DNA of 40,171 nt from Hyphomicrobiales bacterium (GTDB lineage: Bacteria > Pseudomonadota > Alphaproteobacteria > Rhizobiales > Beijerinckiaceae): NCBI GenBank assembly GCA_025358745.1, contig JANYIH010000022.1:1-40171 (forward strand), given 5' to 3'. Made by a program: the position numbers and the translations under genes. The number at the start of each line of letters is the position of its first letter. Position 1 is the first letter of the stretch. Positions 1-40,171 of the stretch are shown here, piece after piece. The notes under the pieces were generated by a model. It did not search any database, had not been told where the DNA came from, and saw only the letters and a program-made list of their open reading frames with translations.

Positions 1-1891
1 ACCCCTGCCCGAGCTTGGTGATCATGCCGGCGCTGTTGCGCGCGGCAATGACGGCCAGGCCCGTGACGTCGATCCCGTAGCCGGGGTGGGCCGCGCGGAC
101 GGGCGCCAGCCCGCGGTCGAGCGCGTTGACCACGGGCAGCAATTCGCTGGCGTCCTTGTCGGGAATGCGCCCGGCCACGAGTTCGGACTGGCCGTCGGCT
201 GCGAGGAAGCGGCGGGTGAGGAATTTCGGCAGGATGTCGACATAGGATTTCATGCTGGCGACGTCGGTCTCGCCGAGTTTCTCTTTCAGCCAGTTGCGCA
301 GCGTTTGCATCGACCAGACATTGCCGAGCCCGGCTTGCGCCTCGACCACCCCGTGCACCTGCGCCAGCACGTCGAGCGTCTCCGGGGAATAGACGCCCTG
401 GCCCTTGGGGAACGTTATCATCACGTCGACCGGATTGGCGCCGGCGAGCTTGGCGTCGATCCGGTTGATCGCGTCAATGGCGTGCTCGCGGTCGGGCGCC
501 TGATCGGCCAGCCGGTAGCGCGGTTCGAGATCGAAATAGGCCAGGCTCAGCAAGATCAGAACGGCCAGCGCGCCCAGGCTCGCCAGCCCCGGCCGTCGCG
601 TCATGCGGTCGGCGATCCAGTCGCAGAAGCCGCGCAGCGCGTTGACGCCGGTGTCGACGCTGGACAGGCTCGCCACCCGCGCCCCCGTCGGCGCCATCAG
701 CATGCCCAGAGCCGGCAGCACCGCCAGCACCGTCACGAGCGCAATTCCCATGCCGATCACGCCGGCCAGGCCAAAGGCGCGGATCATGTCGGAATCGGAA
801 AGGCGCAGCGCCATGAACGACAGCGCGCCGGTCGCGTGGGTCAGCACGCAGGCCGGACCGACGGTGTAAATCGCCGAGCCGAACGCGCTCGCGCGATCGT
901 CGCCTTGGATCAGCCGGTCGCGCGCGGCGAAGGTGAGTTGCATCGAGTCGGAAAAGCTGATCACCATGATGAGCGGCGTCATCACGTTCAGGAACATGTT
1001 GAGCTTAAGACCGAGCCATCCGATTGCGCCCAGCGCCAGCGCGATCGACAGCAGCGGCGGCGCGGTGGCGATGACGAGAAACGACAGCCGCCGGAAAAAC
1101 AGGATCGCCACCAGACAGCCGATCGCGAAGCCGACCGCGTTATAGGCGATGCGGTCGCGTTCGACCGCCTGCCGGATCTGCAATTGCATGATCGGCACGC
1201 CGGAAAGCTGCGCGTCGAGCCCCACGCCTTGCAGATCCTCCTCCATCGTCTTGCGAATCTCGCCGACCACCGAGGCGAGCTTGCCGGCCTGGGTCGCCGC
1301 CGGATCGAGCGACATCACGACCAGCGTCAGCGTGCCGTCTTCCGACAGCAGCTTGCCGCGGATGAGGTCGTTATCCCTAAGGTTCTGCACCAGCGCGTCA
1401 TAGGCCGGCCCTTCGGGCAGATCCTCGGGAAACACCGGTTTCGGCAGTCCGCCCTGGGCGGCCGGCTGGCGCGCGGAGAACAGCGAGACCAGGCCGGAAT
1501 CGCCGTCGACCAGCTGCAAATCCGTCACCAGCCGACGCAACGCCTCGATCTGCGCCCGGCCGAGCAGGTTCTTGCCTTCGACAACGACCAACACGTCAAA
1601 TTCGTTCGACGGGAAAGTCTTGGATTCTTTCTCGAATTGTCTGAATTCCGGCGTCTCGGCGCGGAACAGTTCGCTTAAGGAATCATCGACCTTGAGGCGG
1701 CCGATCCCCATTACGGCGACGACCACCAGCAGCGCCAGCGCGATCAGCGTCGGCACGGGCGCGCGCAATCCGATAAGCCCCAGGCGCTCTACGCCGAAGG
1801 CGATATTGAGCCGCTCGCTCGTCCGCTCCCCTTCGCGCGCACGCCGCTTTTCGTCGCCGCCCGTATCGGTTCGCGCCTCGAACAGCCCCAT
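1..1891 (-). CDS. MMPL/RND-family transporter, partial (C-terminal end lies outside the window)
   Basis: Own reading of the minus strand from ATG at 1891 (MGLFEARTDTGGDEKRRAREGERTSERLNIAFGVERLGL...), open to the window edge. Hydrophobic segments and the GxxxDS/MQLTFAARDR region are typical of MMPL/RND permeases. The supplied track lists only antisense ORFs here because this frame has no stop in the window. Confidence 0.85.
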   Translation of the reverse strand, partial: MGLFEARTDTGGDEKRRAREGERTSERLNIAFGVERLGLIGLRAPVPTLIALALLVVVAVMGIGRLKVDDSLSELFRAETPEFRQFEKESKTFPSNEFDVLVVVEGKNLLGRAQIEALRRLVTDLQLVDGDSGLVSLFSARQPAAQGGLPKPVFPEDLPEGPAYDALVQNLRDNDLIRGKLLSEDGTLTLVVMSLDPAATQAGKLASVVGEIRKTMEEDLQGVGLDAQLSGVPIMQLQIRQAVERDRIAYNAVGFAIGCLVAILFFRRLSFLVIATAPPLLSIALALGAIGWLGLKLNMFLNVMTPLIMVISFSDSMQLTFAARDRLIQGDDRASAFGSAIYTVGPACVLTHATGALSFMALRLSDSDMIRAFGLAGVIGMGIALVTVLAVLPALGMLMAPTGARVASLSSVDTGVNALRGFCDWIADRMTRRPGLASLGALAVLILLSLAYFDLEPRYRLADQAPDREHAIDAINRIDAKLAGANPVDVMITFPKGQGVYSPETLDVLAQVHGVVEAQAGLGNVWSMQTLRNWLKEKLGETDVASMKSYVDILPKFLTRRFLAADGQSELVAGRIPDKDASELLPVVNALDRGLAPVRAAHPGYGIDVTGLAVIAARNSAGMITKLGQG

Positions 1892-2254
1892 TCCCTCACG
1901 CCTCGCGCCGCTTCGCCCAGTCGAACACGTCCACGCCGGGACTCTTGCCGCGAACTATGTTAGCACGCGTTACAGGCATGCCGGTGGTTACGGCAAAATC
2001 GCGCGCGAAGGAAGGGGCGTCCGGTCGGACGCGCTCGCATGTTCGCAACCTATCTCAAGAAATGCAGCGCACATTTGTGTGATAATGGAAGGCGTTATCC
2101 ATGTGCGAGTGTTGCCGCCCGCGCCATTACTGCCTATAAGGCCGCCGTAATGAAGGACCGCCGGAATAGGCGGGAGGGGGGTCCTTGCCATGTCTGACTG
2201 TGAATGCGCAGGCTCCAAGCGGGCGCGGCGGTCGTTAATTTGTCGAGGCTCGTA

Positions 2255-3415
2255 ATGCGCATTCCGTTTCACAAGGAATTGAAAATCGGCGGCTATATTC
2301 TCAAGCAGAAGATGCTGGGAAATAAGCACTATCCGCTGGTTTTGATGCTGGAGCCGCTGTTTCGCTGCAACCTCGCCTGCGCCGGCTGCGGCAAGATCGA
2401 TTATCCCGCGCCGATCCTGAACCAGCGCCTCAGCGTGAAGGAGTGCCTCGACGCGGTCGACGAATGCGGCGCGCCCGTCGTTGCCATTCCCGGCGGCGAA
2501 CCGTTGATCCACAAGGAGATCGGCGAGATCGTCGAGGGCATCGTCGCGCGCAAGAAATTCGTCTCGCTTTGCACCAACGCGCTGCTGCTCGAGAAGAAGC
2601 TGCATCTTCTGAAGCCCTCGCCCTATCTCACAATCACCGTCCATCTCGACGGCATGAAGGAGCAGCACGACCGCGCCGTCAGCCAGGACGGCGTGTTCGA
2701 GATCGCGGTGCAGGCGATTAAGGCGGCCAAGGCCGCCGGCCACAACGTCAACGTCAATGCGACCATCTTCGACAACCAGACGCCGGAGGAGATCGCCGGC
2801 TTCCTCGACCTCGCCCGCGATCTCAAGGTGGGCGTGTCGATCTCGCCCGGCTACGCCTACGAGCGCGCGCCCGACCAGCAGCACTTCCTCCAGCGCCGCA
2901 ACACCAAGGAGCTGTTCCGCAGCGTGTTCGCGCTCGGCAAGGGCCGCAAGTGGACGATCGAGCACTCGCCGCTCTATCTCGACTTCCTCGCCGGCAATCA
3001 GGAATATCTGTGCACCCCCTGGGGCATGCCGACCCGCAACGTGTTCGGCTGGCAGAAGCCCTGCTATCTCGTCGGCGAAGGGTTCGTCTCCTCCTACAAG
3101 GAACTGATCGAGACGACCGACTGGGACAGCTACGGCACCGGCCGCTACGAGAAATGCGCCAACTGCATGGCCCATTGCGGCTACGAGCCGACCGCGGCCG
3201 ACCACGCCGTGCGCAATCCCCTCAAGGCGGTGATGGTCGCCATCCGTGGCCCGCGCACTTCGGGCCCCATGGCGCCGGAGATCTCGATGGCCAAGCAGCG
3301 GCCGGCCGACTACGTCCATGCGCGCCACGTCGACACCATGCTGGCCAAGCTGGAGGCGGAGACCCGAGCCGCGCCGCCGGCCCGTTCGCGTCGCTCGGCG
3401 CCGGCGGCGGAGTGA
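2255..3415 (+). CDS. hpnH: Radical SAM adenosyl-hopene transferase HpnH
   Basis: MRIPFHKELKIGGYILKQKMLGNKHYPLVLMLEPLFRCNLACAGCGKIDYP; radical-SAM CxxxCxxC (CNLACAGC). Start set at 2255 rather than the ORF start 2204. Confidence 0.93.
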   Translation: MRIPFHKELKIGGYILKQKMLGNKHYPLVLMLEPLFRCNLACAGCGKIDYPAPILNQRLSVKECLDAVDECGAPVVAIPGGEPLIHKEIGEIVEGIVARKKFVSLCTNALLLEKKLHLLKPSPYLTITVHLDGMKEQHDRAVSQDGVFEIAVQAIKAAKAAGHNVNVNATIFDNQTPEEIAGFLDLARDLKVGVSISPGYAYERAPDQQHFLQRRNTKELFRSVFALGKGRKWTIEHSPLYLDFLAGNQEYLCTPWGMPTRNVFGWQKPCYLVGEGFVSSYKELIETTDWDSYGTGRYEKCANCMAHCGYEPTAADHAVRNPLKAVMVAIRGPRTSGPMAPEISMAKQRPADYVHARHVDTMLAKLEAETRAAPPARSRRSAPAAE

Positions 3416-3473
3416 GGCCGCCCGGCCGACGCTCGCCGCCGACTTCACCTGACCTAGGAGCTAACGCTCAACC

Positions 3474-6065
3474 ATGCTGACGAAATTCATCAGCAGGATC
3501 GTCGATCTCTGTCTGCGTTTTCCACGTAGCGTCGTCATCGCCGGCCTCCTGCTCGCTCTCGCCGGGAGCGTCTATGCCGCGACCCATTTCGCAATCACGT
3601 CGGACATCGACTCGCTGCTCTCGAAGGATCTGCCATGGCGCCAGCGTGGCATCGTGTTCGAGAACGCCTTCCGCCGATTTGAGATCGTCAACGTCGTCAT
3701 CGACGCGCCGACGCCCGAGCTGACCTCGGCGGCGACCGAAGCGCTGACCAGCGCGCTCAAGCAGGACACGACGCATTTCAAATCGGCCACCAATTCGAGC
3801 GCGGCCGGATTCTTCAGCCGCAACGGCCTGCTGTTCCTGCCCCAAGACCAGCTCAAGCAGAGCCTCGACGGGCTCGTGCAGGGCGAGGCCCTGATCTCCG
3901 ATCTCGGCCAGGACCCGAGCCTGCGCGGCCTCGTCTCGGCGGCCGAGGATACGCTGATCGGCGTCAACCAGCACAAGCTCGAACTCGACGCCACGGCGAC
4001 GCTGTTGGGCAAGGTGGCGCAGACGATTGAGGACATTCTCGCCGGCAAGCCCGCCAGCTTCTCGTGGCGCGCGCAGATGTCGGGCCATGCGCCGTCCTCG
4101 CTCGAACTGCGCGGCTTCATCGAGGTGCGCCCGGTGCTCGATTTCAAGTCGGTCGAGCCCGGCCACGAGGCGACGCAGGCCCTGCGCGCCATCGCCGCGC
4201 AGGTCGCGCCCGCCTACCAGGCGCGGGTGCGCCTGACCGGCCCGGTCGCCATGGCCGACGAGGAATTCGCCACCATCAAGGAAAACGCCGTCCTCAACGG
4301 CTCGATCACCTTCGCCATCGTGCTGCTGATCCTGTGGATGGCGCTGCGCTCGTTCAAACTGATGTTCGCGGTGTTCGTCAATCTGCTGGTGGGGCTGCCG
4401 ATCACCGCCGCGGTCGGCCTGTTGCTGGTCGGCACGTTCAACCTGATCTCGGTCTATTTCGCGGTGCTGTTCGTGGGCATCGGCATCGACTTTTCGATCC
4501 AGTACAGCGTGCGCTATCGCGCCGAGCGGCACGACAACCCCAACCTGCGCGAGGCGATCCGCGCCGCCGGTCACTATGTCGCCGCCCCGCTGACGTTGGC
4601 GGGCGTGGCGACCGCGCTCGGCTTCTTCTCGTTCCTGCCGACCCACTACAAAGGCGTCTCGGAACTCGGGATCATCGCCGGCTGCGGCATGCTGATCGCT
4701 TACGCCACCAGCGTTACCGTGCTGCCCGCGCTGATCTCGCTGCTCAACCCCAAAGGCGAGCCGGAGCCGCTCGGCTACACCGCGCTGGCGCCGCTCGACG
4801 CGTTTCTCGACCGCAACCGCTTCGCCGTCCTCTATGGCGTGATCGGAACGGTCGTCATCCTGCTGCCCGCGCTGTTCTGGCTGCGTTTCGACTTCAATCC
4901 GATCAACCTGCGCAATCCGCACACGGAATCGATCGCGACCTATCTCGACCTGAAGAAAGACCCGGCGACCAATCTCAACGCGCTCGAAGCGCTGGCCCCC
5001 GATCTCGACGCCGCCAACGCCATCGCCGCCAAAGTGTCGAAGCTGCCGGAGGTGTCGCGCGCCACGACCCTGTCGTTCTTCATTCCGCCCGATCAGGACA
5101 AGCGCCTGCCCGAGATCGCGCAGGCCGGCAAGGCGCTGGCCGGCGCGTTCGATCCCGCCAACGCGCTCGCCCCTCCGACCGACAAGGAGAACGTCGAAGC
5201 GCTGACCGATCTCGCCTCGCGGCTGGAGGATTCGGCCAAGGAGAACCCCGGCGCCGGCGCGCCGGCGGCCAAGTCGCTCGCCGCCGCGCTCGGCGGCCTC
5301 GCCAGGGCCGACGTCAAATTTCGCGAACGGGCCGACGAGGTGTTCGTCGCTCCGCTGAAACGCGATCTCGCCGCGCTGAAAGCGACGCTCGCGGGCGAGC
5401 AGGTCACGCGCGACAATCTGCCCAAGGACCTCGTCGCGGACTGGATCACGCCCGACCGCCGCGCCCGCGTGTCGATCGCGCCGAGCGCCGATCCCAACGA
5501 CAACGACGCCATGCGCAAGTTCGCCAAGTCCGTTCTCGCCGTCGAGCCCGACGTGACGCAAGGGCCGGTGACGATCCTGGAGGCGAGCGACACGGTGCTG
5601 AACGCCTTCATCGAAGCGGGCGTGCTGGCGCTGGCGTCGATCGCCCTGCTGCTGTGGCTGGTGCTCGGCCGGCTGTCGGACATGCTGATGACGCTGATCC
5701 CGCTCAGCATGGCCGGCCTGGTGACGATGGAAATTTGCGCGCTGATCGGCTGGCCGCTCAATTTCGCCAACATAATCGCGTTCCCCTTGCTGCTTGGCGT
5801 GGGGGTCGCGTTCAAGATCTACTACATCATGGCCTGGCGCGACGGCGTGACCCATCTGTTGCAGACGAGCCTGACGCGGGCGGTGATCTACAGCGCGATG
5901 ACGACGGCGGTGGCGTTCGGCAGCCTGATGTTCTCCTCCCATCCGGGGACGGCGAGCATGGGGCGGCTGTTGGCCCTGTCGCTGGTGACGACTTTGTGCG
6001 CGGCGGTGTTGTTTCAGCCCATCCTGATGGGCAAGCCGCGTCAGGCGGCGCCCGGTTCGCACTAG
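3474..6065 (+). CDS. hpnN: Hopanoid transporter HpnN (RND/MMPL family)
   Basis: 863 aa, RND topology (two large periplasmic loops, two TM bundles), N-terminus MLTKFISRIVDLCLRFPRSVV...ITSDIDSLLSKDLPWRQR, directly downstream of hpnH. Confidence 0.88.
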   Translation: MLTKFISRIVDLCLRFPRSVVIAGLLLALAGSVYAATHFAITSDIDSLLSKDLPWRQRGIVFENAFRRFEIVNVVIDAPTPELTSAATEALTSALKQDTTHFKSATNSSAAGFFSRNGLLFLPQDQLKQSLDGLVQGEALISDLGQDPSLRGLVSAAEDTLIGVNQHKLELDATATLLGKVAQTIEDILAGKPASFSWRAQMSGHAPSSLELRGFIEVRPVLDFKSVEPGHEATQALRAIAAQVAPAYQARVRLTGPVAMADEEFATIKENAVLNGSITFAIVLLILWMALRSFKLMFAVFVNLLVGLPITAAVGLLLVGTFNLISVYFAVLFVGIGIDFSIQYSVRYRAERHDNPNLREAIRAAGHYVAAPLTLAGVATALGFFSFLPTHYKGVSELGIIAGCGMLIAYATSVTVLPALISLLNPKGEPEPLGYTALAPLDAFLDRNRFAVLYGVIGTVVILLPALFWLRFDFNPINLRNPHTESIATYLDLKKDPATNLNALEALAPDLDAANAIAAKVSKLPEVSRATTLSFFIPPDQDKRLPEIAQAGKALAGAFDPANALAPPTDKENVEALTDLASRLEDSAKENPGAGAPAAKSLAAALGGLARADVKFRERADEVFVAPLKRDLAALKATLAGEQVTRDNLPKDLVADWITPDRRARVSIAPSADPNDNDAMRKFAKSVLAVEPDVTQGPVTILEASDTVLNAFIEAGVLALASIALLLWLVLGRLSDMLMTLIPLSMAGLVTMEICALIGWPLNFANIIAFPLLLGVGVAFKIYYIMAWRDGVTHLLQTSLTRAVIYSAMTTAVAFGSLMFSSHPGTASMGRLLALSLVTTLCAAVLFQPILMGKPRQAAPGSH

Positions 6066-6087
6066 TATTGGCGAGGAGACGCAGGCA

Positions 6088-6300
6088 ATGAAGGCCATTT
6101 TGACAGCGTTGGCGCTGATTTGCGTGGGGGCGGCGGCGCAGGCGGCCGGCTCCAGGGAGGAGCAGGCGGCCTGTCGTCCTGACGTGCGGAAGTTATGCGG
6201 CCATATCGGCAAGGGCGACGATGCGAAATACAAGGAGTGTTTGCAGACGCATTTCTCGGAATTGTCGCAAAAGTGCCAACAAGTCTTGATGAACCATTAG
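6088..6300 (+). CDS. Small secreted cysteine-rich repeat protein (GLG1/PF00839-like)
   Basis: 70 aa with signal peptide (MKAILTALALICVGAAAQAA), then CRPDVRKLC...ECLQTHFSELSQKC; four Cys in the spacing typical of GLG1-type Cys-rich repeats. Starts 22 nt after hpnN. Confidence 0.75.
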   Translation: MKAILTALALICVGAAAQAAGSREEQAACRPDVRKLCGHIGKGDDAKYKECLQTHFSELSQKCQQVLMNH

Positions 6301-6392
6301 AATCAGCAATAAAACCCACTTGCCGGGGGGAACGAATTTCGCGCTCGATCCTTGTTTTTCCGGGCGTTGCCCTAACTCTTCAGGAGACCTTG

Positions 6393-6662
6393 ATGATTTC
6401 TCGTGCGACCGCCTTCATTTGGCTCGCTTTGGCGGCGACGCCGGCGCTGGCCGACGAACCGTTCAAATACAATTCCGCGCAGAAGGACGCCTGCATGCCC
6501 GATGTCCGCAAATACTGCAAGGACGTGCACCCGCCGAAAGGCGCCGACGAGTTGGCGGTGCAGACGATGTTTCAGGCCTGCCTCAACAAGCACCGCGACA
6601 ACGCGCGGCCTGACCACCTTTCGCAAAAATGCCTCGACCTGTTTACAGAATACGGTCGCTGA
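6393..6662 (+). CDS. Small secreted cysteine-rich repeat protein, paralog of the preceding gene
   Basis: MISRATAFIWLALAATPALA signal peptide, then CMPDVRKYC...ACLNKHRDNARPDHLSQKC, the same C-x7-C...CL...LSQKC pattern as 6088..6300. Internal start 6393 of ORF 6195..6662. Confidence 0.75.
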   Translation: MISRATAFIWLALAATPALADEPFKYNSAQKDACMPDVRKYCKDVHPPKGADELAVQTMFQACLNKHRDNARPDHLSQKCLDLFTEYGR

Positions 6663-6717
6663 CGAAGCGTCGGCCCGTCGCGAGCCGGGCCGACCCCTTT
6701 TTCGGAGTGCGTATGCA

Positions 6718-7359
6718 ATGAAATGGATATCAGCCCTTGCCTTGGCCATGCTCTTTGCGATGGCGACATTCGCCCGCGCCGAGGCGCCCACCGCCGCCGG
6801 CTTCTGGGAAGCCAAGGACGACGACGGCTTCACCAACGCCTGGTTCATGTTCACCGAGAAGGACGGCGTCTTTTCGGCGCGGCTCGTCAAAGGGTTCAAA
6901 AAGCCCGGCGACACCAAGAAGATCGAGACGATCTGCCACAAATGCCCCGGCGATAAAAAGGGCGCCCACATCATGGGGCTCACTCTGTTCTACGGCATGA
7001 AGCAGGACGGCCTCAAATATCGCGGCGGCAGCGTGATCGACCCGCGCGACGGCTCCGTCTATCACGCCCAGATGGACCTCAGCGAGGACGGGCAGGAGCT
7101 ATCCGTGCGCGGCTATCTCGGCATTCCCATGCTGGGCAAGACGCAGGTCTGGCATAAGCTGCCCGACGACGCGATGAAGAAAGAAGACATTCCGAAAGAG
7201 ATTTACGCCGACGGCTCGTCCCCGGTTGAAGACGCCGCCGCGGAGAAGCCCAAAGGCTCGCACAGCGTCGACAAGCCGAAGGCGCACAAGAAGCCCAAGG
7301 CCGAGAAGGCGAAAGCGGAGCCGACCGAGCCCGACGCGGCTCCCGCGCCGGCCCAGTAA
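6718..7359 (+). CDS. DUF2147 family secreted protein with Lys/Pro/Ala-rich C-terminal tail
   Basis: MKWISALALAMLFAMATFARAEAPTAAGFWEAKDDDGFTNAWFMFTEKDGVFSARLVKG...; tail EKPKGSHSVDKPKAHKKPKAEKAKAEPTEPDAAPAPAQ. Internal start of ORF 6403..7359. Confidence 0.78.
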   Translation: MKWISALALAMLFAMATFARAEAPTAAGFWEAKDDDGFTNAWFMFTEKDGVFSARLVKGFKKPGDTKKIETICHKCPGDKKGAHIMGLTLFYGMKQDGLKYRGGSVIDPRDGSVYHAQMDLSEDGQELSVRGYLGIPMLGKTQVWHKLPDDAMKKEDIPKEIYADGSSPVEDAAAEKPKGSHSVDKPKAHKKPKAEKAKAEPTEPDAAPAPAQ

Positions 7360-7361
7360 GC

Positions 7362-7613
7362 CTATTCCCAGCGCTGGAACCAGGCCGGCCCGACGACGTA
7401 GTTGGGCCGCTTGGTGTCGGTGAAATAGAGGTTGTCGCCGCCGGGATTGCGATCCGAGCCGTGATCGACATAGACGGGGAAGTTCGCCGGCCGCTCCGTG
7501 CGGGCGTGGACCGCGTGCCGATGTTTGAGCTTCGCCTGCGCCGGCGCTGCGGCGAAGGCGGCGAGGCCGAGAACGGCGGCTAACCCTGATAAGACTCGGC
7601 GCGACGGCGTCAT
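7362..7613 (-). CDS. Small secreted hypothetical protein
   Basis: MTPSRRVLSGLAAVLGLAAFAAAPAQA signal peptide followed by KLKHRHAVHARTERPANFPVYVDHGSDRNPGGDNLYFTDTKRPNYVVGPAWFQRWE. Confidence 0.6.
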   Translation of the reverse strand: MTPSRRVLSGLAAVLGLAAFAAAPAQAKLKHRHAVHARTERPANFPVYVDHGSDRNPGGDNLYFTDTKRPNYVVGPAWFQRWE

Positions 7614-7736
7614 GGAACGCTCCAAAAATGAGTTGCTTCCGGTGTAAGCCGAAGCCCGGATTTCGCAAAGCGCAAAAAGGCTTCGCTGCGCCGTTCCCCG
7701 CCGCACCGCGCCTTCGGCGCCACAGTCTCAACGCGC

Positions 7737-8297
7737 TCAACCGCCAATGGTTTCCCGCGCCGGCAGCCGACAGAAGCCCTGCGCGGGCACGTCGAGCGCG
7801 GCGTTGAACTTCGACGACAGGTTCTGGAACGCGATCAGCCCCGTCAGTTCGACGATTTCGTCCGCGCTCCAGCGCGCCCGCACCCGCTCGCGCAGCGCCT
7901 CGTCCACTCCGTTCAGCGTCATCGCCTCGGCCCATGCCAGCGCCAGTCTCTCGTCGTCGGAGAACAGCGCGCTCCCACGCCAGTCCGCCAGCGCCTCGAT
8001 TCTGTCCTGACCCACGCCGCGCTTTTGCAATGTCGCCGAATTGATGTCGACGCAAAAGGCGCAATGGTTGATCTGCGACACTCGCACCGTGACTAGCGCG
8101 CGCAACGCGGGCGCGATGGGCGAGCCGCTCCGGTTCAGCGCGCCATAGAGCAGCGCGACGCTGGCGAACACCCATTGCGAACGTCCCCACAACAGGCCGG
8201 GGTCGAGCACGCGTCCGTAGGTCCGCCTCTGCTTCCAGAAGAACAGCCGGATGAACAGGGGATAGTCGGCGAGCTTCTTGGCGCTGACGAGGCTCAT
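7737..8297 (-). CDS. ynjA: Carboxymuconolactone decarboxylase/AhpD-like protein (YnjA-like)
   Basis: CMD-family core VRVSQINHCAFCVDINSATLQKRG with CxxC; last gene of the minus-strand operon, overlapping the ATPase gene by 4 nt (8294-8297). Confidence 0.8.
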   Translation of the reverse strand: MSLVSAKKLADYPLFIRLFFWKQRRTYGRVLDPGLLWGRSQWVFASVALLYGALNRSGSPIAPALRALVTVRVSQINHCAFCVDINSATLQKRGVGQDRIEALADWRGSALFSDDERLALAWAEAMTLNGVDEALRERVRARWSADEIVELTGLIAFQNLSSKFNAALDVPAQGFCRLPARETIGG

Positions 8298-8938
8298 GGC
8301 GGGGTCCCGAGCTGGAGAATTTCACCCCCCGCCGCGTCCGCGTCGGCGGGATCGTGGGTGACGAGCACAACGGGGAGCGCGCGGCGCCGCGCGTGATCGA
8401 ACACGAAACTTCGCATGTCGCGCCGCAGCGGCGCATCGAGCTTGCCGAACGGCTCGTCCAGCAACAGCGCCTTGGGCGCGGCGACGAGGCTGCGCATCAG
8501 CGCGACGCGAGCCCGCTGCCCGCCCGAAAGCGTCGCGGGATCGCGACGCGCGAAGCCTTCGAGCCCCGCCTCGCGCAGCGCCTGCGCGACCGCTTCCCCG
8601 CGCGCTGCCCGGCTGCGAACGCCAGCGTCGAGCCCGAACGCGACATTGTCGCCGACGCTGAGATGGGGAAACAGCAGATCGTCCTGAAACATCAAGCCGA
8701 TCCCGCGTCGCTCCGGGGCCAGACCCGTCACGTCGCGTGCCCCCAGCCAGACCCGCCCGCGTGCGGCGAACACGCGTTCCAGATGGCCACCGACGAAGGC
8801 CAGCAGCGCCGACTTGCCCGACCCGCTTGGCCCCAGGATCGACAACGCCGCCCCGTCCGCGACACGGAAGCTCAACTCCCGCACGAGCGTTCGGCCGCCG
8901 ACCGCGAAGGTGACCGCCTCGACGGTGAGCCCGCTCAT
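8294..8938 (-). CDS. ynjD: ABC transporter ATP-binding protein (YnjD-like)
   Basis: Walker A GPSGSGKS, signature LSGGQRARVALMRSL, Walker B ALLLDEPFGKLD, H-loop VTHD. Start 8938 within ORF 8294..10393. Confidence 0.88.
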   Translation of the reverse strand: MSGLTVEAVTFAVGGRTLVRELSFRVADGAALSILGPSGSGKSALLAFVGGHLERVFAARGRVWLGARDVTGLAPERRGIGLMFQDDLLFPHLSVGDNVAFGLDAGVRSRAARGEAVAQALREAGLEGFARRDPATLSGGQRARVALMRSLVAAPKALLLDEPFGKLDAPLRRDMRSFVFDHARRRALPVVLVTHDPADADAAGGEILQLGTPP

Positions 8939-10566
8939 CGTCGCGCCGCCGCCAGCGCGGCGAGCCACACCGCGAGCGGCGCCGCCGTCTGGCTCAACCC
9001 CACCAGCGCCGACATCCGCCGGTCGCCCCCGCCCGCCAGCGCCAGCGCTTCCGTCGTCAGCGTGGCGACGCGCCCGCCGCCGGCGAACAGGGTGGCCAGA
9101 TATTGCGCCGCCGAGACCGCAAAACCGATCGCGAAGGCCAGCGTCAGCGGCGCGCGCAACAACGGCAGCTTGACCCGCCACAACGCCGCGTTCGGTCCAA
9201 CCCCGAGCGCCGCCGCCGCCCGGGCGTATCGAGAATCGAGCGCGCGATAGGGGTCGGCGAGCGCCAGCAGCACATAGGGAAACACGAACAGCAGATGCGC
9301 CCAGGCGACGGCGGCAAGCGTCCCGTCGAGCCGCGTCCAGGCCAGCACGGTCTGCATTCCGAACAGAAACGCGATCTGCGGCGCCAGCAGCGGCAGGCAG
9401 ACCGCCCCCACACGGGCGCGCTGGCCCCCACGCTGCTCGCTCTCCAGCCAGGCCACGGCGAGCGACAGCGAGGCGAGCGACGTCGCGGCGCCCAGCGCCG
9501 CAGTCGTCGCGAGCGGCCCCGCCAGTCGCCCGCTCTCCCGTATGGCGAGCGCCAGCGTCCAGGATTGCGGCAGCGCGAGGGGAAACGGCCAGCGCCAGGC
9601 GAAAGCCCACACGATCATGCCCGCCAGCGACGCGAACCCCAAGGCAAGCGTCGCCACGCCCGCCCACGCCCCGGCCGCCAAAGCCGCATCGAGCCAAAAA
9701 CCGCGCGCCCCGCGCCGCGCCAAAGCGCGGCCGAGCGCGCCGACGCCGTGTTCCGCGCCAAACCACGCCACAGCGGCGGCCAGCGTCAGCCCGAGTTGCA
9801 GCGCCGCCGCCGCCTCGCCGACAAAGAGGTCGTCGAGATCGGGCGACAGCAGCCAATGCAGCGCCAGCACCGCCAGCGGCGCGGGATGTGAAGGCGCCAG
9901 CGGCAGCGCCATGTCGACATTGCCCAGGCCATAGGCCAGCACCGCGAACACCGGCAGCCGGATGCGCCGGTAAAGCTGCGGCGCGACGATGAAAGCGAAG
10001 GCGCGGCCCGGCCCGTGGCCGAGCGCGCGGGCGGCGCGAAGCTCGGCTTGCGCGGGAAATTGCGCCCGCGCCGCCGCGCCGACAGCGAGCAGAAACGGCG
10101 TCTCCTTGACGATGAGGCCGAGCGTCAGCGCCAAGCCATTGGCGTCGCCGACCAGCGCAAGATCCGGCGGCGCGTTCCAGCCCGTCGCCCAGGGGCTCGC
10201 CAGCCGCGCCAGCCAGCCGCTCGGCGCGAGCAGAAACGCCAGACCGACGGCGATCGCCGAATGCGGGCTCGCCAGCAGCGCCGCCAGCGCCCATCCGCCG
10301 GGCGCCCGGCGCGCCAGTAAGGCCAGCGCCAGCGCCAGCGAAATCGCCGTCGAGGCGAGACCGACGCCGAGCGTCAGCCGCACGCTCGCCCAAAGGCCGG
10401 GCTCCGCCAGCAGCCGCCGCCAGGGATCGAGGCTGAACGCCGCGCTCCCTAGCGCCGGCAGATAGCCGAACGCGGCCGCCAGCGTCACCCCCAATCCGGC
10501 CAGCGTCGGCGCGACGATCAGCGCCAACGCCAGCGCCTGCGCCGGATTGACGCCCTTATTGCCCAT
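8935..10566 (-). CDS. ynjC: ABC transporter permease with duplicated permease domain (YnjC-like)
   Basis: 543 aa polytopic protein with two EAA-loop-like segments (ELRAARALGHGPGRAFAFIVAPQL and RYARAAAALGVGPNAALWRVKLPLL); 4-nt overlap with the ATPase gene. Confidence 0.85.
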   Translation of the reverse strand: MGNKGVNPAQALALALIVAPTLAGLGVTLAAAFGYLPALGSAAFSLDPWRRLLAEPGLWASVRLTLGVGLASTAISLALALALLARRAPGGWALAALLASPHSAIAVGLAFLLAPSGWLARLASPWATGWNAPPDLALVGDANGLALTLGLIVKETPFLLAVGAAARAQFPAQAELRAARALGHGPGRAFAFIVAPQLYRRIRLPVFAVLAYGLGNVDMALPLAPSHPAPLAVLALHWLLSPDLDDLFVGEAAAALQLGLTLAAAVAWFGAEHGVGALGRALARRGARGFWLDAALAAGAWAGVATLALGFASLAGMIVWAFAWRWPFPLALPQSWTLALAIRESGRLAGPLATTAALGAATSLASLSLAVAWLESEQRGGQRARVGAVCLPLLAPQIAFLFGMQTVLAWTRLDGTLAAVAWAHLLFVFPYVLLALADPYRALDSRYARAAAALGVGPNAALWRVKLPLLRAPLTLAFAIGFAVSAAQYLATLFAGGGRVATLTTEALALAGGGDRRMSALVGLSQTAAPLAVWLAALAAARR

Positions 10567-11734
10567 ACCGCCGACGCCATTCTCCCGCGATCTTCGTCAT
10601 CCACGAGGGGTGCGGCTCCAGCAGCACCGGCCCCAGATCGGTCGGCGCGGCGGGCTCGGCGGGCGCGGCGAACGCCTTGCGCTGCTCCGGGCTCAGCTTG
10701 TCGGGATCGAGCACGTTATAGGCGCCGAGATAGGCGATGTCCTGCGCATGCGCCTGTGTGGCGGGATCGAGCAGGAAATTCGCCAGCGCCATCGCCGCCG
10801 CCTTGTGCGGCGAGTTATAGGGGATTGCGACGAAACTGGTGTTGCCGAGCGAGCCGTCGGCGAAATTGGTCGCTCTCACGGTCGCGGGCAGACGTCCCGC
10901 CCTTGCCGCGACCGCCGCCTCCAGCGGGTCGAAGGCCAATGCGAAATCGACCTCGCCGTCGTTGAGCGCCTGGATCAGCGCCGGCTCGTTCAAGGGATAT
11001 TGCCGCCCCTGGCGCCAGAGCGCATCCCGCACCGCGTCGCACCACGCCCACAGGGGCGCGCTCTGCGTCGCGAAGGCGGCGTCGTCGGCGGGTTGGCTCA
11101 GCCGCGCGGCGTCGGGCGCGAGGTCAACCAGGATCTGTTTGAGGAAGCTCGCGCCCATGAAGTCGTGCGGATCGGGATAGGTGAACCGGCCGGGATGCGC
11201 CTTGATCCATTCGGTCAGGGCGATGAGCGAACGCGGCGGCGCGGCGACTTTGGCCGAATCGTAGATGAGAACGAATTGAGCCAGCCGCCACGGCGATTCG
11301 TAGCCCTCCGTCGGCACCGCGAAGTCCACCACGTTCGAGCGTTTATGCGTCGCGTCGATGAACCTCGCGTTGGGTAGATCCTGCACGAACGGGCCATAGA
11401 GCAGCCCCTTCTGCTTCATCGACAGAAAGTTCGGCCCGTTGATCCAGATCAGATCGACCGAACCGTCGGCGTCGCGCCCGGCCCCTTTTTCCGCCAGTAC
11501 CCGCGCGACCGCTTCGCCGGTGTCGGTCAGCTTCACCTGTTTGACGGTGACGCCGTAGCGCGACTGCATCTCGCCGCCCGCCCAGGCGATGAAAGCATTG
11601 GTGCGCTCGTCGCCGCCCCAGGCGTTCCAATAGACCGTCTCGCCTTTCGCTTTGGCGAGCGTCGCGTCCCAGTCCGCCCGCGCCGGGCCGAGGGTCGCCA
11701 GGACCAGGGCCGCGGCAAGAATCCGTTTCATCAT
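10556..11734 (-). CDS. ynjB: ABC transporter periplasmic binding protein (YnjB-like)
   Basis: Signal peptide MMKRILAAALVLATLGPARA; WDATLAKAKGETVYWNAWGGDERTNAFIAWAGGEMQSRYGVTVKQVKLTDTGEAVARVLAEK is recognisably YnjB. Confidence 0.9.
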   Translation of the reverse strand: MMKRILAAALVLATLGPARADWDATLAKAKGETVYWNAWGGDERTNAFIAWAGGEMQSRYGVTVKQVKLTDTGEAVARVLAEKGAGRDADGSVDLIWINGPNFLSMKQKGLLYGPFVQDLPNARFIDATHKRSNVVDFAVPTEGYESPWRLAQFVLIYDSAKVAAPPRSLIALTEWIKAHPGRFTYPDPHDFMGASFLKQILVDLAPDAARLSQPADDAAFATQSAPLWAWCDAVRDALWRQGRQYPLNEPALIQALNDGEVDFALAFDPLEAAVAARAGRLPATVRATNFADGSLGNTSFVAIPYNSPHKAAAMALANFLLDPATQAHAQDIAYLGAYNVLDPDKLSPEQRKAFAAPAEPAAPTDLGPVLLEPHPSWMTKIAGEWRRRYGQ

Positions 11735-12354
11735 TTTCCTTCACTACCTGCGAACGCGAGCCAGCCCCAACGCCAGCGCATCAAAGTGGTGAGCGCGCAC
11801 AGCGCCGCGAATGTCCAGGCCAGCGCGGGAAAGGCGGCGGACCACAGGCACATCGCGACGAAGGCGGCGAGCGTCTCGGCCCCCTCGGTCAGGCCGCCGA
11901 GATAATAGAGTCCCTTGGCCGGGAACGCCGGCGCTTTCAACCCCCGCTCGGCGGCCAGCGCGGCGAAGGCGAGAAAGCTCGAACCCGTGCCGATGAAAGC
12001 CGCCAGCAGCGCGGCGGCGGGCAGCGCGTTGCGTGGGGGATCGGCGAGCGCAAAGCCGAGCGGCACGAGCGCGTAAAAGACGAAATCCAGCGCGATGTCG
12101 AGAAAGGCGCCGCGTGCGGTGGCCCCGAGCCGTCGCGCCAGCGCCCCGTCGAGCCCGTCGCCAAGCCGGTTCGCCAGGATCAGCGCCAGCGCGGTCTTAT
12201 AAGCGCAAATCGCCAGCGCGCCGGCCGCCGCCGCGCCGAGCGCGAAGCCCGCCAGCGTCACGGCGTCGGCGCTCACCCCCGCCGCCGCGAGCCGCGCGGC
12301 GGGCGGGTCGAAGGCGCGACGCAGCCAGGGTTGCAGGCGCGCGTCGAACATCAT
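11731..12354 (-). CDS. ynjF: CDP-alcohol phosphatidyltransferase family protein (YnjF-like)
   Basis: CDP-AP motif NRLGDGLDGALARRLGATARGAFLDIALD (DxxDGxxAR...GxxxDxxxD); 4-nt overlaps with both neighbours. Confidence 0.87.
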   Translation of the reverse strand: MMFDARLQPWLRRAFDPPAARLAAAGVSADAVTLAGFALGAAAAGALAICAYKTALALILANRLGDGLDGALARRLGATARGAFLDIALDFVFYALVPLGFALADPPRNALPAAALLAAFIGTGSSFLAFAALAAERGLKAPAFPAKGLYYLGGLTEGAETLAAFVAMCLWSAAFPALAWTFAALCALTTLMRWRWGWLAFAGSEGK

Positions 12355-14492
12355 CCGCCCCGCGAATAAGCAAACAGCCGCCGCGCCAGTCGCAGCGCGC
12401 ACGGCGAGGCGTGTTCGCGCCGCCAGTTCAGCGCGACCGCCGCCCCCGCCTCGCTCCAGCCGGGGTAGGGATGGATCGCCGCCATCACCTTCTTCAGCCC
12501 CAGACCATGCCGCATCGCCAGCGTGAATTCCCCCAGCATCTCGCCCGCATGCGCGCCGACGATGGTCACGCCGAGAATCCTGTCGCGGCCGGGCGCCGTC
12601 AGCGCCTTGACGAAACCGCGCGTTTCGCCCTCGACGATGGCGCGGTCGAGTTCGCTGAGATCGTAGCGCGTGACTTCACAGGCGATCCCCCGCTCGCGCG
12701 CCTCCTGTTCGCTCAGGCCGACGCGGGCGACCTCCGGCGCCGTGTAGATGACGGCGGGGAACGCCTTGAGTTCAGCGCGAAATGGACGCAATGGCGCCAG
12801 CAGCGCATTAATCGCCGCCCGCGCGCCATATTGCCCCGCCGCATGGGTGAATTGCAGATCGCCCAGCACGTCGCCGGCGGCGTGGATCGTCGACAGCCGC
12901 GTCCGCAGCCGCGCATCGACGATCAATCGCCCGTTCTCCAGCAAGCCCAGCGCCTCCAGCCCAAAGCCCGCCACGCGCGGCCGCCGCCCGACCGCGACCA
13001 GCACGCGGTCGAACGCGATCTCGCGCCCGTCCGCCCGCCGCGCCAGCCCCGGCGCGAAGCTCGCCAGCGCGGCGCCTTCGATCACCTCGACACCATCCTC
13101 GCGCAGCGCTTGCGCGATCGCCGCCGAGGTCTCCCCGTCTTCGCGCGCCAGCACGCGCGGCGCGGCCTCCACCAGCGTCACGCGCGAGCCGAGCCGCTGG
13201 AACGCCTGCGCCAGTTCGCAGCCGATCGCCCCGCCGCCGACCACCAGCAGCCGCGCCGGGCGCTCGGTCAGCGACCACACCGTCTCCGAGGTCAGCGGCT
13301 CGGCCTGGATAAGGCCGGGAATCGGCGGCAGCGCCGGTTCCGCGCCGGTCGCGATCAGCAGCGCCCGCGCGCTCAGCCGGCGTCCCGCGACCTCGACCGT
13401 CCACGGATCGACGATTCTCGCCTCGCCGGCGACCACTTCGACGCCGAGGCCGCGATAGCGCGCTGCCGAATCATGCGGCGCGATTTGCGCGATGGTCGCG
13501 CGCACCCGCGCCATCACCGCCGGGAAATCCACTTCGATCCGCCCGCGCAGGCCAAATTTTTCGGGCGCCTCCGCCGCCAGCCGCGCTGCGCGGATCAGCG
13601 CCTTCGAGGGCACGCAGCCGGTGTTGAGGCAATCGCCGCCCATCGCGCCGCGCTCTATCAGAGCCACGCGCGCCCGCGACGCCGTCGCGACCGCGGCCGC
13701 GACCAGACCGGCCGAGCCGGCGCCGACGACGATGAGGTTGTAGTCGAACCGCGTCGGCCTGCGCCAGGCCGCCAGTCGCGCCCGCCCCTCGCGCCAGCCC
13801 ATCAAGGGCCGCGCCGCCAGCGTGACAAGGCCAAGACCCAGCAGGATCGCGAACGTCGGCAGGTCCACCACATCGCTCGGCCGCTGCACCTTCGCCAGCC
13901 GCGCGCCCGCCAGCACATAGAGCAGCGCGACGGGGGCGGAGCCGAGAAAACTCGTCGCCGCGAATTTCCACGCCGGCATCCGCGTCAGTCCGACGGCGAG
14001 ATTGACGACGAAAAAGGGAATCGCCGGCGTCAGCCGCGCCGCCAGCAGCCATAGCGCGCCGTCGCGCGCTACGCCCGCATCCACTTTGGCGACGAAAGCA
14101 GGAAACCGCGCCGCCACCGCCGCGCGCAGCAGATAGCGCGAGGCGAGCATGGCGAGCGTCGCCCCGCAGGCGCTTGAGGCCAGCACCAGCGGCAAGCCTA
14201 TCCACGGCCCGAACAACGCGCCGCCCGCGACGCTGATCGTCCAGGCGCCCGGCAGCGACAGCGCGGCGAAGGCGAGATAGGCGGCGAAATAGAGCGCGAG
14301 CGCGCCCGGCAGATGCGCGCCGACATCCTCGCGCCGCTCGCTCAGCCACAGGGAAATCCGATGCGCATCGGGCGCTAGCAGGAACGCGCCGGCCAGGATC
14401 GCAAGCGCGAGCGCGGCGAGCGCCCACCCGCGCAGCCGCCATGAAGGCGACGGCCGCCGTCCCAAAGCGGCGCGCGGATTGTTCTGCCTCAT
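12351..14492 (-). CDS. Fusion of TVP38/TMEM64 (DedA-superfamily) membrane domain with class I FAD/NAD(P) disulfide oxidoreductase
   Basis: 713 aa. N-terminal ~235 aa: ALYFAAYLAFAALSLPGAWTISVAGGALFGPWIGLPLVLASSACGATLAMLASRYLL. C-terminal part: FDYNLIVVGAGSAGLVAA, CLNTGCVPSK redox disulfide, GGGAIGCELAQAF NAD-binding, HAAGDV, dimerisation domain ending HPYPGWSEAG. Confidence 0.92.
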   Translation of the reverse strand: MRQNNPRAALGRRPSPSWRLRGWALAALALAILAGAFLLAPDAHRISLWLSERREDVGAHLPGALALYFAAYLAFAALSLPGAWTISVAGGALFGPWIGLPLVLASSACGATLAMLASRYLLRAAVAARFPAFVAKVDAGVARDGALWLLAARLTPAIPFFVVNLAVGLTRMPAWKFAATSFLGSAPVALLYVLAGARLAKVQRPSDVVDLPTFAILLGLGLVTLAARPLMGWREGRARLAAWRRPTRFDYNLIVVGAGSAGLVAAAVATASRARVALIERGAMGGDCLNTGCVPSKALIRAARLAAEAPEKFGLRGRIEVDFPAVMARVRATIAQIAPHDSAARYRGLGVEVVAGEARIVDPWTVEVAGRRLSARALLIATGAEPALPPIPGLIQAEPLTSETVWSLTERPARLLVVGGGAIGCELAQAFQRLGSRVTLVEAAPRVLAREDGETSAAIAQALREDGVEVIEGAALASFAPGLARRADGREIAFDRVLVAVGRRPRVAGFGLEALGLLENGRLIVDARLRTRLSTIHAAGDVLGDLQFTHAAGQYGARAAINALLAPLRPFRAELKAFPAVIYTAPEVARVGLSEQEARERGIACEVTRYDLSELDRAIVEGETRGFVKALTAPGRDRILGVTIVGAHAGEMLGEFTLAMRHGLGLKKVMAAIHPYPGWSEAGAAVALNWRREHASPCALRLARRLFAYSRGG

Positions 14493-14851
14493 GTTCCCGT
14501 CTTATCCGATTGCAGCCTTTTCGCACGCCCCGCGCGTCCCGTTACATCGCAGCGTCGCGCGGCCCGCCTATCGCGCGTCTCAGCTATGCATATAGAGGCT
14601 ATCTCGCGCGACCGAATTCGTTCCACAGTGTAGCCAAAGCGCGAATTTTTCGGATTATGACAAATTCTTGGCTTGTCCAAGGCCAATATCGCCCTCTCGC
14701 CATGCAAATGTCACATATCTTATCGCGTCGCAGCATTGACTTGTGCATCGCACCATGGTAGTTGAACATTCGTCAGGGCGAGGGAACGCTTGAACAGATC
14801 GGCGACGGCCGGCAGCGCGGGGGGCTTGGCGAACACCCTATGGAGCAAACC

Positions 14852-15010
14852 ATGAGCCTCAACTTCTTCCGCCGCTATTTCCACGCCCGCAATGTCTACT
14901 GGAACGTGGTGCGCGAGCTTTCCTGCTACACCGACCGCGAATTGCACGATCTCGGCATCGATCGCGCCGATATCCCCGACATCGCCAAGACCGCCGCCAC
15001 CCAGGCCTGA
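14852..15010 (+). CDS. DUF1127 (YjiS-like) small protein
   Basis: MSLNFFRRYFHARNVYWNVVRELSCYTDRELHDLGIDRADIPDIAKTAATQA; GGAG ~6 nt upstream of ATG at 14852 (an in-frame ATG also at 14840). Confidence 0.82.
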   Translation: MSLNFFRRYFHARNVYWNVVRELSCYTDRELHDLGIDRADIPDIAKTAATQA

Positions 15011-15088
15011 GGCGAGGCCGCGCGCCGGTCGCCGAACGCGCCGATCCCGGCTATAGGTCCCCCCAAGCGAACGAGCGGGGGGAATTTT

Positions 15089-16801
15089 ATGCGCGGGCTG
15101 ACGGCGGCGGGGATAGCCCTTGTAGTAAACGGCGCCGCCTGGGCGGCGCCCTCGCCCGAGGACGCGGCGAAAGCCGCACACCCTTCAGCCTGCGCCGATC
15201 TGCTCGCCGCGCCGCTCGGTCTGGCGCAGGTCGAGATCACGGCGGCGGCGCCGGCCGGGGCGAAAGACATCCCGGCTTGCGTGATTCGCGGCCAGGCCGC
15301 CCCCCGCACCGGCGCGGACGGCAAGTCCTACGCGATTCGCTTCGAAATGCGGCTGCCGCCGAACTGGAATGGCCGCTTCCTGCATCAGGTCAACGGCGGC
15401 AACGACGGCGCCGTCATCCCCGCGCTCGGCATCCCCGGCGACGCCAACGCCATCGACGGCCAGCCTGCGCTGGGGCGCGGCTTCGCCGTGCTGTCGAGCG
15501 ACGAGGGCCACGACGGCAAGGACCCCGCCAATTCCAGCTTCAAACTCGGCGCCGGCGCCGCCTTCGGCCTCGATCCGCAGGCGCGTGACGATTACGGCTA
15601 TGCGGCGGATGAGAAAATGGCGGCGGTCGGCAAGGCGATCATCGCCGGATTCTATGGCGTCGCGCCGGCGCGCTCCTACATGATGGGCTGCTCCAACGGC
15701 GGCCGCCACGCCATGGTCGCCGCCAGCCGCAGGGGCGAGGCTTACGACGGCTTCGTCGCCGGCGATCCCGGCTTCGATCTGCCCCGCGCGGCGATTCAGC
15801 ACGCCTGGGACGTGCAGAACTTCCTCACGATCGATTCCGACCTCGCCAACGCCTTCTCCACCTCCGACATGAACCTCGTCTCCGCCAAGGTGCTGGAAGC
15901 CTGCGACGGCCTCGACGGGGTCAAGGACGGCGTCGTCGCCGATCTCCGCGCTTGCCAGAAGACCTTCAGCCTGGAGAGCCTCGCCTGCAAGGGCGACAAG
16001 AGCGCGACCTGCCTGAGCGGACCCCAGGTCAAGGCGCTGAGCCGCGATTTCGAAGGCCCGCGCAATTCCAAAGGCGAACAGCTTTATTCCGATTGGCCGT
16101 TCGACGCGGGGCTGAGCGGGCGCAACTGGCGGTTCTGGAAACTGTTCTCCGGCATTCCCGCCTGGGACGGCAATCCGCTGATCGCGACTTTGGGCGCGGC
16201 TTCGCTGGCCGAAATCTTCACCACCCCGCCCACGGTCACCAAGGGCGACCCCGATGCGCTGCTGGCCTATCTCAACCATTTCGATTTCGATCGCGACGCG
16301 CCGAAAATCTACGCCCATGGCCCGTTCGAGGTGAACGGCCGGCAGATCGACTATTCCCAATCCGCCTGGGAGTTCATGACCCCGCCCGACGCCGACAATC
16401 CCAGGCTGGAGGCGCTGCGCAAGGCCGACCACAGGCTGTTGATCTACCACGGCCAGTCCGACCCCGTGTTCTCCTTCAACGCCACCGCGCGCTGGTTCGA
16501 ACGGCTCGACGCCAATCTCGGCGGCAAGGCCGCCGAGAACGCCCGCGTGTTCGCCGTTCCCGGCATGACACACTGCTCCGGCGGCCCGGCGACGGACGCG
16601 TTCGACGCGCTCGGCGCGCTGGTCGACTGGACCGAACGCGGCAAGGCGCCCGACCGCCTGCTCGCGCATGTGCGGGCCGACAACAAGGACGTCCCGGCGT
16701 CGTGGAGCCCCGCCCGCACCCGGCCGCTATGCCCATGGCCCCGCGTGGCGCGTTATGTCGGGGGCGATGTGGAGAAGGCGGAGAGTTTCGCGTGCAAGTG
16801 A
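15089..16801 (+). CDS. Tannase/feruloyl esterase family hydrolase
   Basis: Signal peptide; NWNGRFLHQVNGGNDG, nucleophile elbow GCSNGGRHAMVAA, LLIYHGQSDPVFSFNATARWFERL, GMTHCSGGP, all typical of the tannase family. Confidence 0.88.
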   Translation: MRGLTAAGIALVVNGAAWAAPSPEDAAKAAHPSACADLLAAPLGLAQVEITAAAPAGAKDIPACVIRGQAAPRTGADGKSYAIRFEMRLPPNWNGRFLHQVNGGNDGAVIPALGIPGDANAIDGQPALGRGFAVLSSDEGHDGKDPANSSFKLGAGAAFGLDPQARDDYGYAADEKMAAVGKAIIAGFYGVAPARSYMMGCSNGGRHAMVAASRRGEAYDGFVAGDPGFDLPRAAIQHAWDVQNFLTIDSDLANAFSTSDMNLVSAKVLEACDGLDGVKDGVVADLRACQKTFSLESLACKGDKSATCLSGPQVKALSRDFEGPRNSKGEQLYSDWPFDAGLSGRNWRFWKLFSGIPAWDGNPLIATLGAASLAEIFTTPPTVTKGDPDALLAYLNHFDFDRDAPKIYAHGPFEVNGRQIDYSQSAWEFMTPPDADNPRLEALRKADHRLLIYHGQSDPVFSFNATARWFERLDANLGGKAAENARVFAVPGMTHCSGGPATDAFDALGALVDWTERGKAPDRLLAHVRADNKDVPASWSPARTRPLCPWPRVARYVGGDVEKAESFACK

Positions 16802-16803
16802 GA

Positions 16804-16820
16804 GGGTTGCACGGCAACCC
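16804..16820. terminator. Candidate hairpin after the tannase gene
   Basis: GGGTTGC-ACG-GCAACCC, perfect 7-bp stem starting 3 nt after the stop codon, between convergent genes; no T-tract. Confidence 0.4.
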
Positions 16821-16947
16821 CACTTCATGGTCGGCCATGACGAGTCAATGGAAATGGCTCATGGCGCCTGGCTGCTCGCGTCTCCTCGCGGAAGCGTAAG
16901 CGCGCCCGCCCACGAGGCTGCGTGATTTCGTCGCGGGCGCACGCCCC

Positions 16948-17370
16948 TCAGCAGCCCGCCAGCCGCTCCAGCGCCTCGATCGCCTCGCGCGCCAGTTCCC
17001 ACGCGCGTGCGGCGGCGAGCACGTCGCGCAGATAGGGCTGTTGCGCGCGCCCCGGCCCGGCGTTGGCGCCGAGATAGACCAGCGCGCGGCGCGAGCCGCT
17101 TTCGCCGATCACCGGCTGAACCGCTTTGACGTATAGCCCCTCGCCGACGCCCTCGAAGCGGTCGAGCGCGGCGACGTCGGCGAGCGCGAGGTTCCACAAC
17201 ACGCCATGCACGCGGGCGGCCGGCGCGCGCGCGACGCTCAGCCAGCCCTCGCGCATGATTGTCAGGCGATGGCGCATCAGCCTCGCCCGGCCGAGTGGCG
17301 TCGAAAGCGGGCAGCGCGCGGCCATGGCGGCGCGGTCCATATTGGCGCCATAGGCGAAATAAAGCGGCAT
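16948..17370 (-). CDS. Gamma-glutamylcyclotransferase-like (GGCT fold) protein
   Basis: MPLYFAYGANMDRAAMAARCP...HGVLWNLALADVAALDRFEGVGEGLYVK; the YGxN motif and DRFEG are typical. Internal start of ORF 16948..17787. Confidence 0.8.
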   Translation of the reverse strand: MPLYFAYGANMDRAAMAARCPLSTPLGRARLMRHRLTIMREGWLSVARAPAARVHGVLWNLALADVAALDRFEGVGEGLYVKAVQPVIGESGSRRALVYLGANAGPGRAQQPYLRDVLAAARAWELAREAIEALERLAGC

Positions 17371-17419
17371 CGGACTCCTCTGGTCAGCGACGTCCAGGCG
17401 AAGACGCCCCTCACCCTGG

Positions 17420-17481
17420 CCCTCTCCCCGCGTAGCCCGTCTAAGGACGGGCGTCCTTCGACGCCCTATGCGGGGAGAGGG
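17420..17481. repeat. REP-like nested palindromic element
   Basis: Perfect 12-nt arms CCCTCTCCCCGC (17420-17431) / GCGGGGAGAGGG (17470-17481) enclosing a perfect 7-bp hairpin GCCCGTC-TAAG-GACGGGC (17435-17452). Confidence 0.75.
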
Positions 17482-17504
17482 GACGGAGGGGGCGGCGCCC
17501 GACC

Positions 17505-19685
17505 CTATCCGCTGATCCGCTCGACCTTGCTGACGACGGGCTTGTCGCGCAATTGCGCGATCACGGCGTTGAGATGCTGGATGTCGGTGACTTCGAGATC
17601 GAAGCGGATCTCGCGGAAATCCGGGCCCGTCGGGTTGAACACGACGGTGTCGATGTTGGCCCCGGTCTCGCCGATGGTGGACGCCACCGCGCCCAGCGCT
17701 CCGGGCTCGTTGAGCGTGGTGACGAGGATCTGGGTCGGAAACAGCGATTTCTTGGCCTGATCGAGGTCCCACCGAACGTCGAGCCATTGCTCCGGCTTGT
17801 CGTCGAAATCGATCAAGGCGGACGAGTGGATGGGATAGATGGTGATGCCCTCGCCCGGCGTGCGGATGCCGACAATGCGCTCGCCCGGCACCGCGCCGCC
17901 CTTGGGCGCGAAACGCACCGGTGTGTCGGCATCGAGCCCGCGCAACGGCAGCGCCGGGTCCTTGCCCGGCGCGCGGAACACGAGTTGGTTGGCCCTCGCC
18001 AACCCGAACCAGCCGCTCTCGTTGGGCGCAATCGCTGGCCCCGCCCTCCGCTCCTCCTGGAAATCGGGATAGATCGCGCGCACCACGTCGGCGGAATAGA
18101 TCTCCCCGCGCCCGACGCCGATGAACACGTCGTCGATCGCGTGGCGCGCCAGCCGCGGCAGCGCGGTTTTCAGTTTGGCGTCGGAGAATTTTCGCCCCGC
18201 CCGCTCGAACGCGCGCTCGACGATCTGGCGCCCCAGTCCGCCGAACTGGGCCTTCGCCGCCTCGCGCGTCGCGCGCCGGATCGCCGCGCGCGCGCGCCCC
18301 GTCACGACGATGGAATCCCAGGCGGCCGGCGGCGTGCGGCTGGCCGAGCCGGCGATCAGCACTTCGTCGCCGTTGCGCAATACCGAGATCAGCGGCGAGA
18401 GGCGGCCGTTGATCTTGCAGCCCACCGCCGAATTGCCGACGTCGGTGTGGACGGCATAGGCGAAGTCGATCGCCGTGGCGCCGCTGGGCAGCGCGATCAA
18501 CCTTCCCTTCGGCGTGAAGCAGAACACCTGATCCTGAAACAGTTCGAGCTTGGTGTGCTCCAGGAATTTTTCCGAATCGTCGCTCGACAAAGCCTCGATG
18601 ATCTGGCGCAGATTGCGATAGGCGCCGCTCTCGCCGGTATGCAGCGCGCTGCGCCCGTCCTTGTAGAGCGCGTGCGCGGCGATGCCGTATTCCGCGATCT
18701 CGTGCATGTCGTAGGTGCGGATCTGCAATTCGACCCGTTGCAGGCCGGGGCCGACGACGGTGGTGTGGATCGAGCGGTAGTCGTTCTGCTTCGGGGTCGA
18801 GATGTAATCCTTGAAGCGGCCCATGACGCTCGGCCAGGTGGTGTGCGCGACGCCGACCGCCTCATAGCAATCCTCGATCTTTTCGACGAGAATGCGGAAG
18901 CCGTAGATGTCGGAGAGCTGCTCGAAGGCGATCGAGTTGCGCTCCATCTTGCGCCAGATCGAATAGGGTTGCTTCTCGCGGCCGCGCACGTCGCATTTGA
19001 TGCCGCGGCGGGCGAACTGGTCCTTCAGCTCGGCGGCGATGCGGGCGATCAGGGCGCCGTTCTTGGATTTCAGTTCCTCCAGGCGCGCGATGATGAGTTG
19101 ATGCGCCTCCGGCATCAGATAGCGGAAGGCGAGATCCTCCAACTCGCTGCGCAGGCCCTGCATGCCCATGCGGCCGGCCAGCGGCGCATAGATCTCCAGC
19201 GTGTCCTGTGCGATGCGCGCGCGCTTGGGCGCCGGCACGTAATGCAGCGTGCGCATGTTGTGCAACCGGTCGGCGAGCTTGATCAGCAGCACGCGCGCGT
19301 CGTCGGCGATGGCGAGCAAGAGCTTGCGGAAATTCTCCGCCTGCACCGCGTGTTTGGAGGCGAAGTCGAGCTTGTTGAGCTTGGTCAGGCCGTCGACCAG
19401 GCCGCCGATCTCGACGCCGAAAACGCGGTCGAGCTCCTCGCGGGTGACGGGGGTGTCCTCGATCGTGTCATGCAGCATGGCGGCGACGATGGTGGCGTCG
19501 TCGAGCTTGAACTCGGTCAGGATGGCGGCGACTTCGAGCGGATGCGAGAAATAGGGATCGCCGCTCGCGCGCTTCTGCGCGCCATGCGCCTTCATGGCGA
19601 ACACATAGGCGCGGTTCAAGAGATCCTCGTCCGCATTCGGATTGTAGCGCCGAACTCGCTCGACCAGTTCATATTGCCGCATCAT
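17505..19685 (-). CDS. rsh: Bifunctional (p)ppGpp synthetase/hydrolase, RelA/SpoT family (Rsh)
   Basis: MMRQYELVERVRRYNPNADEDLLNRAYVFAMKAHGAQKRASGDPYFSHPLEVAAIL; HD-domain HDTIEDT; synthetase RFKDYISTPKQNDYRSIHTTV (RxKD, bifunctional type); TGS and ACT domains. N-terminal extension of ORF to 20030 rejected. Confidence 0.95.
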   Translation of the reverse strand: MMRQYELVERVRRYNPNADEDLLNRAYVFAMKAHGAQKRASGDPYFSHPLEVAAILTEFKLDDATIVAAMLHDTIEDTPVTREELDRVFGVEIGGLVDGLTKLNKLDFASKHAVQAENFRKLLLAIADDARVLLIKLADRLHNMRTLHYVPAPKRARIAQDTLEIYAPLAGRMGMQGLRSELEDLAFRYLMPEAHQLIIARLEELKSKNGALIARIAAELKDQFARRGIKCDVRGREKQPYSIWRKMERNSIAFEQLSDIYGFRILVEKIEDCYEAVGVAHTTWPSVMGRFKDYISTPKQNDYRSIHTTVVGPGLQRVELQIRTYDMHEIAEYGIAAHALYKDGRSALHTGESGAYRNLRQIIEALSSDDSEKFLEHTKLELFQDQVFCFTPKGRLIALPSGATAIDFAYAVHTDVGNSAVGCKINGRLSPLISVLRNGDEVLIAGSASRTPPAAWDSIVVTGRARAAIRRATREAAKAQFGGLGRQIVERAFERAGRKFSDAKLKTALPRLARHAIDDVFIGVGRGEIYSADVVRAIYPDFQEERRAGPAIAPNESGWFGLARANQLVFRAPGKDPALPLRGLDADTPVRFAPKGGAVPGERIVGIRTPGEGITIYPIHSSALIDFDDKPEQWLDVRWDLDQAKKSLFPTQILVTTLNEPGALGAVASTIGETGANIDTVVFNPTGPDFREIRFDLEVTDIQHLNAVIAQLRDKPVVSKVERISG

Positions 19686-19926
19686 CGTTTGGATATGCGC
19701 CTTGCCGGAGTTGAAGGTGAATCGCCAGTATCGGGACGTCGCCGCACGCGCGCAAGAGGCGGAAGCGGGGTCTGGGTCAACTCGCTCGAATTTTGTCCGG
19801 ATTCGGCGAGGGCGAATCGCCGCCTGCGTGTCGGCGCGCCTGCGTCCGACTTGACCCGAGTGCGTAAAACCCGGAAACATCGGCCCCAGGCCCGGCCGAA
19901 CGGGCGCCACGGGAGGAAAAACGCGC

Positions 19927-21165
19927 ATGACCCATCGTCTCCGCGGCGCCGTTTGCGCCGCGACCCTTGCGGCCCTGTTCGCATCGACCGCCGCGATCGC
20001 CGATTCCGCGCCGATCAAGATCGGCGTCATCGCGGAGAATCAGGCGGTCGCCGGCTCCTCGATACCCCTTGCGGCGCAGCTCGCCGCCGACGAGATCAAC
20101 GCCAAGGGCGGCGTCGACGGGCGCAAAATCGAGCTGGTCACCTACGACGACCATTCCTCTTCGGCCGAGGCGGTGCGCGCCTTCCAGCGCGCCGTCAACG
20201 ACGATCACGTCGTCGCCGTCATCGCCAGCTACACCAGCGAGGTCGTGCTGGCGCTGGAGCCGTGGGCGGCGCGGCTGAAGACGCTGATGATCACGCCGGG
20301 CGCGGCCTCCGACGTCATCACCGCCAATATCGGCAAGGATTATGACGCCAACAAATACACGTTCCACGGTTATCTCACCTCCTCCTCGATCGCCCGCCTC
20401 ACCTGCGACGCGGCCAAGGACATGCTCGTCACGGGACTGAAGATGAAGACGACGGTCGTCATGAGCGAGGACGCCGCCTGGACCAAGCCGCTCGACGCGG
20501 CCTATCTCAAATGCCTGCCGGAAATCGGGCTCAAAGTGCTCGACGAAATCCGCTTCTCGCCCGACACCACCGACTTCACGCCGATCTTCAACAAGATCGA
20601 GGGCCTCAAGCCCGACGTCATCCTCACCGGCATCAGCCATGTCGGCGTGCAGCCGACGGTGCAATGGAAGAGCCAGCAGGTTCCGATCCCGATGTTCGGC
20701 GTCTCATCCCAGGCGACCAACTCGACCTTCGCCAAGGACACCAATGGAGCGACCGAAGGCGTGCTTTATCAGGCGGTGTCGGGGCCGGGCGTCGCGGTGA
20801 GCGAGAAGACGCTGCCGTTCGTCGACGCCTTCGTCAAGAAATACGGCAACACGCCGTCCTATGCCGGCTACACCTCTTACGACGACGTCTACATCATCGC
20901 CGACGCGATCAAGCGCGCCGGCTCCACCGACGGCGACAAGCTGGTCGCCGCGATGGAGGCGACGGACTATGTCGGCACGATCGGGCGCGTGCAGTTCCTG
21001 CCCAAGGGCGACGTTCACGTGCATGGCTTGAAGACGGGCGAGGGCTTCATCACCGGCCTGTTCCTGCAATGGCAGGACGGCAAGCAGACCAACATGTGGC
21101 CGGAGAAGCTCGCCAACGGCAAGGTGAAGTTCCCCGCGTTCGTGAAGATCGGGCAGGCGAACTGA
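19927..21165 (+). CDS. Branched-chain amino acid-type ABC transporter substrate-binding protein
   Basis: Signal peptide then IKIGVIAENQAVAGSSIPLAAQLAADEINAKGGVDGRKIELVTYDDHSS, periplasmic binding fold type I. Confidence 0.9.
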   Translation: MTHRLRGAVCAATLAALFASTAAIADSAPIKIGVIAENQAVAGSSIPLAAQLAADEINAKGGVDGRKIELVTYDDHSSSAEAVRAFQRAVNDDHVVAVIASYTSEVVLALEPWAARLKTLMITPGAASDVITANIGKDYDANKYTFHGYLTSSSIARLTCDAAKDMLVTGLKMKTTVVMSEDAAWTKPLDAAYLKCLPEIGLKVLDEIRFSPDTTDFTPIFNKIEGLKPDVILTGISHVGVQPTVQWKSQQVPIPMFGVSSQATNSTFAKDTNGATEGVLYQAVSGPGVAVSEKTLPFVDAFVKKYGNTPSYAGYTSYDDVYIIADAIKRAGSTDGDKLVAAMEATDYVGTIGRVQFLPKGDVHVHGLKTGEGFITGLFLQWQDGKQTNMWPEKLANGKVKFPAFVKIGQAN

Positions 21166-21194
21166 GGCGGCCTTAGTGAATAGGGGGAGGGCGC

Positions 21195-21365
21195 CGTCAT
21201 TGCGAGCGAAGCGAAGCAAACTATCTGCGGGAGTGGAGGGCGTCGGCTCAATCTGCGTCGCGCTATGCCAGTTGATGTTTGGCCGACTCCCAACTGTCGA
21301 TCACGGAGAGTTTGGATTGCTTCGCCGAGGGAAACGCTCCGCGTTTCCCGGGGCTCGCAATGACG
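21195..21365. repeat. Long palindromic intergenic repeat (GTCATTGCGAGCGAAGCGAAGC type)
   Basis: Terminal inverted arms CGTCATTGCGAGC (21195-21207) / GCTCGCAATGACG (21353-21365), inner arm GCGAAGCAA / TTGCTTCGC, and a perfect 9-bp hairpin GGGAAACGC-TCC-GCGTTTCCC (21329-21349). Confidence 0.82.
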
Positions 21366-21404
21366 AGCAAGTTGTGACCATTAAGCAGAAGCGCAACTAG
21401 CCCC

Positions 21405-22280
21405 GTGCTGTTCTGGCAAATCCTCATCGACGGCTTCGCCATCTCCTCGCTCTATGCGCTGGGCGCGATCGGTTTCACATTGATCTTCGGCGTGACGGGC
21501 GTGCTCAATCTTTCGCACGGCAGCCTGATGGTGGCGGCCGCCGTCGCCGCCTGGGCGGCGGGCAGCTATTGGGGTTTTGGCGCGCTGTCGAGCGCGGCCG
21601 TCGGCATCGCGACCTGCCTCATCCTGGCGCTGGCGACCTATGCGCTGATCGTGCGGCGGATGCAGCTTTCGACCAAAATCCGGGAGGAGGAGAAAGAAAT
21701 CTTCATCCTCACCGCGACGCTGCTCTGGGGCATCATGATCCAGGAGGCGATCGCCTATCTCTACACCAACAACGCCAAGACGGTGCTGCCGATCGTGGAA
21801 GGCGTCATCATTCTCGCCGGCGTCAGGACGCCGCAGAACGAATTGTTCACGGCGCTGGTGTGCTGGATCGCCATCGCCGGATTGTGGCTCGCCGTCAATC
21901 GCACGCGGGCGGGCAAGATCCTGATGGCGGCGTCGATGAATCCGCGCGGCGTGACGGGGCTCGGCGTTGAATTGTCGAGCGTCTATCTCGCTGTTTGGAC
22001 GATCTATGGCGCGCTGGCGGGGGTCGCCGGCGTGTTGCTGGGGATGTTTCTGGGCGTCTCCTCCTACAGCGCCGGGCCGTTGACGGCGAGCGCCTTCTCC
22101 ATCGTCGTGCTGGGCGGGTTGGGGAGCGTCTCGGGTTCACTGATCGCGGCCTATGTCGTGGGCTATCTCGAAACCGTCACCGCCTATCTGATCTCGCCCG
22201 CCTATCGCGTGATTCCGGCGCTGCTGCTGCTGGTGATCGTGATGTACGTGCGGCCGCGCGGCCTGCTGGGGCGGCGCTGA
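21405..22280 (+). CDS. Branched-chain amino acid-type ABC transporter permease (LivH-like)
   Basis: GTG start at 21405; LIDGFAISSLYALGAIGFTLIFGVTGVLNLSHGSLMVAAA. Confidence 0.9.
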   Translation: MLFWQILIDGFAISSLYALGAIGFTLIFGVTGVLNLSHGSLMVAAAVAAWAAGSYWGFGALSSAAVGIATCLILALATYALIVRRMQLSTKIREEEKEIFILTATLLWGIMIQEAIAYLYTNNAKTVLPIVEGVIILAGVRTPQNELFTALVCWIAIAGLWLAVNRTRAGKILMAASMNPRGVTGLGVELSSVYLAVWTIYGALAGVAGVLLGMFLGVSSYSAGPLTASAFSIVVLGGLGSVSGSLIAAYVVGYLETVTAYLISPAYRVIPALLLLVIVMYVRPRGLLGRR

Positions 22281-22281
22281 G

Positions 22282-23202
22282 ATGCCGCGCGCGCTGCCTG
22301 CGCTGCTGATTGCGCTGGTTGTCTGCCTGTGTCTGGCGTTCCTGCCGCTATGGGTCTCCGGTTATGTGCTGGGCCTGCTGACGACGGCCTATTATTTCGG
22401 CGTGTTCTCGATGGCGTGGGACCTGTTGTTCGGCTTCGCCAACGAGGTCAATTTCGGGCCGACCTTTCTCATCGGGCTGGGCGCGTACACGGCCGGCATT
22501 CTCGACAATCTCTACCAGCCGCCGATCGCGGTCTGCGTCGCCGCCGGCGCGCTGGCCGCGGTCATCGGCGGCGTCGTGCTGGCTCTGCCGGCGCTGCGCG
22601 TGCGCGGCCCCTATTTCGGGCTGACGACGCTGGTCGCGGTGTTGCTGTTGCAGAATTTCGTCGTGGTGTTCTCCGACCTCACCGGCGGCGAGATCGGCCT
22701 CACCGTGCCCGACGTGATCAGCGTCAGCGACAAGATCAACTATTGGATCGCGCTCGGCTTCATGACCTTCAGCGGGCTCGTGCTCTATGGCCTGTCGCGC
22801 TCGCCGGTAGGGCTCATCCTGCAGGCGAGCGGGCAGGATGCGGTGCAGGCGGGCGCGCTCGGCTTCAACGTGGTCAAGCACAAGCTGGCGAGCTTCATCG
22901 TCTCGGCTTTGTTCTCGGGGCTCGCCGGGGCGCTGATGGTGTTCTATCTGGGCGCGGCGTCGGTCGGCACGTTCATCGACGTGACGGTCGGCGTACAGGT
23001 GATCGTCGGCGCGGTGCTGGGCGGGCGGCGCACGATTCTCGGCGGCGCGCTGGGCGCGATCTTCCTCATCAGCGCCGGCGAATTGCTTCGGCCCTTGGGG
23101 GATTTGGCGACCTTCATCGTCTCGGCGGTCGCGCTGGTTGTGGTGCTGCTCTTCCCTGGCGGGTTGATCGGCATGTTCAGCGGCTCGCGGGAGACGGCAT
23201 GA
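22282..23202 (+). CDS. Branched-chain amino acid-type ABC transporter permease (LivM-like)
   Basis: LTTAYYFGVFSMAWDLLFGFANEVNFGPTFLIGLGAYTAGIL...VRGPYFGLTTLVAVLLLQNFV. Confidence 0.9.
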   Translation: MPRALPALLIALVVCLCLAFLPLWVSGYVLGLLTTAYYFGVFSMAWDLLFGFANEVNFGPTFLIGLGAYTAGILDNLYQPPIAVCVAAGALAAVIGGVVLALPALRVRGPYFGLTTLVAVLLLQNFVVVFSDLTGGEIGLTVPDVISVSDKINYWIALGFMTFSGLVLYGLSRSPVGLILQASGQDAVQAGALGFNVVKHKLASFIVSALFSGLAGALMVFYLGAASVGTFIDVTVGVQVIVGAVLGGRRTILGGALGAIFLISAGELLRPLGDLATFIVSAVALVVVLLFPGGLIGMFSGSRETA

Positions 23203-24662
23203 GCGCGCTGGTGGTCGACAAACTGACCAAGCGCTTCGGCGGGCTCACCGCCGCGCGCGACATCAGCTTTTCCGTGGCGCCGGGGGAAATTCTGGGCCTG
23301 ATCGGCCCCAACGGCTCGGGCAAATCGACGGTGATGAAGTCGATCCTGGGCGTCGAGCGGCCCAACAGCGGCTCGGTCAAGATCAACGGCGTCGAGGTTG
23401 CGGGCTGGCCGCCGCACAAAATCGCCCGGCTCGGCGTCGGCATGGTGTTCCAGCATTCGCGGCCGCTGCATCGCCAGACCGTGCTGGAGAACATCGCGCT
23501 GGCGCTGACGCCAGATTCGCTGCTGCGGCTGTGGCCGGACCCGGCGACGATCGCGAAGGCGAAGGCGCTCGCCCGGAAGGTCGGACTGGGCGATGTGCTC
23601 GACGCCAAACCCGCGACGCTGCCGTTCGCCGATCTGCGCCGGATCGAACTCGCCAAGGCGATCGCGCGCGATCCCGCCGTGGTGCTGGTCGACGAGCCGT
23701 TCGCGGGATTGACCGCGCGCGAGACGGGCGCTTTCGCGCAACTGATCGCCGAGATGGCGCACGACGGGCACGCGGTGCTGATCGTCGATCACAACGTCAA
23801 GAGCGTCGCCTCGCTCGCGACCCGCGTGTTTGCGATGTATGTGGGCGAGCGCATTGCGGAGGGCGCGCCGCAGGAGGTGATGAACGACGAGACGGTGCGG
23901 CGCGTCTATCTCGGCGGCGAACTCAAGACCGCCGCGCGGCCGGAAAGCGCGTTCGCGGACGCGGCGACGCCGTTTCTCGCGGTCGAGGGCGTCGATGTGT
24001 TCTACGAGCGGGCGCAGGCGCTGGAGAAAGTGTCGTTGCACGTGCATCGCGGCGAGTTCGTCGCCGTGGTCGGGCTCAACGGCGCCGGCAAGACCACTTT
24101 GTTCAACGCCGTGTCGGGGCAGGTTCCCTTCAAGGGCGAGATCAAGCGCGAGGGTCGGTCGCTGCGCGGCGCAACGGCTGCGGCGATCGCGCGCGGCGGC
24201 ATCGTCCAGGCGCCCGAGGGGCGCGACCTGTTCACCGACATGACAGTGCAGGAAAATCTCGACATGGGCGGCCTGCGGCTGGAAGCCGGCGATCGGCGCG
24301 AACGGCTCGGCTGGCTGTTCGAGCTGTTTCCCCGCCTGAAAGAGCGGCTGAACCAGACCGCCGGCACGATGTCGGGCGGCGAGCAGCAGATGCTGACCAT
24401 CGCGCGCGCGTTGATGACCAAGCCAGACCTGCTGATCCTTGACGAGCCGACGCTGGGCCTTGCCCCGATCGTGCTGGAGCAGATTTCGCGCGCGCTCGAA
24501 CGCCTGCGCCAGACGACGGACATCACCGTGCTGCTCGGAGAGCAGAACGTCACCTTCGCCCTGCCGCACGCGGATCGGGTCTATGTGCTGGAGCACGCGC
24601 GTATCGTGTGGGAAGGGCCGCCCGACCGCTTCGCCGAGGAAGCGAGCGGACGTTATATATAA
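23199..24662 (+). CDS. Fused LivG-LivF-type ABC transporter ATPase with two nucleotide-binding domains
   Basis: Single ORF with two Walker A motifs (GPNGSGKST, GLNGAGKTT) and two Walker B motifs (VVLVDEPFAG, LLILDEPTLG). C-loop of NBD1 is LPFADLRRIELAKA, of NBD2 MSGGEQQMLTIARA. Start 23199 overlaps livM by 4 nt. Confidence 0.9.
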   Translation: MSALVVDKLTKRFGGLTAARDISFSVAPGEILGLIGPNGSGKSTVMKSILGVERPNSGSVKINGVEVAGWPPHKIARLGVGMVFQHSRPLHRQTVLENIALALTPDSLLRLWPDPATIAKAKALARKVGLGDVLDAKPATLPFADLRRIELAKAIARDPAVVLVDEPFAGLTARETGAFAQLIAEMAHDGHAVLIVDHNVKSVASLATRVFAMYVGERIAEGAPQEVMNDETVRRVYLGGELKTAARPESAFADAATPFLAVEGVDVFYERAQALEKVSLHVHRGEFVAVVGLNGAGKTTLFNAVSGQVPFKGEIKREGRSLRGATAAAIARGGIVQAPEGRDLFTDMTVQENLDMGGLRLEAGDRRERLGWLFELFPRLKERLNQTAGTMSGGEQQMLTIARALMTKPDLLILDEPTLGLAPIVLEQISRALERLRQTTDITVLLGEQNVTFALPHADRVYVLEHARIVWEGPPDRFAEEASGRYI

Positions 24663-24690
24663 TAAATAATTGCGAATATTGAGCATGGAT
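24655..24690. promoter_or_regulatory. AT-rich island, candidate promoter region for the Sua5/YrdC gene
   Basis: TATATATAATAAATAATTGCGAATATT contains TATAAT at 24658-24663 in an otherwise very GC-rich window; no good -35 element seen. Confidence 0.3.
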
Positions 24691-24736
24691 GCATTTTCGT
24701 CTTGACGCCGGCAAGCAGGATTTCCATCGAACGGAT

Positions 24737-25738
24737 ATGGACGGCGTTGCCACTTTCCGCGCGCGCATCGCCCGCGCCGACGAAACAGCGATCACCGAGG
24801 CTGCGGCGATTCTGCGCGCCGGCGGCCTTGTGGGCATGCCGACCGAGACCGTCTATGGCCTTGCCGGCCTTGCGACTTCGGACGCGGCAGTGGCGAAGAT
24901 TTACGCCGTCAAGGGCCGGCCGACGTTCAACCCGCTGATCGCCCATTTCGACAGCCTCGCGGCGGCGGCGCGCGAGGCCCGGCTCGACGCGACCGCCGAG
25001 CGGCTGGCGGATGCCTTCTGGCCGGGGCCGTTGACGTTGGTCGCCCCGGTGGCCGGGGATTGCCGCATCAGTCTGCTGGCGCGGGCGGGTCTCGACACGC
25101 TGGCCTTGCGCGTTCCCGGCTCCGCGACAGCGCGGGCGCTGATCGCCGCTGCGGGGGCGCCGCTCGCCGCGCCCTCCGCCAATCGCTCCGGCGCCGTCAG
25201 CCCGACGCGGGCCGAGCATGTCGCCGCCGATCTCGGCGACCGCATCGGCCTTATCCTCGACGCCGGCCCCTGCGTCTGGGGCGTCGAGTCCACGGTCGTC
25301 GCCTGCTTGGCCGAAGGGCCGCGCCTGCTGCGGCCCGGCGCGATTTCGCGCGAGCGGATCGAAGCCGCGCTCGGCGGCCCGATCGCGGAGGCGGCGCCGG
25401 GGCAGACGCCGGCCGCGCCGGGGGCGCTCGCCTCGCACTACGCGCCCAACGCTTTGCTGCGGCTCAATGCGGCGCAGGCGCCCCAAGGCGCCGTTGTGCT
25501 CGATTTCGGCGGCCGGATCGGCGCGTCCGGGCGCGGCTTGCGGCTCGATCTTTCCCCCGCCGGCGATCTTTCGGAAGCGGCGGCGAACCTGTTCGCGCAT
25601 CTGCGCGCGCTCGACGCCGCGCGTCCGGCGCTGATTGTCGTGGCGCCGATTCCCGATCGCGGCCTTGGCGCCGCGATCAACGACCGGTTGCGGCGCGCCG
25701 CCGCGCCGCGGCCCGCGCAAGGGGGCGCAGGGGCATGA
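24737..25738 (+). CDS. Sua5/YciO/YrdC-type L-threonylcarbamoyladenylate synthase
   Basis: AAAILRAGGLVGMPTETVYGLAGLATSDAAVAKIYAVKGRPTFNPLIAHF...APSANRSGAVSPTRAEHV...APGALASHYAPN; contains the C-terminal Sua5 domain. Confidence 0.92.
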   Translation: MDGVATFRARIARADETAITEAAAILRAGGLVGMPTETVYGLAGLATSDAAVAKIYAVKGRPTFNPLIAHFDSLAAAAREARLDATAERLADAFWPGPLTLVAPVAGDCRISLLARAGLDTLALRVPGSATARALIAAAGAPLAAPSANRSGAVSPTRAEHVAADLGDRIGLILDAGPCVWGVESTVVACLAEGPRLLRPGAISRERIEAALGGPIAEAAPGQTPAAPGALASHYAPNALLRLNAAQAPQGAVVLDFGGRIGASGRGLRLDLSPAGDLSEAAANLFAHLRALDAARPALIVVAPIPDRGLGAAINDRLRRAAAPRPAQGGAGA

Positions 25739-26637
25739 ACGAGCCGCTGAACTGGGACGAATTTCGCATCGTCAAGGCGATCGCCGAGACGCATTCGCTC
25801 GCCGGCGCCGCCGAGCGGCTCGGGCTTAATCATTCCACGATGTTCCGGCGACTGACGGCGCTGGAGGCGCGCCTCGGGATGCGGTTGTTCGACCGCGGCA
25901 GGTCGGGCTATCAGCCCACCGCCGCCGGGGCCGACATGGTGTCGCTGGCGACGCTGATGGGCGACACGATCGCCGAGTTCGAGCGGCGGGTCGGCCAGGA
26001 TGAGGTGAAACTGTCGGGCCTTGTCCGCGTGACGACAGTCAACTCGATCGGCGCCTTCGTTCTGCCCGGCATCTTCCTCGCCCTGCGCGCCGAACATCCC
26101 GACTTGCAGGTCGACCTCAATCTGACCGAAGCCACGCTCGACCTGTGTCAGGGCGAGGCGGACATCGCGCTGCGTTTCACGAAAGACCTCCCGGCCGAGC
26201 CTTTGACGGGGCGCCGGATCGCGCGGACGCTGTGGGCGGTTTACGCCGTCGAAGCGCTGCTGACCTCCACGGGCGAACTGGTGCCCGGTTGCCCCTGGGT
26301 ATGCCCGGCCGATACGTTCGGGCCGCTCGAGGCCCGGCGTTGGCTGGAGCGGCATGTGGAGCCAAGGCGGCGCGCGGCGGTTGCGAGCAACGATGTCGTG
26401 ATGGCGGAACTGGCGGCGCGCGGCCTCGGCGCGGCGCTGCTGCCCTGCTACGCCGCCGACCGGCCCGAACTGCAACGGGTCCGCACGGCGGATCCGGAAA
26501 TCGATCGCGAATTGTGGCTGGTGGCGCATCCCACGGTGCTGAGCGCGCCGCGCGTCCGGGCGGTGTTCGAATTCCTCGGCGACGAACTCGCCAAAAGGAG
26601 CCCGCAATTCGACGGCGAGGCGATCCCCTCCCCCTGA
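25735..26637 (+). CDS. LysR family transcriptional regulator
   Basis: N-terminal wHTH NWDEFRIVKAIAETHSLAGAAERLGLNHSTMFRRLTALEARLGMRLFDR; 4-nt overlap with the upstream gene. Confidence 0.9.
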   Translation: MNEPLNWDEFRIVKAIAETHSLAGAAERLGLNHSTMFRRLTALEARLGMRLFDRGRSGYQPTAAGADMVSLATLMGDTIAEFERRVGQDEVKLSGLVRVTTVNSIGAFVLPGIFLALRAEHPDLQVDLNLTEATLDLCQGEADIALRFTKDLPAEPLTGRRIARTLWAVYAVEALLTSTGELVPGCPWVCPADTFGPLEARRWLERHVEPRRRAAVASNDVVMAELAARGLGAALLPCYAADRPELQRVRTADPEIDRELWLVAHPTVLSAPRVRAVFEFLGDELAKRSPQFDGEAIPSP

Positions 26638-26699
26638 CGCCGCGCTTGCCCGTCGCCCCATCCTGCGGCACAGGGGGCTCAGGCGGAGACGCGCGCGGG

Positions 26700-28043
26700 A
26701 TGGATCCATTCGATTTCGGCCAGGAAGCGCGGCGGCTGCGCGTGGGCACGCTTGTGCGGCTGCGCTGGATCGCGGCCGCCGGCCAGATCGCCGCGTTGCT
26801 GGTCGCAGCGTTCGCGCTGCATATCGCCTTTCCCCTGGGCTGGGCGGCGCTATGCATTGCGTTGCTGCTCGCTTTCAACGCGTTTCTGCGGCTGAGGTTT
26901 CCCCCCGCCAAGCGACTGGAGGAAAAGGCGACCACGTATATCTTGGCCGTCGATATCGCCCAGCTCGCCGTCCTGCTTTATCTCACTGGCGGCATCGCCA
27001 ATCCATTCGCCATGCTGCTGCTCGCGCCGACGATGATCTCGGCCGTGTCGCAGACCTGGGTCGAGACGGCCAAACTGCTGACGCTCGCGATCGCCTGCGC
27101 GTGCGCGGTGACGATCTGGCGCATCCCGATGCGCTTGTCGGACGGCGCCTTGTTCGATCCGCCCGCCATAGAATTGGGCGGCTTCCTGCTCGCCATCGTC
27201 GTCAGCGCGGTGTTCGTCGCGGTCTATGGCGGGCAGGTCGCCAAGGAGGCCCGCCAACTCGCCGGCGCGCTTGCCGCGACAGAGATGATTCTGGCCCGCG
27301 CGCAGCATCTGTCGCAGCTCGACGGGTTGGCGGCGGCGGCGGCGCATGAATTCGGCACGCCGCTGGCGACCCTGACCGTGATCGTCCACGAACTCGCCCA
27401 TCAGCCCGAAGTCGCCGCGTTGTGCGGCGACGACCTGTCGTTGGCGGCCCAGGAGCTTTCGCGCTGCCGCGCCATCCTCGGCCAGCTTTCCACCGCCAAC
27501 CGCCTCGCCCGCGAACCGTTCGACCGGGTGGAGTTGGAGGCGTTGCTGGAAGAGGTCGCCGCGCCGCATCGGTTGCAGGACATCGATATCGTCGCCAGCG
27601 CCCAAGGTGCGGAGCCTCCTCCGCAATGCGCCCGCAACCCGGCGCTGCTCTACGGATTGCGCAACCTCGCCGAAAACGCCGTCGCCTTCGCGGAAGGCCG
27701 AGTGACGATTAAAGCGAGCTGGCGCCGCGACCGGGTCGAGATATGCATCGAAGACGACGGGCCGGGCTTTCCCGCCGCCGTGTTGCAGCGCCTGGGCGAG
27801 CCCTATATCTCGGACCGTGCCGCGGCGCGCCATTCCGAGGCCGAAGCGGGCCTTGGACTTGGCCTGTTCATCGCCAAGGCCTTGCTGGAGCGCACCGGAG
27901 CGGAGCTGACAATCGGCAACCTGCCCTGGCCCCATCATGGCGCGCGCGCCCTGGTCGCCTGGCCGCGCGAGTTGTTCGAGCCAGGTGAACGCTCCGCCCC
28001 TGCGGACGACAAACTCTCCGCCCTCTCAGTGGGAAGCGCATGA
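26700..28043 (+). CDS. regB: Redox sensor histidine kinase RegB/PrrB/ActS
   Basis: Quinone-site motif GGIANPF, H-box AAAAHEFGTPLATL, redox Cys context ELSRCRAILGQLS, N-box LRNLAENAV, GLGLGLFIAKALL. Confidence 0.92.
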   Translation: MDPFDFGQEARRLRVGTLVRLRWIAAAGQIAALLVAAFALHIAFPLGWAALCIALLLAFNAFLRLRFPPAKRLEEKATTYILAVDIAQLAVLLYLTGGIANPFAMLLLAPTMISAVSQTWVETAKLLTLAIACACAVTIWRIPMRLSDGALFDPPAIELGGFLLAIVVSAVFVAVYGGQVAKEARQLAGALAATEMILARAQHLSQLDGLAAAAAHEFGTPLATLTVIVHELAHQPEVAALCGDDLSLAAQELSRCRAILGQLSTANRLAREPFDRVELEALLEEVAAPHRLQDIDIVASAQGAEPPPQCARNPALLYGLRNLAENAVAFAEGRVTIKASWRRDRVEICIEDDGPGFPAAVLQRLGEPYISDRAAARHSEAEAGLGLGLFIAKALLERTGAELTIGNLPWPHHGARALVAWPRELFEPGERSAPADDKLSALSVGSA

Positions 28044-28591
28044 ACGATTCGACCCGTTCTCCCGACGCCGACCGGACGCTGCTGATCGTCGACGACGACA
28101 AGCCTTTCTGCGACCGCCTCGCGCGCGCTCTGGCCGCGCGCGGCTTCGTTGTCCGCACCGCCAACAGTGTCGCGGAAGGCGCAGCGGCGCTTGGCGAAAG
28201 CGCGCCCGCCTTCGCCGTATTCGACCTGAAGCTCGGCGACGGCAGCGGGCTCGACCTGATGCGGGCGCTGAAAGCCAGCCGCCCCGACGCACGCGCCGTG
28301 ATCCTGACCGGATATGGCGCGATCGCCACCGCGGTGACCGCGGTCAAGCTCGGCGCGTTCGACTTTCTCGCCAAGCCCGTCAACGCCGACGAAGTCGTCG
28401 CCGCGCTTTCCGCCGGCGTCGAAACGCGCCCGGAAGAACCTGACCAGCCGATGTCGGCCGACCGGGCGCGCTGGGAACACATCCAGCGCGTGTACGAATC
28501 CTGCGACCATAACGTGTCGGAGACCGCGCGGCAGCTCAGCATGCATCGGCGCACATTGCAGCGCATTTTGGCCAAACGCGCGCCAAAATGA
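28040..28591 (+). CDS. regA: Response regulator RegA/PrrA/ActR
   Basis: LLIVDDDKPFCDRLARAL, ILTGYGAIATAVTAVKLGAFDFLAKPVNADEVVAAL and Fis-type HTH NVSETARQLSMHRRTLQRILAKRAPK. Confidence 0.95.
   Translation: MNDSTRSPDADRTLLIVDDDKPFCDRLARALAARGFVVRTANSVAEGAAALGESAPAFAVFDLKLGDGSGLDLMRALKASRPDARAVILTGYGAIATAVTAVKLGAFDFLAKPVNADEVVAALSAGVETRPEEPDQPMSADRARWEHIQRVYESCDHNVSETARQLSMHRRTLQRILAKRAPK
28564..28590. other. Perfect inverted repeat at the 3' end of regA
   Basis: CATTTTGGC (28564-28572) / GCCAAAATG (28582-28590), 9-nt spacer, reaching into the regA stop codon. Confidence 0.55.
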
Positions 28592-28657
28592 GCGCCGGCG
28601 CGCCTAACGATTCAGCAGCGATTTGCCGATAACGCGGCATTGAGCGCCGCATGGCTT

Positions 28658-28673
28658 TGGCATGAGCTTTGCG
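28658..28673 (+). promoter_or_regulatory. Sigma-54 (-24/-12) promoter candidate upstream of urtA
   Basis: TGGCATGAGCTTTGCG against consensus TGGCACNNNNNTTGCW; GG and GC separated by exactly 10 nt; ~53 nt before the urtA ATG. Confidence 0.7.
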
Positions 28674-28725
28674 ACCCCTGGAGCGCACGGGCATCGCGCC
28701 CGCTTGATCCACATGGGGTGCGAAT

Positions 28726-30018
28726 ATGTTAATCTCCAGGCGTACGATAACGGGCGCGCTCGGCGCGCTCGCGCTGGGCGCGTCGGCTCTGACGAGCTTC
28801 GCCGCGCGGGCCCAGGACACAATCAAGATCGGCATTCTCCACTCGCTCTCCGGCACCATGGCGATCAGCGAAACCACGTTGAAAGACGTGATGTTGATGC
28901 TGATCGACGAGCAGAACAAGAACGGCGGCGTGCTGGGCAAGAAGCTTGAAGCGGTCGTTGTCGATCCCGCCTCCAACTGGCCGCTGTTCGCCGAAAAGGC
29001 CAAGGAACTGATCGCCAAGGACAAGGTGTCGGTGGTGTTCGGCTGCTGGACTTCCGTTTCCCGCAAGTCCGTGTTGCCGGTGTTCAAGGAACTCAACTCC
29101 ATCCTGTTCTACCCCGTGCAATATGAGGGCGAAGAGAGCGAGCGCAACGTGTTTTACACCGGCGCCGCCCCCAACCAGCAGGCGATTCCCGCCGTCGACT
29201 ATCTCATGAGCGCGGACGGCGGTTCGGTGAAGCGCTGGGTGCTCGAAGGCACAGACTACGTCTATCCGCGCACCACCAACAAGATCCTCGAAGCCTATCT
29301 GAAAGCCAAAGGCGTCGCGCCGGAAGACATCACGATCAACTACACGCCGTTCGGTTTCTCCGACTGGCAGACCGAAGTGACCAAAATCAAGGCGTTCGGC
29401 TCGGCGGGCAAGAAGACGGCGGTGGTCTCCACCATCAACGGCGACGCCAACGTGCCGTTCTACAAAGAACTCGGCAATCAAGGCCTCAAGGCCACCGAAA
29501 TCCCCGTCGTCGCCTTCTCCGTCGGCGAAGAGGAACTCGCTGGTCTCGACACCAAGCCGCTGCTGGGACATCTCGCCGCATGGAACTATTTTGAATCGAT
29601 CGACACGCCGGAAAGCAAGACTTTCATCGAAAAATGGCACGCTTTCACCAAGAACTCGAAGCGCACCACCAACGACCCCATGGAAGCGCATTACATCGGT
29701 TTCAACATGTGGGTGAAGGCGGTTGAAAAGGCCGGAACGGTCGATCCCGACAAGGTGATCGCGGCGCTGCCCGGCACTGAGCAGAAGAACTTGACGGGCG
29801 GAACCGCCGTGATGCTGCCCAACCATCACATCAGCAAGCCGGTAATGATCGGCGAAATCCGCGCCGACGGCCAGTTGGACACGGTGTGGCAGACCAAGGG
29901 CCTCGTCCCCGGCGCCGCCTGGTCGCCCTATCTCGAAGGTTCGAAGGACCTCGTCGCCGATTGGGTGGATTTGAAATGCGGAAACTATAACAAGACCACC
30001 AAGAAGTGCGGCGGCTGA
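28726..30018 (+). CDS. urtA: Urea ABC transporter substrate-binding protein
   Basis: IKIGILHSLSGTMAISETTLKDVMLMLIDEQNKNGGVLGKKLEAVVVDPASNWPLFAEKAKELI...FGCWTSVSRKSVLPVFKELNSILFYPVQYEGEE, diagnostic UrtA. Confidence 0.97.
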   Translation: MLISRRTITGALGALALGASALTSFAARAQDTIKIGILHSLSGTMAISETTLKDVMLMLIDEQNKNGGVLGKKLEAVVVDPASNWPLFAEKAKELIAKDKVSVVFGCWTSVSRKSVLPVFKELNSILFYPVQYEGEESERNVFYTGAAPNQQAIPAVDYLMSADGGSVKRWVLEGTDYVYPRTTNKILEAYLKAKGVAPEDITINYTPFGFSDWQTEVTKIKAFGSAGKKTAVVSTINGDANVPFYKELGNQGLKATEIPVVAFSVGEEELAGLDTKPLLGHLAAWNYFESIDTPESKTFIEKWHAFTKNSKRTTNDPMEAHYIGFNMWVKAVEKAGTVDPDKVIAALPGTEQKNLTGGTAVMLPNHHISKPVMIGEIRADGQLDTVWQTKGLVPGAAWSPYLEGSKDLVADWVDLKCGNYNKTTKKCGG

Positions 30019-30094
30019 CGTCTTCAACTTAAGCGCGGATGCGGGGGCCTCGTCTCCCGCATGTTCGAACGAATGGAAAAGCATCCTGTGCGAC

Positions 30095-30115
30095 GGGAAG
30101 CGCGCTGCGCTTCCC
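30095..30115. repeat. Hairpin between urtA and urtB
   Basis: GGGAAGCGC-GCT-GCGCTTCCC, perfect 9-bp stem, 3-nt loop; resembles the hairpin at 21329-21349. Confidence 0.7.
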
Positions 30116-30171
30116 AACCATTGCATTCGCGGTGCGCCGCCGAGCAATCAACCTGGGGCGCGCCGCCAATC

Positions 30172-31818
30172 ATGACGCACGCAATCGCTGAAACGATCTT
30201 GAGCGCGCACCTGCGCCTTCGGGCGATTTCAACTCACGCCTTCGCCCTGCTGCTGGCGGCCTTGCTGCTGCTCAGCGTGTCGACTCCCACGCATGCCGAC
30301 GCGTTGGACGAGGCCTTCGTCAAGCTTTACGCCGACAATTTCCAGCAGACGGAGCAGGCCGTCGCCGGCATCGCCGCCTCGGGCGCGCCGCATGCCGCCG
30401 AGACGCTGGACGCGCTGCGCGACGGCCGGTTGTTTGCCAACGCAGACGCCAAGCGCATTCTCTACAAGACCACCGCGGGCGACGCCTTCGACGCCATGAC
30501 CGGCGGGAAGGTCGACAATCTCGACGGCTTCAAGAAGGTCCGCATCAACAATGGCGTTCGGCGCGCCCTCGACGCGGCGATGGGCGCGCTGGGCGTCGGC
30601 GCGGCGGATCCACAGCGCCGCATTCACGCCGCGCACGAACTGTTCAACAATCCCAATCCGACCACGCTGCCCATCATCGACGCGCAACTGGCGAAAGAAG
30701 CCAACGCGGACGCCAAATCGGCGCTGGAGGAAGCCCGCGCGGCGATCGTCGCCGCAACCCCGGGCGCCGGCAACGCAGACGCGCTGCGCGCGATAGAGGC
30801 GCTTGCCGCGCGCGGCGACAAGGCGGCCCAGAACCATATCGCCACGCTTGCGGCCAAGCGCGACGATCCTGCGATCCGTACGGCGGCCGACGCGGCGATC
30901 GCGCGCATCGATCGCTCGCTGTTCCTCTGGGGTCTCGCGCAAAACGGCTGGTACGGATTGTCGACGGCCTCCGTATTGCTGCTGGCGGCGATCGGGCTCG
31001 CCATCACCTTCGGCGTGATGGGCGTCATCAACATGGCGCATGGCGAAATGGTGATGCTCGGCGCCTATTCCACCTATGCCATGCAAATGCTGCTCCCCGC
31101 CTCGATGACGAACTGGTCGGTGCCGCTGGCGTTGCCGCTGGCCTTCGTCGTCTCCGCCATCGCCGGCGTCGTGATCGAGCGCTTCGTCGTGCGTTACCTC
31201 TACACCCGGCCGCTCGACACGCTGCTGGCGACCTGGGGCGTTTCGCTGATTCTGCAACAGGCGGTGCGCACCCTGTTCGGCGCGAGCAACCGGCAGGTCT
31301 ATTCGCCGCCGTTCCTCTCCGGCGCCTATCATTGGGGCGGGTTGGAGATCACCAACAACCGACTCTGGATCATACTGCTCTCTGGCGCCGTGTTCGCCGC
31401 GCTGTTGTTCGTTCTGCACGCGACTTCGTTCGGCTTGCAAATGCGGGCGGTGACGCAGAACCGGCGGATGGCTTCCGCGATGGGCATTTCGACCGCGCGC
31501 GTGGACATGATGGCGTTCGCGCTGGGATCGGGTGTCGCCGGCATCGCCGGGGTCGCGCTGTCGCAGATCGACAATGTCTCGCCCAATCTGGGGCAGGGTT
31601 ATATCGTCGACAGTTTCATGGTTGTGGTGTTCGGCGGCGTCGGCAATCTCTGGGGCGCGGCGCTCGGCGCGGTGACGCTGGGTCTCGCCAACAAGATACT
31701 TGAGCCTCTCATCGGCGCAGTGCAGGGACAGATCGCCTTGCTGGTCTTCATCATCCTGTTCATCCAGAAGCGGCCGCGCGGCCTATTCGCCCAGAAGGGC
31801 CGGGCGGTGGAATCGTGA
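30172..31818 (+). CDS. urtB: Urea ABC transporter permease UrtB
   Basis: Long periplasmic N-terminal domain typical of UrtB, then GLAITFGVMGVINMAHGEMVMLGAYSTYAMQ. Start at 30172 within ORF 30061..31818. Confidence 0.95.
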   Translation: MTHAIAETILSAHLRLRAISTHAFALLLAALLLLSVSTPTHADALDEAFVKLYADNFQQTEQAVAGIAASGAPHAAETLDALRDGRLFANADAKRILYKTTAGDAFDAMTGGKVDNLDGFKKVRINNGVRRALDAAMGALGVGAADPQRRIHAAHELFNNPNPTTLPIIDAQLAKEANADAKSALEEARAAIVAATPGAGNADALRAIEALAARGDKAAQNHIATLAAKRDDPAIRTAADAAIARIDRSLFLWGLAQNGWYGLSTASVLLLAAIGLAITFGVMGVINMAHGEMVMLGAYSTYAMQMLLPASMTNWSVPLALPLAFVVSAIAGVVIERFVVRYLYTRPLDTLLATWGVSLILQQAVRTLFGASNRQVYSPPFLSGAYHWGGLEITNNRLWIILLSGAVFAALLFVLHATSFGLQMRAVTQNRRMASAMGISTARVDMMAFALGSGVAGIAGVALSQIDNVSPNLGQGYIVDSFMVVVFGGVGNLWGAALGAVTLGLANKILEPLIGAVQGQIALLVFIILFIQKRPRGLFAQKGRAVES

Positions 31819-32912
31819 ACAACGCTCTCGATCGCGCCGGTTGGATCTTTGTCGCAATCATGGCGCTGGCCGCCGTGCTCGTGCCCGTCGCGGCATTGGG
31901 AACGCCGGAAGGCGCGTTGGTCCATATGCCAAGTTATCTCGTGCAGCTGCTCGGCAAATATCTGTGTTACGCCATTCTCGCCATCGCGCTCGATCTGGTG
32001 TGGGGCTATTGCGGCATCCTGTCGCTGGGCCATGGCGCGTTTTTCGCGCTCGGCGGTTATGCGATGGGCATGTATCTGATGCGCCAGATCGGCGCGCGCG
32101 GCGTCTACGCCAATCCGTTGCTGCCCGATTTCATGGTGTTCCTGAACTGGAAGGCGTTGCCGATCGCCTGGTGGGGGTTCAACTCGTTCGCATACGCCAT
32201 GCTGATGGTGGTGCTGGTTCCCGGGTTGCTGGCGCTGGGGTTCGGTTGGTTCGCGTTTCGCTCGCGCGTGACCGGCGTTTATCTCTCCATCATCACGCAG
32301 GCGATGACCTTTGCATTGTTCAAGGAATTCTTCCGCAACGATTTCGGCTTCGGCGGCAACAATGGCCTCACCGATTTCAAGGACATTCTCGGGTTTCCGC
32401 TGCAATCGGACGCGGTGAAGGCGGGACTGTTCTGCGTGACGGCTCTGTTCGTGAACCTCAGCTATCTCGTTTCGCGCGCCATTGTGCGCTCCAAATACGG
32501 CAAGGCGCTGATTGCGACGCGCGACGCGGAGAGCCGGATGCGCTTTCTTGGCTATCGCGTCGAGAACATCAAACTGTTCGCCTTCGTCGTTTCCGCCGTC
32601 ATGGCGGGCGTCGGCGGCGCTCTCTATGTGCCGCAGGTCGGCATCATCAACCCCAGCGAATTCGCGCCCGGCAATTCCATCGAGGCGGCGATCTGGGTCG
32701 CGGTTGGCGGGCGGGGCACGCTGGTGGGCGCCGCGATCGGCGCCATCGCGGTCAATTTCGGCAAGACCTATTTCACCGGCGCGCTGCCGGAATATTGGTT
32801 GTTCGCGCTGGGAGCTTTGTTCGTCGGCGTCACGCTGTTTTTCCCCGCGGGGTTGATGGGGGCGTTGTCGTGGCGCTGGAAGCAGCGCGCGCCGAAGGAG
32901 ACAGGGACATGA
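31815..32912 (+). CDS. urtC: Urea ABC transporter permease UrtC
   Basis: LLGKYLCYAILAIALDLVWGYCGILSLGHGAFFALGGYAMGMYLMRQIG; 4-nt overlap with urtB. Confidence 0.95.
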   Translation: MNNALDRAGWIFVAIMALAAVLVPVAALGTPEGALVHMPSYLVQLLGKYLCYAILAIALDLVWGYCGILSLGHGAFFALGGYAMGMYLMRQIGARGVYANPLLPDFMVFLNWKALPIAWWGFNSFAYAMLMVVLVPGLLALGFGWFAFRSRVTGVYLSIITQAMTFALFKEFFRNDFGFGGNNGLTDFKDILGFPLQSDAVKAGLFCVTALFVNLSYLVSRAIVRSKYGKALIATRDAESRMRFLGYRVENIKLFAFVVSAVMAGVGGALYVPQVGIINPSEFAPGNSIEAAIWVAVGGRGTLVGAAIGAIAVNFGKTYFTGALPEYWLFALGALFVGVTLFFPAGLMGALSWRWKQRAPKETGT

Positions 32913-33670
32913 GCGAGGAGAACGCCAGGCTCACCTCCTCGCTGCTCTACCTCGACGACGTGCAGGTGACCTTCGACGGATATCGTGCGCTGCGCGGTCT
33001 CTCGCTGGTGTTGGCGCCGGGCGAGATGCGCGCGATCATCGGCCCCAACGGCGCCGGCAAGACGACGATGATGGACGTCATCACCGGCAAGACGCGGCCC
33101 GATGTGGGCGAAGTCTATTTCGAAGGTCGGCACGATCTCACCCAGCTTGACGAGGCGGAGATCGCCACGCTCGGGGTTGGCCGCAAGTTCCAGAAGCCGA
33201 CTGTGTTCGAGAACCATACGGTCCACGACAACATTCTGCTCGCCGCCAAGGCGCCGCGCAGCGTACGCGCAACGTTGCGCGCGAGGCCGACGCCGGAGTC
33301 GGGTCGGGCGATCGAGCGCATTCTGGAGCGCATTCGCCTGACGAACGTGCGAGATTGGCGGGCGGGCGCGTTGAGCCACGGGCAGAAGCAATGGCTGGAG
33401 ATCGGCATGTTGCTCGCGCAGGACCCAAAGCTTTTGCTGGTCGACGAGCCTGTGGCGGGCATGACCGATTCCGAGACCGCCGAGACCGCCGCAATGCTGA
33501 AGGAGATCGCCAGAGAGCATTCCGTCGTGGTGGTTGAACACGACATGGCGTTTGTGCGCGAGCTGGACGTCAAAGTGACGGTTTTGCATGAGGGCGCGGT
33601 CCTCGCGGAGGGTTCGCTCGATCAGGTGAGCGCCGACGAGCGCGTCGTCGAAGTTTATCTTGGACGCTAG
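32909..33670 (+). CDS. urtD: Urea ABC transporter ATP-binding protein UrtD
   Basis: GPNGAGKTTMMDVITGKTRPDVGEVYFEGRHDLTQLDEAEIA...GRKFQKPTVFENHTVHDNILLAAK; start 32909 within ORF 31700..33670. Confidence 0.95.
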   Translation: MSEENARLTSSLLYLDDVQVTFDGYRALRGLSLVLAPGEMRAIIGPNGAGKTTMMDVITGKTRPDVGEVYFEGRHDLTQLDEAEIATLGVGRKFQKPTVFENHTVHDNILLAAKAPRSVRATLRARPTPESGRAIERILERIRLTNVRDWRAGALSHGQKQWLEIGMLLAQDPKLLLVDEPVAGMTDSETAETAAMLKEIAREHSVVVVEHDMAFVRELDVKVTVLHEGAVLAEGSLDQVSADERVVEVYLGR

Positions 33671-33676
33671 AGAACG

Positions 33677-34372
33677 ATGCTGAAAGTCGAGAACGTCAAT
33701 CTGTTCTATGGCGCGGCGCAGGCGTTGCGCGGCGTTTCGCTGTCGGCGGCGATCGGCCGCGTCACCTGCGTGCTCGGCCGCAATGGCGTGGGCAAATCGT
33801 CCCTGTTGCGCGCCATCGTGGGCCATCAACCGATCCGCGACGGCGCGATCCAATGGCGCGACGAGGAGATTTCCGCGTTGCCGGCTTATGTCAGGGCGCG
33901 CAAGGGTCTCGGCTACGTTCCGCAGGGGCGCGAGATATTCCCGCTACTGACGGTTCGGGAAAACCTGCAGACAGGGCTGGTCGCGCAGCCGCGCGACAAG
34001 CGGGCGATGGATGATGAGGTCTTCAACCTGTTTCCGGTGCTGCGCGACATGCTGGGACGTCGCGGCGGCGATCTCTCCGGCGGGCAACAGCAGCAACTGG
34101 CCATCGCGCGCGCTCTGTTGACGCGGCCGAAACTGTTGATCCTGGACGAGCCGACCGAGGGGATTCAACCCTCGATCATCCGCGACATCGGCCGCGCAAT
34201 CCTCTATCTGCGTCAACGCGGCGATCTCGCGATTCTCATCGTCGAGCAATATTTCGAATGGGCGCGCGATCTGGCAGACGACTATATCGTGATGGAGCGC
34301 GGGGCCGTCGTGCTGGCGGGCGAACGCAAGGACATGGTTGAAGCTGACGTGCGTAAGCGGCTCGCGGTTTGA
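33677..34372 (+). CDS. urtE: Urea ABC transporter ATP-binding protein UrtE
   Basis: MLKVENVNLFYGAAQALRGVSL...GRNGVGKSSLLRAIVG...LDEPTEGIQPSIIRDIGRAI. Confidence 0.95.
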   Translation: MLKVENVNLFYGAAQALRGVSLSAAIGRVTCVLGRNGVGKSSLLRAIVGHQPIRDGAIQWRDEEISALPAYVRARKGLGYVPQGREIFPLLTVRENLQTGLVAQPRDKRAMDDEVFNLFPVLRDMLGRRGGDLSGGQQQQLAIARALLTRPKLLILDEPTEGIQPSIIRDIGRAILYLRQRGDLAILIVEQYFEWARDLADDYIVMERGAVVLAGERKDMVEADVRKRLAV

Positions 34373-34450
34373 CCACGTCTCGGCAAAGCGCGGGGCGCGG
34401 CGGCTAGCCGCAAGGTCGGGGCAAGTGAGCGACCTCAGTGTCGTCACCCG

Positions 34451-35467
34451 ATGACCGATCTCATTCATACCGTCGCGGATCTGATTGACGAACGCGATCG
34501 CGAAGGTCTTGAAGTGACGCTGGCGCGCGTCACGTTCGGGATGGCGCGCGCACGCGCGTTGACGTACTGGCGCGTGTTCCGTCGCGGGGATGGGGTGTGG
34601 CTGCGCATGCGCGTCGCGTTGCCCGAGCATTTGGGACCGGCGAAAGCGGGGACCGATGACATGCGGCTAGCTGCGGCATCGGAAGGTCTGCGGCTCGCCT
34701 ATGAGAGCAGAAATCTTGTGCGCTGGCGCGATCGGCCTGGACATCCCAAGGGCTGCGTTCTGCCGGTGCAGGGCGCCAACGAGGTGCTCGGGTTGATCGA
34801 GATCGCGGTCGATAGCGATATCGACCGTGAACGTCAGTCGCTACTCGCCGGCATGTTGCGAATCTATCGCAGCCATCTGGCCGCGCTCGATTATGGCGAC
34901 GTCGACGAATTGACCCGGCTCTCCAATCGACGCACGTTTGACGATCAGTTCTCCCGCTTCGTCCAGGCCGAGGGGCGCCGCCACGGGGTGCGGCGGATGG
35001 ACGATGTCTGGGGCGCGCGCTCGCATCTCGCCGTCGCCGACATCGACTTCTTCAAGCAGGTCAACGACCGCTTCGGACATCCCTATGGCGACGAAGTGCT
35101 GGTGCTGTTCGCGGGTCTGATGCGCGCGTCATTTCGCGAAACCGACAAGTTGTTCCGCTTCGGCGGCGAGGAATTCGTTGTCCTGATGGCGAATTGTTCG
35201 CTCGATGACGCGTTGGCGGCGTTCGAGCGCTTTCGCGCCTCGGTGGCGGCCTACAATTTCCCGCAGGTGGGGCAGGTCACCGTCAGCATAGGCGTCACGT
35301 CGCTGCGCCTGCACGACAATGGCTCGGCTGCGTTCGGCCGCGCCGACCAGGCGCTCTACGCCGCCAAGCGCCGGGGTCGAAATCGCGTGCTGCTGTACGA
35401 GGCATTGCAGGAATCCTCGGCGCTGGAGTCGCTGCGAAAGCCGTCAACGGAAGTTGAGCTATTCTGA
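34451..35467 (+). CDS. Diguanylate cyclase (GGDEF domain)
   Basis: DELTRLSNRRTFDDQF...VADIDFFKQVNDRFGHPYGDEVL...RETDKLFRFGGEEFVVLM; A-site GGEEF and RxxD I-site five residues upstream. Confidence 0.93.
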   Translation: MTDLIHTVADLIDERDREGLEVTLARVTFGMARARALTYWRVFRRGDGVWLRMRVALPEHLGPAKAGTDDMRLAAASEGLRLAYESRNLVRWRDRPGHPKGCVLPVQGANEVLGLIEIAVDSDIDRERQSLLAGMLRIYRSHLAALDYGDVDELTRLSNRRTFDDQFSRFVQAEGRRHGVRRMDDVWGARSHLAVADIDFFKQVNDRFGHPYGDEVLVLFAGLMRASFRETDKLFRFGGEEFVVLMANCSLDDALAAFERFRASVAAYNFPQVGQVTVSIGVTSLRLHDNGSAAFGRADQALYAAKRRGRNRVLLYEALQESSALESLRKPSTEVELF

Positions 35468-35476
35468 AGCACAGAT

Positions 35477-37249
35477 TCAGCGCTGCGCGAGATAGGCGCG
35501 CCAGCCGCCATAGGACGAGATATCCTGCGCGCCCTCGATCGCGGCCGCCTCGACGAGAAACCCTTTCGCCGCCGCGCCGTCCGCCAGCCTCAGCGTGCCG
35601 ATGCCCAAGGGCGCGGGAATCCTGGCGACGAAGGCGCCGAAACCGGCGGCGTCGAGCGACCAGATTTCGGCCTTGATCGCCGCGCCTTGGCCATCGTTGA
35701 CGCGCAACAGCCCGGGCTTCGGCGGCACGGTTCCGGGCAATGCGTAGAGCCGATAGTCCCGCGTCGTCTCCACCTCGCGCACGAAACGCCCGCCCAGATC
35801 GGTAAGTTCGCGGTTGAGCGGCAGCCCTGTCAGATGCGCGCCGACCACGACGATCTCGATCCGGCCATGAGCGGCGACCGGGGTCGGCGCGAGGCCGGGC
35901 ATGAGACCCGTGGCGCCCATCGGCGCGCCGGACTGCGCCTGGATTTGAGCCGCCATGGCCGCCAGTAGCCCATCCGTCCCGTTCGGCGCGATCAGCGTCA
36001 TGCTCGAAGGAAGTCCGTCGCCGCGCAAGCCCGAGGGAACGGCGATGGCGGCGAGATCGAGCAGGTTGACGAAATTGGTGTAGGTCCCGAGCCGCGAATT
36101 GAGCCGCACGGGATCAGCCAGCACCTCGGCGAGCGTGTAGAAGCGAGGTAGCGTCGGCGTCAGCATCACATCGAAACCGCGCCAGGCGGCCTCCGTCGTC
36201 CGCCGCAGCGCCGCCAGTTTGTAGAAGGCCTCAAAGGTGGCGGTCGCGTCGAACTTGCGCGCGCCTTCGATGATGGCGCGAGTGACGGGATGCAGCGCCT
36301 CAGGGCTGGTTTCAACCAGCCGCTTGGTCGCGGCGTAGCGCTCGGCGACCCACGGGCCCTCGTAGAGCAGTCGCGCTGCTTCGGCGAAGGCTGCGAAATC
36401 GAATTCCACGAGTTTGAACCCGCGCGCCGCGACGGCGGCGAGGTCGCGGGCGAAGGCGGCCTCTGCCTCGGCGTCGCCGAAAAACTCCGGCGCTTTTGGC
36501 ACGCCGACGCGAAGCCTGTGCGGGTCGATGAATTCGGGCGAGGGATAGCGGCGCGCGTAGGGATCGGTCTCGTCATAGGCGCAGGCGACGCGGAAGGCCG
36601 CGAAGGCGTCGGCGACGTCGAGCGCGAAAATCGAGATCGTGTCGAGCGTGCGGCAGGCCGGTACGATTCCGCTCGCCGACAGTGCGCCCAAGCTGGGCTT
36701 CAAACCGACAATGCCGTTGAGCGCCGCCGGCACGCGTCCCGAGCCCGCCGTATCCGTGCCGAGCGCGAACGGCACGAGCCCGGCCCCGACCGCAGCGGCC
36801 GAGCCCGAGCTCGATCCGCCGGGGATGAGATCGGCGCGCAAGGCGTTGCGGGGAACGCCATAAGGCGAGCGCACGCCGACCAGACCCGTTGCGAACTGAT
36901 CGAGATTGGTCTTGCCGATCGGGATCGCGCCGGCCTCGATCAGCTGCTGCACCACGAAGGCCGATCGCTGCGGCGAATAGGCGAAGGCGGGGCACGCGGC
37001 GGTGGTCGGCAGGCCGGCGACGTCGATATTGTCCTTGACCGCGAACGGCGCGCCAAAGAGCGGCTTGCCCTCCGGCCCCTCAGCCCGCAGCCGCTCCGCA
37101 TGGTCAAGCGCTTCAGCGAGCGGGCGAAGGGTGATGAACAAGGCGGGATCATCATGCGCCGATATGCGGGCGTAGGTCTCCTCGATCGTCTGCGCCGGCG
37201 TTTTGCCTGAGCGATGCGCCGCGACCGTCGCGGCCAGAGTCATGGTCAT
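35477..37249 (-). CDS. atzF: Allophanate hydrolase
   Basis: Amidase signature GAPFAVKDNIDVAGLPTTAACPAFAY...GGSSSGSAAAVGAGLVPFALGTDTAGSGRVPAAL plus C-terminal AtzF domain (GLPLNRELTDLGGRFVREVETTRDYRLYALPG). An in-frame ATG also at 37276. Confidence 0.93.
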   Translation of the reverse strand: MTMTLAATVAAHRSGKTPAQTIEETYARISAHDDPALFITLRPLAEALDHAERLRAEGPEGKPLFGAPFAVKDNIDVAGLPTTAACPAFAYSPQRSAFVVQQLIEAGAIPIGKTNLDQFATGLVGVRSPYGVPRNALRADLIPGGSSSGSAAAVGAGLVPFALGTDTAGSGRVPAALNGIVGLKPSLGALSASGIVPACRTLDTISIFALDVADAFAAFRVACAYDETDPYARRYPSPEFIDPHRLRVGVPKAPEFFGDAEAEAAFARDLAAVAARGFKLVEFDFAAFAEAARLLYEGPWVAERYAATKRLVETSPEALHPVTRAIIEGARKFDATATFEAFYKLAALRRTTEAAWRGFDVMLTPTLPRFYTLAEVLADPVRLNSRLGTYTNFVNLLDLAAIAVPSGLRGDGLPSSMTLIAPNGTDGLLAAMAAQIQAQSGAPMGATGLMPGLAPTPVAAHGRIEIVVVGAHLTGLPLNRELTDLGGRFVREVETTRDYRLYALPGTVPPKPGLLRVNDGQGAAIKAEIWSLDAAGFGAFVARIPAPLGIGTLRLADGAAAKGFLVEAAAIEGAQDISSYGGWRAYLAQR

Positions 37250-37464
37250 GCGAATCCCCTTCGGCGCTGCGCTCATTCCAACGCGCCCGCTCAAACGATG
37301 CAAGCGGCGCGCTAGGCAAGCTCCCGCCTGCCCTGTTGTCTGCGCCCAAGATTTATGCAATCGGCGCCGATAGTGAGGGCGCCTTGCCGCTGTCGCCGGA
37401 GTGGCGCCGCGCATTTAAATGTTTGCTGGGTCGAAAGGCGCGGCTTCCGCGCGAACGCGCACAC

Positions 37465-37480
37465 CGGCACGGCTCTTGCT
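37465..37480 (+). promoter_or_regulatory. Sigma-54 (-24/-12) promoter candidate upstream of the BMP transporter
   Basis: CGGCACGGCTCTTGCT against TGGCACNNNNNTTGCW; GG and GC separated by exactly 10 nt; ~59 nt before the ATG at 37539. Confidence 0.7.
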
Positions 37481-37538
37481 CGCCCATTCGCGCGAGTTCG
37501 GCGCGCCAGCGACGCGCGGCCGCATCGGGGGTCTGCAC

Positions 37539-38651
37539 ATGTCGAATAATATCATTTCGCGCCGCGCGTTGTTACAGACGGCCGCTGTCGGAGCGGCAGG
37601 CGCGGCTATCTGGCTGCGGCCCTGGACCAGCGCCCGCGCCGCCGAACTCACCGTCGGCATCGTCTACGTCGGCGCGCGCGACGACTTCGGCTGGAACCAG
37701 GCGCATGCGGTGGCGATCAAGTCGCTGAAGGAAGTGCCGGGCGTGAAGGTGGTTGAAGAGGAGAATGTGCCGGAGACTGACGCGGTCTCCAAGTCGATGG
37801 AATCGATGATCAACCTCGACGGCGCCGGCCTCATTCTGGCGACTTCGTTCGGCTATTACTCGCCCTTCGTGGTCGATCTGGCGAAGAAATATCCGGCCGT
37901 TCAGTTTCGACACGCCGCGCCGTTGTGGAACAAGGACAAGGACCCCAAGAACGCCGGCTCCTATTTCGGCTATCTCAACCAGGCCCACTACATCGACGGT
38001 GTTGCGGCGGGGCTGTCAACCAAGACCAACAAGATCGGCTTTGTCGCCGCCAAGCCGATCGCCAGCGTGCTGTCCAACATCAATTCGGTGCTGTTGGGCG
38101 CGCGCAGCGTCAATCGACAAGCGATGGTGCAGGTGATCTTCACTGGCGACTGGTCGATGCCGGTGCGCGAGGCGGAAGCCGCCAATGCCCTGGTCGACGC
38201 GGGTTGCGACGTCATCACCTGTCACGTCGACGGCCCGAAGGTCGTGATCGAAACCGCGGAGAAGCGCGGCGCGAAGACCTGCGGCCACAACGCCAGTCAG
38301 GCGCCGCTTGCGCCCAAGGGGTTCATCACCGGCGGCGAATACAAGTGGGAGACGATCTACAAAGGTTACGCCGCCGAACTCGCCGCCGGCAAGACTTTGC
38401 CGAATTTCACCGCCGGCGGCTACGAGGCCGATTTCGTGCGAAACTCCGCGTTCGGCGCCGGTTGCTCGGAGGAAGGCAAGAAGGCCGCGATGGCGGCCAT
38501 CGAGGGCCTGCGCGCCAAGAAGCCGATCTATGCCGGGCCGTTGAAAGACAACAAGGGAAAGGTCGTCATCGACAAGACTTACGACAATCTCGACCCCTTC
38601 CTCGACAAAATGGATTATCTGCTCGAAGGCGTGATCGGTTCGACAACCTGA
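37539..38651 (+). CDS. BMP-family (basic membrane protein/nucleoside-type) ABC transporter substrate-binding protein
   Basis: MSNNIISRRALLQTAAVG signal; ELTVGIVYVGARDDFGWNQAHAVAIKSLKEVPGVKVVEEENVPETDAVSKSMESMI. Start 37539 within ORF 37419..38651. Confidence 0.9.
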   Translation: MSNNIISRRALLQTAAVGAAGAAIWLRPWTSARAAELTVGIVYVGARDDFGWNQAHAVAIKSLKEVPGVKVVEEENVPETDAVSKSMESMINLDGAGLILATSFGYYSPFVVDLAKKYPAVQFRHAAPLWNKDKDPKNAGSYFGYLNQAHYIDGVAAGLSTKTNKIGFVAAKPIASVLSNINSVLLGARSVNRQAMVQVIFTGDWSMPVREAEAANALVDAGCDVITCHVDGPKVVIETAEKRGAKTCGHNASQAPLAPKGFITGGEYKWETIYKGYAAELAAGKTLPNFTAGGYEADFVRNSAFGAGCSEEGKKAAMAAIEGLRAKKPIYAGPLKDNKGKVVIDKTYDNLDPFLDKMDYLLEGVIGSTT

Positions 38652-38663
38652 ACCGGGCCGCCC

Positions 38664-39770
38664 ATGTCGGACGTCAACCTCGCCCAATCCGCGCCGCGCG
38701 TGATCGCGCCTACCGCGATCGGCTCGTCTCGCTGGCGCTCCGACGCCGAATATGTCGTCATTCCGCTGCTGGCGATCGTAGCCGCGTTCCTTTTGTTCGC
38801 GGTGTTTCTGCTGGGCGTCGGCAAGTCGCCGGTCGAGTTCGTGCAACTCGTCTGGCGCGGTGGCTTCGGTACGACGTTTTCGCTGCAAAACACGCTGCAA
38901 CGCTCCTCGCCGCTCATCCTGACCGCGCTGGCAGTGGCGATCCCGGCCCGCATCGGCCTTATCATGATTGGAGGCGAGGGCGCGCTGGTGCTCGGCGGCT
39001 TCGTCGCCGCCGCCGTGGCGATACCCTTGGTGGGCGTGGCGCCGCCCATGCCGACGCTGATCGCAATGGCGCTGGCGGGCATGCTGACGGGCGGGTTCTG
39101 GATGGGAATCTGCGGCTTTCTTCGTTGTGCGCGCGGCGTCAACGAAACCATATCCTCGTTGTTGCTGACCTATATCGGCGTCGCGATCATGAATTTCTTC
39201 GTCGAGGGGCCGCTGCGCGACCTCTCCAATCCCAACAAGCCGTCAACCATGCCGATCGGCTCCGCCTATATGGTGGGACCGATTCCCGGCACCTCGGTGC
39301 ATTGGGGCTTCCTGTTCGGCCTCGTGCTCTGTTTCCTTCTTTATCTGTTGATGTCGCGCACCACCTTCGGCTTCGCCGCGCGCGTGACGGGCGGCAATTT
39401 CCGCGCCGCGCTCGCGCAAGGCTTGCCGGTGGGAAAGTTGATCGTCGCCTGTTCGGCGATCGCCGGCGCCTGCGCCGGCCTTGCCGGATTCTTCGAGGTG
39501 GCAGCGATTCAGGGCCGCGCCAACGCCTCGCTCGCGGCGGGTTATGGCTTCACGGGCATACTCGTCGCGTTTCTCGCCCGCCACAATCCGCTGGTGATCC
39601 CCCCCGTTGCGATCATGTTCGGCGGCATCGTCGCAGCCGGCGGACTCGTGCAGCGCCGCATGGGTTTGCCCGACGCCACCGTGCAGGTGCTGGAAGGCCT
39701 GATCTTTGTTGTCTTGCTGACCTCCGAGACGCTGTACGGCCGCTTCTCGATTTTCAAGCCGAGGGCTTAG
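38664..39770 (+). CDS. BMP-associated ABC transporter permease
   Basis: TFSLQNTLQRSSPLILTALAVAIPARIGLIMIGGEGALVLGGFVAAAVAI...CARGVNETISSLLLTYIGVAIMNFFVEGPLRD. Confidence 0.9.
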   Translation: MSDVNLAQSAPRVIAPTAIGSSRWRSDAEYVVIPLLAIVAAFLLFAVFLLGVGKSPVEFVQLVWRGGFGTTFSLQNTLQRSSPLILTALAVAIPARIGLIMIGGEGALVLGGFVAAAVAIPLVGVAPPMPTLIAMALAGMLTGGFWMGICGFLRCARGVNETISSLLLTYIGVAIMNFFVEGPLRDLSNPNKPSTMPIGSAYMVGPIPGTSVHWGFLFGLVLCFLLYLLMSRTTFGFAARVTGGNFRAALAQGLPVGKLIVACSAIAGACAGLAGFFEVAAIQGRANASLAAGYGFTGILVAFLARHNPLVIPPVAIMFGGIVAAGGLVQRRMGLPDATVQVLEGLIFVVLLTSETLYGRFSIFKPRA

Positions 39771-39773
39771 CTG

Positions 39774-40171
39774 ATGGAAAACGCAAGCCTGATCGTTCTC
39801 GTGGCGATGCTCGGCGGCGCGATCCGGGTCTCGACGCCGTTCATGTTCGTCGCGCTCGGCGAGTGCCTGACGGAGAAATCGGGCCGCGTCAATCTCGGCC
39901 TCGAAGGCACGCTGGTGCTGGGCGCGATGACAGCCTACGCAATCTCCTATCACACCGGCAGCCCCTGGTTGGGCGTATTGGCGGCGGGCTTGGCGGGTTC
40001 GCTGCTGGGCGCGATGCACGGCGCGATCTGCGGTCTGCCCAAGGTCAACGACGTCGCGGTTGGCATCGCGATGATGCTGTTTGGTGTCGGCGTCGCGTTC
40101 TTCTTCGGCAAGCCCTATATTCAACCTGAAGCGCCGCGCCTGCTCTCGATCCCCTTCGGCGCGTGGGTCGA
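39774..40171 (+). CDS. BMP-associated ABC transporter permease, partial (runs off the window)
   Basis: Own reading from ATG 39774: MENASLIVLVAMLGGAIRVSTPFMFVALGECLTEKSGRVNLGLEGTLVLGAMTAYAISYHTGSPWLG..., open to the end of the window. Confidence 0.88.
   Translation, partial: MENASLIVLVAMLGGAIRVSTPFMFVALGECLTEKSGRVNLGLEGTLVLGAMTAYAISYHTGSPWLGVLAAGLAGSLLGAMHGAICGLPKVNDVAVGIAMMLFGVGVAFFFGKPYIQPEAPRLLSIPFGAWV

Follow-up and report, generated by a model that had tools for sequence, protein, structure and literature searches.

In Escherichia coli K-12, the ydjXYZ-ynjABCDEF cluster (b1750-b1758) encodes two TVP38/DedA proteins (YdjX and YdjZ), the adjoining 4Fe-4S redox protein YdjY, the rhodanese YnjE, and YnjA, YnjB, YnjC, YnjD, and YnjF. 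The ydjX, ydjY, and ydjZ genes sit 5′ of ynjA, and ydjXYZ-ynjABCD has been reported as a single FNR-activated operon (PMC3688515). Both ynjBCD and ynjF are orphan systems without a known function, and our literature search found no paper on the ynjF gene. According to the discussion in PMC9184624, an ynjC deletion mutant took up less of one cationic dye out of two, a second-hand claim in that the main-text passages of the source cited for it (PMC6704527) do not name ynjC; a further passage of PMC9184624 describes increased fitness on colistin for ynjC P213S. Passages of PMC10127716 also describe TVP38 (COG0398 DedA) joined to a pyridine-nucleotide disulfide oxidoreductase as the commonest fusion of that DedA subfamily.

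We analyzed a 40,171-nucleotide stretch of a Hyphomicrobiales genome, here called the window, in which open reading frame analysis places six overlapping minus-strand genes from position 14492 to 7737 (Table 1). The locus is a rearranged alphaproteobacterial counterpart of the E. coli cluster. A YnjB of the NF008633 family, with YnjC and YnjD adjoining, shares one locus with a TVP38 protein, the CMD protein YnjA, and the CDP-alcohol transferase YnjF; genes overlap in both clusters, and BLAST identities to the E. coli proteins are 46% for YnjA, 42% for YnjB, 44% for YnjC, 47% for YnjD, and 53% for YnjF. Despite these similarities, the window has a single TVP38 domain joined in one protein to a flavoprotein of the NAD(P)H type, whereas E. 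coli has two TVP38 genes with the separate redox protein YdjY beside them. The rhodanese ynjE and ferredoxin-type ydjY are both missing from the window operon, ynjF directly follows the fusion instead of lying convergently on the opposite strand, and ynjA is the last gene rather than preceding ynjB. The original prediction had correctly drawn the comparison with ynjABCDEF, the lack of a rhodanese within the operon, and the fusion at its head, but had missed the two TVP38 genes and ydjY of E. coli. Neither TVP38 near ynj genes nor the TVP38–flavoprotein fusion is new; both were already known.

Table 1. Genes of the operon and a promoter-like match in the window
Feature	Position	Strand	Remarks
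TVP38/VTT–flavoprotein fusion	12351..14492	-	VTT at about residues 1-240, then pyridine-nucleotide disulfide reductase; operon gene 1
ynjF, CDP-alcohol phosphatidyltransferase	11731..12354	-	PF01066 above cut-off; intact catalytic motif
ynjB, predicted periplasmic solute-binding protein	10556..11734	-	NF008633
ynjC, two-part ABC permease (ThiP/PhnU-like)	8935..10566	-	Weak profile matches and BLAST
ynjD, ABC transporter ATPase	8294..8938	-	PF00005 2.2e-27
ynjA, carboxymuconolactone-decarboxylase/AhpD-fold protein	7737..8297	-	PF02627 1e-14
Promoter-like match 5′ of the operon	14685..14714	-	Weak: 1 found vs 0.5 expected; no evidence of function

The junctions overlap by 4, 4, 11, 4, and 4 bases from the fusion to ynjA, which bears out the claim that every junction of the operon does so. 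An alternative in-frame GTG for ynjF lies at 12402; in alignments, the conserved start is matched by the ATG at 12354/12351. Relatives retain the 4-base ATGA overlap between the fusion and ynjF in 29 of 37 loci and an overlap of some length in 32, so overlap at this junction is above chance. Judged by this stop/start arrangement, the fusion and ynjF are predicted to be translationally coupled, as had been proposed.

Conservation of the larger unit is narrower. The order fusion-ynjF-ynjB-ynjC-ynjD recurs in Rhizobiales and Rhodobacterales and dissolves elsewhere; the earlier expectation that the six-gene set would be conserved as a unit thus holds for part of the Alphaproteobacteria and fails beyond it. 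Our survey of the block retrieved 80 loci, 61 of them long, with YnjF present in 55 of the long loci and the fusion in 32. The fusion, YnjF, and YnjBCD each also occur alone. All six of the further genomes sampled from the window's family are without YnjB, the flanking regions show no synteny to the nearest relatives, and the operon has a GC content of 0.70-0.73, compared with 0.63-0.67 for most of its surroundings. Such patchiness would be expected if the operon were a compact collection of independently useful envelope genes that spreads as a cassette, the importer and YnjF being alike merely in the lifestyles that favor them. We consider this explanation distinctly unlikely, given the retention of the fusion/ynjF overlap described above and the joint distribution of YnjB and YnjF across genomes.

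YnjB and YnjF are inherited together. In samples of several hundred genomes in all, drawn by family and with statistics that otherwise ignore phylogeny, YnjF was present in 24 of 30 YnjB genomes at the class level (6.5 expected; p=3e-14; odds ratio 34) and in 54 of 56 at the order level (17.4 expected; p=2e-37; odds ratio 456), where 17 of 21 families carry both. The ThiB control, with an odds ratio of 3.8, falls far below these values and thereby argues against mere packing: ThiB accompanied YnjB in 6 genomes (2.5 expected, p=0.02) and YnjF in 6 (3.5 expected, p=0.1). Among 11 genomes with phosphatidylcholine-synthase-like genes, counted by hand, YnjB occurred in 2 (about 1.7 expected) and YnjF in 4 (about 2.4 expected). 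The co-occurring genes mostly lie more than 40 kb apart or on different contigs, and the importer and YnjF are therefore not obligately co-expressed; that they are kept or lost together at such distances suggests one common lipid pathway.

The YnjF sequence exceeds the Pfam cut-off for CDP-OH_P_transf (26.9 bits vs 22), and its DxxDGxxAR...GxxxDxxxD motif is intact, every motif residue (D82, D85, G86, A89, R90, G98, D102, and D106) being invariant among the 28 sequences aligned. The AlphaFold model (pTM 0.82) matches the fold of the PIP synthase 6h59 and of AF2299. Although YnjF has this fold and the catalytic motif in common with both of these enzymes as well as with PgsA and PssA, it falls under every NCBIfam cut-off and forms a separate family; the window genome also carries PgsA-, PssA-, and Pcs-like genes. 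Among solved structures, its nearest relatives are synthases of the inositol-phosphate/archaetidylinositol type, which leaves room for a sugar-alcohol phosphate as acceptor or a water-soluble diester as product. By eye, a TEGxET segment occupies the position of the PgsA KWKT and would fit a cationic rather than a phosphorylated acceptor. The gene order psd-pssA-ynjF, found in six families, with psd-ynjF at one further locus, places YnjF in phospholipid synthesis and points indirectly to a putative enzyme that uses CDP-diacylglycerol and makes a lipid.

By family, YnjBCD is a predicted binding-protein-dependent importer. YnjB matches its family profile at 482 bits against a cut-off of 203, and its AlphaFold model (pTM 0.85) has the fold of the ferric/PotD/thiamine/PhnS-type binding proteins, whose substrates are iron, polyamines, phosphonates, and thiamine; no solved structure was matched in a search with a YnjB profile. 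YnjC scores 24 bits for Pfam BPD_transp_1, just under the 26.4 cut-off, with weak NCBIfam matches to ThiP/PotC/ModB/PhnU2 and a BLAST match to its E. coli namesake. YnjD has an ABC_tran domain, and its top NCBIfam match, PhnT (5.1e-51), is under its cut-off. The system thus shares a binding-protein fold, a two-part permease, and ATPase relatives with PhnSTUV/ThiBPQ/FbpABC-type importers but misses all of their equivalog cut-offs and has its own family (NF008633/COG4134-4136). We rejected a thiamine importer, the ThiP/ThiQ matches being far under cut-off, and an FbpA-type ferric-iron binding protein, since none of the columns invariant across 36 YnjB sequences is a tyrosine and the likeness is in fold only. 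An APH/choline-kinase-like gene lies immediately 5′ of ynjB in two loci. Aminotransferase, SDR, or gamma-glutamyltranspeptidase genes 5′ of ynjB in five loci, and an Lrp regulator in several, were discarded as substrate clues because they are confined to one or two families.

On the likeliest reading, YnjBCD would take up a small alcohol, perhaps a cationic one, or its precursor, and YnjF would then join it to CDP-diacylglycerol. The imported substance would be organic and small, and might be cationic or an amino alcohol; this compound, or its product, would serve as the acceptor, and the outcome would be a minor phospholipid or phosphodiester. An importer feeding the CDP-alcohol transferase had been part of the original prediction and gains real support from YnjB/YnjF co-occurrence when unlinked and from the psd-pssA-ynjF loci. 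The E. coli hints on ynjC, dye uptake and colistin fitness, and the choline-kinase-like gene beside ynjB speak for it as well. The joint explanation we prefer, to which we give slightly less than an even chance, is an E. coli-type cluster in which the importer supplies the YnjF acceptor for such a product, with more tentative roles for TVP38 and the flavoprotein. More tentatively, YnjBCD and YnjF may constitute an undescribed head-group salvage pathway, in E. coli as well, by which an imported and probably cationic alcohol is attached by a dedicated CDP-diacylglycerol transferase to give an unrecognized minor phospholipid, coupled in some Alphaproteobacteria to a membrane-tethered redox enzyme. 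Co-inheritance and the presence of ynjF in phosphatidylethanolamine operons would then join the two E. coli orphan systems in one testable hypothesis, and an overlooked membrane lipid could come to light.

The fusion combines a VTT domain (PF09335, 3.9e-21), which places it in the DedA/TVP38 family as a candidate lipid scramblase or flippase, with Pyr_redox_2 (2e-58) and Pyr_redox_dim (4.9e-29) domains. Its flavoprotein half has the redox-active CxxxxC, FAD/NAD domains, and dimerization domain of pyridine-nucleotide disulfide oxidoreductases; the redox motif reads GGDCLNTGCVPSK, and CxNxGCxPSK is found in 38 of 38 fusion homologs. The domain pair is that of the fusions in PMC10127716, but here it belongs to a set of overlapping genes that includes those for YnjF and YnjBCD, an arrangement of which the passages of that paper make no mention. 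The enigmatic TVP38 (COG0398) proteins gain a concrete enzymatic partner. We rejected mercuric reductase MerA as the identity of the flavoprotein, which scores 369 bits against a cut-off of 454 and has a single cysteine (SPCAL) in the C-terminal segment in place of a vicinal pair. In NCBIfam profiles, it resembles RclA and HOSCN reductase besides MerA. TVP38 and the flavoprotein also occur as separate genes, adjacent or within one locus, at six loci, in two of which the same functions are present in split form. Across genomes, the presence of the fusion goes with that of YnjF (6 of 10 genomes, p=0.008) and not with that of YnjB (3 of 10, p=0.2); its proposed role stands on weaker ground than the link between importer and YnjF. 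Most likely, the TVP38–flavoprotein is a putative coupled but optional redox/membrane partner of the importer/YnjF pair: the TVP38 domain might carry a lipid or a substrate across the membrane, and the presumably cytosolic NAD(P)H-flavoprotein half might reduce a disulfide-type or oxidized partner tied to the lipid pathway or to envelope redox stress.

The resemblance to RclA and HOSCN reductase also fits a redox/envelope-stress module, in which the fusion would be a membrane-tethered reductase that serves detoxification under stress from thiols, reactive chlorine, or metals. The importer would bring in a thiol or a comparable protectant, and YnjF would repair or adapt membrane lipids during that stress, with common regulation instead of one chemical pathway. 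Neighbors in relatives include an ECF sigma factor with a zinc-finger anti-sigma factor, OsmC, DoxX, DUF2282, thioredoxin-like, CcdA/DsbD, peroxiredoxin-like, and CMD proteins, and a TIGR03169 flavoprotein; besides their activation by FNR, the E. coli genes are induced by BaeR (PMC2731931), and a genetic-interaction screen groups them with suf (PMC3930520). However, these neighbors vary between clades and are absent beside the window operon, and the YnjB/YnjF co-occurrence holds without them and without the fusion. We regard this alternative as somewhat unlikely. A far more improbable route, in which YnjF would attach an arsenosugar-like alcohol and the flavoprotein handle the metalloid, is suggested by two loci where ArsS (TIGR04167, 446 bits vs cut-off 300) and MTA phosphorylase come after the fusion. 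ArsS is limited to 2 of 190 genomes, both of one genus and lacking YnjB and YnjF, and the window genome has no copy of it; we rejected an arsenosugar link for the window on these grounds.

A selenium link, raised by the likeness of YnjA to a YciW-related seleno/protein model, the TIGR03169 "N-term to SelD" neighbor, and a SelL-related peroxiredoxin, was set aside, the matches being under cut-off or confined to some clades. YnjA, a CMD protein in Pfam, lacks the CxxCxxxH motif of AhpD alkylhydroperoxidases: it retains the CxxC, with the catalytic histidine replaced by N in the window (CAFCVDIN) and T in E. coli (CEFCVDIT). This, the rarity of YnjA beside the operon, and the failure of the fusion to track YnjB weaken the redox step once ascribed to a flavoprotein/AhpD pair. 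YnjA is found with the operon in E. coli and the two nearest loci alone, and would be an accessory protein.

All six open reading frames of the operon and the five overlaps between them are present in the window sequence as originally predicted, and family searches upheld the assignment of every gene, with YnjC marginal at a score just below the Pfam cut-off. The stop codon of the first gene, a fusion of TVP38 to a flavoprotein, overlaps the ynjF start in the sequence ATGA. This overlap, together with a MIDA/MFDA motif shared by the N-termini of homologs, favors the ATG at 12354 or 12351 as the ynjF start. The 4-base overlap is kept in 29 of 37 relatives and an overlap of any length in 32, so it is no local accident.

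In E. coli K-12, ydjX, ydjY, ydjZ, ynjA, ynjB, ynjC, ynjD, and ynjE form a gene run with a convergent ynjF, and ydjXYZ-ynjABCD is reported to be a single FNR-activated operon (PMC3688515). The original prediction recognized the ynj genes there but overlooked ydjX and ydjZ ahead of them, both encoding DedA/TVP38 proteins. A TVP38 protein preceding the ynj genes is hence a known arrangement and TVP38–flavoprotein fusions in general were previously known (PMC10127716); the window operon is therefore a variant of the E. coli cluster. It differs in that TVP38 is fused to the flavoprotein, ynjF lies inside the operon rather than convergent to it, ynjA has shifted to the operon end, and ynjE and ydjY are missing.

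The original interpretation holds in part. The proposal that the YnjBCD importer supplies an alcohol or head-group to YnjF implies a link between the two that co-occurrence supports well beyond this locus. In an even sample of the class (190 genomes), with YnjB counted above the family cut-off, YnjB is found in 30, YnjF in 41, and both in 24, where chance would give 6.5 (p=3e-14, ignoring kinship). The order sample (n=199) gives 56, 62, and 54, respectively, against 17.4 expected for both (p=2e-37, ignoring kinship), with the pair together in 17 of 21 families; sampling was spread over families, and p-values carry no phylogeny correction. With the window left out, 53 ynjB–ynjF pairs were examined in the order sample; only 5 lie within 10 kb, and the others are separated by >40 kb or fall on different contigs, so physical linkage cannot account for the co-occurrence. 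Control associations in the class sample were weak or absent: ThiB accompanies YnjB in 6 genomes (2.5 expected) and YnjF in 6 (3.5 expected), and of 11 genomes with a phosphatidylcholine-synthase-like protein, counted by hand, 2 have YnjB (~1.7 expected) and 4 YnjF (~2.4 expected). The fusion tracks YnjF, occurring with it in 6/10 genomes (p=0.008), and does not track YnjB (3/10, p=0.2), both values ignoring kinship.

A lipid role for YnjF, also part of the original prediction, gains backing from gene context and predicted fold. Its catalytic motif is complete and invariant across 28 sequences, and its AlphaFold model (pTM 0.82) matches the PIP synthase and AF2299 structures. Involvement in phospholipid synthesis is suggested most directly by the order psd-pssA-ynjF at loci from six families (L129, L130, L138, L147, L150, and L154); psd also adjoins ynjF in L137. 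Psd and PssA identities were verified on examples, the L150 PssA scoring slightly under the model cut-off. These loci place two different CDP-alcohol phosphatidyltransferases within one phospholipid operon. Across the order-level sample, ynjF is found in other gene contexts.

The YnjB model (pTM 0.85) adopts the fold of the ferric/PhnS/PotD/thiamine binding-protein group. Iron is disfavored as its ligand, since no tyrosine is fully conserved. A cationic ligand is hinted at by a second-hand statement that E. coli ynjC deletion lowers cationic dye uptake and by a colistin phenotype of ynjC P213S, both from PMC9184624; the main text of the paper cited for dye uptake does not name ynjC. Neighboring genes offer further clues: an APH/choline-kinase-like gene lies immediately upstream of ynjB in L093 and L104, and a radical SAM/SPASM gene adjoins it, mostly directly upstream, in L053, L065, L079, L099, L111, and L156. 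The latter neighbors, from beta- and alphaproteobacteria, are uncharacterized and carry no NCBIfam name. In L173, an APH/choline-kinase-like gene is divergent from ynjB.

A YnjB scan returned 80 loci, and the 61 of these >15 kb, picked by similarity to the window and so representing close relatives only, contain YnjC in 61, YnjF in 55, and the fusion in 32. Their commonest gene order is fusion-ynjF-ynjB-ynjC-ynjD, in Rhizobiales and Rhodobacterales. Two loci provide this set of functions through other arrangements: L088 carries flavoprotein, YnjF, and TVP38 as separate genes ahead of ynjBCD, and in L155 TVP38 and flavoprotein genes are followed by ynjBCD and, as in E. coli, a convergent ynjF. 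YnjA goes with the operon in just three cases beyond the window (L005, L006, and E. coli), and ynjBCD mostly stands alone outside clades with these arrangements. L115, from the window's own family, has the fusion and ynjF without the importer. A cassette that is easily moved or lost fits three observations: the window's flanking DNA matched none of the relatives tested, including L005 and L006; the operon has higher GC than most surrounding DNA; and no other genome sampled from the family has YnjB.

Genes flanking the operon in the window
Feature	Coordinates	Strand
MMPL-family transporter (PF03176), resembles hopanoid transporter HpnN	3474-6065	+
DUF2147 secreted protein, convergent with operon end	6718-7359	+
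Gene for a small DUF1127 protein (52 aa), divergent from operon	14852-15010	+
Tannase/feruloyl esterase (PF07519), adjoins operon	15089-16801	+

The remaining proposed roles, lipid movement by TVP38 and a redox step by the flavoprotein and YnjA, are plausible but optional. The redox-active cysteine pair of the flavoprotein is kept in 38/38 fusion homologs; identity with MerA was rejected on a score under the cut-off and the absence of the C-terminal cysteine pair. In relatives, the fusion or TVP38 is preceded by ECF sigma/anti-sigma, OsmC, thioredoxin-like, CcdA, peroxiredoxin-like, and CMD genes. Together with regulation of the E. coli genes by FNR (PMC3688515) and BaeR (PMC2731931), these neighbors support the view that the flavoprotein half works in a redox or envelope-stress setting. 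YnjA retains CxxC and lacks the AhpD histidine, which makes an AhpD-type peroxidase role unlikely. In the Roseiarcus relative (L006, 669-4466), the operon is preceded by DUF2282, DoxX, ECF sigma, and thioredoxin-like genes, a group resembling a regulon for metal or oxidant stress. The fusion is followed in L116 and L117 by the arsenosugar synthesis genes ArsS and MTA phosphorylase. In L119-L122, L126, and L194, separate TVP38 and flavoprotein genes precede a conserved sensor histidine kinase-like gene, and in all of these except L194 the group sits beside yidC/argB.
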